Source: an uncultured Gemmiger sp. (GTDB lineage Bacteria; Bacillota; Clostridia; Oscillospirales; Ruminococcaceae). Taken from it: a stretch of 64,000 nt of DNA. The stretch spans positions 110,599 to 174,598 of the forward strand of contig CALXAH010000003.1 in NCBI GenBank assembly GCA_944386225.1, read 5' to 3'. Both the position numbers and the translations under genes were made by a program. The notes under the pieces are model-generated. The model searched no databases and was not told the origin of the DNA. It saw nothing but the letters and a program-made list of their open reading frames with translations. Shown here in pieces: positions 1 to 64,000 of the stretch; position 1 is the stretch's first letter; every line of letters begins with the position of its first letter.

Positions 1-79
1 CGGCCGCCAGGTGGTGCTTCGCCACGCCGAGATGGGCCGTTCCGGTGCCAACACCAACGAGGGGTATTTCCACTGGTAA
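1..79 (+). CDS. C-terminal end of an unidentified protein (5' end outside window)
   Basis: The second frame is open from the window edge to a TAA at 77-79 and gives the last 25 residues of a protein ending GYFHW. It is followed within two bases by a strong bidirectional terminator, as expected for a real gene end. The piece is too short for me to assign a family. Confidence 0.6.
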   Translation, partial: GRQVVLRHAEMGRSGANTNEGYFHW

Positions 80-80
80 A

Positions 81-119
81 AAACCGGGCGCGCTGCACAA
101 ACGGCAGCGCGCCCGGTTT
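81..119. terminator. Bidirectional intrinsic terminator between convergent genes
   Basis: A perfect 15-bp stem (81-95 with 105-119) encloses a 9-nt loop. T-rich sequence follows on the plus strand and an A run (77-83) precedes it, so it can end both the plus-strand gene at 1-79 and coaX on the minus strand. Confidence 0.85.
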
Positions 120-133
120 CTTTCGGTATGCCA

Positions 134-919
134 TCAGCGGCGGCGGGGCTCCTCCTGGTTTTTGCGGTAGAGGATGAGCATGCCCTTAAGCAGCAAGGCG
201 TCGTCCACCGTGATCTTCTTGCGGCAGAAGGGCACCACCAGCGGGGCCAGGCCCCCGGTGGCCACCACCGTGACCGGCTGGCCCAGTTCCGCCTCGATCC
301 GGTCGATCAGGCCGTCCAGCAGGGCGGCGTTGCCGTGGATAAGGCCGCTTTTCATGCATTCGGCGGTGTTCTTGCCGATCAGACGGCGGGGCGGTTCCAG
401 GTCAATGTTGGACAGCTGGGCCGCCCGGCTGACCAGCGAATCCAGCGACCCGCGCATTCCCGGCACGATCATGCCGCCGATGTAGTTTTTGTCCTTATCC
501 ACCACCGACAGGGTGGTGGCGGTGCCCATGTCGATGACCACCAGCGGCACCGGATGCTCGTGGATGGCGGCCACCGCGTCCACCACCAGGTCGCTGCCCA
601 CCTGGGCGGGATTGTCCATCAGGATGTGCAGGCCGGTGCGCAGGCCGGGGCCCACCACCAGCGCCTGGCAGCCGGTGATCTTGTACACCGCCTCCCGCAC
701 GATGCGGGTGATGGGCGGCACCACCGAGGAGATGATGGCCCCCTCCAGCCGGCGGGGTTCGATGTTGTACAGCTCCAGCACATTCTTGATGCTGATGGCG
801 TATTCCAGCACGGTGCGGCCCCGGTCGGTGGACAGGCGTTCCACAAAGGTCACGTCGTCCTCCCGCTCCAGGCAGCCCAGCACGATGTTGGTGTTTCCGA
901 TGTCAATGGCCAGGATCAT
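134..919 (-). CDS. coaX: Type III pantothenate kinase
   Basis: CoaX phosphorylates pantothenate in the cytoplasm, the first step of coenzyme A synthesis; the type III enzyme belongs to the ASKHA kinase fold. The 261-residue length is normal. Visible family motifs are the N-terminal phosphate loop DIGNTN (residues 6-11), the GSDLVVD segment near residue 107 and DMGTAT near residue 130, then a glycine-rich GGLAP motif near the C-terminus. It lies 13 bp downstream of an ECF transporter S component on the same strand, which suggests a pantothenate uptake-and-trapping operon. Confidence 0.95.
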   Translation of the reverse strand: MILAIDIGNTNIVLGCLEREDDVTFVERLSTDRGRTVLEYAISIKNVLELYNIEPRRLEGAIISSVVPPITRIVREAVYKITGCQALVVGPGLRTGLHILMDNPAQVGSDLVVDAVAAIHEHPVPLVVIDMGTATTLSVVDKDKNYIGGMIVPGMRGSLDSLVSRAAQLSNIDLEPPRRLIGKNTAECMKSGLIHGNAALLDGLIDRIEAELGQPVTVVATGGLAPLVVPFCRKKITVDDALLLKGMLILYRKNQEEPRRR

Positions 920-932
920 GGGGTGTTCCTCC

Positions 933-1601
933 TTATCGTTTGGCCGGGCCGTTCACCCCGGCCCGCAGCAGCGCGCCTGCCACAAAGGCGGTAAGCACAG
1001 CGGCCACCAGCGCCTCGGGCACGCCGTTGATCCCGATGACCCCCAGGACCAGCCCGTAGACAAACTGGCCGGCCTTGTTCTGGGCGGCAGCCCAGGCATC
1101 GCCGAAGAACAGAAAGATGCCGTTCATCACCAGCAGGGTGTTGGTAAGCGCCCCCACAAAGCCCGCCAGCCCCAGGCTGAACAGCCGGCCGGTGCGGTTT
1201 TTGCCCAGACGGGGCTCCAGCAGCCTCCAGACCAGCCAGGGGGTGACCCCCACCAGGATCCGGGGCACAAAGCAGATGATCAGGCTGGCCCATCCGCCCT
1301 TGAAGGCGCCCGCCGAATAAAAGGGCGAGAACACAAAGCTGGTGGCGGTGGGATACAGGGTGTTGTTGATCAGGCTGGTAAGCCCGAACACCCCGCCCAG
1401 CACCGCGCCCTTTTTGGGGCCCAGCAGGATGGAGCCGATGATCACGGGAATGTGAATGGTTGTGGCCTTGGTAAAGCCCAGCGGGATATACCCGATAAAG
1501 GGCAGAAAGGCCAGGGCAACGATCAGTGCAGCGAAAAGTGCTACCTGAACCATGTCCCGGGTGCCCGCGCCCGGGGTGCCGTACAGAGACTGCTTTTTCA
1601 T
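933..1601 (-). CDS. ECF transporter S component, probably for pantothenate (PanT-like)
   Basis: A hydrophobic protein of 222 residues with about six membrane segments, of the kind that binds a vitamin and docks on the shared ECF energising module (not in this window). The start at 1601 is chosen because MKKQ follows a strong AAGGAG site at 1605-1615; a longer in-frame reading lacks such a site. The IPLGFTKATTIHIPV segment and the LGPKKGA loop are typical of this transporter class. Pantothenate specificity is inferred only from the tight pairing with coaX; other vitamins are possible. Confidence 0.85.
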   Translation of the reverse strand: MKKQSLYGTPGAGTRDMVQVALFAALIVALAFLPFIGYIPLGFTKATTIHIPVIIGSILLGPKKGAVLGGVFGLTSLINNTLYPTATSFVFSPFYSAGAFKGGWASLIICFVPRILVGVTPWLVWRLLEPRLGKNRTGRLFSLGLAGFVGALTNTLLVMNGIFLFFGDAWAAAQNKAGQFVYGLVLGVIGINGVPEALVAAVLTAFVAGALLRAGVNGPAKR

Positions 1602-1678
1602 AGATATTCTCCTTTTTTGCGCGCCGCACAGAACGGCGCCGGTGTTATTGTTCCCCTGAGGGGATACAGTACAGGGCC

Positions 1679-1707
1679 AGTATACCACCCGGCAGCGCGG
1701 AATGCAA
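1679..1707 (-). promoter_or_regulatory. Sigma-A type promoter for the ECF S component and coaX
   Basis: On the minus strand TTGCAT (1702-1707) and TATACT (1679-1684) are separated by exactly 17 bp. The transcript would have a leader of about 70 nt that includes a small CCCCTGAGGGG hairpin near 1654-1664. Confidence 0.7.
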
Positions 1708-1710
1708 ACG

Positions 1711-1737
1711 AAAAAACCGGCCCCACCGGGCCGGTTT
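1711..1737 (-). terminator. Intrinsic terminator of the EamA-family transporter gene
   Basis: A 10-bp stem (1714-1723 with 1728-1737) with a 4-nt loop is followed on the minus strand by a run of six T, just beyond the stop codon of the transporter gene. Confidence 0.8.
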
Positions 1738-1747
1738 CACTCTCATT

Positions 1748-2629
1748 TCAGGCAGAGGCTTCCGCCTGCCGGGCGGGCAGCTGGGCCAGCAGAATGCCGC
1801 CGAACATCAGCGCACAGCCCGCCAGTTCCCGCAGGCTCATGCTCTGGTGCAGCAGCACCCAGCCCGCCAGCACGCTGAACACGCTTTCCAGGCTCAGCAG
1901 CAGGCTGGCCACGGTGGGATCCATGCCTTTCTGGCCCACCACCTGCAGGGTGTACCCCACCCCGCTGGACAAAACGCCCGCGTAGAGCACCGGGGCCCAG
2001 GCGGCGGTGAGGGCGGGCCAGCTGGGCTGCTCGAACAGCAGCATCCCCACGGCGGACACCGCCGCGGCCACAAAGAACTGGATACAGCTCAGCCGCACCC
2101 CGTCCACCAGGGGGCTGAACCGGTCGATGATCAGGATATGCACCGCAAACAGAACGCTGCAGCCCAGCACCAGCAGATCCCCCAGGCCCAGCCGCAGGCT
2201 GCCCTCCATGCACAGCAGGTACAGCCCGGCCACCGCCAGCACCACACTGCCCCAGATCCGCCCGGCGGGCTTGCGGCCCACCAGCATCCCCAGCAGCGGC
2301 ACCATTACAATATACAGGGCGGTGATGAACCCGGCTTTGCCCACGGTGGTGTACTTGACCCCGAACTGCTGGGCGGTGGCCGCCGCCCCCAGCGCCAGGC
2401 CGCAGAGCACACCGCCCTTCAGCAGGGTGCGGCGGGCGGCCGGGCTTTTGTCCGGCGTACGGCGGCTCAGCCGGTCCAGCAGCGGGATGGCCGGCAGCAG
2501 CACCAGCCCCCCGATCAGGAACCGGGCCATATTAAAGGTAAAGGGCCCCAGATGGTCCATGCCCACACTCTGGGCCACAAAGGCCGCCCCCCAGATCAGG
2601 GCGGTCAGAAGCAGAATCAGCGAATGCAC
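1748..2629 (-). CDS. EamA/DMT-family transporter
   Basis: A 293-residue integral membrane protein of the drug/metabolite transporter superfamily, with two EamA halves of about five membrane segments each. The opening ALIWGAAFVAQ and the second-half TVASLLLSLESVF segment are characteristic. The start codon is GTG at 2627-2629, chosen because GGAGGAAAG lies at the right distance upstream. Such proteins export amino acids or metabolites, but nothing in the sequence or the neighbours fixes the substrate. It is a single-gene unit with its own promoter and terminator. Confidence 0.9.
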   Translation of the reverse strand: MHSLILLLTALIWGAAFVAQSVGMDHLGPFTFNMARFLIGGLVLLPAIPLLDRLSRRTPDKSPAARRTLLKGGVLCGLALGAAATAQQFGVKYTTVGKAGFITALYIVMVPLLGMLVGRKPAGRIWGSVVLAVAGLYLLCMEGSLRLGLGDLLVLGCSVLFAVHILIIDRFSPLVDGVRLSCIQFFVAAAVSAVGMLLFEQPSWPALTAAWAPVLYAGVLSSGVGYTLQVVGQKGMDPTVASLLLSLESVFSVLAGWVLLHQSMSLRELAGCALMFGGILLAQLPARQAEASA

Positions 2630-2676
2630 GGTTACTTTCCTCCTCCACAGCAGCGCGTCAAAGCGCGTTCCGTATC

Positions 2677-2706
2677 ACTATACCACCCGCCTGTAAACTT
2701 TGTCAA
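2677..2706 (-). promoter_or_regulatory. Sigma-A type promoter of the EamA transporter gene
   Basis: TTGACA (2701-2706) and TATAGT (2677-2682) on the minus strand, 18-bp spacer, about 50 bp upstream of the GTG start. Confidence 0.75.
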
Positions 2707-2821
2707 ACCGGGCAAAACATTTACAGATCTGTTGCATTTTGTGCCGGTTTCTTTACCGGCTGTTGCATACTTGGCGGCAGCACGGGCGGTATTCTGAAAC
2801 CGGAAAGTGAGGCGAACAGCC

Positions 2822-3790
2822 ATGCCGAAACCATCTGTATCCCAGCGGCCGGATTACCGGGCCGCCCGCACCCGTGCCCGCCGTAAACGCCGCCGGCGCC
2901 GCCGGCGCTTTTGGCGGGGTCTGCTGGCGCTGGCCTGCTGCCTGCTGCTGGCACGGGGGGCGGCCTTTGCCGCTGAGAACGCCCTGGACGCGCTGTTCCC
3001 GGATGGGCCGCTTCCGCCGCCCGCGGCCGGCAGCACGGAACCGCCCCGTCCGGAGCCGCAAAGCGAACCGCCTGCTCAGGCAGAGGCCCGCGAAGCCCTG
3101 GAAGCCTGCCTGGCCCGGCTGCCCGGCCGGGTATCGGTGCTGGCGGTGCGGCCTTCCGACGGGCTGACCATCGCCTGGAACGAGGACGAGCAATACTACG
3201 CCGCCAGCCTGCTGAAAGCCCCCTATGCCCTGTGGCTCTGCCGCCGGGCGGAAAACGGGGAGCTGGACCCGGATCAGCCGCTGGACGGCTGGGACGGCAC
3301 CGTTTGCGAGGCGCTGACCGCCATGATCGCCCGCAGCGACAACCAGGCCACCGCCGCGCTGTACACCCGCTGGCCCGCCGACGAGGATACCGGCTTTGCC
3401 GCCTTTCTGGAAGAACTGGGTATTCCGCCGGTGCGCAAAACCCGGGCGCTGAGCCCCGAAACCAAAATCACCGGCACCCTGTCGGCCAGCGACGCGGTGC
3501 AGGTTCTGCAGGCAATGGAGGCCTATTTTGCCACCGGCACCCCACTGGCCGAAACGCTGAAACAGGCTTTTCTGAACACGCAGCATACGTTCCTGATCAC
3601 CGACTGGCCCATGGCAAAAAAGTACGGCAACTGGACCGGCGCTTTGCACGACATCGCCATCGTCTACGCGCCCGATCCCTATTACGCGGCAGTGCTCACC
3701 GACTGGGGCGACCCGGTGGAGGAAGCCCCCGAATACCAGGAGTATTACCGGGAAATCAGCGCCCGGCTGACCGATTATATGGAAAGCTGA
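2822..3790 (+). CDS. Membrane-anchored serine hydrolase of the class A beta-lactamase fold
   Basis: The 322-residue protein has a strongly basic N-terminus, one membrane segment near residues 33-50, a Pro/Glu-rich linker, and then a beta-lactamase-like domain outside the membrane. Catalytic motifs are present: S129-L-L-K132 (SxxK), S172-D-N174 (SDN), and a KKYGNWTG stretch near residue 265 in the position of the KTG motif. I chose ATG at 2822 over the in-frame GTG at 2807 because of ribosome-site spacing. The acyl-serine chemistry is supported; whether the substrate is a beta-lactam or a cell-wall peptide is not. The absence of a clear omega-loop Glu motif makes a simple resistance enzyme unlikely. 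Confidence 0.8.
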   Translation: MPKPSVSQRPDYRAARTRARRKRRRRRRRFWRGLLALACCLLLARGAAFAAENALDALFPDGPLPPPAAGSTEPPRPEPQSEPPAQAEAREALEACLARLPGRVSVLAVRPSDGLTIAWNEDEQYYAASLLKAPYALWLCRRAENGELDPDQPLDGWDGTVCEALTAMIARSDNQATAALYTRWPADEDTGFAAFLEELGIPPVRKTRALSPETKITGTLSASDAVQVLQAMEAYFATGTPLAETLKQAFLNTQHTFLITDWPMAKKYGNWTGALHDIAIVYAPDPYYAAVLTDWGDPVEEAPEYQEYYREISARLTDYMES

Positions 3791-3890
3791 GGGCCGCCAC
3801 CGGCAATTTTTACGGTTTTGTTACAACTTTTTGCATCCCCTGTGCCTTTCTATGCGTTATTCTTATATACAGAAGTTGAGGTGATCCCCT

Positions 3891-4769
3891 ATGCATTCTG
3901 ATACCCGTCCGCCGGAAATCCGGCGCACCGTTTACTACTCGCCCCGCCGGGCAGCCCGGCAGCGCAGGCAGCGCCGCCGCCGGATCCTGATGCTTACCGG
4001 CGCTGCGGCGCTCTGCCTGTGTGCCTGTGCCTCTCTGGCCGGGCTGATCGTGTCCGGGCTGCGCAACGTGGAAAAGCTGCCGGCCGCCGCCGCGCCGGAA
4101 TCCATGGCGGACAAGCCCGCCGCGGTGGAAGACAACACCCTGCGCATCGCGGTGGACGCGGGCCACGGCGGCAGCGATATCGGAGCCATAGGGGTGGTCA
4201 AGGAATCGGAAATGACCGAAGCCACCGCCCGGGCGCTGATCGAACTGCTGGAAGCGGACGAGCGGTTTTCGGTGGTGCTCTGCCGGGACTGGGATGTGCG
4301 CTCCACCCCCACCGAGCGGGGCCAGGAGGCTGCCCGTCAGGGGGCGGATCTGCTGCTTTCGATCCACGGCAACAGCTGGGAGGGCAGCGGCCAGGACGTG
4401 CATGGTTTTGAATGCTATCCCTGCGTGCCCGGCACCGCCCAGTACGAAGAGAGCATGCGGTTTGCCCAGCTGATATGCGATGAAATTTCGGCCGCCGGCG
4501 GTACCCTGCGGGGCAACGGCGGTATCCGCTACATATATTTTGACGAGGACGACAACCGCACCATCCTGGAAAAAGGGGACGAAACCGTAACCGGCATGCC
4601 CACCTTCTCCATCCTGGAACACGCCGGATGCCCCGCGGTGCTGGCGGAACAGTGTTTTGTGACCAGCGCCGCCGATGTGGATCTGTTCGGCGATGCGGAC
4701 GGTGTACAGCTGGCCGCCCAATGCTACTACAACGCCATCTGTGCCTGGGCGGACGGTCTGACCGCCTGA
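3891..4769 (+). CDS. N-acetylmuramoyl-L-alanine amidase (Amidase_3 family)
   Basis: The 292-residue protein has a basic N-terminus and one membrane anchor near residues 33-55, followed by a zinc amidase domain that would cut the amide bond between MurNAc and the stem peptide on the outer face. Zinc-ligand motifs are DAGHGG (His92), a Glu in KESEM near 106 and SIHGN (His159); the catalytic Glu is in LAEQ near residue 253. The length fits single-domain CwlD/AmiC-like enzymes. It follows the serine hydrolase in the same direction after 100 bp, with no terminator between, so both may act on the wall. Confidence 0.9.
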   Translation: MHSDTRPPEIRRTVYYSPRRAARQRRQRRRRILMLTGAAALCLCACASLAGLIVSGLRNVEKLPAAAAPESMADKPAAVEDNTLRIAVDAGHGGSDIGAIGVVKESEMTEATARALIELLEADERFSVVLCRDWDVRSTPTERGQEAARQGADLLLSIHGNSWEGSGQDVHGFECYPCVPGTAQYEESMRFAQLICDEISAAGGTLRGNGGIRYIYFDEDDNRTILEKGDETVTGMPTFSILEHAGCPAVLAEQCFVTSAADVDLFGDADGVQLAAQCYYNAICAWADGLTA

Positions 4770-4788
4770 ACCGGCCTTTGCCCCCATC

Positions 4789-4827
4789 AAAACCGGGCTG
4801 CCCGCTACAAGCAGGCAGCCCGGTTTT
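4789..4827. terminator. Bidirectional terminator between the amidase and the phage-derived cassette
   Basis: A perfect 14-bp stem (4789-4802 with 4814-4827) with an 11-nt loop, A-rich on the left arm and T-rich on the right. It lies between the convergent amidase gene and the last gene of the minus-strand phage cassette, and marks the cassette boundary. Confidence 0.85.
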
Positions 4828-4835
4828 ATCAGTTT

Positions 4836-5606
4836 TCAGTAGATGGACAGGTAAGGGGCGTCGTCCTCTCCGTAGGCGTAGCGGATGTGCCGCCGGGTCG
4901 CTGCGCCGCCAGGCGAAACCGTTGTGGTTTTACCGGACGATACCGTACTCCCGCCGGAGGCCGTACCCTGGATCAGGCTCACCAGATCCAGCCCGTTGGA
5001 AGCGTACAGTTCCGCCAGCTGGGGAACCAGCTCCTGCAGCATGGCCGCTGCGCCGCCCGCCCGCTCCGCAGCCAGCTGGGCCATGTTGTTCTGATAGGTA
5101 TTCAGCAGGCTGGCCTGCTGGGCGGCCCGTTCGCTCTCCAGCTGGGCCCGGGCGTTGCCGTAGTTGTTGTACAACCCGGCCAGGGTGCTTTCCGCCGCAC
5201 CGCCGGTCAGGCCCTGGGCGCTCAGCTCCTGATTCAGGTTGCGCAGGCTGAGCATCCGGTTGATATAGGCCTCCTGCAGCGCCTGGTCGGCAGCCGCGTT
5301 CACCTGCTTCTGTGCGTATTCCAGATTTGCCCGCTGCTGGGCAGCGGCTGCGTTGTAGGCTGCGTCCCGGGCCGCCTGTTCCCGGGCCTGCAGTTCCTGC
5401 AGATAAGCCACATAGAGCGCGTACCCGTCCACCGACGGGGTGGCGGCGGCGGTATTTTGGGTTGAGGTCGTCTTGGCGGTGGTGGTTTTTTTGCTGCTGG
5501 TGGTTTTCTGGCTGGTCTGGCTGGTGGGCTGATTCCAGCTTGTAGTGGGCGCGCCGGTGCCAGGAACACCGTTCCATACCGGCGCGGGATAGGTACCTGT
5601 TGCCAT
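4836..5606 (-). CDS. Ala/Gln-rich coiled-coil phage protein, possible virion or DNA-ejection protein
   Basis: The 256-residue protein starts with a Thr/Ser/Lys-rich low-complexity region (about residues 20-55), then a long Ala/Gln/Glu-rich helical region (about 60-205) with the segment LSLRNLNQELSAQGLTGG near its middle, and ends in a Gly/Ser/Thr tail. Helical Ala-rich proteins of this kind are used by short-tailed phages as ejection proteins, but I cannot match a named family. It is the last gene of the cassette, 24 bp after the holin, an unusual place for a virion gene. Confidence 0.6.
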   Translation of the reverse strand: MATGTYPAPVWNGVPGTGAPTTSWNQPTSQTSQKTTSSKKTTTAKTTSTQNTAAATPSVDGYALYVAYLQELQAREQAARDAAYNAAAAQQRANLEYAQKQVNAAADQALQEAYINRMLSLRNLNQELSAQGLTGGAAESTLAGLYNNYGNARAQLESERAAQQASLLNTYQNNMAQLAAERAGGAAAMLQELVPQLAELYASNGLDLVSLIQGTASGGSTVSSGKTTTVSPGGAATRRHIRYAYGEDDAPYLSIY

Positions 5607-5630
5607 ATAGGTCTCTCCTTTCCTGCCCCG

Positions 5631-5900
5631 TCAGGCGGGGCGGCTGTAGTTCAGGGCCCGGGTACTGTCGCCCAGGCCGGCAGTGGTGGGATCGTTGACC
5701 GCGTTCCATACGCTCACGGCCGCCAGCGCGCAGACGTACGGATTTTTTACCGCTGCCAGCAAGGTAGTGCCCAGCACCGGCCAGCTGGTGATGTCCGCAC
5801 CGGTCAGGCCGAAGTAGGCCAGAACCGGCGTAAACACCGCCAGACCCAGCTGCGCCCAGAACACCGGGTTTTTCAGTCGAACAGGGATATTCAGTTTCAT
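5631..5900 (-). CDS. Holin of the phi LC3 family
   Basis: This 89-residue membrane protein would form the lesions that release the lysozyme at the end of a lytic cycle. It has the family hallmarks: a short basic start (LNIPVRLKNPVFW), a membrane segment near residues 14-32, a second near 55-70, and the closing VWNAVNDPTTAGLGDS region. The start at 5900 is supported by an AAAGGAGG site. It follows the other lysis-module membrane protein by 14 bp. Confidence 0.9.
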   Translation of the reverse strand: MKLNIPVRLKNPVFWAQLGLAVFTPVLAYFGLTGADITSWPVLGTTLLAAVKNPYVCALAAVSVWNAVNDPTTAGLGDSTRALNYSRPA

Positions 5901-5914
5901 GGTTTTGCCTCCTT

Positions 5915-6220
5915 TCAAAAATGGGTGGGCAGCCCATCCGCATCCTTTACCAGGGCCGTGACCGCGCCATTGCCGCCCAGAGCATGGTAAGCGGCGTACA
6001 TGCTCTGGATATTTTCGCGCCCATGCACCGAGATGCTCTGCTTTTTCTGGTAGTAGTCGCAGGACTGGATGATCCGGTCCCGCAGCAGGGCCTGCACACC
6101 GGTCTGCAAGGCTTTCTGCCGTTTGTGTTGGGCCAGGACATACCGCCACAATCCGGCCAGAGCCCCGGTAAGGAGGCCGAATGCCCATACCACCCAATAC
6201 TCGATAACCCACTCAGCCAT
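5915..6220 (-). CDS. Small membrane protein of the phage lysis module
   Basis: The 101-residue protein has one N-terminal membrane segment (about residues 5-27), a basic stretch and then a soluble region with LRDRIIQSCDYYQKK and a YHALGGNGAV motif. Small phage proteins with this arrangement commonly sit beside lysozyme genes; a holin partner or antiholin role is inferred from position only. Its start overlaps the lysozyme stop by 8 bp, which suggests translational coupling. Confidence 0.75.
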   Translation of the reverse strand: MAEWVIEYWVVWAFGLLTGALAGLWRYVLAQHKRQKALQTGVQALLRDRIIQSCDYYQKKQSISVHGRENIQSMYAAYHALGGNGAVTALVKDADGLPTHF

Positions 6221-7289
6221 TGCCGGCCCCCTCCCCGGCCAGAATCGCCCCAACGGCAGCCAGCCGATCCAGCAGGGCCTGCACTTTGGCGTCCGTTTCC
6301 CGCTGACCGTTTCGAATTTCCGCCAAAGCGGTCAGCACGGTGTCCGGCTCTGTGGGCTCGTCCTGCGGTTCTTCAGGCTGTTCCTGAGGCAGATAATCCT
6401 CGCAGGGCAGGCCCAGCGCCAGAGCCCGGCTGCTGACCGTCCGGATATCTCCGGCGCTCATAGGCCCGATAATCAGGCAGTCGGCCTCCTGCCGCACAGC
6501 CACCGCCAGACTTTCCGCCAGGGCGGCAAGGGTTTTCAGGTCTCCGGTGCTGGCCGGTCCAATTTTAAGAGTATCCGATGTGTACACGGGTATTTCCTCC
6601 TCTCCGGGCTGATAACAGACCCAGTTCCTGTCTACATTGGCACTTCCCACACCATATTTGCCGCCGTACCCGATACGGCCGAACTGCCAGGCGCAGAGCT
6701 GCCGCCCCAGCCCGCGCAGATAGTCCCCCCACTTTCCCGGCAGGGATTCCAGCGGAGTACAGCCCTCGAAATCCGGGTCGGCCGGATCGTTGTAATACCA
6801 GGCGATCCAAAGGGGTGCGCCCAGCGCGCCCGTGTCGATATGAGCATCAGCCCATCCGGCAGAACAGTACACACAGGGGTGCAGCCCCGCCGCCCGGATA
6901 CGTTCGCAGCTTTCCGCCAGCAGGGCGGTGTTGGCGGCCCGGTCCAGCCCCATGGACTGCCCGGCCTCCAGTTCCTGGTCAACCGCCACCCAGCTGTCCG
7001 CACCGGCCGTCTTTGCCAGATCAATCAGTGCGTCGGTCTGGGCCAGCATAGCGGCACGGGCCGCGCCGGTGCTGCCGCTGTTGGTATTTCTGTAGTGCCA
7101 GGTAGCAAAACCATAAGCGCCCAGCCTGAGCCCGGCGGTCTTTACAGCCGGGGCAAACCGGTCCCACCGGACATCCTTTCCGGTACCGTATACCGCCCGG
7201 CACAGAATAGTTGTGATCCCCGCCGCCCGGGCCGCAGATGCATCCAGGGTATCCTGCCAGCGGGAAATATCCAGCGCTTTTTCGGGCAT
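6213..7289 (-). CDS. Phage lysozyme (glycosyl hydrolase family 25 type endolysin)
   Basis: The 358-residue enzyme would cleave the MurNAc-GlcNAc bond of peptidoglycan. The N-terminal domain (about 1-195) opens with KALDISRWQ, has the acidic centre VAVDQELE near residue 110, and AWQFG near 185, all typical of GH25. The C-terminal part holds two copies of an IGPxSxGD motif (about 222 and 258), probably cell-wall binding, and ends in a Gln/Glu-rich linker and helix. The start at 7289 (MPEKALDI) is the one next to a GGAGG-like site. Confidence 0.85.
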   Translation of the reverse strand: MPEKALDISRWQDTLDASAARAAGITTILCRAVYGTGKDVRWDRFAPAVKTAGLRLGAYGFATWHYRNTNSGSTGAARAAMLAQTDALIDLAKTAGADSWVAVDQELEAGQSMGLDRAANTALLAESCERIRAAGLHPCVYCSAGWADAHIDTGALGAPLWIAWYYNDPADPDFEGCTPLESLPGKWGDYLRGLGRQLCAWQFGRIGYGGKYGVGSANVDRNWVCYQPGEEEIPVYTSDTLKIGPASTGDLKTLAALAESLAVAVRQEADCLIIGPMSAGDIRTVSSRALALGLPCEDYLPQEQPEEPQDEPTEPDTVLTALAEIRNGQRETDAKVQALLDRLAAVGAILAGEGAGNG

Positions 7290-7303
7290 TGTCTCAATCC
7301 TCC

Positions 7304-8446
7304 TTATTCCGGAATGCTGGTGACCCGGATCACGCAAGCGGTGTTGAGCCCATTCAGTTCGATGGATCTGCCGGCCACATAAGAAAACGCCTGTCCGTTC
7401 GACAGATTGCTCCCGTTATAGCGGGGCGGATAAAATCCTCCCAGGGTATAGCACACCGCACTAAAAGACTTATTGCACTTAATGGCGGTCTGGTTTCTTC
7501 CTGATGAATAGGTTCTGGATCCCGGGTTGGGGATCACCGCTTCGTCGGAGACCCGGGTAACGGTGACACCCGGGATATCACAGGCAATAAAGCTGCCCGC
7601 GTTATTGCCGGCGCTGTCTGTTCCACCGCCGCCTATCCACCCGGCGTAGTACGTGCCCTTTTCCTGCTGCACCACCTTTGCGCCCTGCTTCACCGTCACG
7701 GTGTTTCCTGCCACGACGGCTTTGGCGGACAGGCCCTCCACCGTTACCAGGCCGCCGCCGCCCTTAAAATTTAGGGTATCGCCCTCCGTTACAAAGGTAA
7801 CCCATCGGCCGGTGTACGGCTGGCCTTCCATTACAGCCACCGCGCTTTCCGCCCCCATCCAGGCGCTCACCGTTTTTCCATTTACCGCAAACGTATCCCC
7901 CGCCTGCACGTCGGCGGTCATGAGGGCACGGCCGTTCGGGCCGCTGCCGGTAAACTTGTGCACCTTGCCGCTGCGGGTATGGGTATACAGCTTGACCCCG
8001 TCGTCGGCAGCCCGTGCCTGTACCGCCGCATCCACCACGCCCGGCTCTCCATTGACGGCGTAGATTGCCTGAGCCATATCGCCGGTGCCGATCTCCACCA
8101 CCTTGTTGTTGATGGCGGCAACGGTTTCCTGTTTGGTATAGGCCCCCACCTGGGCCGCCGTGACGGCATGGGGATTTTCCCGGTCTTCAATGTGCGCAGC
8201 GGTGATCGCCTGTACATGAGCAGGCACCTCTTCCGACATACCGGCAGGCCGTTCCATCCCGATACCGGCCGCGCCGGTATCGGCCTCCAGTTCCTCGGCC
8301 AGCCGGTTGATTCCGGGAATGGCTACCTCCCGCACGATCTGTTCCACGCTCTGCTGCATCTCCAGTGCCGAAAGGCCCGGTATCTCCGGCTGGCCGATCA
8401 CCCCCTTGCCCTGCAGATCCGTGTCGGTAATCCGTGTAAATGCCAT
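7304..8446 (-). CDS. Phage tail fibre or receptor-binding appendage protein
   Basis: The 380-residue protein begins with a helical, virion-attachment type region containing the NPHAVTAAQVGAYTK motif (around 93-107), which is very common in phage tail fibres. The middle is beta-rich with Gly/Thr/Val repeats (about 185-280), and the C-terminus is aromatic and Gly-rich like receptor-binding tips. The position just before the lysozyme is the usual place for a fibre gene. The start at 8446 follows AAGGAGG. The receptor cannot be guessed. Confidence 0.75.
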   Translation of the reverse strand: MAFTRITDTDLQGKGVIGQPEIPGLSALEMQQSVEQIVREVAIPGINRLAEELEADTGAAGIGMERPAGMSEEVPAHVQAITAAHIEDRENPHAVTAAQVGAYTKQETVAAINNKVVEIGTGDMAQAIYAVNGEPGVVDAAVQARAADDGVKLYTHTRSGKVHKFTGSGPNGRALMTADVQAGDTFAVNGKTVSAWMGAESAVAVMEGQPYTGRWVTFVTEGDTLNFKGGGGLVTVEGLSAKAVVAGNTVTVKQGAKVVQQEKGTYYAGWIGGGGTDSAGNNAGSFIACDIPGVTVTRVSDEAVIPNPGSRTYSSGRNQTAIKCNKSFSAVCYTLGGFYPPRYNGSNLSNGQAFSYVAGRSIELNGLNTACVIRVTSIPE

Positions 8447-8477
8447 AGCTTGTCCTCCTTTCCGCGGGCATACCCGC

Positions 8478-10331
8478 TCATCGCCGGTAATCCCCCATCT
8501 CGGCAAATTCCACCGCCAGTTCGCTCAGGCCGAACGGCTCATTCAGCCGGTCGTTCTCCAGCCGCAGGCGGGATTTATTCAGCCGCCGCAGCCGTACCCG
8601 GGCCGCCAGCAGACGGGGCGTCTGGTCGCCGCTCCAGGAAAACCGGCTCCAATCCAGCTTGTCCCAGGCAAAATACCGGGCGCTGACATAGTCGCTTCCC
8701 TGTTCTTTCCACAGTCCCCGGTCCTGCATCCAGATGGTAAGGCCGGTGGCCACCGCACTGGACAGCCGCACCATTACCCGGCGAAAGGTCTTGTTTTTAT
8801 AAAAGTGTTTGCCGCCCAGGTCGGGGGTGTCCCAGTGGCAGGCGATAGGTTCGCCGTCGTCGTTATAACTGGTAAGTACCGCCGGATCGGTATAAAACCG
8901 GCAGATACGCCCATCCTCGGTGCCGAACCAGAGTGCCCCCTCCTGTTCCCAGAGCACCCGGGCCGGCAGATTGGTGCGGTGAAATCCCGCGTACTGCCGG
9001 GTGGCGTAGGGTGCCGCCGGGTCGGACTGCAGCGGCTGCAGCCCGTCCAGAATGTAGGCCTGCCCGTTGACCGCCAGCCAGTACATATCCTTGTAGACCA
9101 GCGCAAAGGCGTCCTCCAGACCGGGTTCCTCCAGCAGCCGCCCATTCAGGTAAAAGCTGCGGTTCTGGGTATATTTCTCCCCGGTCAGATCCTGGGCGGT
9201 GATGGCGTAAATGCCGCTTTTGGTCAGAAACAGCGGCTCGTTCACCAGATAAGCAAAGCTGAACGGCGCCAGCGCCCCCTGTCCCTGCAGGGTATTCACG
9301 ATGGGGAAACTGGGCCTTGAGTCAACCAGGTCACCCTGCCGGATGATCACGTTGCGCCCGTCCTCCTTGTCGTCCTTATGGGCGGCCAGCCGCTCGTTGA
9401 CCACGCTGTAGCCCACAATGGCGCTGCGGGGGGTACCCAGCACACTGTACCCGGTATCCGGCCAGTAGGTGGGGTCGTTCTGGCCGCAGAACCAGTCGTA
9501 GTTGATAAACTCCGGGTTGCCCGCCGCAAAGATCCGGTCGGCCGCACCGTTTACACCAAACAGCGCCCCGAAACGGCATTGCCCGATCCGGGCGGCATAG
9601 CCCTCCACCGTGCGGGCAGCGGTGATCCGCACATTATCCTCACCGGTCACCGGGCTTACGCCCGGGGCCTTGGTAAAGGTTATAATGCCCGCAGCCCGGT
9701 CCACCGTGAAGTCGGTATTCTCGGTCTTGTCCACCCAGCTGCCGTCGCTCTGCATGAACTGCACCTGAACCTCGGTTTCGTCCAGGTCACCAAAGGTCAT
9801 ATGATACCGGGTATCGGTAGCGGTGCCCGCAAACAGCTCGGTAAATTTCGGCTGCAGCAGATTCAGATCCTCATAGGGGGTACCGCCGCCGGTGGGCGGC
9901 CGGGCAATGGTCAGCACCGGCACCCGGGCCACAGCCGTTACCGGCTGTACGGTTTTGCCATCCCACACCAGCAGCTCCTTGCCGTCCAGAATATACAGAT
10001 TCTCGCTAAACTGCCAGCTGCGGCTGCGCTCGTCATTTGCCTTGCTGTACAGTTTCTCCTGGCCGTGGTACAGCGCACCGCCCGCGTGGATCAGCCCCTG
10101 GGTATCCCCCCGGCGGAAATGTGCCCCGTTGATGCGGCCCTCGTACCGCTTCACCGTCTGCCAGCCCATGCACTTGCGCACCTTGCCGGGTACGTCCCGG
10201 ATCATGTTGGGCGCATCCGGGCTGCGGCGGGGATCCACACCGGCAGGGCTGTTGGTGTAGTCCACCCCCAGGAATTCCTCCACCGTGAACACGCTGCGCG
10301 CCGGGCTGTCCGGCGCGGAAAAATAGGCCAT
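8478..10331 (-). CDS. Tail-hub / packaged-DNA stabilisation protein, P22 gp10-like
   Basis: The 617-residue, mostly beta-strand protein opens with VEEFLGVDYTNSPAGVDP and contains repeated beta-propeller-like segments (LYILDGKELLVWDG, YWLAVNGQAYILDG, LWFGTEDGRICRF). Proteins of this size and pattern sit beneath the portal of P22-like phages and plug the vertex after packaging. It lies between the connector and the fibre, as expected. The family call comes from pattern and position rather than a confirmed match. Confidence 0.65.
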   Translation of the reverse strand: MAYFSAPDSPARSVFTVEEFLGVDYTNSPAGVDPRRSPDAPNMIRDVPGKVRKCMGWQTVKRYEGRINGAHFRRGDTQGLIHAGGALYHGQEKLYSKANDERSRSWQFSENLYILDGKELLVWDGKTVQPVTAVARVPVLTIARPPTGGGTPYEDLNLLQPKFTELFAGTATDTRYHMTFGDLDETEVQVQFMQSDGSWVDKTENTDFTVDRAAGIITFTKAPGVSPVTGEDNVRITAARTVEGYAARIGQCRFGALFGVNGAADRIFAAGNPEFINYDWFCGQNDPTYWPDTGYSVLGTPRSAIVGYSVVNERLAAHKDDKEDGRNVIIRQGDLVDSRPSFPIVNTLQGQGALAPFSFAYLVNEPLFLTKSGIYAITAQDLTGEKYTQNRSFYLNGRLLEEPGLEDAFALVYKDMYWLAVNGQAYILDGLQPLQSDPAAPYATRQYAGFHRTNLPARVLWEQEGALWFGTEDGRICRFYTDPAVLTSYNDDGEPIACHWDTPDLGGKHFYKNKTFRRVMVRLSSAVATGLTIWMQDRGLWKEQGSDYVSARYFAWDKLDWSRFSWSGDQTPRLLAARVRLRRLNKSRLRLENDRLNEPFGLSELAVEFAEMGDYRR

Positions 10332-10349
10332 CGGCCCGCCTCCTTTCCA

Positions 10350-10952
10350 TCAGGCCCAGCCGTCCAGACTGGCCCAGCTCTCGGCCCGTACCCCGACGCT
10401 TGCCGGACGCAGGGCAGCGCGGGCCGCCTCAAACTCATTGCGATAGGCAGCGGCCAGCGCGCCGTCGTCATCCTTGTACAGCTGGCTGGCCATATACAGC
10501 GGCAGGATCACCGCCGCCTGCTGCTCCACGGGCAGTTCTTCCCCGTCGGGGGTGTCGGCGGTCAGCCGGGGCGGGAATGCATCGTACCAGATTTCATACT
10601 CACCCCGCCAGCTTTCCGGGATCAGCAGCCGCCCCGCCGCAAAGGCAAAGCCCCCGGCGGGAACCAGCCGCCCGTCCTCCCGCCTGCGGTAGGCCTCCGG
10701 CTCTCCCGCCCGCCAGAAATCCGCCGCCAGATCCGCCAGCTGTACGGTGCGGGGGCCGGCGGCCTCTACCGTCACGGTAAAGCACCGGCGCAGCGGCAGA
10801 TTTTCCGCACAAAGCAGCGCCAATCCCTCGTTGGCGGCCTGGGGCATCCCTTCGGTATACTCCTGAACGGTCTGGGTCACCGACACTCCATCCCGGACGG
10901 CAAACAGCTTTTGCAGGGCCGCCTGTTTTACTTCGCCCCATGTCACGGGCAT
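10350..10952 (-). CDS. Phage head-tail connector / adaptor protein
   Basis: The 200-residue protein opens TWGEVKQAALQKLFAV, is helical at both ends with a beta-rich centre, and contains the ILPLYMASQLYKDDD helix near residue 155 that is common in phage adaptor proteins. It lies directly downstream of the major capsid gene and upstream of the gp10-like gene, the position of P22 gp4-type adaptors that attach below the portal. Function is inferred from order and secondary-structure pattern. Confidence 0.65.
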   Translation of the reverse strand: MPVTWGEVKQAALQKLFAVRDGVSVTQTVQEYTEGMPQAANEGLALLCAENLPLRRCFTVTVEAAGPRTVQLADLAADFWRAGEPEAYRRREDGRLVPAGGFAFAAGRLLIPESWRGEYEIWYDAFPPRLTADTPDGEELPVEQQAAVILPLYMASQLYKDDDGALAAAYRNEFEAARAALRPASVGVRAESWASLDGWA

Positions 10953-11003
10953 TTCCCTCCTTTCGGAATACCGCCGGCCCCTGCACAGGGCCGGCGGCCG
11001 TGT

Positions 11004-12008
11004 TTACTCCAGACTTACGCCGCCGGTCACACCCTCGCCGCACAGGGCGATGCAGCGCCAGTTGTTGAAGCCCGCGCCGAACCGGGCGCGGCCCTTGAAC
11101 ACATTGGCGTCGGTGTTGGGGTCGATGTCGCTGCGCACGCTCAGGGGCAGACGATCCACCCAGGGCAGACACTCGTAGCTGTCCTTGAAGTCCGCGTCCA
11201 TCAGGATGAAATAGGGCTTGCCGCCGATGGTCTTGGGCAGGTAGTTCCAGACCAGCACGTTCCACAGCCCCACCTGGAAGTTCAGGGCGTTGTTGGCGGT
11301 GTTGGGATCCAGATCGCTGCCCACCGCGGCCAGCACCTGACGCTTCAGGCTGCCCACATTGGGGATCAGGATGGTGTTGGGGGCCACATCCAGCAGGTTG
11401 CCGTCATCGTCGGTAAAGCCCTGCATCCGTTCCTGCACCGCATCCAGGGTCTCCACGCTGAACGCCGCCTGGAACAGGTTGGCCTGGGCCGCGCCGCGGC
11501 CGGTGATACTGGGATGGTCGGCGGCAAACAGCGGCTTGCCGTCGGCGCAGGCGGTGGAGTACACCCGCCCGCCGAAGGTGATGGATTCGCCCGCGCCGCC
11601 CGCCAGCATACCGGCGGCGAACTTCTCCCGGGTACGGGCGTAGCTGGTGGCAAAGATGCCGGCGCGGCTCTTGATCTTGCCGTACTTGGCGTCCTCCACC
11701 ATCTCCTGGGTGACCTCAAAGCTGGACTTCCAGGTGGTGGGCTCGATCACCTTGCTGTAGCCCTCCCGCATGCCGGTCTTGGGATACGCGCCGTTCTCGC
11801 CCACGTCCTCGAAATCGCCCAGGGCGGTTTCGCTGGTGTACTTCTCCGCAAAGTTGCGGCTGGTGTCCATATAGAACACCTTGTCGATCATGGAAGCCCT
11901 CTCAAAGCTCTCCACACTCTTCTGGATCACGGCCCGGATCGGCTCCTGGCTTTTGCCATAAACGCTGTCGTTCAGGCCGCTGCCCTTGGAAAAAATGATA
12001 TCTGCCAT
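11004..12008 (-). CDS. Major capsid protein
   Basis: The 334-residue protein fits a HK97-fold coat subunit: an extended N-terminal arm, the helix TREKFAAGMLAG near residue 125, the loop GKPLFAADHPSI near 155 and the C-terminal beta-rich part ending with NVFKGRARFGAGF. The phrase PLFAADHP is typical of capsids of the Mu gpT-like group. It sits after scaffold and decoration-like genes, in canonical order, with a strong AAGGAGGATG ribosome site. No separate prohead protease gene is visible. Confidence 0.85.
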   Translation of the reverse strand: MADIIFSKGSGLNDSVYGKSQEPIRAVIQKSVESFERASMIDKVFYMDTSRNFAEKYTSETALGDFEDVGENGAYPKTGMREGYSKVIEPTTWKSSFEVTQEMVEDAKYGKIKSRAGIFATSYARTREKFAAGMLAGGAGESITFGGRVYSTACADGKPLFAADHPSITGRGAAQANLFQAAFSVETLDAVQERMQGFTDDDGNLLDVAPNTILIPNVGSLKRQVLAAVGSDLDPNTANNALNFQVGLWNVLVWNYLPKTIGGKPYFILMDADFKDSYECLPWVDRLPLSVRSDIDPNTDANVFKGRARFGAGFNNWRCIALCGEGVTGGVSLE

Positions 12009-12103
12009 TCGGTTTCATCCTCCTTTTTATGCTTCTCTTTGCGCCCGCTGCAGGCTGTATCGGCCAAATATACAAGCTGTATAATCAACCTACATTTATC
12101 CCA

Positions 12104-12481
12104 TCAGATAAAGCACCCGCGCACGGCGCCGCCGCCCTCCTGGCCGTCGGTGGCCAGAATACGGAACACCCCGCTGGCGGTGGTGGCGGTGACCCCGTCG
12201 CCCGCCTCGTTCAGGGTGACGGCGCTGCCCACCAGGGTATCCGCCACAGTGGCGTTTGCCCGGGTCTCAAACACGGTGGTGGGCAGCACCGGCATAGCCG
12301 GATACAGCCCGTCTGGACGGGCAGGGCCGATCAGAATATGGGTGGGGCGGGTGGTGGCGGTGGCGGCGGTCAGCTTGCCGCCGGTCAGCGCCGCAGCCGC
12401 GCCAGGCACAAGGCCCTCATTGCCGGGCAGATAGCAGAACGGTTCCACCGCGCCAATAGCGCGGCTTGCAATGGTAAACAT
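12104..12481 (-). CDS. Probable capsid decoration / head-stabilising protein
   Basis: The 125-residue protein is small, Ala/Thr/Gly-rich and beta-strand rich, with little charge. It lies between the scaffold and major capsid genes, the usual place of head decoration proteins. The start ATG at 12481 follows AAAGGAGG. The role is inferred from position and composition; I recognise no specific family. Confidence 0.55.
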   Translation of the reverse strand: MFTIASRAIGAVEPFCYLPGNEGLVPGAAAALTGGKLTAATATTRPTHILIGPARPDGLYPAMPVLPTTVFETRANATVADTLVGSAVTLNEAGDGVTATTASGVFRILATDGQEGGGAVRGCFI

Positions 12482-12513
12482 AGTGCGTACCTCCTTTACT
12501 TTTTCGTGGGGAC

Positions 12514-13032
12514 TCAGCGCCCCGAAAATCGCCGGTGATACCGGCGGGCTTCCTCCCGGCTCAGACCGAACTTGGCCCAGGTGTCCAGCTCCTCGTCGGT
12601 CAGACCCTCCTCAGGCCGGGCACGGCCCCCGGCGGGGGCCAGATGGCCGGTGCTGCGGGCGGCGTTGAGGGCCGCCTGCCGGGCGGCCTGTACCTGCCGG
12701 TCCATCAGCCGGTCGTACTGGGTCAGCTTGAAGGCGCTGACCAGATCCAGCCCACCGCGCACCAGCCGGTCGAACTTGTCAAAATCCGGCATCCGGGTCA
12801 GATCCTCAAACCGGGTCACCTCCGGGGCCAGACGGCCGATCTGGCGCAGCTGGTCATCCAGCTGCCGGTCGGCCCGCTCCAGTGCCATCCGACGCTCCCA
12901 GTCCGGGGGCGGCAGCGGCTGGGCCGGGGGCGGTGTCTCCGGCGCGGGATCCGGCGGCGTACCCGCCGCCTCCGGTTCCGGCTGCAGGTCCGGGTTCTCC
13001 ACCGGTTCCTGCACAGGCTGCAATTCTTCCAT
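12514..13032 (-). CDS. Phage scaffolding protein (putative)
   Basis: The 172-residue protein has a Pro/Glu-rich N-terminal half (about residues 5-50) and a highly charged, Arg/Gln-rich helical remainder, ending in LSREEARRYHRRFSGR. Acidic, helical, low-complexity proteins just upstream of the capsid gene are typical scaffolds that guide procapsid assembly and then leave. The start at 13032 is next to GAAAGGAGGGA; an in-frame start 21 bp upstream lacks a ribosome site. Confidence 0.65.
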   Translation of the reverse strand: MEELQPVQEPVENPDLQPEPEAAGTPPDPAPETPPPAQPLPPPDWERRMALERADRQLDDQLRQIGRLAPEVTRFEDLTRMPDFDKFDRLVRGGLDLVSAFKLTQYDRLMDRQVQAARQAALNAARSTGHLAPAGGRARPEEGLTDEELDTWAKFGLSREEARRYHRRFSGR

Positions 13033-13068
13033 TGCCGATCCCTCCTTTCTCAATTCACAAACACAGGC

Positions 13069-13179
13069 TTACTTGCTGCGGGGATCCGGGCGGCGCACCT
13101 CGGGCTTTTTGCCGCCGGGCACGGGCTTCGGGGCGGGCACCTGCATGCTGCCGCCGTTGCCGATCTTCAGCTTGGCCAT
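13069..13179 (-). CDS. 36-residue basic, Pro/Gly-rich phage peptide
   Basis: An ATG at 13177-13179 is preceded by a near-perfect AAAGGAGGTGA site, and the frame runs 36 codons to TAA at 13069-13071. The peptide opens MAKLKIGNGGS and ends RRPDPRSK, with many Pro, Gly, Lys and Arg. It fits exactly between its two neighbours without overlap. It has no recognisable family; the ribosome site is the main evidence that it is made. Confidence 0.65.
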   Translation of the reverse strand: MAKLKIGNGGSMQVPAPKPVPGGKKPEVRRPDPRSK

Positions 13180-13199
13180 TCACATTCACCTCCTTTCGG

Positions 13200-13391
13200 T
13201 CACAAGCGGATCAGCGGAACCGGATGGGTCACCCGATCCACACATTCACCGCCGTATCGTTCGCATTGGGGGTTGCGGCAGAAAAACTCCTGCACCAGCA
13301 TCACCTGGGTCTCGGTAAGGGGGCTGTCGTCCCCCACCACGGCGGTGCGGCTCTCCACCCGCATCTCCACCTTACACAGAGGGCAGAGCAT
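13200..13391 (-). CDS. 63-residue zinc-ribbon-like phage protein
   Basis: The peptide begins MLCPLC and later has FFCRNPQC followed by a Cys in GGEC, so four or five cysteines are arranged as CxxC and CxxxC, like a small zinc ribbon. The start at 13391 is supported by GGAGGGAGGTGAG, which lies inside the end of the portal gene; the two genes overlap by 20 bp. Small zinc-ribbon proteins beside portal genes may assist head assembly or DNA contact, but the role is unknown. Confidence 0.75.
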   Translation of the reverse strand: MLCPLCKVEMRVESRTAVVGDDSPLTETQVMLVQEFFCRNPQCERYGGECVDRVTHPVPLIRL

Positions 13392-15198
13392 TGATCTCAC
13401 CTCCCTCCTGTTCCAGCAGAGCCTTGACCTCCTGGGCGTGGGGAAAATCGGTACGGGCCAGCATGGTCCAGTACAGCCGGCGGCTGGCCGGCTCGGACGC
13501 GGGCCCGAACGCCCCGGCCCGGTACTTGTCGTCCAGCTGCTGCCACAGCACGCTGCGGTTGCTGGCCTGGGTGGCGCTGGGATCCACCGAGAACAAGAAC
13601 TCGTCGTTCCAGTACCACTCCCCGGCGGCGTCCTGCTTGAGAAACGCCCACCGGTCAAAATGAGCAAACCGCTGGCTGCCGTCCGCCATCCGTTCCGCAT
13701 AGGGCACCGGCTGATCCGCGTAGGCCAGCAGGTACCGGAACATCAGCTCATACAGCCGGGCGTAGGCCTGGTTCTTCTGATCCCGCTTGGACTGCAGCCG
13801 CCCGGCAGACTGGTTGGCGCTGAACTGCTTGGCGGTGCCGCTGATGGCGCTGGAATCGTACTTGCCCTGGTAGGCGTCGGTGATGCCCAGGGTGCTTTTG
13901 GCCCACTGGTAGTTCTGCTCCAGGGCGGTCATCTCCTTGCTCACATCCGGCTGCACGTTCACCACCCCGATCAGTGCCTTTTCGGCAGGGGTGCGCACCC
14001 GGATGATCTTCAGCTCCCGGTCGGTGGTTTCGATCCGCACCCCCTCGGGCAGGGTCACATAGCTGCCGCCCTTGAGGATCTTCTCGTCGATCTTGGAACC
14101 CATTTTCTTGATGGCGTCCTGCTGATCCCGGATCATCTCCACGTCGCTGCCGCCCAGCAGACTGCCCGCCCGGCTCACGTTGCGCCGCAGCACCAGCGGG
14201 AACCGGCCCGGCCGGTAGCAGGGCGCCTGGGCCGGGGCCGCCACCCATTGGGTCAGGGGCTCGCCGTTCTCCCCCAGCGCCGGGAACCCGTCCGCCAGCA
14301 GCAGCGGCCGCTCGGCAAAGGGGCCGGGCGCGGCCAGGGCTTCCGGCACCGGCTGCCATTCCACCGGGCCGGTCTCCAGCTTTCCGCCGCAGACCGGGCA
14401 GCGCTCGGTACCCGGTTCCGCCTCGGCGCCGCAGTCGGTGCAGACCGCCCGGCGGCGGGCCTGGTAGTCCTCCAGATCCTCCAGGGTCACATCCTCCACC
14501 CAGCTGAACATCCCCACCCCGCCCCGGCGGTTGCGGTAAAAGGCGATGTTCTGGGTCACCAGTTCCTCCCGGGGTGTTTCCCCCTCGCCCCGCAGATCGG
14601 GGGTCTGCTCCCCGCAGGCGGACACATCCACCCCGTACCGTTTATAGATGGACTGCTTGGTCTGGGCCATCTGGATGAACAGGTAGTCCATCTTTTCGAT
14701 GTCACAGACCCCCGGCTGGGGAATCACCTGCCGGGGATGCAGCGGCGTGACCGACAGCTGCCCCAGCGTGCAGTGGCCGCCGCCCTTGGGATCCCACTCC
14801 ACCAGCCAGAAGCTGCCGCCCTGGATGGGCACGGTGCGCTCCTGCAGATCGTTCAGATCGGCCAGCCCCCGCAGCTGGGTCTGGTGGCGCAGCACCGCCT
14901 CGATGCTGCGGGCCAGTTCGGTGTCCTCCGCGTGGATGGCCTCCACCCGGGGCAGGGGCAGGGTGCTGTCCACCTGGCTTTCCACCAGTTCGTAGGCAAT
15001 GTTCCGCACGTTGCTGCTGTCCCGGGCGGGACGGCCGTCCGCGTCGGTCAGGCGTCGGCTGCCGTTGTACAGCGCCTCCCACCGGTCCATGTTGGCCAGG
15101 GTGTCCGCATAGGCGGCCCGGGCGGCGGCCAGCCGCTGCTGCCAGAGCTGCCGGCGGCGCGCCCCGGCGGCGGATTTGTCCCGTTTCGCGTGTAGCAT
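13372..15198 (-). CDS. Phage portal protein (P22-type) with an embedded zinc ribbon
   Basis: The 608-residue protein would form the ring at one capsid vertex through which DNA enters and leaves. It has the N-terminal YNGSRRLTDADGRP region, the NIAYELVESQVDS helix (about 64-76) found in P22-like portals, and a C-terminal FSANQSAGRLQSKRDQKN core. A Cys4 zinc ribbon (CTDCG and CPVCGG) interrupts it near residues 247-267. Start MLHAKR at 15198 follows AAAGGAGG. It directly follows TerL and is the longest gene of the early head module. Confidence 0.85.
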   Translation of the reverse strand: MLHAKRDKSAAGARRRQLWQQRLAAARAAYADTLANMDRWEALYNGSRRLTDADGRPARDSSNVRNIAYELVESQVDSTLPLPRVEAIHAEDTELARSIEAVLRHQTQLRGLADLNDLQERTVPIQGGSFWLVEWDPKGGGHCTLGQLSVTPLHPRQVIPQPGVCDIEKMDYLFIQMAQTKQSIYKRYGVDVSACGEQTPDLRGEGETPREELVTQNIAFYRNRRGGVGMFSWVEDVTLEDLEDYQARRRAVCTDCGAEAEPGTERCPVCGGKLETGPVEWQPVPEALAAPGPFAERPLLLADGFPALGENGEPLTQWVAAPAQAPCYRPGRFPLVLRRNVSRAGSLLGGSDVEMIRDQQDAIKKMGSKIDEKILKGGSYVTLPEGVRIETTDRELKIIRVRTPAEKALIGVVNVQPDVSKEMTALEQNYQWAKSTLGITDAYQGKYDSSAISGTAKQFSANQSAGRLQSKRDQKNQAYARLYELMFRYLLAYADQPVPYAERMADGSQRFAHFDRWAFLKQDAAGEWYWNDEFLFSVDPSATQASNRSVLWQQLDDKYRAGAFGPASEPASRRLYWTMLARTDFPHAQEVKALLEQEGGEINALPSV

Positions 15199-15221
15199 AC
15201 TTCCTCCTTTTCCGCGGCCCG

Positions 15222-16610
15222 TCAGAACGGGTCGCCGTATTTTTCGATCAGATAGGCCCGACCGGCCGGGTCGGCCCGCTCGTAGTCCTCCCACTGGTCG
15301 GGGCTCCAGACCGCCCGGCGCTTGGCCGGTGCCTGGGCAGGGCCGGTCCAGTATACACAGAACCCCCGCAGCGCGTCCGGCGCGTGGGTCAGTTCGTGGG
15401 GTTCCCGGGCGGTATCCTCCGGGCGGCGGGGGTCAAACTGCAGCGCGGGCAGGGTGCGGATCAGATTCCGGCAGCTGGCAAAGATCTGCAGCCGGGGCTT
15501 TCCGTTCTCCCCCGGGGCCAGCCATTCCCGCACCGCCCGCCAGCCGTTCACCCGGTCGTTGGAGGTGCGGGTCAACGGCAGACCCGCCTCGGCGAAATAG
15601 TCCGCCGCGCTGCGTCCGGTCTCCTGCCGGCGGTTCCACAAATCCGGCGGGGCCAGCGTCGCCCGCAGGCTCTCCCCCTGTCCGGCCTGCCGCAGCAGCC
15701 GGGCCGCCGCCCCGATGGTGTGGCCCCGGCCCCCCTCGCCCTTGCCGTTGTCCCGCCCCTCGTACACCTCCCGGTACACCCAGGCCCGGCCGGTCTCGTC
15801 CATGGCCGCCCAGTAGGCCGCCAGCATGTCGGTGCCGTAGTCCAGGGTCAGGTACCGGGGCCAGTGGGCCGGGATGGCAAAGGGCTCGCAGACGTGCACC
15901 GCCTGCCGGAACTCCGCAAAGAACTGCCCCTCAAACAGATCCCATTCTCCGTTCAGCAGGGCCCGGCGCTGGGCGTCGGGCAGATTTTCCAGCCGCCGCA
16001 GATAGCCCGGGTCCCGCTGGATGAGAAAGGGGTTGTCCTGTACCCGGCTGGGCAGGAACAGACGGGTACCGCTGGCGGCGGCCCATTGCCGCCCGGCGGG
16101 GGCGGGGTCGATGAACCGGGCCTTGACCCAGGCATGCCCCAACCCGCCGGGGTTGGTGGAACTTTTTACCGATTTGGGGAACCGGTTCGCCCCCCGCAGA
16201 CGGCTCAGCAGATACAGGTACATGCCCTCGGAAAAGTGGGTCAGTTCATCAAAGCGGATCACGTCGTATTCCGCGCCCTGGTAGCGGTACACGTCCTTTT
16301 CGTTGTCGCAGTAGCCGAACTCCACCGTGCTGCCGTTGACAAACCGTCCCAGATGGGCGCTGGAGGCGTAGCGGTACACCGCCCGCGGGTAAAAGGCCAG
16401 GTGCTGGGCGATCAGGCTGCGTTCCAGATCCGGGTAGGTGCGCCGCAGGATCAGCTGGCGGCTGCCCGGATACCGCAGCGCGTACAGCAGCGCGTCGGCC
16501 AGCTGGGCGTAGCTTTTGCCGCCGCCCGCCGCCCCGCCGAACAGCACCTCGTCCGCCCCGGCCTCCACAAAGGCCCGCTGCCGGGGTGTCAGGGTCAGTT
16601 CCAGCTCCAT
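15222..16610 (-). CDS. Terminase large subunit (DNA-packaging ATPase and nuclease)
   Basis: TerL pumps DNA into the procapsid and cuts it. The 462-residue protein has a Walker A loop GGAAGGGKS (residues 25-33), a Walker B VIRFDE near 120, a coupling motif KSSTNPGG near 150, and an RNase H-like nuclease domain with Asp in LTLDYG (about 250) and HAPDALR (about 415). The family length and motif order are complete, so the enzyme looks intact. It begins 6 bp after the TerS-like gene. Confidence 0.95.
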   Translation of the reverse strand: MELELTLTPRQRAFVEAGADEVLFGGAAGGGKSYAQLADALLYALRYPGSRQLILRRTYPDLERSLIAQHLAFYPRAVYRYASSAHLGRFVNGSTVEFGYCDNEKDVYRYQGAEYDVIRFDELTHFSEGMYLYLLSRLRGANRFPKSVKSSTNPGGLGHAWVKARFIDPAPAGRQWAAASGTRLFLPSRVQDNPFLIQRDPGYLRRLENLPDAQRRALLNGEWDLFEGQFFAEFRQAVHVCEPFAIPAHWPRYLTLDYGTDMLAAYWAAMDETGRAWVYREVYEGRDNGKGEGGRGHTIGAAARLLRQAGQGESLRATLAPPDLWNRRQETGRSAADYFAEAGLPLTRTSNDRVNGWRAVREWLAPGENGKPRLQIFASCRNLIRTLPALQFDPRRPEDTAREPHELTHAPDALRGFCVYWTGPAQAPAKRRAVWSPDQWEDYERADPAGRAYLIEKYGDPF

Positions 16611-16616
16611 GCCCTT

Positions 16617-16886
16617 TCAGCCGGGCGGTTCCCGCTCCAGCTGATCCACCACCCGCACCGTCACCCGCAGTTCATCCGCGCCGGGCTCGGCCGCCGGTTC
16701 GCTGAACAGCCGGTACCGCTTGCCCAGCAGCTCCAGCGCCTTGAGCCGGGCGCTCACGTCCGGCATCTGCTGGATCACCTTGCCGGTCTTGTCGGTTTCC
16801 GGATAGCTGCACCGGCCCAGCGCGATATCGCTCAGCGCCCCCAGCAGCTGTTCGGGGGTGGCGGGCCGTGGTTTGCGTGCCGCCAT
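16617..16886 (-). CDS. Short TerS-like protein (terminase small subunit, apparently without DNA-binding domain)
   Basis: The 89-residue protein begins MAARKPRPATPEQLLGAL and has SARLKALELLGKRYRLF (about 46-62), a helix very like the C-terminal oligomerisation segment of terminase small subunits, just upstream of terL. Usual small subunits are 140-180 residues with an N-terminal helix-turn-helix that recognises the pac site; that part is missing. The start at 16886 follows AAAGGAGGAGAGG. An in-frame extension to 17054 exists but has no helix-turn-helix and no ribosome site. Confidence 0.65.
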   Translation of the reverse strand: MAARKPRPATPEQLLGALSDIALGRCSYPETDKTGKVIQQMPDVSARLKALELLGKRYRLFSEPAAEPGADELRVTVRVVDQLEREPPG

Positions 16887-17138
16887 GGCCTCTCCTCCTT
16901 TCGTTTGTTCTGCGCGCCCTGTAACTTCCCGCATCCCACCCCCGGCCGTCTCCTGTGGCCGGGACCTGAGCAAAGGCGGCGCGCCGGTTTCCTTTGCCAC
17001 CGTCAGCATAGCACGGAGGGCGCCGGGCTTTCGCGGGCGAACACAAGGGCGCATCCGGGCGAACCGCTGGGCTTTTGCGGGCGCGGGGCCGGAACACGTC
17101 CAATTTATTACAAAAGAGTTTCGTTCCTTGGAAAGTAT
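16887..17138. other. Intergenic region upstream of the phage cassette
   Basis: About 250 bp between the divergent TerS-like and flavin-reductase genes. On the minus strand a weak extended -10-like TGCTATGCT occurs near 17009-17017 without a clear -35, so the cassette lacks an obvious strong promoter. I see no attachment-site repeat or further gene here. Confidence 0.5.
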
Positions 17139-17167
17139 TTGACATAAAAATGACGAGTTGCTATACT
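17139..17167 (+). promoter_or_regulatory. Near-consensus sigma-A promoter of the flavin-dependent reductase gene
   Basis: TTGACA (17139-17144) and TATACT (17162-17167) with a 17-bp spacer, about 70 bp before the start codon. This is one of the strongest promoters in the window and agrees with the strong codon bias of the gene. Confidence 0.9.
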
Positions 17168-17237
17168 CTCAGGCGGGGCAGTCCTGCGGACCGTCCCTGT
17201 TCGCTACATACGAATAACAGAAAAGGAGAATTTAGCC

Positions 17238-19136
17238 ATGAAGATGCATCAGACCGGCCGCAAGGCCGTATGCCTGATCCTGGCTCTGCTGATGGCCCTG
17301 AGCCTGGTGGCCTGCGGCCCCTCCAGCGAGAGCGCGGCTGCCGGCGCGCAGACCGCTACCGGCACCGCCAAGGGCTTCGGCGGCGACGTGACCGTCACCA
17401 TCACCGTGGAGAACGGCAAGATCACCGCCGCTTCCGCCGAGGGCGCTTCCGAGACCGAAGGCGTGGGCAGTGTTGCCGTTGAGCAGCTGCCCCAGCAGAT
17501 GGTGGACAGCCAGACCCTGGAGGTAGACGCCATCGCCGGCGCCACCGTTACCAGCACCGCTGTAGTGGAGGCCGCCAAGGCCGCCGTCAGCAGTCTGGGC
17601 CTGGATCCCGCTTCCTTCACCGGCAACGGCGGTTCTACCGCCGGTGAGGACGCCACCTACGACGCCGACGTGGTGGTCGTGGGCGCGGGCGGCGCGGGCA
17701 TGACCGCCGCCATCACCGCTGCCAAGGCCGGCAAGAGCGTTGTGGTCGTGGAGAGCATGGCCATGGTGGGCGGCAACTCTGTGCGCGCCACCGGCGGCAT
17801 GAACGCGGCCAAGACCGCCGCGCAGGACGCCAACGAGTTCACCGAGGAAGCCGGTGTGGAAAAGACCCTGGCTTCTCTGGCTGACTGGGCCGACAACGAG
17901 GCCATCACCGCCCTGGGCGAGACCGTCAAGACCCAGTGGGAGGAGTATCAGGCCAACCCCACCGGCTACTTTGACAGCACCGAGCTGTTCCAGCTGGATA
18001 CCCTGATCGGCGGCAAGGGCATCAACGATCCCGAGCTGGTGGCCACCCTGGTGAACAACAGCGCCGACAGCATCGACTGGCTGGCTTCCATCGGCATCGA
18101 ACTGCCCAGCGTGGGCAGCTTCGGCGGCGCTTCCGTCAAGCGCATCCATCGCCCGGTGAACGAGGAGGGCAAGACCCTCTCCGTGGGCAGCTACATGATC
18201 CCCATTCTGGAGCAGAACTGCAAGGATCTGGGCATTGAGATCCTGCTGAACACCAAGGCCAATGCCATCCTGACCGACGAGTCCGGCGCGGCTGTGGGCA
18301 TCACCGCCGAGGGCAAGGGCGGCAGCACCGTGACCGTGAACGCCAAGAGTGTGGTTCTGGCCACCGGCGGCTTCGGCGCCAACCTGGACATGGTCGTGGA
18401 GTACAAGCCCGACCTGGCCGGCTTCGCTTCCACCAACGCCCCGGGCGCTCAGGGTGAGGGCATCGCCATGGCCACCGCCATCGGCGCAGCCACCGTGGAT
18501 ATGGACCAGATCCAGATCCACCCCACCGTGGAAACCGAGACCGCCGCTCTGATCACCGAGGGTCTGCGCGGCGACGGCGCTATCCTGGTGAACGCCGAGG
18601 GCAAGCGCTTCTGCGACGAAGTGGGCACCCGCGACGCGGTCAGCGCCGCTGAGATCGCCCAGACCGGCGGCTACGCCTGGCTGGTGATCGACCAGAAGAT
18701 GGTGGACGCTTCCAGCGTTATCGCCGGCTACATCAAGAACGGCTACACCGTGCAGGGCGACACCTACGAGGCCCTGGCCGAGGCCATGGGCGTGCCCGCT
18801 GAGGACTTCGCCGCCACCATGGAAGCCTGGAACGGCTGCGTGGCTGCCGGTGAGGACGCCGAGTTCGGCCGCACCAGCTTCGCCGAGGCTCTGGACACCG
18901 CTCCCTACTACGCCATCAAGGTCAGCCCGGGCGTGCATCACACCATGGGCGGCCTGAAGATCAACACCGATACCCAGGTCCTGACCGAGGACGGTTCCGC
19001 CATCGCGGGCCTGTACGCGGCCGGTGAGGTTACCGGTGGTGTGCACGGCGCCAACCGTCTGGGCGGCAACGCCGTGGCCGACTTCGTGGTCTTTGGCCGT
19101 ATCGCCGGCCAGAACGCCGCGGACTACGCTGCGTAA
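17238..19136 (+). CDS. Extracellular flavin-dependent reductase lipoprotein (fumarate-reductase-like, FMN-binding plus FAD domains)
   Basis: The 632-residue protein has a lipobox ending at Cys26, an FMN-binding domain (about 45-120) with a DAIAGATVT motif (97-105) of the type that receives covalent FMN, and a FAD domain with VGAGGAG (about 146) and fumarate-reductase motifs HHTMGG and GANRLGG near the C-terminus. Such proteins sit on the outer face and reduce fumarate, urocanate or similar acceptors with electrons from membrane flavins; the acceptor is not evident. Arginine codons are CGC or CGT, with no CGG seen, unlike neighbouring genes, which suggests high expression. FMN transferase (ApbE) must be encoded elsewhere. 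Confidence 0.9.
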   Translation: MKMHQTGRKAVCLILALLMALSLVACGPSSESAAAGAQTATGTAKGFGGDVTVTITVENGKITAASAEGASETEGVGSVAVEQLPQQMVDSQTLEVDAIAGATVTSTAVVEAAKAAVSSLGLDPASFTGNGGSTAGEDATYDADVVVVGAGGAGMTAAITAAKAGKSVVVVESMAMVGGNSVRATGGMNAAKTAAQDANEFTEEAGVEKTLASLADWADNEAITALGETVKTQWEEYQANPTGYFDSTELFQLDTLIGGKGINDPELVATLVNNSADSIDWLASIGIELPSVGSFGGASVKRIHRPVNEEGKTLSVGSYMIPILEQNCKDLGIEILLNTKANAILTDESGAAVGITAEGKGGSTVTVNAKSVVLATGGFGANLDMVVEYKPDLAGFASTNAPGAQGEGIAMATAIGAATVDMDQIQIHPTVETETAALITEGLRGDGAILVNAEGKRFCDEVGTRDAVSAAEIAQTGGYAWLVIDQKMVDASSVIAGYIKNGYTVQGDTYEALAEAMGVPAEDFAATMEAWNGCVAAGEDAEFGRTSFAEALDTAPYYAIKVSPGVHHTMGGLKINTDTQVLTEDGSAIAGLYAAGEVTGGVHGANRLGGNAVADFVVFGRIAGQNAADYAA

Positions 19137-19149
19137 GCCTGCAAATCAA

Positions 19150-19184
19150 AAAAGGGACGCGCTCTGTACGAGCGCGTCCCTTTT
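19150..19184. terminator. Bidirectional intrinsic terminator after the flavin-dependent reductase gene
   Basis: A 14-bp perfect stem (19150-19163 with 19171-19184) with a 7-nt loop and T runs on both strands. Confidence 0.9.
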
Positions 19185-19200
19185 GTTATGCAAAAAAAGA

Positions 19201-19246
19201 TCCGGGGAAGACAACGTCTCCCCCGGACCCCCGGAAATCAAGTATT
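19201..19246. repeat. Partial two-hairpin palindromic element
   Basis: A hairpin (19201-19212 with 19216-19227, one mismatch, GGGG arm and CCCCC arm, AAC loop) is followed by CCCCCGGAAAT and a small GAAAT/ATTTC hairpin. The same order (C-rich hairpin, CCCCC, GAAAT, second hairpin) occurs at 52946-53006. It lies between convergent genes. Confidence 0.55.
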
Positions 19247-19258
19247 TCATTCGCTATG

Positions 19259-19687
19259 TTACATTTCCAGATCCACCGGCTCAGCGTCCAGCTTCTGTTT
19301 CATGAACTCCACCAGCATATCCGCAGGGAACACCGGTTCCTTGTACCCGAAGGCCTCCCGCAAAAAGATCAGGGTCACGGTGGTGCGGCGGCCCGGATCC
19401 AGCCGCAGCTGGTACAGGGTGTCCAGCGGCTGGGCGGTGGGGTTGTGCCGGGTGAAATGCAGCAGAAAGCTGCCGTCCGGATCCCGGCGCAGGGTGTAGG
19501 CAAAGATGTCCTGCTCCCCGTGGCGGGCCAGCGCGTCCATGCAGTCGTCCAGCGGCCAGTCGGTGCGGTAGATGGTGGTGCCGGACGCACCGGGCGCACC
19601 GCGCCGCTGCCGGTCGCGCCGGGAGATAAACCAGATGCAGAGCGCCAGCCCCAGCAGGGCCAGCACCAGGGAAACAATCGGGGGCAT
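19259..19687 (-). CDS. Unidentified small membrane-anchored protein
   Basis: The 142-residue protein has one N-terminal membrane segment (about residues 4-22) followed by a basic SRRDRQRR stop-transfer stretch, so the remainder is probably cytoplasmic. The soluble part is mixed alpha/beta with no motif I recognise. The start at 19687 follows GGAAAGGAGG. It is a lone minus-strand gene that starts back to back with the membrane protein gene at 19790. Confidence 0.7.
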   Translation of the reverse strand: MPPIVSLVLALLGLALCIWFISRRDRQRRGAPGASGTTIYRTDWPLDDCMDALARHGEQDIFAYTLRRDPDGSFLLHFTRHNPTAQPLDTLYQLRLDPGRRTTVTLIFLREAFGYKEPVFPADMLVEFMKQKLDAEPVDLEM

Positions 19688-19717
19688 GGGGGCCTCCTTT
19701 CCAGAATTGTCGAACTA

Positions 19718-19726
19718 TGCTATAAT
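19718..19726 (+). promoter_or_regulatory. Extended -10 promoter of the 19790-20314 gene
   Basis: TGC immediately precedes a consensus TATAAT (19721-19726). No good -35 box is present, which is typical for extended -10 promoters. Confidence 0.65.
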
Positions 19727-19789
19727 GAAATGGTTATGCCTTTTCTTTTTATTATACCGCAACCCTGCGCGTTTGCAAGGAGGTTTCCC

Positions 19790-20314
19790 ATGTCGCTGAC
19801 CCTTACCCGCAAGACCTACTACCTGCTGGGCATCCTGGCGGTGGCCTGCAATATGTTCAACGCGATTCTGCTGCTTACCGGTTCGTCGCCGCTGGCGCTG
19901 GGTGAAAACATCGCCTTTGTGCTTACCGGGATGATGCTGCTGTTCCTGGCGGCGCTGCGGAATATCCCCGGCTCGGAGAAAGCCCGGTATTTTCTCAGTT
20001 TTGTGCTGCTGCTGGCCGGGCCCGCCAGCCTGACCACCTACGCCCCCATCAACCGGGCGCTGCTGGGCGGCTGCTGGGCGAACCTTGCCTGGATGGAATA
20101 CAGCCGCCTGCGCCGGGAAGACCCGGCCAAGGCGGGCCCCTTCGGCGGTGCGGTGGCGGCGGTGTGTCTGTGCGAACTGGCCCAGACCCTGCTGCTTCTG
20201 GCCCCTGAGATGACCGATCTGATCAAGATGGCCTATAACCTGATGTTCTTTGCCTGCACCCTGGCCCGGGGCTGGGCGCTGGTGGCGCTGTACCGCCAGG
20301 CGGCCCGGCAGTAA
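19790..20314 (+). CDS. Unidentified polytopic membrane protein
   Basis: The 174-residue protein is almost wholly hydrophobic, with about six predicted membrane segments and short charged loops (NIPGSEKAR, YSRLRREDPAK). The start is fixed by GCAAGGAGGTTT before ATG 19790. No transport or enzyme motif is visible. It is followed after 55 bp by a lipoprotein gene on the same strand with no terminator between, so the two may be co-transcribed. Confidence 0.75.
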   Translation: MSLTLTRKTYYLLGILAVACNMFNAILLLTGSSPLALGENIAFVLTGMMLLFLAALRNIPGSEKARYFLSFVLLLAGPASLTTYAPINRALLGGCWANLAWMEYSRLRREDPAKAGPFGGAVAAVCLCELAQTLLLLAPEMTDLIKMAYNLMFFACTLARGWALVALYRQAARQ

Positions 20315-20369
20315 TGGCCGCATCAACCGGCCTTTGCGCGCATACACATACCTTTGCGAGGTGAACCCC

Positions 20370-21602
20370 ATGAAGATCCGTTTTCGTCTGGCCGCCGCCG
20401 TGCTGGCGCTGGCACTCACCGCCGGCTGCGCCGCCGCGCCGGCGTCCTCATCCGTATCCGAACCGCCCGTTTCCGAGCCTGCCGCCACCCCGCAGGCCGA
20501 ACCCACCGAAGAGATCCGGGCCATGTGGATCAGCTACAAGGAATGGGAAACCATGGACTTTTCCAGCGAGGCCGCCTTCACCGAACAGGCTGCCCGGCTG
20601 ATGGCCAACAGCGCCGACCTGGGGATGAACCGGGTGCTGGTGCAGGTGCGCCCCTTTGCGGACGCGATCTATCCCAGCGAGCTGTTCCCCTGGAGCGATC
20701 TGTGCACCGGCACCCAGGGGCAGGACCCGGGCTATGACCCGCTGGCCATCCTGGTGGAACAGGCCCACAGCGCGGGCCTTGCCATTGAAGCCTGGGTGAA
20801 CCCCTACCGGGTGCGGCTGAATGCCAGCTACCCGGCCGGGGAACTGGCCGCAGATAACCCGGCGGTGCTGCATCCGGACTGGGCCAAGGAGGCAAACGGC
20901 GGGATCTATCTGGATCCGGCCAACCCGGAGGTGCAGGCCTACATCGCCGAGGGCGTGCAGGAGATCCTGGACAACTACCCGGTGGACGGCATCCATTTTG
21001 ACGATTACTTCTACCCCACCACCGACGAAAGCTTTGACGAGGCGGAATACGCCGCCTCCGGCACCGACCTGCCGCTGGCGGACTGGCGGCGGGAGAACGT
21101 GAACAGCCTGGTAAGCCTGGTCTACCGCACGGTCAAGGAGGCCAGCCCCACGGCGGTGTTCGGCATCAGCCCCCAGGGCAACCCGGACAACAACTACAAC
21201 GGCCAGTACAGCGACGTGGGCCTGTGGATGAGCACCCCGGGCTATCTGGACTATGTGATGCCGCAGATCTACTGGGGCTTCGGCTATACCCTCCAGAGCG
21301 GCAGCGACCGGTTCGCCTTTGAGAACATCGTGGCGGAGTGGGCGGCCATGCCCCGGGCGGACAGCGTGGCCCTCTGCGCCGGGCTGGGCGCCTACCGCAT
21401 CGGCGACGGGGACGGCGGCAGCAACGAGAACAGCACCAGCCAGTGGCAGACCGGCTGCAACCTGGCCAGCCAGGTGGAAGGGCTGCGGGCCGCCGGGCTG
21501 GACGGCTATGCGCTGTACCGGTACGCTTCCCTGTTTGACAACGCCGCCTGGAGCGATCTGGCCGCCCGGGAATGCGAAGCCCTGCGCCAGGCGAACGCAT
21601 AA
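20370..21602 (+). CDS. Lipoprotein with glycosyl-hydrolase-like (GHL10/DUF187) domain
   Basis: The 410-residue protein has a signal peptide with lipobox LTAGC (Cys20), a Pro/Ser/Glu-rich spacer, then a TIM-barrel-like domain from about residue 50. Family features are EIRAMWISYKEW at the domain start, MNRVLVQVRPFADAIYPS, IEAWVNPYR, the acidic GIHFDDYFYP (about 207-216) and VMPQIYWGF. Proteins of this family are thought to cut glycans outside the cell, though their reaction is poorly defined. It is anchored on the outer membrane face. The start at 20370 has a GCGAGGTGA site. Confidence 0.85.
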   Translation: MKIRFRLAAAVLALALTAGCAAAPASSSVSEPPVSEPAATPQAEPTEEIRAMWISYKEWETMDFSSEAAFTEQAARLMANSADLGMNRVLVQVRPFADAIYPSELFPWSDLCTGTQGQDPGYDPLAILVEQAHSAGLAIEAWVNPYRVRLNASYPAGELAADNPAVLHPDWAKEANGGIYLDPANPEVQAYIAEGVQEILDNYPVDGIHFDDYFYPTTDESFDEAEYAASGTDLPLADWRRENVNSLVSLVYRTVKEASPTAVFGISPQGNPDNNYNGQYSDVGLWMSTPGYLDYVMPQIYWGFGYTLQSGSDRFAFENIVAEWAAMPRADSVALCAGLGAYRIGDGDGGSNENSTSQWQTGCNLASQVEGLRAAGLDGYALYRYASLFDNAAWSDLAARECEALRQANA

Positions 21603-21653
21603 AATGAAAATCCGGCAAAATCCGCCCGGCGCGGCTTGCACCGGCGGGATTTG

Positions 21654-21662
21654 TGGTATACT
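21654..21662 (+). promoter_or_regulatory. Extended -10 promoter of the lipoprotein gene at 21752
   Basis: TGG precedes TATACT (21657-21662); a TTGCAC (21636-21641) lies only 15 bp upstream. The roughly 80-nt leader contains a CGCGGC/GCCGCG hairpin and a run of C and G palindromes near 21713-21731. Confidence 0.6.
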
Positions 21663-21751
21663 ATTACCATAGCACCGTTTTGCACGCGGCATACGCCGCG
21701 GGAGGTTGAACGATCCCGGGGCCCCGGGCCCCGCAACCAGGAGGTTATTCG

Positions 21752-22306
21752 ATGAAACATACGCGACTCTTTGCCCTGCTGCTGGCGCTGGCGCTGTGTG
21801 CCGCGCTGCTGGCGGGCTGTTCCGGCAGTTCCGAGGACGAGGACGTGGCCGATGAGATTCATGCCACGGCGGGCGGCAGCGTCACCCTGCCGGAGGGCTT
21901 CTCCGCGTCCGGCAGCTTTACTTCGCAGGTATCCGGCGACGCGCTGTACGCCACCTTCAGCTTCAGCGGCGCCCAGAAAAAGGAAACCGGATACTTCTCC
22001 CCCGCGGGCACCAGCATCACCGTGACCGCCTTTGCCACCACCGAGAACCAGTACAACAAGGAATTCAAGTTTGCCCTGTGGCAGAAGGTGGACGGCGGCA
22101 TGTCCTATGTGTCCGGTACCACCGTGTACTACACTGCCGACGGCAGCTGCTATACCTACACCTACGAAGGGCTGGATCCCAATTCCCAGTACCGGCTGGC
22201 CATCTCCCACGACAGCCCCAGCTATGTGGTGTCCGGCCAGTTCGCGGTGACCGGCCTGGCCACCGCCACCCAGAGTGACGAGGAGCTGGACGAAGAAAAC
22301 GCCTGA
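21752..22306 (+). CDS. Unidentified small lipoprotein
   Basis: The 184-residue protein has a signal peptide with a lipobox ending at Cys23, an acidic SGSSEDEDVADE linker and a beta-rich domain with many Thr, Tyr and Ser. The acidic tail QSDEELDEENA closes it. The pattern (TVYYTADGSCYTYTYEGLD) suggests a small beta-sandwich, but I recognise no family. It is a single-gene unit between its own promoter and a strong terminator. Confidence 0.75.
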   Translation: MKHTRLFALLLALALCAALLAGCSGSSEDEDVADEIHATAGGSVTLPEGFSASGSFTSQVSGDALYATFSFSGAQKKETGYFSPAGTSITVTAFATTENQYNKEFKFALWQKVDGGMSYVSGTTVYYTADGSCYTYTYEGLDPNSQYRLAISHDSPSYVVSGQFAVTGLATATQSDEELDEENA

Positions 22307-22313
22307 TCCATCC

Positions 22314-22350
22314 GCAGGGACGCGCTTTTGCAGCGCGTCCCTGCTTTTTT
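22314..22350 (+). terminator. Intrinsic terminator after the lipoprotein gene
   Basis: A 13-bp stem (22314-22326 with 22332-22344) followed by six T. Confidence 0.9.
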
Positions 22351-22355
22351 GTGTG

Positions 22356-22403
22356 CGGCGAAGTTTTCCACACAAAGCCGCCCGACTGTGGAAAACTTCG
22401 CCG
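22356..22403. repeat. 17-bp inverted repeat containing two DnaA-box-like sites (copy 1)
   Basis: Arms 22356-22372 and 22387-22403 are perfect inverted copies separated by 14 bp. The inner ten bases of each arm form GTTTTCCACA / TGTGGAAAAC, and the same unit with the same 14-bp spacer recurs at 59533-59566. TTTTCCACA differs by one base from the DnaA box TTATCCACA. The following TTTTG could also let it act as a terminator. Confidence 0.7.
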
Positions 22404-22481
22404 TTTTGTTCCGCATCACAAACTTTGCAGGTTTTGCTGCGGACGATCCGCCCGTTTGCGCCCCGAAACCCGTCGAAATAA

Positions 22482-22553
22482 CAACCTATAGTTGGGCTTT
22501 TCCGGGTGAAACAACTAATTGTTGTTGACTTGTCCGGACAGCTGTGCTATCGT
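22482..22553 (+). promoter_or_regulatory. Promoter with two CAAC-N5-GTTG operators, upstream of the sigma-like regulator
   Basis: TTGACT (22525-22530) and an extended -10 TGC-TATCGT (22548-22553) are spaced 17 bp. Two palindromes CAAC-N5-GTTG lie at 22482-22494 and 22512-22524, centres 30 bp apart (about three helix turns); the second abuts the -35 box. This is the layout of a regulated promoter. The binding protein is unknown; self-control by the downstream gene is possible. Confidence 0.6.
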
Positions 22554-22655
22554 TGTACTAAACAAGACAGCGGTACACCCCACCGGCGAGGGAAGGAGAA
22601 CGGGGATTTTGGCGGCGGCCGCCGCCTGCATGCCAGCACAAAAGAGGAGGGCTTA

Positions 22656-23165
22656 ATGGAAACGATCGGATATGAACAGAAGCAGGCGCTGCACCGGGCC
22701 GAGCTGGCGGCCCTGGGGCGTGCGCAGCGAAAATCCGCCGAACCGGGCGAGGCGCTGCCGGTAACGGCGGCAGACCGGCGGGAACAGGTGCAGCAGTTTC
22801 TGCGCCGGTACCGGCAGGCGGTGGCACAGGCAGAGGATCTGGCGGGCGAGGTACAGGCGCTGCGCCTGCTGGAGGACCGGCTGGGCAGCACGCTGCCGCC
22901 CTCCAGCCCGGCGCTGGCCCGGCTGGAACAGCTGACCGCGCAGCTGGAGGATCAGCTGGCCCGCTGCCTGGACATCCGCACCCAGGTGGAGCGGGTGATC
23001 CAGGCGGTGGGCGACGAGCAGCAGCAGCGGATTCTGCAGCTGCGGTACATACGGGGCATGACCTGGGAAAGGATCGGCCATACCCTGACCCTGGACGAGC
23101 GCTGGGTGCGCCGTCTGCATACCAAAACCCTGGACAGCCTGGCCCGGCATATGCCGCCGCTGTAA
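22656..23165 (+). CDS. Phage-type sigma-70 region-4-like transcription regulator (DUF1492/ArpU/RinA-like)
   Basis: The 169-residue protein has a helical N-terminus rich in Arg, Glu and Gln (about 1-115), then a region ILQLRYIRGMTWERIGHTLT and a helix-turn-helix ending near residue 160, which resembles sigma factor region 4. Proteins of this type in Gram-positive prophages switch on the late (packaging and structural) genes and usually sit just before the terminase. Here it stands alone about 5.8 kb from the phage cassette and on the other strand. The start follows AAGAGGAGGG. A link to the cassette is an inference. Confidence 0.7.
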   Translation: METIGYEQKQALHRAELAALGRAQRKSAEPGEALPVTAADRREQVQQFLRRYRQAVAQAEDLAGEVQALRLLEDRLGSTLPPSSPALARLEQLTAQLEDQLARCLDIRTQVERVIQAVGDEQQQRILQLRYIRGMTWERIGHTLTLDERWVRRLHTKTLDSLARHMPPL

Positions 23166-23213
23166 GGGCGGCAATAATGCTAAATCTGGGGACCAGTCCC
23201 CAGACCCCATCCT

Positions 23214-23246
23214 GCGGGACGGATTTCTCCGTCCCGCTGTTTTTTT
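23214..23246 (+). terminator. Intrinsic terminator of the sigma-like regulator gene
   Basis: A 10-bp stem (23214-23223 with 23228-23237) followed by TG and seven T. An additional hairpin (23187-23194 with 23197-23204) precedes it. Confidence 0.85.
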
Positions 23247-23249
23247 GCG

Positions 23250-23283
23250 CAAAATAAAAGTGCGGGACGATATATCGTCCCGC
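23250..23283 (-). terminator. Perfect 22-bp palindrome acting as end of the histidine operon transcript
   Basis: The palindrome 23262-23283 (eleven-base arms, GCGGGACGATA and its complement) is followed on the minus strand by a T-rich CTTTTATTTTG. It is the first terminator-like site downstream of hisJ, so the operon transcript would carry the 94-bp repeats in its 3' untranslated region. Confidence 0.65.
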
Positions 23284-23300
23284 GTGTTGGGGTATGGGGG

Positions 23301-23582
23301 CCGGGTCCGCGAAGCGGCCGGGTCTCCAGTGGAGACCCGGACCGGCAGGGCGGTCTGCGAAGCAGAGCGGGCGCATCCTTGACGCGCCCGCAGCCCGGGT
23401 CCGCGAAGCGGCCGGGTCTCCGGTGGAGACCCGGACCGGCAGGGCGGTCTGCGAAGCAGAGCGGGCGCATCCTTGACGCGCCCGCAGCCCGGGTCCGCAA
23501 AGCGGCCGGGGCTCCGGTGGAGCCCCGGACCGGCAGGGCGGTCTGCGAAGCAGAGCGGGCGCATCCTTGACGCGCCCGCAGC
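23301..23582. repeat. Three tandem 94-bp repeats with internal palindromes
   Basis: Units start at 23301, 23395 and 23489 and are nearly identical; the third has a few changes. Each unit contains a palindrome with about ten-base arms (CCGGGTCTCC ... GGAGACCCGG), a CTGCGAAGCAG hairpin and a GCGGGCG ... CGCCCGC hairpin. The region lies between the end of hisJ and its terminator and would be transcribed. There are no variable spacers, so it is not a CRISPR array. Confidence 0.9.
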
Positions 23583-23610
23583 CCGCTGGCCCCATATTGG
23601 CCCTGTTCCG

Positions 23611-24435
23611 TTATACGGCAGGCAGCGGCCCTTCCGCAAAGCCCCGGGCCGTCAGATACCAGCAGCTGGAAAAGCCGCAGTCCCGGGCCAGCCGCACCGC
23701 CTCCCGATACCCGTACAGCACCGTTTCGGCGCTGTGGGTATCGCTGGAAAGGGTGATCCGCCCGCCCTTGTCCGCCAGCCGCCGCAGCAGGAACGTCGCC
23801 GGATAGGGCGCCGTGCGGTATCCCCGGCTGATGGCCCCGGTGTTGATCTCAAAGATGCGCTCCCGGCCCGTCAGTTCGTCCAGCGCCGCAAAGGCCGCCT
23901 CCCGGTAGGCCGGGTCACCCTCGTCAAACTGGGCCCCGTTCTCGTTGAACTTGGTGATCAGGTCAAAATGCCCCACGATCTCCCCGCCGGTCACGGTGTC
24001 CACCCGGGCCACCCGCTCATAGTAAGCCCGGGCCAGGGCGTTCCAGTCCCCGCCGAACCAGCGCTGTACCCCGCTTGCCAGGGTGGCCGCGCTCTCGTCC
24101 AGCGGCAGCAGCGTCCCGTCCGGCAGGGGCAGACAGTGCACCGAACCGATCTTGTAGTCCCAGTCCGGCCCGGTATCCGGGGAACAGAAATCCTGTTCCA
24201 GCCCCAGATATACCTCCATCCGCCCGGCGTATCCGGCTTTCAGCTCCATCACCGCCCGGCGGTAGTCCGCCACCCGGGCCGGATCCATGCACCAGACCTC
24301 CTGCCCCGGCAGCGGCGAATGGCCCGAAAACCCGATTGCCCCGCACCCGGCCGCAAAGGCCGCAGCCGCCATGGCAGCGGGGCTGTCCGCCCCGTCGCAG
24401 AAATGGGTATGGCAGTGCAGGGTCTGGGGTTTCAT
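23611..24435 (-). CDS. hisJ: Histidinol-phosphatase (PHP family)
   Basis: The enzyme removes phosphate from histidinol phosphate, the penultimate substrate in histidine synthesis. The 274-residue protein starts with the PHP metal-binding motif HCHTHFCDG and continues with GFSGHSPLP, GLEQDF, VGHFDLI and the C-terminal SSDTHSAE, the histidine and aspartate clusters that hold the metal centre. It overlaps hisIE by 4 bp (ATGA), so translation is coupled. It ends the operon. Confidence 0.92.
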   Translation of the reverse strand: MKPQTLHCHTHFCDGADSPAAMAAAAFAAGCGAIGFSGHSPLPGQEVWCMDPARVADYRRAVMELKAGYAGRMEVYLGLEQDFCSPDTGPDWDYKIGSVHCLPLPDGTLLPLDESAATLASGVQRWFGGDWNALARAYYERVARVDTVTGGEIVGHFDLITKFNENGAQFDEGDPAYREAAFAALDELTGRERIFEINTGAISRGYRTAPYPATFLLRRLADKGGRITLSSDTHSAETVLYGYREAVRLARDCGFSSCWYLTARGFAEGPLPAV

Positions 24436-25079
24436 ACCATCTTCTCCTGTTTCACCTTGTGGTCGATCACATGGCGGCTGGCCAGTTCGGCGCGGATGTC
24501 CTCCACCGAAATGCCCATCTCCACCATCAGCACCATCACATGGTACATCAGATCCGCGATCTCGTACACCGTCTCCCGCTTGTCCTCGGCCTTGCCCGCG
24601 ATGATCACCTCGGTGGACTCCTCGCCCACCTTTTTCAGGATCTTGTCCAGCCCTTTCTGGAACAGATAGGTGGTGTAGCTGCCCTCCGGCAGGGTCTCCT
24701 TGCGGCCCTGCAGCAGGGCGTACAGCCCCTCCACGCTGAAGGGCTCGCCGCCCTCGCCGATGAACAGCGGGTCGTTGAAGCAGCTGTCGGTGCCCAGATG
24801 GCAGGCCGGGCCCTCCTTGTCCACCGTTACCACCAGCGCGTCCCGGTCGCAGTCCGCCACAATGGTGCGGATGTGCTGCACGTTGCCGCTGGTCTCCCCT
24901 TTGCGCCACAGCTCCTGCCGGGAACGGCTCCAGAAGCAGGTGCGCTTTTCCTTAAGGCTGATGGCCAGGCTCTCCCGGTTCATGTAGGCCAGGGTCAGCA
25001 CCTTCTTGCTGGCGGCATCCACCACGATGGCCGGGATCAGCCCCTGGGCGTCAAATTTCAGATCGTCTATCGTAAGCAT
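24432..25079 (-). CDS. hisIE: Bifunctional phosphoribosyl-AMP cyclohydrolase / phosphoribosyl-ATP pyrophosphatase
   Basis: Residues 1-110 are the HisI cyclohydrolase with the metal motif DCDRDALVV and a CHLGTDSCF cysteine pair; residues about 115-215 are the HisE pyrophosphatase with EESTEVIIAGK and ADLMYHVMVL. The fused enzyme catalyses the second and third steps of histidine synthesis. The 215-residue length is usual. The start at 25079 has a nearby AAGGAG site; it begins 16 bp after the hisF stop. Confidence 0.95.
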   Translation of the reverse strand: MLTIDDLKFDAQGLIPAIVVDAASKKVLTLAYMNRESLAISLKEKRTCFWSRSRQELWRKGETSGNVQHIRTIVADCDRDALVVTVDKEGPACHLGTDSCFNDPLFIGEGGEPFSVEGLYALLQGRKETLPEGSYTTYLFQKGLDKILKKVGEESTEVIIAGKAEDKRETVYEIADLMYHVMVLMVEMGISVEDIRAELASRHVIDHKVKQEKMV

Positions 25080-25095
25080 ATCGTTTCTCCTTTGT

Positions 25096-25854
25096 TTACA
25101 GCCGCACATTGATGCCCGCGCCGGCCAGCTGCCGTTTCAGGTCGGGAATGGCTACCTGCCCGAAATGGAAGATGCTGGCAGCCAGACCCGCGTCCACGGC
25201 GGGCAGGGTCTTGAACAGGGTGATGAAATCCTGGATGCAGCCCGCGCCGCCGGAGGCGATCACCGGCACCGGCGCCACCCGGCAGACTGCGTCCAGCATC
25301 TCCAGATCAAAGCCCTGGCGCACCCCGTCGGTGTCGATGCTGTTCAGCACGATCTCCCCCGCGCCCGCGTCCACGCCCCGGCGCACCCAGTCCAGCAGTT
25401 CCCGGCCGGTGTCCTCCCGGCCGCCCCGGGCAAATACATGGTACTGCCCGTCCACCCGGCGGGCGTCCACGCTCAGCACCACACACTGGTCGCCGTATTT
25501 CTTGGCCGCTTTGCCGATCAGAGAGGGGTCCCGCAGGGCCCCGCTGTTCACGCTGACCTTGTCCGCGCCGCATTTCAGCACCCGGTCAAAATCCTCCAGG
25601 GTGTTGATGCCGCCCCCCACCGTCAGGGGGATAAAGATGGTGGAGGCCACCCGGGTAAGCACGTCGGTGAACAGCCGCCGCCCCTCGGCGGAGGCGGTGA
25701 TGTCGTAGAACACCAGTTCATCGGCGCCGTTGTCGCTGTAGAACTTGCCCAGCGCCACCGGGTCGTTCACGTCCGCCAGCCCGGCGAAGTTGACCCCCTT
25801 GACCACCCGCCCGTCCTTTACATCCAGGCAGGGAATGATGCGTTTGGTGATCAT
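25096..25854 (-). CDS. hisF: Imidazole glycerol phosphate synthase, cyclase subunit
   Basis: HisF joins ammonia from HisH to PRFAR and yields imidazole glycerol phosphate and AICAR. The 252-residue TIM barrel starts with RIIPCLDVKDGRVVKGVNF (catalytic Asp11) and has the second catalytic Asp in the ILNSIDTDG-like segment, plus phosphate loops VGGGI and ASGGAG. It overlaps hisA by 4 bp. Confidence 0.97.
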   Translation of the reverse strand: MITKRIIPCLDVKDGRVVKGVNFAGLADVNDPVALGKFYSDNGADELVFYDITASAEGRRLFTDVLTRVASTIFIPLTVGGGINTLEDFDRVLKCGADKVSVNSGALRDPSLIGKAAKKYGDQCVVLSVDARRVDGQYHVFARGGREDTGRELLDWVRRGVDAGAGEIVLNSIDTDGVRQGFDLEMLDAVCRVAPVPVIASGGAGCIQDFITLFKTLPAVDAGLAASIFHFGQVAIPDLKRQLAGAGINVRL

Positions 25855-26573
25855 GCCTGCGGCCCCCCTTCCCGGACGGCCAGCGCCAGATCCACCGCGC
25901 CGGTGTAGTACGCCTTGCCCACAATGGCCCCGTACAGCCCGGCGGCCTGCAAACGGCGCAGATCCTCGTTGCTGCCCACCCCGCCGGAGGCGGTGATATC
26001 GCAGCTCACGGCAGCCTGCAGCGCCGCCAGCCGGTCATAGGCCGGGCCCGCCAGGGTGCCGTCGGTGTCAATGTCGGTAAAGATCAGATGCCGCACCCCG
26101 AGAGCCTCCATCCGGCGGGCGAACTCCCGGTACTCCACGCCGGAATCCTCCACCCAGCCCGCGGTGCAGACCCGGCCGTTCCGGGCATCCACCCCCACGG
26201 CGATCCGCTCCGGGCCAAAGGTTTCCACCGCCCGGCGCACCAGATCCGGGTCGGTCACGGCGGCGGAACCGATCACCGCCCGGTATACCCCCAGGTTAAA
26301 CACATCCTCAATATCCTGCAAACGTCGGATGCCGCCGCCCAGCTCTACCCGCAGGCTGGTTTCGCACACCGCCCGCACCGCGTCGGCGTTGCGGCGTACC
26401 CCGTCTTTGGCGCCGTCCAGGTCTACCATGTGCACCCAGGCAGCCCCCGCACCGGCAAAGGCCCGGGCTACCGTGACCGGGTCGTCCGCCACCTGGTGTA
26501 CGGTGGCAAAATCCCCTTTCAGCAGCCGCACCACCCGGCCGTCCTTCAGATCAATGGCAGGGAACAGTATCAT
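25851..26573 (-). CDS. hisA: ProFAR isomerase
   Basis: HisA isomerises the aminoaldose ProFAR to PRFAR by an Amadori rearrangement. The 240-residue TIM barrel begins FPAIDLKDGRVVRL (catalytic Asp) and has ELGGGIR, the second Asp in FTDIDTDGTLAGP, and ASGGVG. Its start overlaps the hisH stop by 4 bp. Confidence 0.97.
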   Translation of the reverse strand: MILFPAIDLKDGRVVRLLKGDFATVHQVADDPVTVARAFAGAGAAWVHMVDLDGAKDGVRRNADAVRAVCETSLRVELGGGIRRLQDIEDVFNLGVYRAVIGSAAVTDPDLVRRAVETFGPERIAVGVDARNGRVCTAGWVEDSGVEYREFARRMEALGVRHLIFTDIDTDGTLAGPAYDRLAALQAAVSCDITASGGVGSNEDLRRLQAAGLYGAIVGKAYYTGAVDLALAVREGGPQA

Positions 26574-27202
26574 ACCGCGCCCCCCTTTCCCTCACAGAAA
26601 TTGCGCAGGATGCCAAGCCCCACCGCGCCGCTTTTTTCCGGGTGGAACTGGGTGCCCATCACATTGCCCCGGGCCACCGCGGCGGTGACCTCCGGGCCGT
26701 ATTCGGCGGTGGCGATCACGCTTTCCGCGCAGTCCACCGCATGGAAGGAATGCACAAAATACACGCAGTCCCCCTCGTTCACCCCCGCCAGCAGCGGATG
26801 CACCGGATTGCGGCGGTGCAGCCCGTTCCAGCCGATGTGGGGTACTTTCAGATTTTTCTCCGGGGGCAGATCGGGGGCCAGCGCGGCCACATGGCCGGGG
26901 ATAAGCCCCAGCCCCTCGTGGCGGCCGTACTCCTCGCTGTAGTCAAACAGCATCTGCATGCCCAGACAAATGCCCAGCAGCGGCTTGCCCTGCCCGGCCA
27001 GACGGCGCAGCACCTGATCCAGCCCCTTTTCCCGCAGAGCGGCGGCCGCGTCGCCGAACGCCCCCACCCCCGGCAGAATCAGCCGGTCGGCGGCGGCCAG
27101 CGCGTCCCCGTCGCCGCTGACCAGGGTTTCGGCCCCCAGCACCGCCAGCGAACTGCGCAGGCTGAACAGGTTGCCCACCCCGTAATCCACAATGCCTACC
27201 AT
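26570..27202 (-). CDS. hisH: Imidazole glycerol phosphate synthase, glutaminase subunit
   Basis: HisH is a class I glutamine amidotransferase that passes ammonia to HisF. The 210-residue protein starts VGIVDYGVGNLFSL, has the nucleophile Cys in GICLGMQ (about residue 81) and the His-Glu pair in GTQFHPEKS near the C-terminus. The start at 27202 (MVGIVDYG) is chosen by family length; it begins one base after the hisB stop. Confidence 0.97.
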   Translation of the reverse strand: MVGIVDYGVGNLFSLRSSLAVLGAETLVSGDGDALAAADRLILPGVGAFGDAAAALREKGLDQVLRRLAGQGKPLLGICLGMQMLFDYSEEYGRHEGLGLIPGHVAALAPDLPPEKNLKVPHIGWNGLHRRNPVHPLLAGVNEGDCVYFVHSFHAVDCAESVIATAEYGPEVTAAVARGNVMGTQFHPEKSGAVGLGILRNFCEGKGGAV

Positions 27203-27203
27203 G

Positions 27204-27791
27204 TTACAGCACTCCTTTGGTGGAGGGGATCTCATCCGCAAAGGCGGCCTCGATGGCCACCGCCTGCCGCAGACTGCGGGCCAGGCTCTTGAAGGTACCC
27301 TCCAGAATATGATGGCTGTTCCTGCCCGCCAGCTGGCGGATGTGCAGGGTCAGCCCGGCCCGCCGGGCCAGCGCCTGGAAGAACTCCTCCCCCAGTTCGG
27401 TGTCGAACTCGCCCACCCGGGGAGAGGGGATGTCCAGCTCACAGCACAGCAGCCCCCGGCCGGAGATGTCCACCGCCGTCAAGATCAGGGCCTCGTCCAT
27501 GGGCAGGATGCAGCTGCCGTAGCGGGTGATGCCCCGCATATCCCCCAGCGCCTGGGCAAAGGCGTCCCCCAGGCAGATGCCGATATCCTCCGCCGTGTGG
27601 TGGAAATCCACCTGGCTGTCCCCCTCGCACTCCACCGTCAGGTCAAACCGGCCGTGCCGGGCAAACAGGGTGAGCATGTGATCCAGAAAACCGCAGCCGG
27701 TGTCGATCTGGCTTTTGCCGGTGCCGTCCAGATCCAGGCCCAGCAGCACGCTGGTTTCACTGGTGGCCCGCTGAATGTTGGCGCTGCGCAT
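27204..27791 (-). CDS. hisB: Imidazoleglycerol-phosphate dehydratase
   Basis: The 195-residue manganese enzyme dehydrates imidazole glycerol phosphate. It has the family metal motifs FLDHMLTLFARH, VDFHHTAEDIGI, DISGR and HHILEGTFK. It is the monofunctional form without a phosphatase domain, consistent with hisJ at the end of the operon. Confidence 0.97.
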   Translation of the reverse strand: MRSANIQRATSETSVLLGLDLDGTGKSQIDTGCGFLDHMLTLFARHGRFDLTVECEGDSQVDFHHTAEDIGICLGDAFAQALGDMRGITRYGSCILPMDEALILTAVDISGRGLLCCELDIPSPRVGEFDTELGEEFFQALARRAGLTLHIRQLAGRNSHHILEGTFKSLARSLRQAVAIEAAFADEIPSTKGVL

Positions 27792-27794
27792 GGT

Positions 27795-28871
27795 TCATTC
27801 TCCTTTTTCCTTGAGTATCACATCCAGGGCGGCCAGCAGCGCGTCCATCTCCTCTTTGGAGCCGATGGTGATGCGCAGGTAGTCCCGGATGCCGGGTTTG
27901 TTGAAATGCCGTACCAGCACCCCCTGCCGGCGCAGCGCGTCGTACAGCTGCGCCCCGTCGGTGCCGGGCAGCCGGGCAAACACAAAGTTCGCCAGGCTGG
28001 GCACCACGGCAAAGCCCCGCCGGGTCAGTTCTTCGGTGGTGTAGGCCCGGTTTTCCATCACGGTGCGGCAGTTGGCCGCGTGGTAGGCTTCGGATTCCCC
28101 GGTAAGCGCCGCCGTGCCCGCCGCCAGGGTCACCCGGTCCAGGCTGTAGGGGTTGGTGGAATACTTCACCGCCTCCAGATCGGCGATCAGCGCCGCGCTG
28201 CCGATGGCAAAGCCCAGCCGGGCCCCGGCCATGGAGCGGGATTTGGAAAAGGTCTGCACCACCAGCAGGTTTTCGTACCGCTTTGTCAGCGGCACACAGC
28301 TCTCGGCGCCGAAATCCACATAGGCCTCGTCCACCAGAACCAGGTGGTCGGGGTTGGAGGCCGCGATCCGCTCGATCTCGTCCACCCCCAGCGCCAGCCC
28401 GGTGGGGGCGTTGGGATTGGCCAGCACCACGTTTTCCCCCCGGCCGATGTAATCCGTCACATCAATGGATAAATCCTCCCGCAGAGGGATGGCGGTGTGG
28501 GGCAGGCCGTACAGCCCGGCCAGCACCGGGTAGAACCCGTAACTCACCGCCGGGAAGGCCACCGGCTTGTCCGGCCCGCAGAAAGCCTGAAAGGCAAAGT
28601 TCAGGATATCGTCCGACCCGTTGGATACGAGGACATTCTCCTCCCCCACTCCGAACCGGGCGGCCAGCGCCCGGCGCAGGTCCCGGCAGGTGGGGTCCGG
28701 GTAGAGGTTGAGCCGTTCGGCCTCGGCCCCCCGCACGGCGGCGACTACGCCGGGCGCGGGCGGAAAGGGCGACTCGTTGGTATTCAGCTTCACATACTGC
28801 CGGTCCCGGGGCTGTTCGCCGGGCACATAGGGCTCCAGCGCGGCCATCCGGGCGCTCAGAAAGCGGCTCAT
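27795..28871 (-). CDS. hisC: Histidinol-phosphate aminotransferase
   Basis: The 358-residue pyridoxal-phosphate enzyme moves an amino group from glutamate to imidazole acetol phosphate. Visible are LNTNESPFPP near the N-terminus, NPNAPTG, DEAYVDF, the PLP lysine in TFSKSRSMAGARLG, and the C-terminal VRHF and LRITIG arginine motifs. ATG at 28871 is preferred over the in-frame GTG at 28880 because AAAGGAGTGA lies seven bases upstream. Confidence 0.96.
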   Translation of the reverse strand: MSRFLSARMAALEPYVPGEQPRDRQYVKLNTNESPFPPAPGVVAAVRGAEAERLNLYPDPTCRDLRRALAARFGVGEENVLVSNGSDDILNFAFQAFCGPDKPVAFPAVSYGFYPVLAGLYGLPHTAIPLREDLSIDVTDYIGRGENVVLANPNAPTGLALGVDEIERIAASNPDHLVLVDEAYVDFGAESCVPLTKRYENLLVVQTFSKSRSMAGARLGFAIGSAALIADLEAVKYSTNPYSLDRVTLAAGTAALTGESEAYHAANCRTVMENRAYTTEELTRRGFAVVPSLANFVFARLPGTDGAQLYDALRRQGVLVRHFNKPGIRDYLRITIGSKEEMDALLAALDVILKEKGE

Positions 28872-28876
28872 GGGTC

Positions 28877-30160
<1,284 letters not shown>

Positions 30161-30166
30161 AACGGA

Positions 30167-30796
30167 TTACCCCTTTCGCTGTTCTTCCAGCGCCCGGCAC
30201 AGCTGCCGCAGACGCTCGTTTTTGAATTTATAGCCCACCTTGTTGGCAATCAGCCGGGCGCTGATGGGCACGATCTCCTCTTTCACTTCCAGCCCGTTCT
30301 CCACCAGGGTGCGGCCGGTCTCCACGATGTCCACGATCACATCGCTCAGCCCCAGGATCGGGGCCAGCTCGATGGAACCGTTCAGATGGATGATGTCGAT
30401 CTCCCGGCTTTGCCCGGCGTAGTAGTCCCGGGCGATGCGGGCGAATTTGGTGGCCACCCGCAGGGTGCGGGAGCGGTCGTCGTAGAACTCCTTTTTCCCG
30501 GCCACGCACATCCGGCAGCGGCCCACCCCCAGATCCGCCAGCTCGTATACGTCGGGGCGGTATTCCAGCAGGATGTCCTTGCCGGCCACCCCGATGTCCG
30601 CCGCGCCCTGTTCCACATAGATGGCCACGTCGCTGGGCTTGACCCAGAAATACCGCATCCCGTTTTCGGCGTTTTCAAAAATCAGGCGGCGGTTATCCTC
30701 CAGCAGGCCCGGGCAGGCGTACCCGGCGGCCTCAAAGCTGCGATAGACCTTTTCGCCCAAACGGCCCTTGGGCAGGGCCACATTGATCCATTCCAT
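30167..30796 (-). CDS. hisG: ATP phosphoribosyltransferase, short form
   Basis: HisG joins ATP and PRPP in the first, feedback-controlled step. The 209-residue length marks the short form, which lacks the regulatory domain and works with HisZ, encoded directly upstream. Motifs include ALPKGRLGEKV, KPSDVAIYVEQGAADIGVAG and the PRPP-binding VDIVETGRTL. Confidence 0.97.
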   Translation of the reverse strand: MEWINVALPKGRLGEKVYRSFEAAGYACPGLLEDNRRLIFENAENGMRYFWVKPSDVAIYVEQGAADIGVAGKDILLEYRPDVYELADLGVGRCRMCVAGKKEFYDDRSRTLRVATKFARIARDYYAGQSREIDIIHLNGSIELAPILGLSDVIVDIVETGRTLVENGLEVKEEIVPISARLIANKVGYKFKNERLRQLCRALEEQRKG

Positions 30797-30799
30797 ACC

Positions 30800-31882
30800 T
30801 TAACCTCCCATCCGGCACACCTGGCCGAAGGTCAGGCCCTCGGGGGCCTCCCGCTCCACCCGGACGGTCTTTCCCTCCGCCCGCAGCCGCCGGGCCTCGG
30901 CGGCCAGACCGGCGGCGGGGGTGTCCGGCCCGTAGAGCAGCAGCACATCCACGGCGGGCCGCTCCTGGGGGGCCAGCCGGTCCAGCTGATCCAGATACAC
31001 CGCAAAGCCCACGGCGCCGCCACGGCGGCCCATCCGGGCCAGCAGATGGTCATACCGGCCGCCGCTCAGCACCGCCACCGGAAGCCCGGGCACAAAGCCC
31101 CGGAACACCACACCGCTGTAATACTGCCGGTCACTGACCAGCGAAAAGTCCAGCCGCAGCCGGTCAGCCCAGGGGGTCAGCAGTTCGCACAGCGCCCGCA
31201 GTTCCTCCACCGCCCGCATGGCGGTGTCGCTGCCCGCGGCCAGGGCTTCCAGCTGGGGCAGGGCGGCGGCGGGGCTGTCGTAGAGCAGCGCCAGGCGGCA
31301 CAGCCGCTCCCGGGCGGCGTCCGCCACCCCCAGCGCCAGGCACAGTTCGGTCAGGCGGGGGGTGTTCTTCTCCCCCAGCGCCTCCAGCAGACGGCGCTCG
31401 TCCTCGGCGGGCAGGCCCAGCGCGGCCAGCAGCCCGTTCACCACACCCAGGTGGCTGATGTCCAGCAGCCAGTCCGGCGCCAGCGCGTCCAGGCTGCGCA
31501 CCGCCACCTCCAGCACCTCCGCCTCGGCGTAGCCGTCCAGCGGGCCGATGCACTCCAGCCCCATCTGCAGGATCTCCCGGAAATTGCGGGTGTCCCGCCC
31601 GGTACGGTAGACGTTTTCCTGGTAGAACACCTTCTGCAGCGCCGGGGCCGGGCGGCTGTTTTTCAGAATCGAGAGGGTCACGTCCGGCTTCAGCGCCATC
31701 AGCTTGCCGTCCAGATCGGTAAAGGTCAGGATATCCGGGCTGTTCAGAAAGCTCTTGTTGCGCACATACAGGTCGTATTCCTCAAACTTGCTCATTTTAT
31801 AGGGCAGATACCCGTACTGCCGGTACAGCCCCTGCAGCCGGGCGGCCGCCTGTTCGGCACGGGGAATGGTTCGTTCTTCCAT
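30800..31882 (-). CDS. hisZ: ATP phosphoribosyltransferase regulatory subunit
   Basis: HisZ resembles histidyl-tRNA synthetase but only regulates HisG and senses histidine. The 360-residue protein has class II synthetase-like motifs: LYRQYGYLPYKMSKFEEYD, LMALKPDVTLSI, VFYQENVYR and YYSGVVFRGFV. Its pairing with short HisG confirms the type. It is the first gene of the ten-gene histidine operon. Confidence 0.95.
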   Translation of the reverse strand: MEERTIPRAEQAAARLQGLYRQYGYLPYKMSKFEEYDLYVRNKSFLNSPDILTFTDLDGKLMALKPDVTLSILKNSRPAPALQKVFYQENVYRTGRDTRNFREILQMGLECIGPLDGYAEAEVLEVAVRSLDALAPDWLLDISHLGVVNGLLAALGLPAEDERRLLEALGEKNTPRLTELCLALGVADAARERLCRLALLYDSPAAALPQLEALAAGSDTAMRAVEELRALCELLTPWADRLRLDFSLVSDRQYYSGVVFRGFVPGLPVAVLSGGRYDHLLARMGRRGGAVGFAVYLDQLDRLAPQERPAVDVLLLYGPDTPAAGLAAEARRLRAEGKTVRVEREAPEGLTFGQVCRMGG

Positions 31883-31986
31883 GGTGACCTTGCCTTTCCC
31901 GGGGAAAACCCCCGTATATAGATCGCGGCACGGCGGGGACTGCCATTCCCGCGCCCGCCCGCTTTATCACTTTATCATACTATCAT

Positions 31987-32015
31987 AGTTTAATGCCGCC
32001 GGGCCAAAAAGTCAA
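31987..32015 (-). promoter_or_regulatory. Promoter of the histidine operon
   Basis: TTGACT (32010-32015) and TAAACT (31987-31992) on the minus strand with a 17-bp spacer. Downstream the minus strand reads TGATA-AAG repeats (about 31964-31985), a possible operator. The ~100-nt leader shows no T-box features. Confidence 0.65.
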
Positions 32016-32106
32016 TCCGCACAACCGCCAAAGCGGCGGCGCAAAGGGGCGGCATGTATGTACATTTTACCACGCCCCGCACAGCCGGGCAATACTGCTT
32101 TAACGC

Positions 32107-32142
32107 AGAAAAGCCGCCGGGCAATCACCCGACGGCTTTGTG
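32107..32142 (-). terminator. Terminator of the purine salvage operon
   Basis: A stem of about 11 bp with one mismatch (around 32109-32119 with 32128-32139) followed on the minus strand by TTTTC, just after the phosphoribosyltransferase stop codon. Confidence 0.65.
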
Positions 32143-32149
32143 GCTGCAA

Positions 32150-32692
32150 TTACAGGGGGAACAGGGGCAGCGGCTCCAGGAACAGGATATCGTCCCGATT
32201 GGCGGCGTCGCCCTCGGCCAGGATGGCGGCACGGGCCACCACCTGGGCGCCGGCCTTTTCCACCAGGCGCTCGATGGCCTGCAGGCTCTCGCCGGTGCTG
32301 ATCACGTCGTCCACCAGGGCCACCCGCTTGCCGCGGATCGCCAGGGCGTCCTTGCCGTCCAGGCACAGGGTCTGGGTTTTTTGGGTGGTGATGGAGTTCA
32401 CCTCGTCCACCAGCGGCTGCTCCATGTAGGGCTTCACGCTCTTGCGGGCCACGATGTAGTAGGGCAGGCCCAGCAGGCGGCTCAGCTCCTGCACCAGGGG
32501 GATGCCCTTGGCCTCGGCGGTCACCAGATAGTCCACCTGGGGCAGCTTTTCCGCCAGCAGCGGGGCGGCGGCGGTCACCAGTTCGCAGTCGCCCAGGATC
32601 ACAAAGCTGGCGATGGCCAGATTCGGGGCAATCTGGATGATGGGCAGCTGACGGGTCACGCCCGCCACATTCAGTTCATAGCACTCGTTCAT
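32150..32692 (-). CDS. Purine phosphoribosyltransferase (adenine/xanthine type)
   Basis: The 180-residue enzyme would join a free purine base to PRPP. The PRPP-binding motif ALVDDVISTGES (about residues 124-135) and the upstream DYLVTAEAKGIPL are like those of adenine and xanthine phosphoribosyltransferases. The exact base cannot be told. It follows the permease gene by 18 bp, making a two-gene uptake-and-salvage unit. Confidence 0.9.
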   Translation of the reverse strand: MNECYELNVAGVTRQLPIIQIAPNLAIASFVILGDCELVTAAAPLLAEKLPQVDYLVTAEAKGIPLVQELSRLLGLPYYIVARKSVKPYMEQPLVDEVNSITTQKTQTLCLDGKDALAIRGKRVALVDDVISTGESLQAIERLVEKAGAQVVARAAILAEGDAANRDDILFLEPLPLFPL

Positions 32693-32710
32693 TGTCTGCC
32701 TCCTATACGG

Positions 32711-33787
32711 TTACAGGCCCAGGCCGAAGCCAAACAGGGTCTTGAGCAGGATACCGGCCAGCATACCCACAAAGGGATCCACAAAGGCGGTCACGCCCAT
32801 GGTCACACCGGCCACGATGGTGCCGCCGGCCTCGGTGGTGGAGAAAGCGATCGCCGCGTCGCCGGGTACGGTGGCCACAGCGCCCAGGATCAGCAGGAAA
32901 CCGGCAATGGACTGGCTGGGCACAAACTTGCCGATCTTGGGCAGCAGGCCCAGGAACAGGATGGCGGCCATCAGGATCATCATCAGTACGCCCGCGCCCA
33001 CCGGATGGGGGGCGGAAGCGGTGGCGGAGATGATGGCCTCCACCGGGCCGCCGCCGAACAAGCTGCTGATGGCGTCGGCCAGGCCGGAGTAGATGGTCAG
33101 GTGATCCACGTTCTGGGTGGCGCCGGCCATGCCGCCGGTGATGCCGCCGAAGGCGATGTTGGCGCCCACGGTCAGGCAGGCCAGAGCCAGCGCGCCCCGC
33201 AGCACCCGCAGATTAAAGGTGGGCTTTTGCAGCTTGATGGCCGCCATCTTCTCGCTCACCGCGTTCTCCCCGATCTTCTGACCGGCGATCCTGGCGGCCA
33301 CGCTGCCCGCCACCAGGGACAGGATGATGGTGTACACCAGGTCATGACCCATAAAGAAGTAGACCAGCGCCGCCACCACGATGGAAACAATGGAAACCAG
33401 GGCGTTCTCCTTGATCATGCCCAGGGCCAGCTTGGTCAGCACCAGGCCGACGCCCGCCATCATGGCGTGGATTACGGTATCACCGGCAAAGCTGGTGATG
33501 GCGGTCATCAGGCCGCAGGCGCCCAGCACCGCCATGGTCACACCGGCAAAGAACACCATGCTCAGCCGTTCCCGCATGTTCTTGCCCATGGAACCGGCCA
33601 TAACGATGGTTTCCGCCTGGAAGGAGATGGGGGCCACGCTGCCCAGGGCCAGACAGCCCACCGCGCCCACGATAAAGCCCAGCGCCGTAGGCACCGAGGC
33701 AAAGCCAAAGCTCATGGCCAGCAGACCCTGGGGGATGCCGTTGAGCATCACACCGACAGCTGCCAGCAGATCCTGCAAGTATTCCAT
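32711..33787 (-). CDS. Nucleobase permease (NCS2/AzgA-like)
   Basis: A 358-residue membrane protein with about ten hydrophobic segments. It has SVAPISFQAETIVMAGS in the first part and an internal repeat ending IAGFLLILGAVATVPGDAA, consistent with the NCS2 family of purine/uracil transporters. It is shorter than typical NCS2 proteins (about 430), so assignment to a subgroup is uncertain. The neighbouring phosphoribosyltransferase supports purine uptake. Confidence 0.75.
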   Translation of the reverse strand: MEYLQDLLAAVGVMLNGIPQGLLAMSFGFASVPTALGFIVGAVGCLALGSVAPISFQAETIVMAGSMGKNMRERLSMVFFAGVTMAVLGACGLMTAITSFAGDTVIHAMMAGVGLVLTKLALGMIKENALVSIVSIVVAALVYFFMGHDLVYTIILSLVAGSVAARIAGQKIGENAVSEKMAAIKLQKPTFNLRVLRGALALACLTVGANIAFGGITGGMAGATQNVDHLTIYSGLADAISSLFGGGPVEAIISATASAPHPVGAGVLMMILMAAILFLGLLPKIGKFVPSQSIAGFLLILGAVATVPGDAAIAFSTTEAGGTIVAGVTMGVTAFVDPFVGMLAGILLKTLFGFGLGL

Positions 33788-33825
33788 TCTACACGCTCCT
33801 TACACCATACACGGGGCCGCGCCCC

Positions 33826-33860
33826 GCAAAAAAACAAGCAGGCCGGAAGCGTCCGGCCTG
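33826..33860 (-). terminator. Intrinsic terminator inside the purine permease leader (candidate attenuator)
   Basis: A 9-bp perfect stem (33839-33847 with 33852-33860) followed on the minus strand by CTTG and seven T. It lies between a strong promoter (33874-33902) and the permease start (33787), so transcription would stop about 40 nt after initiation unless prevented. Confidence 0.75.
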
Positions 33861-33873
33861 ACGAACAGGTATC

Positions 33874-33902
33874 ATTATACCCGGTTTATTTTCCGGGGGC
33901 AA
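33874..33902 (-). promoter_or_regulatory. Promoter of the purine permease operon
   Basis: TTGCCC (33897-33902) and a consensus TATAAT (33874-33879), 17-bp spacer, minus strand. The predicted start of transcription is only about 7 nt before the terminator hairpin. Confidence 0.75.
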
Positions 33903-34006
33903 TAGAAGCGGATGAAGTATGACTTTTGTTTTTGCGCTGTTTCGACAACCCCACAAAACGAATGCGCCGCGCATCCGGCGGCCCGGGCGCGCGGCGCAAA
34001 GGGGAT

Positions 34007-34453
34007 TCAGTCCTGTTTTTCCTGTTCCTGCACGGCGGCTTTCGCGTGGGAATGGGGGTCGCAGCTGCAGCCCCGGGCGGCCGCCTGGGCCTTGATCTCC
34101 CGGAACTCCTCGTTCAAGGCGGCTTCGGCTTCGGCCTCCTCGTTCTTGATTTCCCAGTGCAGCAGGAAGGTCAGCGCCGCCCGCAGCACAATGATCGCGC
34201 CCACAATGGCGATCTCGCTCAGATCGCGCACCACCACGGTACGCAGGATCTCACTGCCCAGCTTGAATTCCAGGCAGAGGGCCATGCCCTTGGCCAGCTT
34301 GAGCCGCACCATAGGATCATGCCGGATGTAGTTGACCACGCCCTGCACGCCGGCCACAATCAGCACGATCACGCCCACCAACTCGAACAGGTGGATCGCG
34401 TTGGCAACCAGAACGTCCAGCAGTTCCGCCATAAATTCCTCAAACTGCATCAT
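34007..34453 (-). CDS. DUF1622 family membrane protein
   Basis: The 148-residue protein has three hydrophobic stretches (about 13-38, 55-70 and 80-103) around the conserved RLKLAKGMALCLEFKLGSEILRT segment that marks the DUF1622 family, and a charged, Glu-rich C-terminal tail ending with a Cys/His motif (GCSCDPHSH). Function of the family is unknown. The start at 34453 follows GAGGACAC; a strong promoter lies at 34510-34538. Confidence 0.85.
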   Translation of the reverse strand: MMQFEEFMAELLDVLVANAIHLFELVGVIVLIVAGVQGVVNYIRHDPMVRLKLAKGMALCLEFKLGSEILRTVVVRDLSEIAIVGAIIVLRAALTFLLHWEIKNEEAEAEAALNEEFREIKAQAAARGCSCDPHSHAKAAVQEQEKQD

Positions 34454-34509
34454 CGGTGTCCTCCTCGTTTTCGCTTCCCGTCGGGGGCACGCGCCCCCAC
34501 ATGTAGCCG

Positions 34510-34538
34510 ATTATACCAGATTGCCCGCCCCATTGCAA
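34510..34538 (-). promoter_or_regulatory. Promoter of the DUF1622 gene
   Basis: TTGCAA (34533-34538) and TATAAT (34510-34515) with a 17-bp spacer on the minus strand. Confidence 0.8.
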
Positions 34539-34590
34539 GGCGGCCGCCGGGGGCAGCGGCACCCGGCAGATCCGGCGTGCCGTGAAAATG

Positions 34591-34628
34591 AAAAACCGGC
34601 AGGCCCCTGACGGAGCCTGCCGGTTTTT
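34591..34628 (-). terminator. Terminator of the tRNA-Thr gene
   Basis: A perfect 14-bp stem (34591-34604 with 34615-34628) starting right at the CCA end of the tRNA and followed on the minus strand by T-rich sequence. Confidence 0.85.
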
Positions 34629-34703
34629 GGAGCTGGTGGACGGATTCGAACCCCCGACCTGCTGATTACAAATCAGCTGCACTACCAGCTGTGCTACACC
34701 AGC
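34628..34703 (-). tRNA. tRNA-Thr (anticodon TGT)
   Basis: The minus strand folds as a complete cloverleaf: acceptor GCTGGTG with CACCAGC, D-arm AGCACAGCTGGTAGTGCA region, anticodon stem GCTGA/TCAGC with loop TTTGTAA, and T-loop GGTTCGAATCC. The anticodon TGT reads ACA codons. The CCA end is encoded (34628-34630). Confidence 0.95.
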
Positions 34704-34717
34704 ATGATTACCCACCT

Positions 34718-34746
34718 AGTATAGCAAACCGGGCGCCATTTTGCAA
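34718..34746 (-). promoter_or_regulatory. Promoter of tRNA-Thr
   Basis: TTGCAA (34741-34746) and TATACT (34718-34723), 17-bp spacer, minus strand. Confidence 0.8.
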
Positions 34747-34756
34747 GGTCAAATCC

Positions 34757-35233
34757 TTATTCTTTTGCGGGCAGCTGCCCCGCGGCGGCTGTTGGCTCGG
34801 CCACCGGGGTCCAGGCTGCCAGGATAGCCAGCAGCACCCCTGCCGCCACGCGGCCCGCCGCCATAGCCGGGCCGCCGCCCAGCAGCAGCACCGCCGCCCC
34901 CTCGATGCAAACCGCCAGGCTCAGCCAATCCCGGCCGCCCAGCTGCCAGCGCAGACCGGCCGCGCCCAGCGCGCCGCCCGCCGCCAGTATAGGAATCAGC
35001 AGCAGCGGCCCGCCGCCCAGCGCCACCCACAGTCCCAGCCCGGCGGCCATGCCGGCCAGCACGCTTCCCCGGCGGGTACGGGCCAGGGCCCCGGCCAGCC
35101 AGGCGGGCGCGGCAAGCAGTACCACAGAACCGCCCCAGCCCCACTGACGGCCCGCCAGCAGCAGGCATCCCGCCGTAAACGCCGCCAGGCCCGTTCCCAG
35201 CAGCCAAACCATCTGTTTTCCTCCGCCGCGCAT
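34757..35233 (-). CDS. Unidentified hydrophobic membrane protein
   Basis: A Gly/Ala/Leu-rich protein of 158 residues with about five to six predicted membrane segments and almost no charged loops. I recognise no family. ATG 35233 is preferred to an in-frame ATG at 35251 because only the former has a purine-rich GAGGGGG upstream. Its minus-strand promoter has an extended -10 (TGG-TATACT, 35268-35273). Expression is plausible, but the low-complexity composition keeps confidence moderate. Confidence 0.6.
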   Translation of the reverse strand: MRGGGKQMVWLLGTGLAAFTAGCLLLAGRQWGWGGSVVLLAAPAWLAGALARTRRGSVLAGMAAGLGLWVALGGGPLLLIPILAAGGALGAAGLRWQLGGRDWLSLAVCIEGAAVLLLGGGPAMAAGRVAAGVLLAILAAWTPVAEPTAAAGQLPAKE

Positions 35234-35343
35234 ACTGTGCCGCCCCCTCATCCGGTTTACTGGGGCCAGTATACCACCGGTTTCTTAAATCCACCCCCGG
35301 CCTACTCTTAAGATTTCTTTAACTTTCTCCGCCGCACCGGCGC

Positions 35344-35375
35344 AAAAACCCCCGGGCACACTGTGCCCGGGGGTT
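35344..35375 (-). terminator. Terminator of the ftsEX-rsmA gene cluster
   Basis: Inverted arms 35347-35360 and 35362-35375 (AACCCCCGGGCACA and its complement) with T residues following on the minus strand, just after the rsmA stop codon. Confidence 0.8.
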
Positions 35376-35391
35376 CCACTCTATACTGCCG

Positions 35392-36264
35392 TTATTCCGG
35401 CTGTTCCGCCATGGCGCGGCTCAGCGCGGCAAACTGCTCCAGCGTCAGCTGCTCCGGCCGGGCCGTGGCAGGCAGGCCCGCCTGCTCCAGGGCGGCGGTT
35501 ACCCGCGCCTTGGGCACGCCCAGCCCGGCGCTGATGGCGTTGGCCGCGGTCTTGCGCCGCTGACCGAACGCCGCCCGCACCAGCCGGAAATAGGCGGCCT
35601 CGTCGGGCACCGGCACCGGCGGCTCGGGGTGTACCTCCAGCCGGATCACCGCGCTGGTGACCTTGGGCGGCGGGTAGAAGCTGCCCGGCTGCACCGAAAA
35701 CAGCACCTGGGGCTTGGCGTAGTAGGCCACCGCATAGCTGATGGCCCCCGCCTGCCGGGTGCCCGGCGCAGCGCAGATCCGCTCGGCGGCCTCCTTCTGC
35801 ACCATAACCGTGATCTGCCGGATGGGCAGTTTTTCCTCCAGCAGCCGCATCAGGATCGGGCTGGTGATGTAGTAGGGCAGATTGGCGCAGACCGCCACCG
35901 GCATCCCGGCAAATTTTTCCCGGATCAGGGCGGCAATATCAACTTTCAGTATATCCTGCATGACAATTTCCACATTGTCATATCCGGCCAGCGTTTCCGC
36001 CAGCAGCGGCGGCAGACGGTTGTCCACCTCCACCGCCACCACCCGGGCAGCCCGCCGGGCCAGTTCCCGGGTAAGCACCCCGATGCCGGGGCCCACCTCC
36101 AGCACGCCCCATTCCGGGCCAATGCCGGCAGCCTCCACGATCTTGGGGCAGACGCCAGGGTTCACGATAAAGTTCTGACCGAACCCCTTGGACAGGGTAA
36201 ATCCGTGCCGTGCGCACAGATCCCGCACATAGGCAATATCGGTCAGGGCACGCTCGCCGGTCAT
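35392..36264 (-). CDS. rsmA: 16S rRNA dimethyladenosine transferase
   Basis: RsmA (KsgA) dimethylates two adjacent adenines near the 3' end of 16S rRNA. The 290-residue protein has the SAM motif LEVGPGIGVLT (about 54-64), the catalytic NLPYYITSPI (NLPY) motif and the C-terminal FGQRRKTAANAI basic helix. Its start overlaps the end of the protease gene by 4 bp, so the two are translationally coupled. Confidence 0.96.
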   Translation of the reverse strand: MTGERALTDIAYVRDLCARHGFTLSKGFGQNFIVNPGVCPKIVEAAGIGPEWGVLEVGPGIGVLTRELARRAARVVAVEVDNRLPPLLAETLAGYDNVEIVMQDILKVDIAALIREKFAGMPVAVCANLPYYITSPILMRLLEEKLPIRQITVMVQKEAAERICAAPGTRQAGAISYAVAYYAKPQVLFSVQPGSFYPPPKVTSAVIRLEVHPEPPVPVPDEAAYFRLVRAAFGQRRKTAANAISAGLGVPKARVTAALEQAGLPATARPEQLTLEQFAALSRAMAEQPE

Positions 36265-37622
36265 GCGGCGCTGTCGGCGGAGGAATCGCCGCCTTCCGCC
36301 GCCGCGCTGTCACCGGTCTCGCCGTCGGTGCTCTCGGCGGCGCTGCTTCCGTCCTCACCGGCTGCGCTGCTGTCGGTTCCGGTCTGGGTGCCGGCGTTGC
36401 TGCTGCCTTCCATGGTGGTCACGCCGGTCAGGGTGTCCGCCACGCTCACGGCACGCAGCACCTGGGCGTCATCCGCCAGGGCGTAGTCGTACATCACGGT
36501 GTTCTCGGCCAGCTGAACCTCCTGATCCACGGTCAGGCCGGTGCCGTCAAAGCACTCCTCCTTGCCGGTCAGCAGGCGGGCCACCGTCACCGAAACGGCG
36601 CTGCCGTCGCTCAAACGCTGGGGCGCAGCCTGGATGGTGCCCTTGCCGTAGGTCTTGGTGCCCACCAGCTTGGCCCCGGCCATATCCCGCAGGCTGGCCG
36701 CAAACAGTTCGGCGCTGCTGGCGGTGTTGCCGTTCACCAGGCAGATCATGGGCAGATCCACCTTGTTCGCGTCCGACTCGGCCAGGATCTCCCGGGTGCC
36801 GTCGCTGTACTCGGCGTAGGCGATCACACCCTCTCCCACCAGCAGGTCGATGCACTCGTTGGCGCTGTCCAGCAGGCCGCCCTCGTTGTCGCGCAGGTCA
36901 AACACCAGGGCGGTAACCCCGGCGCCGGTCAGCTGGTTCACCGCGTAGTCCAGCTCGCTGGCGGTGGTGGAACCAAACTGGGTGATCCGCACATAGCCAT
37001 AAGTATCGTTCAGGGTCTGGTACTCCACGGTGGGGGTGGTGTAGCCCACATGGGTCACCTCCACCGTTTTCTCCTCGCTGGTGCCGCGGGTCAGGTAGGT
37101 GATGGTCACAGTGGTGCCGTCCTCACCCCGCAGCCGGGTCAGCATGCCGTCCTTGGTCAGGTTCTTGGTGTCGGTCTCGCCGATGCGGGTGATGTAGCTG
37201 CCTGCCTCGATACCCAGTTCGGCCGCGGGCGAACCGCTGTACACCCGGATCACCCGGCCGTAACCGGTGGCGGAGTCCTTGATCAGATCCACGCCGATGC
37301 CCAGCAGCTTGCCGTTCTGTACGGCCAGCAGGTCGGAGTACTCCTTCTCGGTGTAGTACTTGGCGTTCTTGTCGTTGATGCCCAGCATATAGCCGTAGGC
37401 AATGTAGTCGTTCAGGGTGGCGTCGTCGATGGTGTTGTAGGCGTTGGCGCGCACATACTTGTCGATCTCGGCCAGCTTGTTGTACATGCTCTGCTTCTCG
37501 TTCACCGAGGTAACAGTGTTGTCAAAGATCTGCATGGCCACGATCATGGTGATCGAAAAGGTCACCGTCATGGCGATGAGCGCCACCGTGATGGCCACGC
37601 TCACGGAAATTTTCTTATTCAT
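36261..37622 (-). CDS. S41-family carboxyl-terminal processing protease
   Basis: The 453-residue protein has an N-terminal membrane anchor (about 8-30), a PDZ domain (about 100-180: VIRVYSGSPAAELGIEAGSYI) and a Ser-Lys protease domain with the nucleophile in GNTASSAE and the Lys in KTYGKGTIQ. An acidic, Ser/Gly-rich tail follows. It acts outside the membrane on proteins with exposed C-termini. Its place beside ftsEX and a wall-hydrolase activator suggests a role in controlling cell-wall cutting. Confidence 0.93.
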   Translation of the reverse strand: MNKKISVSVAITVALIAMTVTFSITMIVAMQIFDNTVTSVNEKQSMYNKLAEIDKYVRANAYNTIDDATLNDYIAYGYMLGINDKNAKYYTEKEYSDLLAVQNGKLLGIGVDLIKDSATGYGRVIRVYSGSPAAELGIEAGSYITRIGETDTKNLTKDGMLTRLRGEDGTTVTITYLTRGTSEEKTVEVTHVGYTTPTVEYQTLNDTYGYVRITQFGSTTASELDYAVNQLTGAGVTALVFDLRDNEGGLLDSANECIDLLVGEGVIAYAEYSDGTREILAESDANKVDLPMICLVNGNTASSAELFAASLRDMAGAKLVGTKTYGKGTIQAAPQRLSDGSAVSVTVARLLTGKEECFDGTGLTVDQEVQLAENTVMYDYALADDAQVLRAVSVADTLTGVTTMEGSSNAGTQTGTDSSAAGEDGSSAAESTDGETGDSAAAEGGDSSADSAA

Positions 37623-37650
37623 GGCGCGGGGGTCCTCCCTTCGGGCGTTG

Positions 37651-37755
37651 TCAGATGTAATAAAGCAGCTGCATGCCGATGCTGCCCACCAGGGTAGCCA
37701 GCATCAGCCCCGCCAGAAGCAGGCAGGCAATGCGTACCCATCGTTTGCTGTTCAT
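37651..37755 (-). CDS. 34-residue single-pass membrane peptide
   Basis: ATG at 37753-37755 follows GGAAGGAGAG and the frame runs 34 codons to TGA. The peptide starts MNSKRWVRI and then is a single hydrophobic helix ending LLYYI. It fits between the hydrolase-activator gene and the protease gene without overlap. It may be a regulatory microprotein of the divisome or the protease, but the function is unknown. Confidence 0.65.
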   Translation of the reverse strand: MNSKRWVRIACLLLAGLMLATLVGSIGMQLLYYI

Positions 37756-37769
37756 AGGCTCTCCTTCCG

Positions 37770-38933
37770 TCAGCTGTAGCTCACATAGTTGAGCGGGTTC
37801 TGTTTTACGTTGTTGATCCGCACTTCAAAGTGCAGATGGTAGCCGCTGGAACGGCCGGTATTGCCCACATAACCGATGGTCTGGCCCTGCACCACGGCCT
37901 GGCCGTTGCTCACCGCGTGGGAATCCATATGGGCGTAGATGGTCACCACACCGTCGCCGCTGTCGATCATGACCATGTTGCCGTAGGTCCAGTGCAGGCT
38001 CTGGGTGTAGGCCACGCCGGAGAGCGCCGCCACAATGGGCGTGCCCTTGGGAGCGGCCACGTCGATGCCGCCATGGCCGGAATAGAATCCGTTGTTGCCG
38101 CCGTAGTAGGTGGTGATCCGGTTCTGGCCGGGCAGCGGCCACATCCAGCCGCTGTCGGAGATATGCCCGCTGCCGGAGGAGGAATTCTCCTTGATCCACT
38201 GCTCGTATTCCCGCTCGGCCTGTTCAAAGGCGGCCTCGGTGGCGTCCACCACATCCTGCTGGGCCTGCTTGTCGGCTTCGGCCTTGCTGATGGTGGAATC
38301 CAGCTGCTGGATGTTGCTGGACAGCTGGCCCTGCTTGGTCTCCAGTTCCGCCTGGGCGGTCTCCAGATTGCCCTTCTGTTCCTCCAGTTCGGCCTTGCGG
38401 CTTTCCAGCTCGGCCTTGGCGGCCTGCATATCCTCCAGCACCTGGTTCTGCTTCTCGCTGACCTGCTGCAGGCTGTCGGAGAAGGTCAGCAGCTCGTACA
38501 GGCTCTGGGCGCTGGAGAGCATGGCCACCGCGCCGCCGTCGTGCATGACCTGCATGGCCTGCATCTGCATCTGGAACTCATCCCAGCGCTCGTCGATGGC
38601 CGCCTGCTGGGCATCCACCTCCGCCTGCTTTTCCTGAATCGCCAGGTTGGCCTCGTTGATGGCGGCCACCAGGGTGTTGATCTGTTCTTTCAGGATAGCC
38701 TGCTGCTGCTGCAGGGCGCTGCGGGTGTTCTGGGCGTTTTTCAGATCCTTTTCAATGCTTTCCAGCTGCTGGTTCTGGGCTTCCAGCTCCTTGCGCAGCC
38801 GCTCGTACTTTTCGGCGGCGGTCTCCGCGTGGGCCGGCGCCGCCGACAGGGCTACCAGCACCGAAGCCACCGCAAGCAGCAGGGCCAGCACCTGCAGCAG
38901 GCGGCGGGCAACGGGATGCTCGTTCATCGTCAT
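37770..38933 (-). CDS. EnvC-like murein hydrolase activator (coiled coil plus M23 domain)
   Basis: The 387-residue protein has a signal peptide (about 1-36, APAHA cleavage region), a long coiled coil (about 38-240) rich in Glu, Gln and Ala, and a C-terminal M23/LytM domain with HGGIDVAAPKG, YAHMDSH and HLHFEVRI. The zinc residues (His, Asp, His, His) appear present, so it may be an active endopeptidase and not only an activator. It follows ftsX, and FtsEX is known to regulate such proteins. Confidence 0.9.
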   Translation of the reverse strand: MTMNEHPVARRLLQVLALLLAVASVLVALSAAPAHAETAAEKYERLRKELEAQNQQLESIEKDLKNAQNTRSALQQQQAILKEQINTLVAAINEANLAIQEKQAEVDAQQAAIDERWDEFQMQMQAMQVMHDGGAVAMLSSAQSLYELLTFSDSLQQVSEKQNQVLEDMQAAKAELESRKAELEEQKGNLETAQAELETKQGQLSSNIQQLDSTISKAEADKQAQQDVVDATEAAFEQAEREYEQWIKENSSSGSGHISDSGWMWPLPGQNRITTYYGGNNGFYSGHGGIDVAAPKGTPIVAALSGVAYTQSLHWTYGNMVMIDSGDGVVTIYAHMDSHAVSNGQAVVQGQTIGYVGNTGRSSGYHLHFEVRINNVKQNPLNYVSYS

Positions 38934-38972
38934 GATAAGGCCCCTCCCCCGGGCCGGAATGTCACGGCGTGA

Positions 38973-39881
38973 TTACACTTTCAGGTGCTTGCGCACCGAG
39001 ACGGCGGTGCCCAGGCTGCCGATCAGCACCCCGAACAGCAGGAAGCCGCCCACAACAAAGTACCATACCTGGCCCATGGACAGCAGGCTGGCGCCGATGA
39101 CCGTCTCCCACAGGCCTTCCAGCCGCTGGGAGAAGTACAGCACCAGGGCGTAGCCCCCCAGCACCGCCGCGGAAGCGATGCAGCCGGAAATAAAGCCGCT
39201 GGTCATGCCCTCCACAAAGAAGGGCAGGCGGATGAAGCCGTTGGTGGCGCCCACGTACTTCATGATGTTGATTTCCTTGCGGCGGCTGAACACGGTCAGC
39301 CGGATGGTGTTGCTGATCACCACCACGCTGACCACCACCAGCACGCCCACCAGGCTCCAGGCGGCGATGTTCACCGCTTTCTGCACGCCCAGGAACACGC
39401 CCGCCAGTTCGGTGGGCGGGTTGACCTTGGTCACGCCGGGGATGGCTTCCAGTTCCGCCACCTTGGCGTCCAGGTCGGCCAGATCCTCCAGCACCACCCG
39501 GTAGTTGGCCATGAAGGGGTTTTCGCTGCCCTCAAAGCCGTCCCACAGGTCGGCGTATTCGCCCATGTAGCCTTTGTAGGTTTCCAGCACCGCGTCCTTG
39601 CTCATGTAGGTCACCGAGGCAAGACCCTCCATGCTGCGGATGGTCTCATCCACCTGGGCCAGCTGTTCATCGGTCAGTTCGGTGTCCAGATAGACCACCG
39701 TCTCGTTCTGGTCGCCCAGATAGGCCACCAGGCTGTTGATGTTGGCGCCGAACAGGCCGGCGATGCCGGTCAGGATCAGGCAGGCGGTCAGCACACCGAT
39801 GCTGGCCAGGGTCATCAGCCGGTTTGCCCGCAGGCTGTGCAGGCCCTGCCGGGCCAGGTATTTGAAACTGGACCAGTTCAC
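38973..39881 (-). CDS. ftsX: Cell-division permease-like protein FtsX
   Basis: The 302-residue protein has four membrane segments (one near 20-45, three between about 170 and 295) and a large outside loop after the first, the FtsX topology. FtsX carries signals from cytosolic FtsE to peptidoglycan hydrolases outside. It overlaps ftsE by 4 bp and is followed by the hydrolase-activator gene. Confidence 0.95.
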   Translation of the reverse strand: MNWSSFKYLARQGLHSLRANRLMTLASIGVLTACLILTGIAGLFGANINSLVAYLGDQNETVVYLDTELTDEQLAQVDETIRSMEGLASVTYMSKDAVLETYKGYMGEYADLWDGFEGSENPFMANYRVVLEDLADLDAKVAELEAIPGVTKVNPPTELAGVFLGVQKAVNIAAWSLVGVLVVVSVVVISNTIRLTVFSRRKEINIMKYVGATNGFIRLPFFVEGMTSGFISGCIASAAVLGGYALVLYFSQRLEGLWETVIGASLLSMGQVWYFVVGGFLLFGVLIGSLGTAVSVRKHLKV

Positions 39882-40597
39882 AGGCGCACCTCCCCTACCG
39901 GCTCGTCGTCCCCGTCGGTATGTAGTCCGACCCCGTGGTCGGTGTCGTCCACCAGATGACCGTGGTCGATGGTGATGACCCGCTTGTTGAACTGGCGGGC
40001 CAGTTCATGCTCGTGGGTAACCACCACCACGGTGATGCCCACGCTGTTGATGGCGCTGAGCAGCTCCATCATCTCCAGGCTCAGTTCCGGGTCGATGTTG
40101 CCGGTGGGCTCGTCGGCAATGATCAGCTGGGGGCTGTGCACCAGCGCCCGGGCCAGGGCCACCCGCTGCTGTTCGCCGCCGCTCATGTGTTCGGGCAGGC
40201 AGTCCATCTTTTCGCCCAGGCCCACCAGTTTGAGCACATAGGGCACGCGGGTGCGGATCTTCTTTTCCGGGATGTTGGTCACCCGCATGGCAAATGCCAC
40301 GTTCTCGTAGGCGGTCATGGTGGGGATCAGCCGGAAATCCTGGAACACCACACCCATGTTGCGGCGCAGATAGGGCACCTCCCGCTCCTTGAGGCGGGTC
40401 AGATCCTTGCCGCCCACCAGCACCCGGCCGGAGGTGGCTTTTTCCTCCCGCAGGATCAGCTTGAGGAAGGTGGACTTGCCCGCGCCGGAGTGCCCCAGCA
40501 CAAACACGAACTCACCCTTATGGATATGCAGGCTCAGGTCCTGCAGGGCGGTGTTGCCGCCCGGATAGACCTTGGTCACATTTTCAAATACGATCAT
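39878..40597 (-). CDS. ftsE: Cell-division ATP-binding protein FtsE
   Basis: The 239-residue ABC ATPase has Walker A GHSGAGKST, the signature MSGGEQQRV, Walker B LIIADEPTGNID and the switch His. The opening MIVFENVTKVYPGG is typical for FtsE. A short acidic C-terminal extension is present. The start at 40597 was chosen by family length and the AAGGAGT site upstream. Confidence 0.96.
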   Translation of the reverse strand: MIVFENVTKVYPGGNTALQDLSLHIHKGEFVFVLGHSGAGKSTFLKLILREEKATSGRVLVGGKDLTRLKEREVPYLRRNMGVVFQDFRLIPTMTAYENVAFAMRVTNIPEKKIRTRVPYVLKLVGLGEKMDCLPEHMSGGEQQRVALARALVHSPQLIIADEPTGNIDPELSLEMMELLSAINSVGITVVVVTHEHELARQFNKRVITIDHGHLVDDTDHGVGLHTDGDDEPVGEVRL

Positions 40598-40677
40598 GGC
40601 AGACTCCTTATTGCAAAGGGGATGGCAACAGCCGACCGATTCTGCCCGCAAGCGGCAGGTTTCGCATCCGGCGCTGT

Positions 40678-40704
40678 AAAAAAGCCGGCCGTGGCGCGGC
40701 CGGC
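40678..40704 (-). terminator. Terminator of the CdaR/PucR-type regulator gene
   Basis: An 8-bp stem (40684-40691 with 40697-40704) followed by six T on the minus strand, next to the stop codon at 40715. Confidence 0.8.
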
Positions 40705-40714
40705 CGGGGGCCCG

Positions 40715-41800
40715 TCAATATTTGGCGGGGTTGGCGCTGAGATACTTTTTGACCATCAGGGCCACCTTGAACACGATGGCGTCGTCGAACTCCCGCAGAT
40801 CCAGGCCGGTGAGCTTTTTGATCTTCTCCAGCCGGTAGACCAGGGTGTTGCGGTGCACAAACAGGCCGCGGCTGGTCTCGGATACGTTCAGGTTGTTCTC
40901 AAAGAAGCGCTGGATGGTGAACAGGGTCTCCTGATCCAGGCTCTCAATGCTGCCCTGCTTGAAGACCTCCTTCAGGAACATCTCACACAGGGTGGTGGGC
41001 AGCTGGTAGATCAGGCGGGCGATGCCCAGGTTGTCGTAGCTGATGATGGACTGCTCGGTGTCGAACACCTTGCCCACTTCCATGGCGATCTGGGCCTCCT
41101 TGAAGCTGGTGGCCAGATCCTTCACGTTGGAGATGGGGGTGCCGATGCCCACCACCGCCTTGATGTAGTGCTCGCCGGAGAGGGTGTCCACGATGCTGGC
41201 GGCCAGCTTCTCAATATCCCGCTGGTCGATGCCGCGGCGGATCTCCTTGACCAGCACGGTGTCGTTTTCGCTGATGTTAAAGACAAAATCCTTCTGCTTG
41301 TCCGGGAACAGCCCGCTCACCACGTCGTAGGCGGAGATGTCGTTGCCGCTGGTGACCCGGATCAGCAGCACCACGCGGGACACGTCGGCCACAAAGTGCA
41401 GCTCACGGGCCTTGGCGTAGATGTCGCCGGGCAGGATGTTGTCCAGCACCACGTTCTTGATGAAGTTGGCCTTGTCAAACTTCTCGTCGTGGTACTGCTT
41501 GATGCTCTGCAGGCTGATGGCCAGCAGGCTGGCGAACTGGCCCGCGGCCTCGTCGGTGCCCTCCACGCAGACCGCATAGTCGTTGTGCTTGGAAGAGCTG
41601 AACTGATGATAGGTGTACCCATCCTTGACGAAGCTCTCGCCGGCGCTCAGGTGCTCGGCCACATAGCCCTCGCGCACCTCGCCGATCATGCTGAGCTCCG
41701 AGCAGGAGATCACCGTGCCGGTCTCATCCACCACGGCCACAACTCGGTCGATGGCGTCCTTCATCTGGTATACGACACTCTGAAATACCCGGTTTGCCAT
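40715..41800 (-). CDS. CdaR/PucR-type transcription regulator
   Basis: The 361-residue protein has an N-terminal sensing domain (about 1-120), a middle GGDEF-like/PucR region and a C-terminal helix-turn-helix of the PucR type around FFENNLNVSETSRGLFVHRNTLVYRLEKI. The family includes activators for sugar-diacid and purine use, but ligands vary. It precedes ftsE with its own terminator between, so it is a separate unit. The start at 41800 follows AAAGGAGATAC. Confidence 0.85.
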   Translation of the reverse strand: MANRVFQSVVYQMKDAIDRVVAVVDETGTVISCSELSMIGEVREGYVAEHLSAGESFVKDGYTYHQFSSSKHNDYAVCVEGTDEAAGQFASLLAISLQSIKQYHDEKFDKANFIKNVVLDNILPGDIYAKARELHFVADVSRVVLLIRVTSGNDISAYDVVSGLFPDKQKDFVFNISENDTVLVKEIRRGIDQRDIEKLAASIVDTLSGEHYIKAVVGIGTPISNVKDLATSFKEAQIAMEVGKVFDTEQSIISYDNLGIARLIYQLPTTLCEMFLKEVFKQGSIESLDQETLFTIQRFFENNLNVSETSRGLFVHRNTLVYRLEKIKKLTGLDLREFDDAIVFKVALMVKKYLSANPAKY

Positions 41801-41885
41801 AATCCTGTATCTCCTTTTCGCTATCGCATTCGTTTTCCACAGTGCGCCTTGTGATTTTAGACAATTTATCACGGCTTCACTGTAT

Positions 41886-41914
41886 ATCTTACACAACGGA
41901 ATCTACTTTTGCAA
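41886..41914 (-). promoter_or_regulatory. Promoter of the CdaR/PucR-type regulator gene
   Basis: TTGCAA (41909-41914) and TAAGAT (41886-41891), 17-bp spacer, minus strand. The leader is about 80 nt and includes a half-site TTTTCCACA (41833-41841, plus strand). Confidence 0.65.
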
Positions 41915-42044
41915 CAACTTTCGGTAAAAAAAAGCGCTTTTGTCTGTGTAAGTTGAAGAATCTGGCAAAATCCCGGTCATTTCCGCCCTTACCGTACCAG
42001 AAAAATGTGTCGATTTTTTGAAAACGGCGGCAATTTCCCAGATT

Positions 42045-42755
42045 TTACCGCGCCGGGCCGAACAGCGCCTGCCGTTCCGCCTCGGTCAGCGCACGCCACT
42101 GGCCCGGCGCCAGGGCCGCGTCCAGCTCCACCCCGCCGATGGCGGTGCGGTGCAGGGTGTTCACCCCCAGGCCGTATACCCCAAACATCCGCTTGATCTG
42201 GTGGTACACCCCCTGGGTCAGCACCACCGTGGCGGCGCAGGGGTCAGCCGGGTCCGGCTGCAGCCGGGCAGGGTGCAGGGTCTGGCCGTCCGCCAGGGTC
42301 ACCCCGGCGGCAAACCCCGCCACCATCTCCCCGGTCACCGGGCCGTCCAGCCCCACCCGATAGGTCTTGGGCACGTGACGGCGGGGGGCCAGCAGCCGGT
42401 GGGCAAAGGGCCCGTCGTCGGTCAGCAGCACAAAGCCGGTGCTGGTCTTGTCCAGCCGCCCGGCCGGGAACAGCTCCCGCCGGGGATAGGCATCCCGCAC
42501 CAGATCCACCACGGTGGTGTCCCGGCCGTCCTCGCTGGCGCTCACCACCCCGTCGGGCTTGTTCAGCATCAGGTATACATGTTCCTCCCGGATCAGCGGG
42601 GCGCCGTCCAGCGCCACCGCGGCCCCCTCCGGCACGGGGGTGTCCGCCTTGCGGCACACCTGCCCGTCCACCGTAACCCGTCCGCTGCCCGCCAGGCTGC
42701 GGGCCGCGCTGCGGGGGATCTGCAGCGCCCCGCTCAAAAATTTATCCAGCCGCAC
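42045..42755 (-). CDS. 16S/23S rRNA pseudouridine synthase, RsuA/RluB family
   Basis: The 236-residue enzyme has an N-terminal S4 RNA-binding domain (about 1-60: VRLDKFLSGALQIPRSAA) and a catalytic domain with the family motif AGRLDKTSTGFVLLT, where the Asp is catalytic. GTG at 42755 is chosen as start because GGGAGAGAGG lies upstream and the protein then begins with the S4 domain. Target is likely U516 of 16S rRNA by similarity to RsuA, not certain. Confidence 0.9.
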   Translation of the reverse strand: MRLDKFLSGALQIPRSAARSLAGSGRVTVDGQVCRKADTPVPEGAAVALDGAPLIREEHVYLMLNKPDGVVSASEDGRDTTVVDLVRDAYPRRELFPAGRLDKTSTGFVLLTDDGPFAHRLLAPRRHVPKTYRVGLDGPVTGEMVAGFAAGVTLADGQTLHPARLQPDPADPCAATVVLTQGVYHQIKRMFGVYGLGVNTLHRTAIGGVELDAALAPGQWRALTEAERQALFGPAR

Positions 42756-42841
42756 CGGCCTCTCTCCCTTCCCGTATAGGCTTGCGGGTTCAGTATACCA
42801 CATTCCGCCCCGCGGGAAAAGCCGAGGCAGGGCGGCAGCCC

Positions 42842-42870
42842 TTGCGCCCCTTCTTTTCCTTTAGTATAAT
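42842..42870 (+). promoter_or_regulatory. Promoter of the glycosyltransferase gene
   Basis: TTGCGC (42842-42847) and consensus TATAAT (42865-42870) with a 17-bp spacer. Confidence 0.75.
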
Positions 42871-42927
42871 GGAGGCACACCGGCCCCGCGCCGGACATCT
42901 TTTCCCAACGGAAAGGCGGTGACCGCC

Positions 42928-43881
42928 ATGCTGATCAGCCTGGTTGTTCCCTGTTATAACGAAGAAGAATCCCTTCCCCTTTTTTATAAGGAAGCGGCCC
43001 GGGTGGCCGGCGAGATGAAGGCCAGCCACGGGGTGGATTTTGAATTTATCTTTGTGGACGACGGCTCGAAGGACGGCACCCTGGCGGTGGCCCGCCGGCT
43101 GCACCAGCAAGACCCGCGGGTGCGGTACGTGAGCTTCAGCCGAAACTTCGGCAAGGAGGCGGGCATCTACGCGGGGCTCAAGGCCGCCAAAGGCGACTAT
43201 GTGGCCATGCTGGACGCGGATCTGCAGGACCCGCCCGGCCTGCTGCCCGCCATGCTGGACACGCTGCTCTCCGGTGAGTACGACTGCGCCGCCACCCGGC
43301 GCACCACCCGCCAGGGGGAGCCGCCCATCCGCAGCTTTTTTGCCCGGATGTTCTACCGGATCATCAACAAGATGAGCAAAACCGAGATCGTGGACGGCGC
43401 CCGGGATTTCCGGCTCATGAGCCGCCCGATGGTGGACGCGGTGCTGCAGGTGACCGAGTACAACCGGTTCTCCAAGGGCATTTTCGGCTGGGTGGGCTTC
43501 CGCACCAAATGGTTCGAGTACGAGAATGTGGAGCGGGTGGCCGGCCAGACCAAATGGAATTTCTGGAAACTGTTCCTCTACTCCATCGAGGGCATCGTGG
43601 GCTTTTCCACCGCGCCGCTGGCGATCGCGGCGCTGGTGGGTGTGCTGTTCTGCCTGGCAGCCTTTGTGGGCATCCTGTTCATCCTGATCCGGTACGCCCT
43701 GGGCTGGCAGGACCCGGTGGCCGGCTGGCAGAGCATGACCTGCATTATCCTGCTGTGCAGCGGGGTGCAGCTGTTCTGCACCGGCATCCTGGGGGAATAT
43801 CTTGCCAAAACCTACCTGGAGGTCAAGCGCCGCCCCCTGTATGTGGTGCGGGAAACCGAGGAAAACCCGCCGATTCAATAA
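42928..43881 (+). CDS. Family 2 glycosyltransferase, polyprenyl-phosphate type (GtrB-like)
   Basis: The 317-residue protein has an N-terminal GT-A domain (about 1-215) with SLVVPCYNEEESL, VDDGSKDGT and DADLQDPP (the metal-binding Asp motif), then two C-terminal membrane helices. Such enzymes move a sugar from a nucleotide donor to undecaprenyl phosphate at the inner membrane face for later use in wall polymer decoration. The start ATG 42928 follows AAAGGCGGTG; the in-frame GTG nine bases upstream is inside that site. Confidence 0.92.
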   Translation: MLISLVVPCYNEEESLPLFYKEAARVAGEMKASHGVDFEFIFVDDGSKDGTLAVARRLHQQDPRVRYVSFSRNFGKEAGIYAGLKAAKGDYVAMLDADLQDPPGLLPAMLDTLLSGEYDCAATRRTTRQGEPPIRSFFARMFYRIINKMSKTEIVDGARDFRLMSRPMVDAVLQVTEYNRFSKGIFGWVGFRTKWFEYENVERVAGQTKWNFWKLFLYSIEGIVGFSTAPLAIAALVGVLFCLAAFVGILFILIRYALGWQDPVAGWQSMTCIILLCSGVQLFCTGILGEYLAKTYLEVKRRPLYVVRETEENPPIQ

Positions 43882-43914
43882 AATTTTCAGATAATTTGGA
43901 TTTCTGCCACAATT

Positions 43915-43943
43915 TTGACAAAATTATTGTGGTATGCTATTCC
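43915..43943 (+). promoter_or_regulatory. Promoter of the frameshifted lipoprotein gene
   Basis: TTGACA (43915-43920) and TATTCC (43938-43943) with a 17-bp spacer. An alternative extended -10 (TGG-TATGCT, 43930-43938) overlaps. Confidence 0.65.
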
Positions 43944-44013
43944 CGTGTCCGTTTTCGGGCATTCCTTCCGGAGAATCTGATTCTCCGGTTTTTTATGCGA
44001 AAGAAGCATTACC

Positions 44014-44599
44014 ATGAAAAAGTTTGTTTCTGTTCTTGCGGCCGGCGCTCTGCTGGCCACCCTGCTGGCTGGCTGCGGCGCCAACAGCGGTTCTTCTTCC
44101 GCCGCTGTGGACCGCTTCTGAGCCCGCTTCCGAAAGCACCGCTTCCGGCACCGGCCTGAAGTTTGGTCTGGGCCTGGTTACCGAGATGAGCGGCAGCGAC
44201 GCCACCGCCGAGAAGGACGGCAAGGGTGAAGCTGACGTGACCGCCGCCGGCGTTCTGGTGGACGGTGAAGGCAAAGTGGTTTCCTGCTACATTGATGTGA
44301 TCCAGGTTGCCATGCCCTTTACCGCGGAGGGCACCATGAACATCGCCGAGGGCACCGGGTTCTCTTCCAGGCATGTTCTGGGCGCTGACTACGGCATGCT
44401 GAAGGCTTCCGGCATCGGCAAGGAGTGGAACGAGCAGGCTGACGCCTTCTCCGCCTGGGCCGTGGGCAAGACCGCTGAGGAGATTGCCGCCGGTATCGGC
44501 GAGGACGGCAAGGCTACCGACGCCGACCTGGCTGCCGGCTGCACCGTGGGCGCTTCCGCCTTCGTGGCCGCCGCTGTGATTGCCGCCACCGTGGCCTGA
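44014..44599 (+). pseudogene. Lipoprotein gene with an apparent single-base frameshift
   Basis: ATG 44014 opens a clear signal peptide and lipobox (Cys21), then Gly/Ser/Ala-rich sequence, but the frame stops at 44119-44121. The +1 frame continues from about 44105 through the whole mature domain to 44599. Deleting one base in the GTGGA at 44107-44111 joins the two into a 194-residue lipoprotein with a smooth AAVTASEPASES linker. The mature domain has no family I can name; it is Ala/Gly/Asp-rich with an IGKEWNEQADAFSAWAVGK segment. The cause may be a mutation, a sequencing error or slippage. Codon use outside the break is normal and highly biased. Confidence 0.75.
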
Positions 44600-44620
44600 T
44601 CACCCGGACAAGCTTTTCAA

Positions 44621-44652
44621 AAAACGGCATGGCTTCGGCCATGCCGTTTTTC
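44621..44652 (+). terminator. Intrinsic terminator of the lipoprotein gene (TTCG loop)
   Basis: A 13-bp stem (44621-44633 with 44638-44650) with a four-base loop, followed by T residues. Confidence 0.9.
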
Positions 44653-44659
44653 CGTTTAC

Positions 44660-44707
44660 AACGCCGGAAGCGGCTGCCAGACAGGGCAGCCGCTTCCGGC
44701 GTTTTCT
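44660..44707 (+). terminator. Second long hairpin, possible back-up terminator
   Basis: A perfect 19-bp inverted repeat (44660-44678 with 44685-44703) with a six-base loop and a weak T tract follows the first terminator after eight bases. Confidence 0.55.
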
Positions 44708-44734
44708 GTATTGTACGGCCCGCAGCCATACAAC

Positions 44735-44764
44735 AAAAAAATCCCGACCGCAAAACGGTCGGGA
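44735..44764 (-). terminator. Terminator of tRNA-Val
   Basis: A 9-bp stem (44742-44750 with 44756-44764) followed on the minus strand by a run of seven T, two bases after the tRNA CCA end. Confidence 0.85.
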
Positions 44765-44765
44765 C

Positions 44766-44842
44766 TGGTGGAGAATTAGGGACTCGAACCCCAGACTTCC
44801 TGCGTGTGATGCAGGCACTCTAACCAGCTGAGCTAATCCTCC
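44766..44842 (-). tRNA. tRNA-Val (anticodon CAC)
   Basis: The minus strand folds as a full cloverleaf: acceptor GGAGGAT with ATTCTCC, D-arm TAGCTCAGCTGGTTAGA, anticodon stem CCTGC/GCAGG with loop ATCACAC, T-loop GGTTCGAGTCC and encoded CCA. The anticodon CAC reads GTG, a very frequent codon in this genome. Confidence 0.95.
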
Positions 44843-44855
44843 GGGAACAGGCATT

Positions 44856-44884
44856 ATTATAGCACGGCTATCCGCAAAATGCAA
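44856..44884 (-). promoter_or_regulatory. Promoter of tRNA-Val
   Basis: TTGCAT (44879-44884) and TATAAT (44856-44861), 17-bp spacer, minus strand. Confidence 0.85.
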
Positions 44885-44962
44885 CCCCCTTTTTTATATT
44901 TTTTGAAATTGCCTGCCGGGGTTCCTTTTGCGGCTGTCCGCAGGATTTTTTTGCCGGGACGC

Positions 44963-44991
44963 TTGCCCCGCCGCCCGGAATGTGATACGCT
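44963..44991 (+). promoter_or_regulatory. Promoter of the DUF1846 gene
   Basis: TTGCCC (44963-44968) and TACGCT (44986-44991) with a 17-bp spacer, about 65 bp before the start codon. Confidence 0.6.
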
Positions 44992-45058
44992 AGTAAACGG
45001 TTATGTATGTGCGGCCCGCCGGGCCGCAAATTGTTTGTATTGAGTTGGGGGAACGTTT

Positions 45059-46537
45059 ATGGAAATCGGGTTCGACAACAATTTATATGTGCAGAAGCAG
45101 ACCGAAAAGATCCGCGAGCGGATCGCTCAGTTTTCCGGCAAGCTGTATCTGGAGTTCGGCGGCAAGCTGTTTGACGACTATCACGCTGCGCGGGTGCTGC
45201 CCGGTTTCCATGCCGACGGCAAGATCCGGCTGCTGCAGGCCATGAAGGACCAGGCGGAGATCATCCTTGCCATCTCGGCCGGGGATATCGAAAAGACCAA
45301 GATCCGGGCGGATCTGGGCATCAGCTACGACATGGAGGTGCTGCGCCTGATCGACGACATCACCGAGACCGGCCTTTCGGTGAACAGCGTGGTCATCACC
45401 CAGTACACCGGCCAGCCCGCCGCCGACGCCTTTGCCAAGAAGCTCACCAGCCGCGGGGTGCGCAACTACATCCACCGGCCCATCGCCGGCTACCCGGCCG
45501 CGGTGGAGCATATCTGCAGCGACGCGGGCTACGGCTCCAATCCCTATATTGAAACCACCAAGCCGCTGGTGGTGGTCACCGCGCCCGGCCCGGGCAGCGG
45601 CAAGCTGGCCACCTGCCTGAGCCAGGTGTACCACGAGTACCGCCGGGGCGTGATGGCAGGCTACGCCAAGTTTGAGACCTTCCCCATCTGGAACATCCCC
45701 CTGAAGCATCCGGTAAACCTGGCCTACGAGGCCGCCACCGCCGATCTGAACGACGTGAACATGATCGACCCGTTCCATCTGGAGGCCTACGGCAAGACCA
45801 CCGTCAACTACAACCGGGACGTGGAAGCCTTCCCCATCGTGCAGACCATCCTGGAGCGGATCACCGGCAACAAGGAGTTCTACCGCAGCCCCACCGACAT
45901 GGGGGTGAACATGGCCGGCTACGCGATCTTTGACGACGAGGTGGTGCGCGCCGCCGCCTGTGAGGAGATCCTGCGCCGGTACTATAAGGCCGCCTGCGAC
46001 TGCAAGCAGGGCAAAGCCAGCGAGGCGTCCCTGCATAAGATCGAGAGCATCCTGCAGCAGCTGAACATCCAGCCCACCGACCGGGCGGTGGTGGCCCCGG
46101 CCCTGAAGCGCCGGGACGAGACCCACCAGCCCGCCGCGGCCATCCGTCTGCCGGACGGCCGGATCATCACCGGCCGGGCCAGCAACCTGATGAGCGCCTG
46201 CAGCGCCACCGTGCTGAACAGCATCAAGGCCATCGCCGGCATCCAGGACATCACCCTGATCCGTCCCGAGGTGCTGGAGCCCATCCTGCGGATGAAGATC
46301 GACATCCTGGGCAGCCGTTCCAGCGTGCTGAAGGTGGACGACACCCTGGCCGGCCTGGCGGTGACCGCCGCCGACGACCCCGTGGCCGCCAAGGCCATGG
46401 CCGCGCTGCCCCTGCTGCGGGACTGCGACATGCACTCCAGCCAGATGCTGCATTCCGGCGACGAGGGCACCCTGCGCAAGCTGGGCCTGCGTCTGACCAT
46501 GGAGCCGGTATACCCCAGCAAGGACCTGTATTTCTAA
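45059..46537 (+). CDS. DUF1846 family protein
   Basis: The 492-residue soluble protein matches the DUF1846 family in length and in its opening, GFDNNLYVQKQTEKIRERI, the TAPGPGSGKLATCLSQ segment (about 178-193) that resembles a nucleotide-binding loop, and YNRDVEAFPIVQTILERI. The family is widespread in Firmicutes; its reaction is not established. Preceded by GTTGGGGG and ATG 45059. It is a single-gene unit with promoter and terminator. Confidence 0.92.
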   Translation: MEIGFDNNLYVQKQTEKIRERIAQFSGKLYLEFGGKLFDDYHAARVLPGFHADGKIRLLQAMKDQAEIILAISAGDIEKTKIRADLGISYDMEVLRLIDDITETGLSVNSVVITQYTGQPAADAFAKKLTSRGVRNYIHRPIAGYPAAVEHICSDAGYGSNPYIETTKPLVVVTAPGPGSGKLATCLSQVYHEYRRGVMAGYAKFETFPIWNIPLKHPVNLAYEAATADLNDVNMIDPFHLEAYGKTTVNYNRDVEAFPIVQTILERITGNKEFYRSPTDMGVNMAGYAIFDDEVVRAAACEEILRRYYKAACDCKQGKASEASLHKIESILQQLNIQPTDRAVVAPALKRRDETHQPAAAIRLPDGRIITGRASNLMSACSATVLNSIKAIAGIQDITLIRPEVLEPILRMKIDILGSRSSVLKVDDTLAGLAVTAADDPVAAKAMAALPLLRDCDMHSSQMLHSGDEGTLRKLGLRLTMEPVYPSKDLYF

Positions 46538-46544
46538 AACTGTA

Positions 46545-46580
46545 CGGCACGGGCTTTTGGCCCGTGCCGCTTTCTTTTTC
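46545..46580 (+). terminator. Intrinsic terminator of the DUF1846 gene
   Basis: A 10-bp stem (46545-46554 with 46560-46569) and a T-rich tail CTTTCTTTTTC. Confidence 0.85.
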
Positions 46581-46631
46581 TCTCCCTCTTTGCCGAAAAC
46601 CGCCGCAGGGCTGGTTTGTAAAGTTACCGTG

Positions 46632-46640
46632 TGGTATAAT
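46632..46640 (+). promoter_or_regulatory. Extended -10 promoter of the 46676 gene
   Basis: TGG precedes consensus TATAAT (46635-46640); no clear -35 box. Confidence 0.6.
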
Positions 46641-46675
46641 AACACCATGTTCTACCCGGTAAGGAGGGTTGCCTC

Positions 46676-47551
46676 ATGCGCCATACCATGCGCCATGTAA
46701 GCCTGTTTATCTGTATCCTGCTGCTGGCGGGGGCCGCTGTGCTGATCGGCTCCCGGGGGCAGAGCCCCTCCAACCAGGAACTGGAGGAACTGCAGGTTAC
46801 CTGCTTTTCGCTGGAAAACGGCCAGGCGGCGCTGCTTCAGTGCGGCGGCCGCGCGGTGCTGATCGACGCCGGCAGCGCCGACGACGCCCCCGCCCTGCTG
46901 CAGAAGCTGGCGGACCGGCAGGTCACCCGGCTGGACGCGCTGGTGCTCAGCTATTTTTCGCCGCTGCGGATGGGCGGCGCGGCCCAGGTGCTGCGCAATA
47001 TCCCCACCGACGCGGTCTACGCGCCGGACTACGACCCGCCCGCCGACAGCCAGGGGGACTACCGCCGTCTGCTGCAGGTTATTGAGGACGCGGGCATCCC
47101 GGTACAGCTGCCGGATGAAAAGGGCGATACTCTGACCCTGGGGGACGCCCAGCTGACCCTGGAACGGCCGCTGCAGGGCCATTACGAGGCCACCGAGGGG
47201 GACTATTCCCTGGCGGCCAGCCTGGAGCACGGGGTGTTCTCCTTCCTGTTCCCCGGTGACGCGGGCGAGCAGCGCCTGGGCGAACTGATGGCCCAGCTGC
47301 CTTTGAGCCATACGGTGCTGGTGCTGCCGGAACAGGGCGCGGTGCACGAAAACACCGAGGCGTTTCTGCGGGCGGTGGATCCCCAGGCGGCGGTGCTGAC
47401 CGGCGCCGACGCCCCCGGAGAAGAACTGCTCACCCTGCTGGACAGCATGAAAGACCTGAAGCTGCGGGATCTGTTCCTCACCGCCGACGGCGACCTGACC
47501 TTCACCAGCAACGGCCTGGACGAACTGACCGTGACCCAGCCGGAGAAATAA
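46676..47551 (+). CDS. Secreted/membrane-anchored protein with a metallo-beta-lactamase fold lacking zinc ligands
   Basis: The 291-residue protein has an N-terminal membrane segment (about 8-25), then a domain like the C-terminal hydrolase domain of ComEC: AVLIDAG (Asp64), a LDALVLSYFSPLRMGG segment and FLFPGDAGEQ. In active enzymes the segment reads T-H-x-H-x-D-H-x-G-G; here residues 93, 95, 97 and 98 are Tyr, Ser, Leu and Arg, so all four ligands are gone. It is probably a non-catalytic relative with a binding role. The start follows AAGGAGGG. Confidence 0.75.
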   Translation: MRHTMRHVSLFICILLLAGAAVLIGSRGQSPSNQELEELQVTCFSLENGQAALLQCGGRAVLIDAGSADDAPALLQKLADRQVTRLDALVLSYFSPLRMGGAAQVLRNIPTDAVYAPDYDPPADSQGDYRRLLQVIEDAGIPVQLPDEKGDTLTLGDAQLTLERPLQGHYEATEGDYSLAASLEHGVFSFLFPGDAGEQRLGELMAQLPLSHTVLVLPEQGAVHENTEAFLRAVDPQAAVLTGADAPGEELLTLLDSMKDLKLRDLFLTADGDLTFTSNGLDELTVTQPEK

Positions 47552-47561
47552 CCCTAAAATC

Positions 47562-47604
47562 AAACGCCGCCCGGCAGTCCTCAACGGACCGCCGGGCGGC
47601 GTTT
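47562..47604. terminator. Bidirectional terminator between convergent genes
   Basis: Nearly perfect 19-bp inverted arms (47562-47580 with 47586-47604), A-rich left and T-rich right, between the 46676 gene and the minus-strand flippase gene. Confidence 0.8.
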
Positions 47605-47623
47605 TACGCGCATTATGCAAAGA

Positions 47624-49051
47624 TCACCGGGCGTGCCGCCGCTGCCCCGGCAGCCGCAGGCCCATCAGCCGAGTCAAACTCCACACACCCTTGAAGTTGA
47701 ACAGGATCACAACCCCGGTCAGCAGGGTGGTCCAGACCGGCCAGCCCGCCGGCTGGGCCAGCATCACGGCGGCCTCCACCAGCAGCAGCAGGGTATTGGC
47801 GGACAGCCGCAGCAGGCTGAAATCCACCCGCAGCAGGCCCCGGGTGTTCACCGCCCGCAGCGCAAACACCAGCACATAGCTCAGGAAACTGGCCACGGTG
47901 GCCCCGTTGGGGCCCATCACCGGGATCATCAGCCAGTTCATCACGCAGTTGGCCAGCGCGCCCGCCAGCATGGTGTACAGGCTCAGGGTGCTGCGCTTCT
48001 CCACCACATAGATGGTGTTGAGGAACTGGTTGAAGCAGCTGAACACGGTGGCGATGGCCAGCATGGGCACAAACTGCCATGCCTCGTAGAAGTTGGAGCG
48101 GAACAGCAGCATCAGCGGCCGGCACAGCCAGATGATGCCCGCCCCGCAGCAGAACATCACCGCCTGGTATACCCCGAACACCCGGCTGAAGAAGGCCTCC
48201 CGGCGGCTGCGCTCGGTCACCGCCGACAGCTGCCAGGCCTCGTAGAAGATGGTGCCCAGGGTGGTCAGGATGGTGGGCAGAAAATACCCGGTGCCCAAAA
48301 GGCCCGACCAGTAGGTGCCCTCGTCCCCCAGCATGCCCGCCACAAAGAACAGGTCGCTGGCGTTGATGATCCAGAAGCTGATCTGGGCCGGGATCATGGG
48401 CAGCGCGTACCGCAGCATGGCCCGCCACAGCCGCTGGTTGAAATGCTGGAAATCCAGATACCGCCACAGCCCCGCGGCGCAGAAAACAAACAGGGTGCTG
48501 CACCCGTCGCCGCAGATGATGGCCAGCAGGTAACCGGTGGCGCCCAGGGGCTTCACCACCAAAAACAGCACATAGAACAGCAGGGTGGCCCCGGTGCACA
48601 GGATGCCGTCGATGGCCACCAGCCGGTTCAGCTGGCGGCTGCGCACAAACTGGGTGCAGAGGGTGCGCAGGCAGCTTACCAGCACATACACGTACAGCAG
48701 CGCCGCGTAGTCGGAGAATACCGGCAGCAGCCGAATGATGGGATAGGCCACCAGCATGAGCACAAAGCCCATCAGGATGGTTACCAGCCCGTTGGTGAAC
48801 ACCTGCTTTTTGTTGTTGGCCCGGTCCAGCCCGAAGCGGATCACCGCAAAGCTGGTGCCCAGGCTGACCAGCGGAATCAGCAGGTTGGCACACTGGCTGG
48901 TCAGCTTGGTGATGCCCACCTCCTGTACCTCCTTCATGGCGTAGGTCAGGAAGGGCTGGATAAACAGGCTCAGCAGCTTGGAAGAAAAATTGCTGATGGC
49001 GAAGATCACCGTGTTCCCCGCCAGTTTTTTGTATCGGTCTTGTTCGGCCAC
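47624..49051 (-). CDS. Oligosaccharide/polysaccharide flippase (MOP superfamily)
   Basis: The 475-residue protein has 12-14 predicted membrane segments. The N-terminal region YKKLAGNTVIFAISNFSSKLL is typical of Wzx-type flippases, which move lipid-linked sugars across the membrane. GTG at 49051 is chosen as the start since AAAAGGAGG lies eight bases upstream; the reading frame is open further but without a ribosome site. Substrate unknown; no sugar-polymer operon is adjacent. Confidence 0.88.
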   Translation of the reverse strand: MAEQDRYKKLAGNTVIFAISNFSSKLLSLFIQPFLTYAMKEVQEVGITKLTSQCANLLIPLVSLGTSFAVIRFGLDRANNKKQVFTNGLVTILMGFVLMLVAYPIIRLLPVFSDYAALLYVYVLVSCLRTLCTQFVRSRQLNRLVAIDGILCTGATLLFYVLFLVVKPLGATGYLLAIICGDGCSTLFVFCAAGLWRYLDFQHFNQRLWRAMLRYALPMIPAQISFWIINASDLFFVAGMLGDEGTYWSGLLGTGYFLPTILTTLGTIFYEAWQLSAVTERSRREAFFSRVFGVYQAVMFCCGAGIIWLCRPLMLLFRSNFYEAWQFVPMLAIATVFSCFNQFLNTIYVVEKRSTLSLYTMLAGALANCVMNWLMIPVMGPNGATVASFLSYVLVFALRAVNTRGLLRVDFSLLRLSANTLLLLVEAAVMLAQPAGWPVWTTLLTGVVILFNFKGVWSLTRLMGLRLPGQRRHAR

Positions 49052-49088
49052 GGCGCAGCCTCCTTTTATAGATAGGATACCCGGGCGC

Positions 49089-49640
49089 TCATCCCCGCAG
49101 ACGGGCCCGGCGCTCTTTCCAGTCCGGCATATAGCGGGCCACCAGCGCCCAGAAATGGGGCTGATGATCCGGCCAGACAAAGTGGCAGTATTCGTGCAGC
49201 ATCACATAGTCGATCAGATCCGGCTCCCGGGCGGCCAGACGCAGCGCCAGGGTGATGCGGTTTTTGTCCGGGCAGCACACGCCCCAGCGGCTGCGCATAT
49301 CCCGCACCCGGATCTCGGGCGGCGCGGGCCGGATACCGGCAAACAGCGGCCAGATCCGGGCGCTGGAAGCCGCAAACAGCGCCAGGGCGGCGTCCCTGTC
49401 CGGCACGGGGCGGGCGGCCTCATCGGCGGCGCGCCGGGCCTGCTTTTGCCGGGCATCGGCGATCCAGCCGGCCCGGCCGGCCACAAATTCGTCCACCCGG
49501 GCCAGCGGCGTGCGGGCCGGGGCGCTTACCGCCACGGTGCCGTCCGCCCGGACCCGCAGGTTGATGTTGCGCACCCGTTTGCGGGTCAGTTCATACTGCA
49601 CCCCGCCGGCAGTGCGGTACTGAATTTCCGCCCTTTCCAT
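49089..49640 (-). CDS. YgjP-type metallopeptidase-domain protein (DUF45/M48-like)
   Basis: The 183-residue protein has the DUF45 pattern: a beta-rich N-terminal part (YELTRKRVRNINLRVRADG), the RDMRSRWGVC motif (about 128-137) and a zinc motif HEYCHFVWPDH (HExxH with a later His, about 158-168). The family probably contains peptidases, but substrates are unknown. A promoter (TTGTTT-17-TACAAT, 49663-49691) precedes it. It ends 37 bp before the flippase start and may be co-transcribed with it. Confidence 0.88.
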   Translation of the reverse strand: MERAEIQYRTAGGVQYELTRKRVRNINLRVRADGTVAVSAPARTPLARVDEFVAGRAGWIADARQKQARRAADEAARPVPDRDAALALFAASSARIWPLFAGIRPAPPEIRVRDMRSRWGVCCPDKNRITLALRLAAREPDLIDYVMLHEYCHFVWPDHQPHFWALVARYMPDWKERRARLRG

Positions 49641-49662
49641 CCGCCTGCCCCCTTTTGCGTGT

Positions 49663-49691
49663 ATTGTACCACAATTCCCCGGCACAAACAA
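49663..49691 (-). promoter_or_regulatory. Promoter of the metallopeptidase-domain gene (and perhaps the flippase)
   Basis: TTGTTT (49686-49691) and TACAAT (49663-49668), 17-bp spacer, minus strand. Confidence 0.65.
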
Positions 49692-49779
49692 GGAACGCGC
49701 ACCCGGGCGTCTCACGCATTCTTGGCACTGTGCTACAGTTTCGCCAAATTTACACACAAAATGTTGGCATCCCCGTTCC

Positions 49780-49809
49780 TTGACAGGATACTAAATATGG
49801 TGGCATAAT
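49780..49809 (+). promoter_or_regulatory. Promoter of the ribonucleotide reductase operon
   Basis: TTGACA (49780-49785) and CATAAT (49804-49809) with an 18-bp spacer. A NrdR-box-like site covers the spacer (see next entry). Confidence 0.7.
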
Positions 49810-49843
49810 ATGAATCGTTAGCAAAAAACACAAGATATATGGA
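49788..49843 (+). promoter_or_regulatory. Candidate pair of NrdR boxes over the nrdD promoter
   Basis: The first site, 49788-49802, matches 12 of 15 positions of the NrdR box (ACACTATATATTGTG). The second, 49828-49843, begins ACACAAGATATAT and fits about 12 of 16 positions of the degenerate form. Their starts are 40 bp apart, about four helix turns. NrdR is the usual repressor of bacterial nrd genes; its gene is not in the window. Confidence 0.5.
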
Positions 49844-49898
49844 TTCGTTCTGCTCCTGTGCCGGAGACGGACCGAAACCGTAGGCAAGGAGAGACGTC

Positions 49899-52190
49899 AT
49901 GATCACGAGCATTATGAAGCGTGATGGCCGCGTGGTGCTGTACGACGCGGGCAAGATCGCATCCGCCATCCTGAAAGCCCTGGAGGCCGCCGGCGAGGGG
50001 GACGCCGCCGAGGCCGCCCGCATCGCCAACCGGGTGGAGCGGGAACTGGCGCTGGACTGCGGCGCCAACACCCCCCGGATCGAGCAGATCCAGGATCTGG
50101 TGGAGCGGCAGCTCATGGAATGCGGCCACGACGAGGCGGCCAAGCGGTATATCCTGTACCGGGCCAACCGTACCCGCATCCGGGAAGCCAATTCCCAGCT
50201 GATGAAGACCATCGACGAGATCACCAACGTGGACGCCCGGCTGTCCGACATGAAGCGGGACAACGCCAACATTGACGGCAACACCGCCATGGGCAGCATG
50301 CTGCAGATCGGCACCGCGGGGGCCAAGTCCTACAACGCGGCCTATCTGCTCACGCCGGAGCAGGCCAAGGCCCACCGGGAAGGCGATATCCATATCCACG
50401 ATTTCGATTTCTATTCCCTGACCACCACCTGCACCCAGATCGACATTCTGCGGCTGTTCCACGGCGGATTCTCCACCGGGCACGGTTTCCTGCGGGAGCC
50501 CAAGAGCATCGGCAGCTATGCGGCGCTGGCGGCGATTGCGATCCAGTCCAACCAGAACGACCAGCACGGCGGCCAGAGCATCCCGAACTTTGACTACGGC
50601 ATGGCCGAGGGCGTGGCCAAGACCTTTGCCCGCGCCTACGCCGTCAAGCTGGCCGAGAGCGTGGAGGACATCCTGAACACCGAGGACGAAAGCACCGCCG
50701 CCCGCGCCGCCGTGACCGAGGCCGCCCAGGCCACCGGCCATGGGGCCCGTATGGGCGAGGGGGACAGCGAGGCGGAGTTTGACCGCGTCGCGGCCGAGGC
50801 CCTGGCCCGTGCCACCCGCCTGGATGGTGAGACCGCCGCCCGTCTGGTGGCCACCGCCCGCCGCCGTGCCTGGAAGCAGACCGACCGGGAGACCTACCAG
50901 GCCATGGAAGGCTTTGTGCACAACCTGAACACCATGCACAGCCGCGCCGGCGCCCAGACCCCCTTCAGCAGCATCAACTACGGCACCGATACCAGCCCCG
51001 AGGGCCGCATGGTCATCCGGAACATCCTGATGGCCGAGGACGCGGGCCTGGGCTTCGGCGAGACCCCCATCTTCCCCATCCATATCTTCAAGGTGAAGGA
51101 AGGGGTCAACTACAACGAGGGCGATCCCAACTACGATCTGTTCCAGCTGAGCATGAAGGTCAGCGCCAAGCGCCTGTTCCCGAACTACGTGTTCCTGGAC
51201 GCGCCCTTCAACCTGCAGTATTACAAGCCCGGCCATCCGGAAACCGAGGTAGCCACCATGGGCTGCCGCACCCGGGTGATGGGCAACGTCTACGATCCGG
51301 AGCGTCAGATCGCCTACAGCCGCGGCAATCTGAGCTTTACCTCCATCAACCTGCCCCGTCTGGCCATCGAGGCCCACGGGGACGAGGCGAAGTTCTACGA
51401 AATGCTGGATGAAAAGCTGGAGCTGGTGGCCAACCAGCTGCTGGACCGGTACGAGATCCAGGCGGCCAAGCGGGTGTACAACTACCCGTTCCTGATGGGC
51501 CAGGGCGTCTGGCTGGACAGCGACCAGCTGGGCCCCGCCGACGAGGTGCGGGAGGTGCTGAAGCACGGCACCCTGTCCATCGGGTTCATCGGCCTGGCCG
51601 AGACCCTGACCGCCCTGTACGGCCATCACCACGGCGAGAGCGAGGAGATGCAGCAGAAGGGCCTGGAGATCGTGGGCCATATGCGTCAGTTCTGCGACGA
51701 CAAGAGCCAGGCCATGAAGATGAACTTCACCCTGCTGGCCACCCCGGCGGAGGGCCTTTCCGGCCGGTTCACCCGGATGGATCAGAAGCGGTACGGCACC
51801 ATCCCGGGCGTGACCGACCGGGAATACTACACCAACAGCTTCCACATCCCGGTGTGGTATCCCATCTCGGCCTACGACAAGATCCAGAAGGAAGCCCCCT
51901 ACCATGCCCTGACCAACGCGGGCCACATCAGCTATGTGGAGCTGGACGGCGACACCGCCCACAACCTGGAAGCCTTTGAGAGCGTGGTGCGCTGCATGCA
52001 CGACGCGGGCGTGGGTTACGGCAGCATCAACCATCCGGTAGACCGGGATCCGGTGTGCGGCTATGTGGGCGTGATCGGGGACGTGTGCCCCCGGTGCGGC
52101 CGCCGCAGCGGCGAGGCGCTCTCGCCGGAGAAGCTGGCGGAGCTGCGCAAAAAGTTCCCCACCGTGCCCACCTTCTGCGGCTGCGAATAA
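49899..52190 (+). CDS. nrdD: Class III (anaerobic) ribonucleotide reductase, large piece without the glycyl-radical loop
   Basis: NrdD reduces ribonucleoside triphosphates to deoxy forms under anaerobic conditions. The 763-residue protein has an N-terminal ATP-cone (about 1-90), the catalytic Cys456 in MGCRTRV, RGNLSFTSINLPR, and cysteines at 720, 730, 733, 760 and 762 that likely form the zinc site. It then stops at a TAA without the C-terminal RxxGYL glycyl-radical motif essential for this class. That motif is in the next open reading frame (52278-52424). The body shows no frameshift, so the enzyme appears to be built from two chains. Confidence 0.93.
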   Translation: MITSIMKRDGRVVLYDAGKIASAILKALEAAGEGDAAEAARIANRVERELALDCGANTPRIEQIQDLVERQLMECGHDEAAKRYILYRANRTRIREANSQLMKTIDEITNVDARLSDMKRDNANIDGNTAMGSMLQIGTAGAKSYNAAYLLTPEQAKAHREGDIHIHDFDFYSLTTTCTQIDILRLFHGGFSTGHGFLREPKSIGSYAALAAIAIQSNQNDQHGGQSIPNFDYGMAEGVAKTFARAYAVKLAESVEDILNTEDESTAARAAVTEAAQATGHGARMGEGDSEAEFDRVAAEALARATRLDGETAARLVATARRRAWKQTDRETYQAMEGFVHNLNTMHSRAGAQTPFSSINYGTDTSPEGRMVIRNILMAEDAGLGFGETPIFPIHIFKVKEGVNYNEGDPNYDLFQLSMKVSAKRLFPNYVFLDAPFNLQYYKPGHPETEVATMGCRTRVMGNVYDPERQIAYSRGNLSFTSINLPRLAIEAHGDEAKFYEMLDEKLELVANQLLDRYEIQAAKRVYNYPFLMGQGVWLDSDQLGPADEVREVLKHGTLSIGFIGLAETLTALYGHHHGESEEMQQKGLEIVGHMRQFCDDKSQAMKMNFTLLATPAEGLSGRFTRMDQKRYGTIPGVTDREYYTNSFHIPVWYPISAYDKIQKEAPYHALTNAGHISYVELDGDTAHNLEAFESVVRCMHDAGVGYGSINHPVDRDPVCGYVGVIGDVCPRCGRRSGEALSPEKLAELRKKFPTVPTFCGCE

Positions 52191-52225
52191 GGGTTGCCGC
52201 CGCAACATCCTTTTACCATTCCCCC

Positions 52226-52234
52226 TGCTATACT
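52226..52234 (+). promoter_or_regulatory. Possible internal promoter before the glycyl-radical piece
   Basis: In the 87-bp gap after nrdD, TGC precedes TATACT (52229-52234) inside a small CCTGC/GCAGG hairpin. There is no clear -35. If used, it would let the glycyl-radical piece and nrdG be made separately from nrdD. Confidence 0.4.
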
Positions 52235-52277
52235 AAGCAGGAAACGAGCGAACCATACCTGTGAGGAGGAAAAGAAA

Positions 52278-52424
52278 ATGTCTGCTATGCAAAAACAGTC
52301 GGTCGTGGGCAAGGACGTGCCCTTTGAGCGGATCCGCCGGATCACCGGGTACCTGGTGGGCACCATGGACAAGTGGAACGACGCCAAGAAGGCGGAAGAA
52401 CGCGACCGCGTGAAGCATCTGTAA
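52278..52424 (+). CDS. Stand-alone glycyl-radical domain of anaerobic ribonucleotide reductase
   Basis: The 48-residue protein carries ERIRRITGYLVGTMDKW, the class III reductase glycyl-radical motif; Gly24 would hold the radical installed by NrdG. The following NDAKKAEERDRVKH helix is the usual C-terminal end of NrdD chains. It has its own ATG and GAGGAGG site, begins 87 bp after the nrdD stop and ends three bases before the nrdG start. The NrdD body in this operon lacks this part, so this is probably an essential subunit and not a spare part like YfiD/GrcA for pyruvate formate-lyase. Confidence 0.85.
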   Translation: MSAMQKQSVVGKDVPFERIRRITGYLVGTMDKWNDAKKAEERDRVKHL

Positions 52425-52427
52425 GCC

Positions 52428-52937
52428 ATGCGGATTGCAGGACTTGCCCACGACAGCATCGTGGACGGCCCGGGGCTGCGTCTGACGGTGTTTTTTCAGG
52501 GCTGCCATCATCATTGCCCGGGATGCCAGAACCCCGCCACCTGGCCCTTTGAGGGCGGCGAGGAGTGCACCGTGGAGCAGCTGGTGGCGCAGGCAAAGAA
52601 AAGCCCCCTGTGCCGGGGCGTGACCCTGTCGGGCGGGGAACCGTTCGATCAGGCCGCCGAGGCGGCACAGCTGGCCGCGGCACTGAAAGCCGCGGGGTAT
52701 GAGGTGGCCGCCTATACGGGGTTTACCTTTGAGCAGCTGCTGAACGCCGACGAGGATCGCCGGGCGCTGCTGCAGAACCTGGATGTGTTGGTGGACGGGC
52801 CGTTTGTGCAGGCGGAGATGAGCCTGGAACTGCGGTTTCGCGGAAGCCGCAACCAGCGCATCCTGAACGTCCCCGCCAGCCTGGCCGCCGGCCAGGCCGT
52901 CTGGGTCACCGCTCCCCGCTGGGTAGGCGAATCATAA
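52428..52937 (+). CDS. nrdG: Anaerobic ribonucleotide reductase activating protein (radical SAM)
   Basis: NrdG uses a 4Fe-4S cluster and S-adenosylmethionine to form the glycyl radical. The 169-residue protein has the cluster motif CHHHCPGC (CxxxCxxC, about residues 26-33), the GGEPF loop and DVLVDGPF. Length fits the family. It begins three bases after the glycyl-radical piece, its presumed substrate. Confidence 0.96.
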   Translation: MRIAGLAHDSIVDGPGLRLTVFFQGCHHHCPGCQNPATWPFEGGEECTVEQLVAQAKKSPLCRGVTLSGGEPFDQAAEAAQLAAALKAAGYEVAAYTGFTFEQLLNADEDRRALLQNLDVLVDGPFVQAEMSLELRFRGSRNQRILNVPASLAAGQAVWVTAPRWVGES

Positions 52938-52943
52938 ATTGCT

Positions 52944-53141
52944 AATATGGGGGATATAACATATCCCCCATACCCCCAGAAATCGAGGGCCAAATACTTG
53001 GCCCTCAGGATATAATATAAAACAAGGCCGGTGCGTAAACGGATTACGCACCGGCCTTATCTTTTGTCTTATCCCCAGGGCCGGAGTATTCCGGCCCAAT
53101 TTCCGGGGGGCATGGGGGGAATCGTTGATTCCCCCCATATT
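52944..53141. repeat. MITE-like element: two inverted two-hairpin halves around a terminator
   Basis: The ends are inverted copies of AATATGGGGG. The left half has a C/G hairpin (52946-52972), CCCCCAGAAAT and a second hairpin (52985-53006, loop ATAC). The right half is the inverted version: hairpin 53078-53097 (loop GTAT), ATTTCCGGGGGG and hairpin 53112-53138. A 15-bp terminator hairpin lies in the middle. It sits between convergent genes. No open reading frame is inside, so any transposition would depend on another element. Confidence 0.65.
53024..53058. terminator. Bidirectional terminator between nrdG and dnaJ
   Basis: A perfect 15-bp stem (53024-53038 with 53044-53058) with a five-base loop, in the middle of the MITE-like element. 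Confidence 0.7.
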
Positions 53142-53150
53142 GGCCTCTCG

Positions 53151-54320
53151 TTACTTATTGTCGCCCTTCTCAAACTTGTCGCGCAGGTTCTTGAAGAAGC
53201 CTTTGCGCTGTTCGTAGTTGTCGTCCTTGAGGCTGTCCTCAAAGGCTTTCAGGGCGTCGCGCTGGGCGCGGGTGAGCTTTTTGGGGATCTCCACGGTGAC
53301 CTTCACATACTGGTCGCCGCGGCCCCGGCCGCCCAGGTACTGGATACCCTTGCCCCGCAGCCGGAAGGTGGTACCGCTCTGGGTCCCTTCCGGCACGGTG
53401 TACTCCACCTTGCCGTCCACGGTGGGCACCACCACATCGGCGCCCAGCACGGCCTGGCTGTAGGTGATGGGCACCGTGACCCACACGTCGTAGCCGTCCC
53501 GCTCGAACATCGGATCCGGCCGCACGGTCACGATCACGATCACGTCCCCGTTGGGGCCGCCGTTGGTGCCCGCGTCGCCCTGGCCCCGCAGCGCAATGCT
53601 CTGGTCGTCGTTGATACCCGCCGGGATCCGCACCTCCAGGCGCTTCTTCACCGGGGTACGGCCGCTGCCGTGGCAGTGCTCACAGGGGGTCTTGACGATC
53701 TTGCCCTTGCCGCCGCAGCGGGTACAGGGCTGCTGGCTCTGCATCACGCCGAAGGGGGTGCGGGTCTGCCGCACCACATACCCGCGGCCGCCGCAGTCCG
53801 GGCAGGTTTCCGGGCTGGTGCCCTTGGCCGCGCCGCTGCCGCCGCAGTCCGGACAGGTCTCCTGCCGGGTCAATGTAATGGTCTTGGTGCAGCCGTGCAC
53901 CGCCTCCATAAAGCTCAGCACCACGCTGACCCGCTGGTCCGCGCCCTTGCGGGGCGCGTTGGCGTTGGAGGCGCGCTGCCCGCCGCCGAAACCGAAGCCG
54001 CCGCCGAAGATGTCCCCGAAGATATCCCCCAGGTCCACCCCGCCGAATCCGCCGCCGAAGCCTGCCCCGCCGGCGCCCGCGCCGTAGCTCGGGTCCACGC
54101 CGGCAAAGCCGAACTGGTCGTACTTGGCCTTCTTGTCCGGGTCGCTCAGCACCTCGTAGGCCTCGCCTACCTCCTTGAACTTCTCCTCGGCGGTCTTGTC
54201 GCCGGGGTTCAGGTCCGGGTGGTATCTTTTGGCCAGCTTGCGGTAGGCGCTTTTGATCTCAGCTTCGGACGCGCCCTTGGCGATGCCCAAAACCTCATAA
54301 TAATCACGTTTGTCTGCCAT
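53151..54320 (-). CDS. dnaJ: Chaperone DnaJ
   Basis: DnaJ delivers unfolded proteins to DnaK and stimulates its ATPase. The 389-residue protein has a J domain with HPD at residues 34-36, a Gly/Phe-rich linker (about 78-115), four CxxCxGxG zinc motifs (about 140-210) and the C-terminal substrate domains. The start at 54320 follows GGAGAGGT. It is the last gene of the hrcA-grpE-dnaK-dnaJ cluster. Confidence 0.98.
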
Positions 54321-54433
54321 ATACCTCTCCACCTGTCATGCGCCGGACGCATCAGCCCCGCGCGGTGTATATTGACGGGAACAGCCGCCCGGCAAATTCC
54401 GCCGGGCGGCCTTTCTTACCGTTCCTGGTTGGA

Positions 54434-56305
<1,872 letters not shown>

Positions 56306-56365
56306 TCAAAATTGGGTTGTTCTTCTTAGTATATGCTAAAAGGCTGTTCGGCCTTTTATGCCGGT

Positions 56366-56935
56366 TTATTCGGCCACCACAACGGTGGCGTGGCGGATCA
56401 CCCGGTCGCCCAGGCGATAGCCTTTCTGGTATACCTGCACCACGGTGCCGCTCTCCACGCCCTCCTCGGCGGGTACCTGCTGTACCGCCGCGTGCAGGTT
56501 GGGATCGAACGGCTGGCCCTGGGCGGGGATCTCCTCCACCTTGAGGGTGTTCAGGGCGGCGGCCGCCTTGTCCAGGGTCATGGTCACGCCCTTTTTGTAG
56601 TTCTCGTCGGTGGTGGGGGCATTGGCCGCCATCTCCAGCGTGTCCAGGATGCCCAGGATCTGGTTCACCGCAAAGCCCACGCCGTTGTTGAAGGAAGCAT
56701 CCTGCTCCCGGGCGCTGCGCTTGCGGAAGTTGTCGTACTCGGCGGCGGTGCGCAGCAGCTGGTCTTTCAGTTCGGCTGCTTTCTTTTCCGCCGCGTCCAG
56801 CTTTGCCTCCAGCGCCTGCCGGGCGGCTTCGGCCTCGGCGGCCGGCGCCTCGGTTTCCGGTGCTGCCGTTTCGGCGGCCGGGGTTTCCACTTCCTCCGGC
56901 TGCGGGGCGTCGGTGCGCTTGGTTTCTTCGCTCAT
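56366..56935 (-). CDS. grpE: Nucleotide exchange factor GrpE
   Basis: GrpE releases ADP from DnaK. The 189-residue protein has an acidic low-complexity N-terminus, a long coiled coil (about 35-90), and the family core YDNFRKRSARE and HAAVQQVPAEEG with EVYQKGY-like ending VVQVYQKGYRLGDRVIRHA. It overlaps hrcA by 4 bp. Confidence 0.97.
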   Translation of the reverse strand: MSEETKRTDAPQPEEVETPAAETAAPETEAPAAEAEAARQALEAKLDAAEKKAAELKDQLLRTAAEYDNFRKRSAREQDASFNNGVGFAVNQILGILDTLEMAANAPTTDENYKKGVTMTLDKAAAALNTLKVEEIPAQGQPFDPNLHAAVQQVPAEEGVESGTVVQVYQKGYRLGDRVIRHATVVVAE

Positions 56936-57963
56936 GTTGCGTCCTCCTGTAGATTACCGGCCATGCTCTGGCCGAGTTTCAAGGCAAAATAGTCCAGGCC
57001 GGGCATCAGCTTCCGGAACGGCATCCGGGCCGGGCCCACAATCGCCAGCCCGCCCATCAGGCCGCCGCCTGCCAGATACCGTTTGCGGATCACCGACAGC
57101 CCCGGCACCGGATCGCTCAGATCCTCGCCCAGCAGCACGTCGCCCCGCTGCCCGGCGGGGGCACACAGGCGGCAGGCGGTCTCCTCGTCGCCGAAGAGTT
57201 CCAGCACCCGGGCCAGATCGCCGCTCAGTTCGGGCCATTCCAGCAGATGGGCGATGCCCTCCACATGAACCCGGGGCCGGGCGGCCTCCTCCAGCAGATC
57301 GGCCGCCGCCTGCACAACGCCCCACAGCTCCTTGCGGCGGGGGCCCAGGCTCATGGCCAGCTCAGCCAGCAGCGCTTCGGTCAGATCCGGCGGGGACACG
57401 AAGGTCAGGCTCCGGTTCAACAAACCGGCCAGCTGCACCGCGTCGGTGCGGCTCAAGCCCCCTTCCACCCGGGCCACCCGGGTACGGACGCCGCCCGCGC
57501 CGGTTACAGCCAGCACAGCCGCCGAGTACCGGCCCACCTGCACCACCTCAAAGTGGGCGATGCACAGATCCGGCGCGGCGGGGGTGGTGGCCACCACCGT
57601 GTACCCGGCCCAGTCGCTCAGGGCCTTGGCCGCGCTCTGGGTCAGCTTGTCGGGCTCGTAGTCCATCCCGGCGAACAGCCGGTCGATCTTTCGCTTTTCC
57701 GCGGCGGGCAGGGCGGCGGGCGCATCCATGTGATCCAGGTAGTACCGGTAGCCCTTGGCGCTGGGCACCCGCCCGGCGCTGGTGTGGGGCTGTTCCAGCA
57801 ATCCCAGCTTGGTCAGCGCCGCCATCTCGTTGCGCAAGGTGGCACTGGACACGGCGGAATCAAAATACCGGCACAGCAGCCCGCTGCCCACCGGCTCGCC
57901 GTCTATCCCGTACAGGGTAACGACTGCCTGCAGCACCCGGCGCTTTCGGTCGTCCATCGCCAT
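56932..57963 (-). CDS. hrcA: Heat-inducible transcription repressor HrcA
   Basis: HrcA binds CIRCE operators and represses chaperone genes until heat stress. The 343-residue protein has an N-terminal winged helix (about 5-75, VSSATLRNEMAALTKLGLLEQPHTSAGRVPS) and a C-terminal GAF-like dimerisation part ending with LAIVGPARMPF-type sequence. ATG 57963 has a GAGGTGG site; an in-frame GTG at 57972 is less likely. A perfect CIRCE lies 26 bp upstream. Confidence 0.96.
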   Translation of the reverse strand: MAMDDRKRRVLQAVVTLYGIDGEPVGSGLLCRYFDSAVSSATLRNEMAALTKLGLLEQPHTSAGRVPSAKGYRYYLDHMDAPAALPAAEKRKIDRLFAGMDYEPDKLTQSAAKALSDWAGYTVVATTPAAPDLCIAHFEVVQVGRYSAAVLAVTGAGGVRTRVARVEGGLSRTDAVQLAGLLNRSLTFVSPPDLTEALLAELAMSLGPRRKELWGVVQAAADLLEEAARPRVHVEGIAHLLEWPELSGDLARVLELFGDEETACRLCAPAGQRGDVLLGEDLSDPVPGLSVIRKRYLAGGGLMGGLAIVGPARMPFRKLMPGLDYFALKLGQSMAGNLQEDAT

Positions 57964-57988
57964 ATCCGCCACCTCGTTTCGTATCGGT

Positions 57989-58015
57989 TTAGCACTCTTT
58001 ATCCCCGAGTGCTAA
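57989..58015 (-). promoter_or_regulatory. CIRCE operator
   Basis: TTAGCACTC-N9-GAGTGCTAA is a perfect match to the HrcA operator and is an inverted repeat on both strands. It lies between the promoter and hrcA, so the whole chaperone cluster should be under HrcA control. Confidence 0.97.
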
Positions 58016-58019
58016 TCTT

Positions 58020-58047
58020 ATTCTACTCCAAAAGAAGCCGCTGTCAA
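58020..58047 (-). promoter_or_regulatory. Promoter of the hrcA-grpE-dnaK-dnaJ operon
   Basis: TTGACA (58042-58047) and TAGAAT (58020-58025) on the minus strand, 16-bp spacer, immediately upstream of CIRCE. Confidence 0.8.
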
Positions 58048-58175
58048 GACCTCTTTGCAAATTTTTTTCAAGTTTAACAGTTTAGACACAAACCCGCCCC
58101 AGGCCCGGGTTTGCGGGGGCCGCCCGCCCCCGGCGCGGCAGCCCCCGGGGTGAGCGTCGGCAGGGCCTGTCTGTC

Positions 58176-58213
58176 AAAAAGCCCCCGTGGCCGCAAGGGG
58201 CGGGCACGGGGGC
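58176..58213 (-). terminator. Terminator of the DNA glycosylase gene
   Basis: A 9-bp GC stem (58181-58189 with 58205-58213) followed on the minus strand by five T. Confidence 0.8.
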
Positions 58214-58216
58214 AAA

Positions 58217-58735
58217 TCAGGGCTGTAAAAAGGGCAGGATGGCGGTGTATTCCCGCACCAGCCGGTCAAAAGGGGTGGCGCAGTTGGCGGCGCTGGGACT
58301 GGGCAGCCGGTGGGCGGCCAGCCCGGTGCGGGGGTACTGGAACCGGCGGTAGAACCGGTCGGCCGCGGCGCCGGTGGTAAATACGGCCCGGATGGGCGCA
58401 CCGGCCAGGATAGCCCCCAGATCGTTGGGCACCGGGTCCTGGATGGACGCGTCCGACGCACCGGTGATGGTGCAGGCGGCCAGGGTGTCCCACAGGGCGA
58501 TGCGGTGGGCCAGCGCAAAGGCGCGGCGGGCCTCGGGGCCCTGGGGCACCGGCTGGTCAAAGAGGGCGGCCAGCACCGGCCAGAACCGGTTCTGGGGATG
58601 CATATAGTAGAATCCGGCCTGCCGGGAAGCGGGCGAGGGCAGGGTGCCCAGGATGAGCACCCTGCTGTCCGCGTCCCAGACCGGGGCCAGCGGATGGGCT
58701 ACCGGCCCGGCGGCGGCAGAAGATCGGGCAGACAT
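58217..58735 (-). CDS. DNA-deoxyinosine glycosylase (uracil-DNA glycosylase superfamily)
   Basis: The 172-residue enzyme would remove hypoxanthine (deaminated adenine) from DNA. It has ILGTLPSPASRQAGFYYM and HPQNRFWPVL (about 28-57), the motif pattern of the hypoxanthine-DNA glycosylase group, a WDTLAACTITGASDASI stretch near 100, and a C-terminal PSPSAAN motif. ATG 58735 follows AAAGGAGC. It is a single-gene unit. Confidence 0.88.
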   Translation of the reverse strand: MSARSSAAAGPVAHPLAPVWDADSRVLILGTLPSPASRQAGFYYMHPQNRFWPVLAALFDQPVPQGPEARRAFALAHRIALWDTLAACTITGASDASIQDPVPNDLGAILAGAPIRAVFTTGAAADRFYRRFQYPRTGLAAHRLPSPSAANCATPFDRLVREYTAILPFLQP

Positions 58736-58815
58736 GGCATGGCTCCTTTCCGCGCGGAGAGCCTTCCGCGCACTGCCAGCATACCACACCCCCGCCGCCG
58801 GGGCAAGGCCCCGGC

Positions 58816-59358
58816 CTATTCCTCCAGCTGCCGGGCCAGAAAAGCGGCGGAAACCGCCACCACCCTCTCCACCTCGGCACTGGGGCGGGCGTTCTTGTCG
58901 GCGCTGAGCACCGCCACCGCCCCGGCAATATCGCCGCCGCTCAGGATGGGGGCCACCGCCAGCAGATGCCGGTCGGCGCCCTGGCAGGGGAACAGGCAGT
59001 CCTCGGCCCGGCCGCTGTGGCGGTAGGGCGCCCGCTGTTCCATCAGCCGCTCCAGCGGCCGGGACACCGGCTTGTCCTGATAATCCCGTTTTCCCGGCCC
59101 GGCGGCGGCCAGGATCCGTTCCCGGTCGCAGACCAGCGCGGTGGCCGACAGGCTTTTCGCCAGCACCTCGGCGTACAGCCCGGCGCAGTCGTTCAGCTCG
59201 CCCAGCGGCGAATACTTCTTGAAGATCACCTGACCTTCTCCGCCTACATAGATTTCCAGCGGGTCTCCCTGGCGGATATGCTGGGTGCGGCGGATCTCTT
59301 TGGGGATCACCACCCGCCCCAGATCGTCGATACGGCGCACGATGCCGGTTGCTTTCAT
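58816..59358 (-). CDS. spoVT: Stage V sporulation regulator SpoVT
   Basis: SpoVT is a forespore-stage transcription regulator. The 180-residue protein has an N-terminal AbrB-type swapped-hairpin DNA-binding domain (about 1-50: KATGIVRRIDDLGRVVIPKEIRR) and a C-terminal GAF-like domain, the full SpoVT architecture. ATG 59358 follows GGAGGCG. A forespore-type promoter lies at 59417-59447. This suggests that the organism, or its recent ancestor, can form spores. Confidence 0.93.
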   Translation of the reverse strand: MKATGIVRRIDDLGRVVIPKEIRRTQHIRQGDPLEIYVGGEGQVIFKKYSPLGELNDCAGLYAEVLAKSLSATALVCDRERILAAAGPGKRDYQDKPVSRPLERLMEQRAPYRHSGRAEDCLFPCQGADRHLLAVAPILSGGDIAGAVAVLSADKNARPSAEVERVVAVSAAFLARQLEE

Positions 59359-59416
59359 AGCCAAACGCCTCCGTCTGCGCGCCCCGCCGGGGCGGGGGCG
59401 CGGTGTGTTTTGGATT

Positions 59417-59447
59417 TAGTATCCTCTGCCCCGCCCCGGTTTATGCA
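59417..59447 (-). promoter_or_regulatory. Forespore (sigma-G type) promoter of spoVT
   Basis: On the minus strand TGCATA (59442-59447), an 18-bp spacer and GATACTA (59417-59423). This matches the sigma-G consensus (TGMATA-N18-CATACTA) except for one base. SpoVT is sigma-G controlled in Bacillus, which supports the call. Confidence 0.7.
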
Positions 59448-59468
59448 GGCGGATTGCATCCCGGCAGC

Positions 59469-59506
59469 AAAAACGCGCCGCCCGGCGGGGAATACCGGGC
59501 AGCGCG
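59469..59506 (-). terminator. Terminator of the RCC1/von Willebrand operon
   Basis: A 12-bp stem with one mismatch (59474-59485 with 59495-59506) followed by five T on the minus strand. Confidence 0.75.
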
Positions 59507-59532
59507 CCTGTTCTGTATTTTTAGACGGTCTG

Positions 59533-59566
59533 GTTTTCCACAAAAATCGGATTCTCTGTGGAAAAC
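59533..59566. repeat. GTTTTCCACA-N14-TGTGGAAAAC inverted repeat (copy 2)
   Basis: Arms 59533-59542 and 59557-59566 are the same ten bases, in the same orientation and with the same 14-bp spacer length as at 22363-22396. It lies between the stop codon of the RCC1-TPR gene and its terminator. Confidence 0.7.
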
Positions 59567-60928
59567 TCAGGCCAGCGGGGCGGGGGCCGTATCCCCATCC
59601 GCCCAGTACTGTACCTCTCCGGTGCGCAGCTCCAGCACCACGCCTTCGCCCTGGCGGTACAGGGCTTCCACCGGGCTGGCGGTGCTCACCGGGGTGCACT
59701 GCCCGCCCGCAGCCAGGTACAGGGTACCCGCCGCGTCGGTCAGCAGCAGGCCGCTTTCGCTCTGGGCCAGCTGCCGCACCGCAAAGTCCGGCTGCACCCG
59801 GCCGCTCTCCAGCGCCGTCCAGCCTTCCGGCAGTTCCACGCTGTACCGGTTGCTGCCGATGCCGCCGTCCGCGGCCAGCCACACCGCGCCGCCGTCCGGC
59901 CCCAGGCCGAACCGCAGCACATCCTCCGCCACGCGGGTCCAGGTATAGGGATCGCCGGCGCTGCTGGTGTACAGCCCGCCGTCCGCCGACAGCAGCCAGA
60001 CCGTTTCGCCGCTGCTCTCCAGCTGGATCACGGTGGCAAACCGGCTTACCGGCTCCAGCTGTCCGCCGGTCTCGCTGCCGGACTGCCACAGGCTGCCGTC
60101 GGTGCGCAGCACCAGCAGATGGCCGGTGGTGCCTGCCGCCGCGGCCACATCGCCGGTATCGGTCAGGCAGGTCCAGCCGGTACGGGTGGTGCCGTCGGCG
60201 TAGGCAAGGCCCATCTGGCCCCAGCGGTTTTCACCGGCCGCCCACAGGTTGCCCGCCTCGTCCAGCGCCAGGCTGGTGCGGCCCGCGCACCAGACCCGCG
60301 CCGCCGTGCCGTTAAATCCGGCATCCGCCAGCGGCTGGGCCTCCGTCTGTTCCGGCGCGGCGGCCAGCGCCACGCCCAGCTGCCCCAGGCTGTTGGACCC
60401 GGCGCTGAGCACCTGGCCGTTTTTCAGCACCAGGCGCTGGTCGGTGCCCACGCCATAGGAATGGGGCTGGTCAAAATAGGCCGCCAGCACCTGTTGCAGC
60501 AGATCGTAGTATTCGTCCCGGTCGGTGGAATCGATCAGCTCCCGGATCAGCCGGATCACCCGTTCCCACTCGCCCGCGTCGGTGTAGATGTCGATCAGGG
60601 TGTCGCTGATCTCCTCATCGGGCACGGGGCCCTGGTTCAGATCCTCCAGCATCTGCCCGGCAAACTGGTATTCGCCGGTACCCGCGTAGGCCTTGGCCAG
60701 ACCAATGTGGGCCTCCTTGCTGACGGGATCGGTGCGGATGGCGTTGTTGAAGGCCAGGATGGCCGCGTTGTAGTTCATGTCGGTCAGGTACTGCTGCCCC
60801 AGAGACAGCTGCCGCGCCACGCTGGCCGCGCCCCACAGGCTGTTTACCACCAGGTAGATCAGCAGCGCCGCTGCCAGGCAGAGCACCGGCAGCAGCAGCG
60901 GGCCTTTATTCCTGCGGAACCGTTCCAT
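59567..60928 (-). CDS. Membrane-anchored TPR and RCC1-repeat protein
   Basis: The 453-residue protein has one membrane anchor (about 10-32), a TPR-like helical region (about 35-150: LSLGQQYLTDMNYNAAILAFNNAI) and a C-terminal RCC1/BLIP-II-type beta-propeller (about 155-453) with repeats such as VLSAGSNSLGQLG, LWAAGENRWGQMG and LWQSGSETGGQLE. Both domains bind proteins; there is no catalytic motif. Its start overlaps the end of the von Willebrand gene by 23 bp, so they are probably made together. Confidence 0.85.
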   Translation of the reverse strand: MERFRRNKGPLLLPVLCLAAALLIYLVVNSLWGAASVARQLSLGQQYLTDMNYNAAILAFNNAIRTDPVSKEAHIGLAKAYAGTGEYQFAGQMLEDLNQGPVPDEEISDTLIDIYTDAGEWERVIRLIRELIDSTDRDEYYDLLQQVLAAYFDQPHSYGVGTDQRLVLKNGQVLSAGSNSLGQLGVALAAAPEQTEAQPLADAGFNGTAARVWCAGRTSLALDEAGNLWAAGENRWGQMGLAYADGTTRTGWTCLTDTGDVAAAAGTTGHLLVLRTDGSLWQSGSETGGQLEPVSRFATVIQLESSGETVWLLSADGGLYTSSAGDPYTWTRVAEDVLRFGLGPDGGAVWLAADGGIGSNRYSVELPEGWTALESGRVQPDFAVRQLAQSESGLLLTDAAGTLYLAAGGQCTPVSTASPVEALYRQGEGVVLELRTGEVQYWADGDTAPAPLA

Positions 60929-63731
60929 CCGTCTCCCCTCCTTCCTCGGCCCCGGTCAGGAACCGTACATACTCAGCGGTGGCCTCCACCTGGAAATTCC
61001 GCGGTGTGCCGCCGGTCAGGGCGGGGGCGTTCCAGGTATAGGCCTTGTCGCCGCTGTTCAGGTTCAGCATGCCGTACCCGGTCAGCACGCCGCTCTGGCC
61101 CAGATCCATGGTGCCGCCCGCGGCGTCGGCCGCCAGGATGGCCGCCTCGTCCACCGGCAGGGTCAGGTTGCCCTGCACCGACAGGCTGAAGGCGCTCTCC
61201 TGCCCCTCGGCCACCTCTTCAGTCAGCCAGGGATCCCGCAGCGCCAGCCGCCCGTCCCCGGTCAGCAGCGCCGTGGCGGACAGCCGCAGCCGTCCCAGCC
61301 GGAAGGAGCCGGTGTTCAGCCGGGCGCCCACCAGCAGCGCGTCGGGGTATTCCTGCACAAGCCCGTCGTCCCAGGTCAGGGTCAGGGTGTGGCCGCCCGC
61401 GGCCGGGGCGGCGGGCAGGGTCAGATCCACCGTGTAAGCATCGTTTTCCCGGGCAATAAAGTTCACGTCCTGCCCGCCCAGCTGTACGCCGGTCAGGTGT
61501 TCCGCGCCCAGCACCGGTTCCAGCCACAGGGTCATGGTCAGGGATCCGTCCTCCGCCAGCCGGGTGGCCATGTCGTCGGTGGTGACAAAATCCGGATCCA
61601 GTTCCCGCAGGCCGCGCCCGTCGGAGCCCTCGTCCTGCAGGGAGTACTCCACCCGCACGCTGGCCGAGCCCTCGCCGGTGGTCACATAGACATAGCGGCC
61701 CTCGGCGGTGTCGGTGTCGGCGGCGGTGTAGCGCAGCTGCACCCGGTTGCCGATCAGCCCCACCAGGCTGGCGTAGACGTTCTCCAGCTCCGAGGACGAA
61801 TCCGCCCGGATGTACTGGCCGCCGGTGGCGTCGGCGATGGTCTGCAGCAGGTTGTCGTCCACCTGGCCGAAGCCGATGGTGTGCACCACGATGCCCTGGG
61901 CGGCCAGCTGCTGCACCACCCCCATGTCCAGGCTGCTCTGGCCGTCGGTCATGAGCAGCACGGTGCGGGCGCCATCGGCCCGGCCCAGCACCGCCAGGGC
62001 CTGTTCCAGTCCGGCGGAGATGTTGGTGCCGCCATTGGCCACCAGTTCCCGGGCGGCCGCCTGCAGACGGGTGGGATCGGCGGACAGCTCCGACGCCACC
62101 CGCCCGGTATCCTCAAAGGTAACCAGCGAGGTGTAGGCCCCGTTCAGATCGCTCTGGGCAAACCGGATCAGGGCCTCCTGCAGGTTGGCCATGGGTTCGC
62201 CGCCCATGCTGCCGCTGCAGTCCACCACGCAGCACAGCTGGTTGGTCACGCCCTCGGCGTCCAGCATCTCCGCCTGCCAGTCCACCTCGGCGCGGGTGTC
62301 CTTCACCTGACCCTGGCCGTCCACCAGCCGCTGCATGGCTTCGGCCCGGCCGCTGAGCAGCAGGGTCACCTGGGGGAATTCGCTCAGGTCAATGCCGGAG
62401 GCATACAGATCCTTGCCGTAGACCTTCTGGTCGCTGACGATCCGGTCGGCAAAGCTCTGGGTCAGGCTGCCGGAGGCCAGGGCCACACTGTCGGAACCGC
62501 TGGACAGCAGCGCCACCATGGTGTCCCGGAACTGATCCGACTCCACCCCCACCGCGTCGGAGCCGCCCTCATAGGCGCGGCGCACGGCATTCAGCCCGTT
62601 GGTCAGGCTGCTGGAGGGGCTCAGGCGGCACTGCAGCGAACCGGCCGCGCTCAGCAGCTGATCCACCGCCCGCTCGTAGTCCCGCATGGCATACTGCAGC
62701 CGGGCGCGCACGATCTCCGCCTCCAGGCTGTGGATGTCCGCGATGGAGCTCAGCGCCCGCCGGGCGTATAGGTTGTCGCTCTCGGCCTGCAGTTCCTCCT
62801 GCCGGGCAAACAGCTGGGCCTTTTCGTCGGCCAGCCGCTCGCTCTCGGCTTCATCGGAGGCGCCTTCCAGCGCCAGATCCAGCTGGGCCTGTTGGGATTC
62901 CAGTTTTTCAATCTGCCCGGCCAGCTTTTCCCGCTCGGCCGTAGCGCTCTCGTCCGGCTCCTGCCCGTCGGCCGCAAAGCAGGAGGCATCCAGATAGTCG
63001 CCGCTGTAAACGCTCTCGGCCACCGCGCTGGCCAGCAGCAGGCGGTTGTCGGCGCTGGGGGCCAGCTGCACCAGCTGGGCCGCGCTCTCCACCGCCCAGC
63101 GATTGGAGCCGTTGTTCAGCGCCTGATCCACCTGCTGGCGCAGGCGCTCAGCCTCGGGCAGCTCCTGGTCATAGGCAGTGGGGTCCTCCGGATCGCCCAG
63201 CCAGACGCCGGTCTCGGCGGCAAACCGCCGGTCAGCCTGGGTACGGGCCGCACCGGTCAGGGCCGACTGCTCCCGCAGCAGGGCGGCGGCGGTACGCACC
63301 GCCTCATAGTCCCCGGCTGCCACGCCGGACACCATGCTGCACAGGTTTTTCTCGCTGTCGGTGCGGGCCAGGTTGTTCAGGGTATCCGCCCGCAGCCGGG
63401 CGATGGTATCGTTGCCCCGCAGCCGTTCCAGCAGCAGCTGGGCCGCGGTGGTCTCCAGATCCTGCCGGTCGGTTTTCAGCAGATACTGGGCCGCCTGTTC
63501 GGTCTGGCCCTGCTCCAGATAGCACAGGGCCAGGTAACTCCAGGTGCGTTCCTCCCGGGTCTGGTTCCACTGGCCCACGCCCAGCGCGCCGCCCAGCACC
63601 GCCAGCAGCACACCGGCCACACAGAAGGACGCCATCCACACCCGGGACAGTTTTTTGCGCAGCAGCACACCGGCCGCCAGGCCTGCCACGCCCAGCACCA
63701 GAAAGCCGATAGCCATAATCCAGCCGGTCAT
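60906..63731 (-). CDS. Large membrane-anchored von Willebrand factor A protein
   Basis: The 941-residue protein has two N-terminal membrane segments (about 4-22 and 32-50), helical TPR-like and coiled-coil regions (about 65-400, with EREKLAGQIEKLESQQAQ), a VWA domain from about 498 to 680 with an intact metal site (DCSGSMG near 503, GGTNIS, LMTDGQSS), and a beta-rich C-terminal part. VWA domains bind protein partners through a metal ion. It overlaps the upstream zinc-ribbon gene by 4 bp. I see no enzyme domain. Confidence 0.85.
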   Translation of the reverse strand: MTGWIMAIGFLVLGVAGLAAGVLLRKKLSRVWMASFCVAGVLLAVLGGALGVGQWNQTREERTWSYLALCYLEQGQTEQAAQYLLKTDRQDLETTAAQLLLERLRGNDTIARLRADTLNNLARTDSEKNLCSMVSGVAAGDYEAVRTAAALLREQSALTGAARTQADRRFAAETGVWLGDPEDPTAYDQELPEAERLRQQVDQALNNGSNRWAVESAAQLVQLAPSADNRLLLASAVAESVYSGDYLDASCFAADGQEPDESATAEREKLAGQIEKLESQQAQLDLALEGASDEAESERLADEKAQLFARQEELQAESDNLYARRALSSIADIHSLEAEIVRARLQYAMRDYERAVDQLLSAAGSLQCRLSPSSSLTNGLNAVRRAYEGGSDAVGVESDQFRDTMVALLSSGSDSVALASGSLTQSFADRIVSDQKVYGKDLYASGIDLSEFPQVTLLLSGRAEAMQRLVDGQGQVKDTRAEVDWQAEMLDAEGVTNQLCCVVDCSGSMGGEPMANLQEALIRFAQSDLNGAYTSLVTFEDTGRVASELSADPTRLQAAARELVANGGTNISAGLEQALAVLGRADGARTVLLMTDGQSSLDMGVVQQLAAQGIVVHTIGFGQVDDNLLQTIADATGGQYIRADSSSELENVYASLVGLIGNRVQLRYTAADTDTAEGRYVYVTTGEGSASVRVEYSLQDEGSDGRGLRELDPDFVTTDDMATRLAEDGSLTMTLWLEPVLGAEHLTGVQLGGQDVNFIARENDAYTVDLTLPAAPAAGGHTLTLTWDDGLVQEYPDALLVGARLNTGSFRLGRLRLSATALLTGDGRLALRDPWLTEEVAEGQESAFSLSVQGNLTLPVDEAAILAADAAGGTMDLGQSGVLTGYGMLNLNSGDKAYTWNAPALTGGTPRNFQVEATAEYVRFLTGAEEGGETDGTVPQE

Positions 63732-64000
63732 ACCGCGCCTCCTTCCGGCGCCTGCGCGCCGCATTTTACGCAGAATTTCTGCCCCGCCTTAAGCGGCGCG
63801 CCGCACACGGCGCAGACCCGCGGCCCGGCCGTGGGCAGCTTTGCCGGGGCCGTCTCCGGCATCAGTTCCGTGGCCGCCGGGGCGGGCTTCTCCTCCCGCT
63901 TTGCCGCCGTCTCCGGCATCAGTTCCGTGGCCACCGGCGCGGGCTTCTCCTCCCGCTTCGCCGCCGCTTCCGGCATCAGCACCGTAGCCGCGGGTTCGGG
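63728..64000 (-). CDS. C-terminal part of a zinc-ribbon protein with 19-residue repeats (5' end outside window)
   Basis: The frame is open to the window edge. The visible part has two tandem copies of a Lys/Glu/Pro/Ala-rich unit (starting KREEKPAP, 19 residues, 57 bp, nearly identical DNA), the start of a third, and a C-terminal zinc ribbon with two CxxCG motifs, ending APEGGAV. Zinc ribbons of this type often end membrane or signalling proteins in Gram-positives. It is coupled (ATGA) to the von Willebrand gene, so it is at least the third gene of that operon. Confidence 0.75.
   Translation of the reverse strand, partial: PEPAATVLMPEAAAKREEKPAPVATELMPETAAKREEKPAPAATELMPETAPAKLPTAGPRVCAVCGAPLKAGQKFCVKCGAQAPEGGAV

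Follow-up and report, generated by a model that had tools for sequence, protein, structure and literature searches.

A probable two-chain class III ribonucleotide reductase with a detached glycyl-radical subunit in an uncultured Gemmiger sp.

Glycyl radical enzymes are cut by oxygen at the radical glycine, as stated in the accessible part of one report (PMC12288474), and for pyruvate formate-lyase two autonomous glycyl radical cofactors, YfiD/GrcA and Y06I, have been described (PMC8683613). In the available sections of the latter paper these two, both for pyruvate formate-lyase, are the only spare parts counted as validated, and its authors consider spare parts for other glycyl radical enzymes to be possible (PMC8683613). 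Among ribonucleotide reductases (RNRs), the available text on Prevotella copri NrdD (PDB 8p23) places the zinc site, the Gly711 loop, and the tail in a single domain (residues 676 to 739 in the paper's numbering) of one chain (PMC11226230). The portions consulted of other sources describe a split class II RNR, NrdJa/NrdJb, in which the catalytic subunit is made as two chains (PMC4520616, PMC9669993), and phage nrdD genes that are interrupted by introns, inteins, or endonuclease genes (PMC3653736). No earlier description of a detached radical domain for NrdD was found in the open-access literature, a search that covered few subscription journals and no separate preprint set.

The window analyzed here is a stretch of 64,000 nucleotides from an uncultured Gemmiger sp. 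(contig CALXAH010000003.1, positions 110,599 to 174,598), and on its plus strand an nrdD body is followed by a small open reading frame (ORF) of 48 codons and then by nrdG. The coordinates, lengths, start, and Shine-Dalgarno site that an earlier note on this DNA had given for these genes all held on re-checking. The features of the locus, in window coordinates, are as follows.

49780..49809, + strand: promoter-like site 5' of nrdD, TTGACA-18-CATAAT, from a consensus scan; a sequence match, by itself no evidence of function
49899..52190, + strand: nrdD body, 763 aa, with ATP-cone, NRDD barrel, Cys456, zinc-knuckle motif, and a 28-residue tail lacking the Gly loop
52056..52097, + strand: zinc-knuckle motif (body residues 720-733), cysteines 720/730/733, invariant in alignment A1
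52104..52187, + strand: 28-residue body tail RSGEALSPEKLAELRKKFPTVPTFCGCE, alike among truncated bodies, a possible relic of a decayed radical domain
52191..52277, + strand: 87-bp gap with no further in-frame stops
52193-52206, + strand: weak hairpin inside the 87-bp gap
Within the 87-bp gap, + strand: TGCTATACT, with TATACT at 52229, a candidate internal promoter judged by eye
52265..52269, + strand: GGAGG, ribosome-binding site for the small ORF
52278..52424, + strand: detached glycyl-radical protein, 48 aa, Gly24 within RITGYL, with its own start and Shine-Dalgarno site
52428..52937, + strand: nrdG, radical-SAM activase, 169 aa (TIGR02491, 138 bits; cut-off, 126)
53024..53058, + strand: terminator-like hairpin 3' of nrdG, 15 pairs

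By profile searches the body is a class III RNR (PF13597, 611 bits; PF03477, the ATP-cone, 78 bits; NF005497, 1076 bits). It covers positions 1 to 531 of the 562 in PF13597 and the small ORF covers positions 532 to 562; in this alignment the Gly-radical loop is absent from the body chain and encoded by the separate small ORF. On the solved Prevotella NrdD (8p23_A, whose chain numbering is the paper's numbering plus 4) the body aligns up to residue 705 and the piece to residues 707 to 739, the two tiling the structure one residue apart. The PF13597 division and the coordinates bear out the earlier claim that nrdD consists here of a 763-residue body and a 48-residue glycyl-radical chain. Cys456, the finger-loop active-site cysteine (MGCRTR), is invariant across the 40 rows of alignment A1, as are the three cysteines of the zinc-knuckle motif, full-length relatives included. 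Prevotella NrdD has one extra cysteine in the stretch aligned to this three-cysteine motif, and by analogy with 8p23 the body motif would bind zinc. The small ORF matches PF13597 and not the pyruvate formate-lyase (PFL)-type PF01228, and Pfam and NCBIfam hold no profile model for it except those of NrdD C-termini.

The detached piece occurs in 28 of the 29 genomes in the sample whose nrdD body is truncated, a count that leaves out G201, whose NrdD lies on two contig-end fragments. These comprise 20 of 21 genomes in a first set and 8 of 8, from 7 genera, in a second, where the pieces of G064 and G107 score under the family cut-off (21.9 bits); the lone genome without a piece, G018, is 55% complete. 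Among genomes with full-length nrdD only, by comparison with the 20 of 21, the piece was found in 4 of 38 (Fisher P = 7e-11, which is optimistic, the genomes being related). Its position between a truncated nrdD and nrdG, the constancy of which the earlier note had left to be checked, is not universal: in the first set, 18 of the 20 genomes that have it carry it directly downstream of the truncated body, elsewhere it is found on another contig or, in G135, beyond an activase-like ORF, and one locus (L074) carries two pieces in tandem.

No second PF13597 match was recovered by profile search of the window genome, and the full-length NrdD that the earlier note had suggested looking for there was thus not found, the truncated nrdD being the only one detected. 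The window genus does have a weak class I/II RNR match (43 bits, in an 803-residue open frame; a 781-aa ORF in L228), and the window cell's only reductase therefore need not be NrdD. The class I/II RNR profile PF02867 found no match in 10 of the 20 first-set genomes that combine a truncated body with a piece (G007, G014, G017, G024, G031, G032, G034, G039, G048, and G052). Setting aside G048, which has a second NrdD, and G024, which is 86% complete, leaves eight genomes, each at least 90% complete, in which the two-part NrdD is the only RNR detected and, for that reason, should be functional.

That the arrangement is an assembly artefact or contains a chance small ORF is vanishingly unlikely, since it recurs in G001 to G003 (the other three genomes searched in this genus), in Gemmiger sp. 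An87, and in dozens of other assemblies; these independent genomes rule out both origins. All 16 base differences between the window piece and that of Gemmiger sp. An87 are synonymous, and seven piece sequences, including the window's, show at most two non-synonymous differences; judged by these codons, strong purifying selection acts on the small ORF. Because relatives have the same arrangement and the piece appears to be so constrained, we regard the locus as neither an assembly error nor a pseudogene. An inactivated nrdD, with DNA precursors supplied by another reductase, would accord with the weak class I/II-type match in the genus, but it is very improbable given that the codons of the piece are conserved, that the body and nrdG are both intact, and that the eight relatives of at least 90% completeness have no other detected RNR. 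Read-through or recoding of the TAA would yield one 841-residue chain, and the window taken alone is compatible with it, its body and small ORF lying in the same frame with only the TAA at 52188-52190 between them. The earlier note's statement that a single stop or frameshift cannot explain the arrangement accordingly fails for the window by itself and draws its support from the frames and three stop codons of the relatives. Among 59 body/piece pairs, frame offsets of 0, 1, and 2 occur 23, 20, and 16 times, the body stops are TAA (34), TGA (19), and TAG (6), and the gaps range from -11 to 483 bp; an offset of 2 is already present in G003 (L035), of the window's own genus. Pieces start with ATG in 57 of these pairs and GTG in 2, a start codon is present in all 68 rows, and in all 59 pairs an SD-like motif precedes the start, which was itself picked partly for that motif. 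Because the relative frame varies among the 59 pairs, we reject read-through as extremely unlikely.

The genes, their conservation and co-occurrence, and the lack of another detected RNR in relatives support a separate glycyl-radical chain that serves the truncated NrdD, as had been proposed, and we consider it highly probable that the locus specifies a functional class III RNR with its Gly-radical loop and C-terminal tail as a separate 48-residue subunit. In such an enzyme NrdG would activate the small chain by generating the radical at Gly24; this chain would dock onto the large one, at its zinc knuckle and barrel, with Gly24 facing Cys456, and catalysis would thereafter follow the usual NrdD route. 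A small chain damaged by oxygen could then be exchanged for another, and the detached piece may serve as a replaceable part or for repair. For a read-through fusion of the two chains, AlphaFold2 modeled the body well, and Foldseek ranked NrdD structures first for this model; the mean pLDDT of the piece was 27 to 60 (ten-residue blocks), and because of these low values the model does not support docking.

Some of the body tails are possibly a decayed radical domain. Eleven long tails, selected after the alignment had been inspected, resemble that domain (hhalign P = 0.002 to 0.0035; none of 300 column shuffles scored as high), while the 20 short tails of the window type show no direct match to it in profile comparison (P = 0.31 and 0.71) and reach it only via the long tails. 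Scoring of single tails with a radical-domain HMM, where some tails were unscored and set to -30, gave no clear signal (mean, -3.4 bits versus -6.5 for shuffles; -4.5 without L219, an ordinary radical domain that the filter had classed as stand-alone). The bodies in G017, G032, and G123 stop just before the glycine, and their piece is on another contig. Because of these three bodies and the resemblance of tails to a decayed domain, the trans-acting piece may have preceded truncation, in which case "split" would not be quite apt. Gene fission appears less likely than such a takeover: a detached copy, of the kind seen beside intact NrdD elsewhere, probably took over, and the in-chain radical domain then decayed. 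On a tree of 106 bodies the fewest changes of state number 14, and well-supported branches require at least 8.

Other bacteria share the detached arrangement, among them the isolate Scatolibacter rhodanostii, which has a split nrdD, and detached pieces also occur in viral sequences. Longer pieces (about 85 to 102 aa) are found together with an intact nrdD, and genomes with both a piece and an intact gene are G012, G016, G021, G043, G091, G106, G130, G163, and G197; an AlphaFold model of a long-form piece (pLDDT 62) has a beta-alpha-beta-beta N-domain. Viral records that contain a piece and no nrdD number 28. An SD-like motif precedes an in-frame start in 29 of 45 distinct viral stand-alone pieces, against a background of 9.5% per ATG, though this test is loose in allowing several starts per piece; the motif filter missed 6 of 80 viral loci. 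A YfiD-like role, raised in the earlier note, is suggested more directly by the pieces beside intact nrdD than by the window, whose genome has a truncated nrdD only.

It is a reasonable possibility, although one we hold short of probable, that fission or takeover was neutral and left an obligatory two-chain enzyme, with detachment bringing no repair advantage. The placement of the piece just downstream of the body in 18 of 20 genomes is as expected of a fixed subunit, but the repeated changes of state on the body tree, the pieces beside intact nrdD, and those in viral records without nrdD all suggest that a free piece can be useful. We tentatively propose a spare-part system for NrdD, in which detached pieces would act as repair proteins beside intact nrdD, maintain or restore dNTP supply in the hosts of phages that carry a piece but no nrdD, and repeatedly have become obligatory once the in-chain domain, which oxygen destroys, was lost, with the window as an end state. 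The spare-part question can now be tested for an enzyme of DNA precursor synthesis, and a natural two-chain NrdD would offer a radical subunit that can be swapped, labelled, or mutated separately. The viral pieces further suggest that some phages carry a part for host metabolism.

Compared with the known systems as their accessible descriptions present them, the window resembles Prevotella copri NrdD in its ATP-cone, barrel, active-site Cys, zinc-site region, and nrdG partner, and the Gly loop RITGYLVGT is common to that enzyme and the window piece, but in the window the Gly loop and tail form a second polypeptide. Like YfiD/GrcA, whose fellow cofactor Y06I is of T4 origin, the small ORF is a stand-alone radical-domain protein of a glycyl radical enzyme, and some NrdD pieces likewise have an N-terminal extension and are found beside an intact enzyme. 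The window piece differs from YfiD/GrcA in being of the NrdD type (PF13597) rather than the PFL type (PF01228), and in having no intact partner in the genome; because its partner nrdD lacks a radical loop of its own, the piece would be obligatory. As in NrdJa/NrdJb, an RNR catalytic subunit is made as two chains, although that system is class II, with another split point and no glycyl radical, whereas the window presents a class III glycyl-radical split. Finally, the nrdD coding sequence is in pieces, as in the interrupted phage genes, but here the pieces are separate genes, sometimes on different contigs.

The anaerobic ribonucleotide reductase locus of the window runs on the + strand from a promoter-like site through nrdD, a 48-residue open reading frame and nrdG to a terminator-like hairpin, with the following features:

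49899-52190, + strand: nrdD body without the glycyl-radical loop (763 residues, Cys456)
52056-52097, + strand: zinc-knuckle motif of the body (three cysteines)
52191-52277, + strand: gap between the nrdD stop and the small open reading frame, with a small hairpin just past the stop and an extended -10-like TGCTATACT
52278-52424, + strand: detached glycyl-radical piece (48 residues, Gly24 in RITGYL)
52428-52937, + strand: nrdG

The body comprises an ATP-cone and an NRDD domain matching its profile over positions 1 to 531 of 562, and the small open reading frame supplies positions 532 to 562, which bears out the claim of an earlier note that nrdD lacks the loop and a separate frame encodes it. 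That note overlooked that the two lie in one frame, with a TAA alone separating them. A full-length or other second NrdD, which it had named as grounds for doubt, was not found in the window genome (99.83% complete). Against the deposited chain of Prevotella copri NrdD (8p23_A), the body match stops at 705 and the piece matches 707 to 739 (chain numbering, 4 above that of the paper); the accessible part of the paper gives the radical domain as 676 to 739 (paper numbering), running from the zinc site through the Gly711 loop to the tail (PMC11226230), so the zinc-site region stays with the large chain and the Gly loop and tail go to the small one. The stretch aligned to the zinc knuckle holds four cysteines in the Prevotella enzyme, whereas the window body and aligned full-length relatives have three. 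The -10-like site of the gap is retained with at most one change at two other loci (L034 and L035), and transcription of the piece and nrdG separately from nrdD via this site is possible.

The window arrangement is common to all three other searched genomes of the genus and to Gemmiger sp. An87. The window and An87 pieces differ by 16 synonymous and no non-synonymous bases, and the non-synonymous count among seven pieces (the window's included) reaches at most 2; the detached piece is real and under selection. Among 59 non-redundant body/piece pairs, drawn from 68 rows by leaving out three without a parsable body (L030, L051, and L092), five duplicates and L219, whose radical domain shares the frame of the body, the piece occupies frame 0, 1, or 2 relative to the body in 23, 20, and 16 pairs. 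Bodies stop at TAA (34), TGA (19), or TAG (6), the gap has a median of 49 bp (range, -11 to 483 bp), pieces start with ATG (57) or GTG (2), and 56 of the 59 are short (44 to 62 residues); no piece among the 68 rows lacks a start codon.

An NrdD family search of the window genome and 60 relatives (61 genomes) gave matches in 59, with a truncated body in 21 (accompanied by a full copy in G022) and full-length nrdD only, fragments included, in 38. Of the 21 truncated-body genomes, 20 carry a detached piece (the exception, G018, is 55% complete), as do 4 of the 38 others (G012, G016, G021, and G043). That the piece adjoins truncated nrdD held for 18 of the 20, where at most about 500 bp separate it from the body upstream, and failed for G017 and G032, where it is on another contig. 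In one of the searched genomes (G030:C62:850-2813), nrdD lies in two overlapping frames (profile positions 1 to 196 and 196 to 562, matched to the end), possibly through a frameshift. A phylum-wide draw of 149 genomes, with truncated bodies picked by eye among the matches listed, added at least eight truncated-body genomes, with a piece in 8 of 8, from seven genera; the pieces of G064 and G107 score under the family cut-off, and G192 also carries a full NrdD. G135, G168, and G196 have a different zinc motif and piece sequence, indicating that detachment occurs in a second NrdD type too; an activase-like frame, called by its CxxxCxxC motif alone, lies near the piece in G135 and G196.

Scanning a genome collection with the 48-residue query, a sample chosen by query likeness, returned among the best 80 of 552 relatives 20 full-length enzymes, 39 pieces with an upstream body, and 21 pieces, some of them at the end of a contig, with no body closer than 3 kb. 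Named isolates with both parts include Gemmiger sp. An87 and Scatolibacter rhodanostii; Adlercreutzia agrestimuris has a piece and no body nearby. One locus (L074:2941-3553) has tandem radical pieces between a single nrdD body and nrdG, and another (L079:4826-5658) has a 39-residue match to the NrdD body end (zinc motif and tail) followed by a piece and nrdG, the rest of the body being unmatched anywhere in the 10-kb locus.

The same query had 234 viral relatives, and among the best 80 of these contigs 50 bear a stand-alone piece without a body within 3 kb. A whole-record search of 30 viral records again found the known nearby bodies of L148 and L169 and found none in the 28 other piece-bearing records, which may be fragments. 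Since the L148 body groups with bacterial bodies and records may be fragments, some may be host sequence. Gene neighbors at three viral loci include a terminase, portal, and anti-repressor (L182), an endolysin (L183), and a tail fiber and holin-like protein (L163). In the isolated Eggerthella phage EL753P1 (L246, OP172808.1:1092-13169), nrdD bears a LAGLIDADG/intein-like insert and, lacking a Gly loop, stops past the zinc motif; some 400 bp downstream lies a piece whose coding is split over two frames as deposited.

The class I/II ribonucleotide reductase (RNR) domain PF02867 had no match in 10 of the 20 truncated-body genomes carrying a piece. With G048 (second NrdD) and G024 (86% complete) set aside, two-chain NrdD is the only RNR detected in eight genomes, each at least 90% complete (G007, G014, G017, G031, G032, G034, G039, and G052); as no cell can do without dNTP synthesis, their detached radical domain should be functional. 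The same reasoning cannot be carried over directly to the window genome, since in its genus PF02867 weakly matches one protein (43 bits), a divergent class I/II-type catalytic chain (L228, G000:C7:40361-41176).

Truncated-body tails align over the radical domain of full-length enzymes (alignment A1, 40 rows). Eleven long tails (39 to 45 residues) align in register with the radical-domain profile (hhalign P of 0.0035 and 0.0019 in two runs), and shuffling their columns 300 times never gave an equal score. Short tails of the window type match these long ones (P of 4e-8) but gave no profile match to the radical domain, and HMM scoring of single tails was uninformative. Bodies in G032 (FERIKRIR), G017 (SSERVARIKA), and G123 (FERIHRITE) end just before the glycine, all three with the piece on another contig. 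The simplest history suggested by these alignments would start with a trans-acting piece, which made the in-chain domain superfluous and left it to decay. A FastTree phylogeny of 59 truncated and 47 fused bodies (106 in all) requires at least 14 changes of state, of which well-supported branches force at least 8.

In the NrdD cycle, as set out in the accessible text of PMC12662201, the radical domain flips out and receives its radical from NrdG, and once it has moved back in, a thiyl radical is formed; detachment would remove only the covalent link. We infer that the small chain docks beside the zinc knuckle of the large one, through the conserved new ends of body (GExxSxEKLxELRKxYP) and piece (GxGVxFERIRRITGYLVG); the piece has no confident placement in the AlphaFold model of the read-through chain. 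Exchange of the piece after oxygen damage would be an attractive reason for detachment, but an obligatory subunit that takes no part in repair is just as compatible with the window.

Long-form pieces (about 85 to 102 residues) have an N-terminal domain, predicted at modest confidence as beta-alpha-beta-beta, before the radical domain and mostly lie without nrdD nearby. They are the only pieces serving the truncated bodies of G017, G032, G087, and G123; G012, G016, and G021 have one beside intact nrdD, as do, in more diverged form, G091, G106 (two copies), G130, G163, and G197. Two homologs in different genera (L242, G087:C4; L243, G192:C6) keep the N-terminal domain and PFxRIRR but end without the Gly loop; they are radical-less relatives, perhaps acting as regulator or placeholder. 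Free pieces possibly form a spare-part family. Pfam and NCBIfam scans returned only NrdD C-termini for the piece or the long-form N-terminal domain, and no description of an NrdD radical domain in trans was found in the accessible text of the open-access literature. A long piece beside intact nrdD mirrors the arrangement known for YfiD/GrcA, the autonomous glycyl radical cofactor of pyruvate formate-lyase. In the accessible part of PMC8683613, YfiD duplicates a strand retained by the cleaved lyase, and removing the strand blocks rescue; similarly, the bodies of G032, G017, and G123 retain a FERI-type segment repeated in the piece. Separate radical cofactors are already known for pyruvate formate-lyase, and what appears to be new here is the detached radical domain of NrdD.
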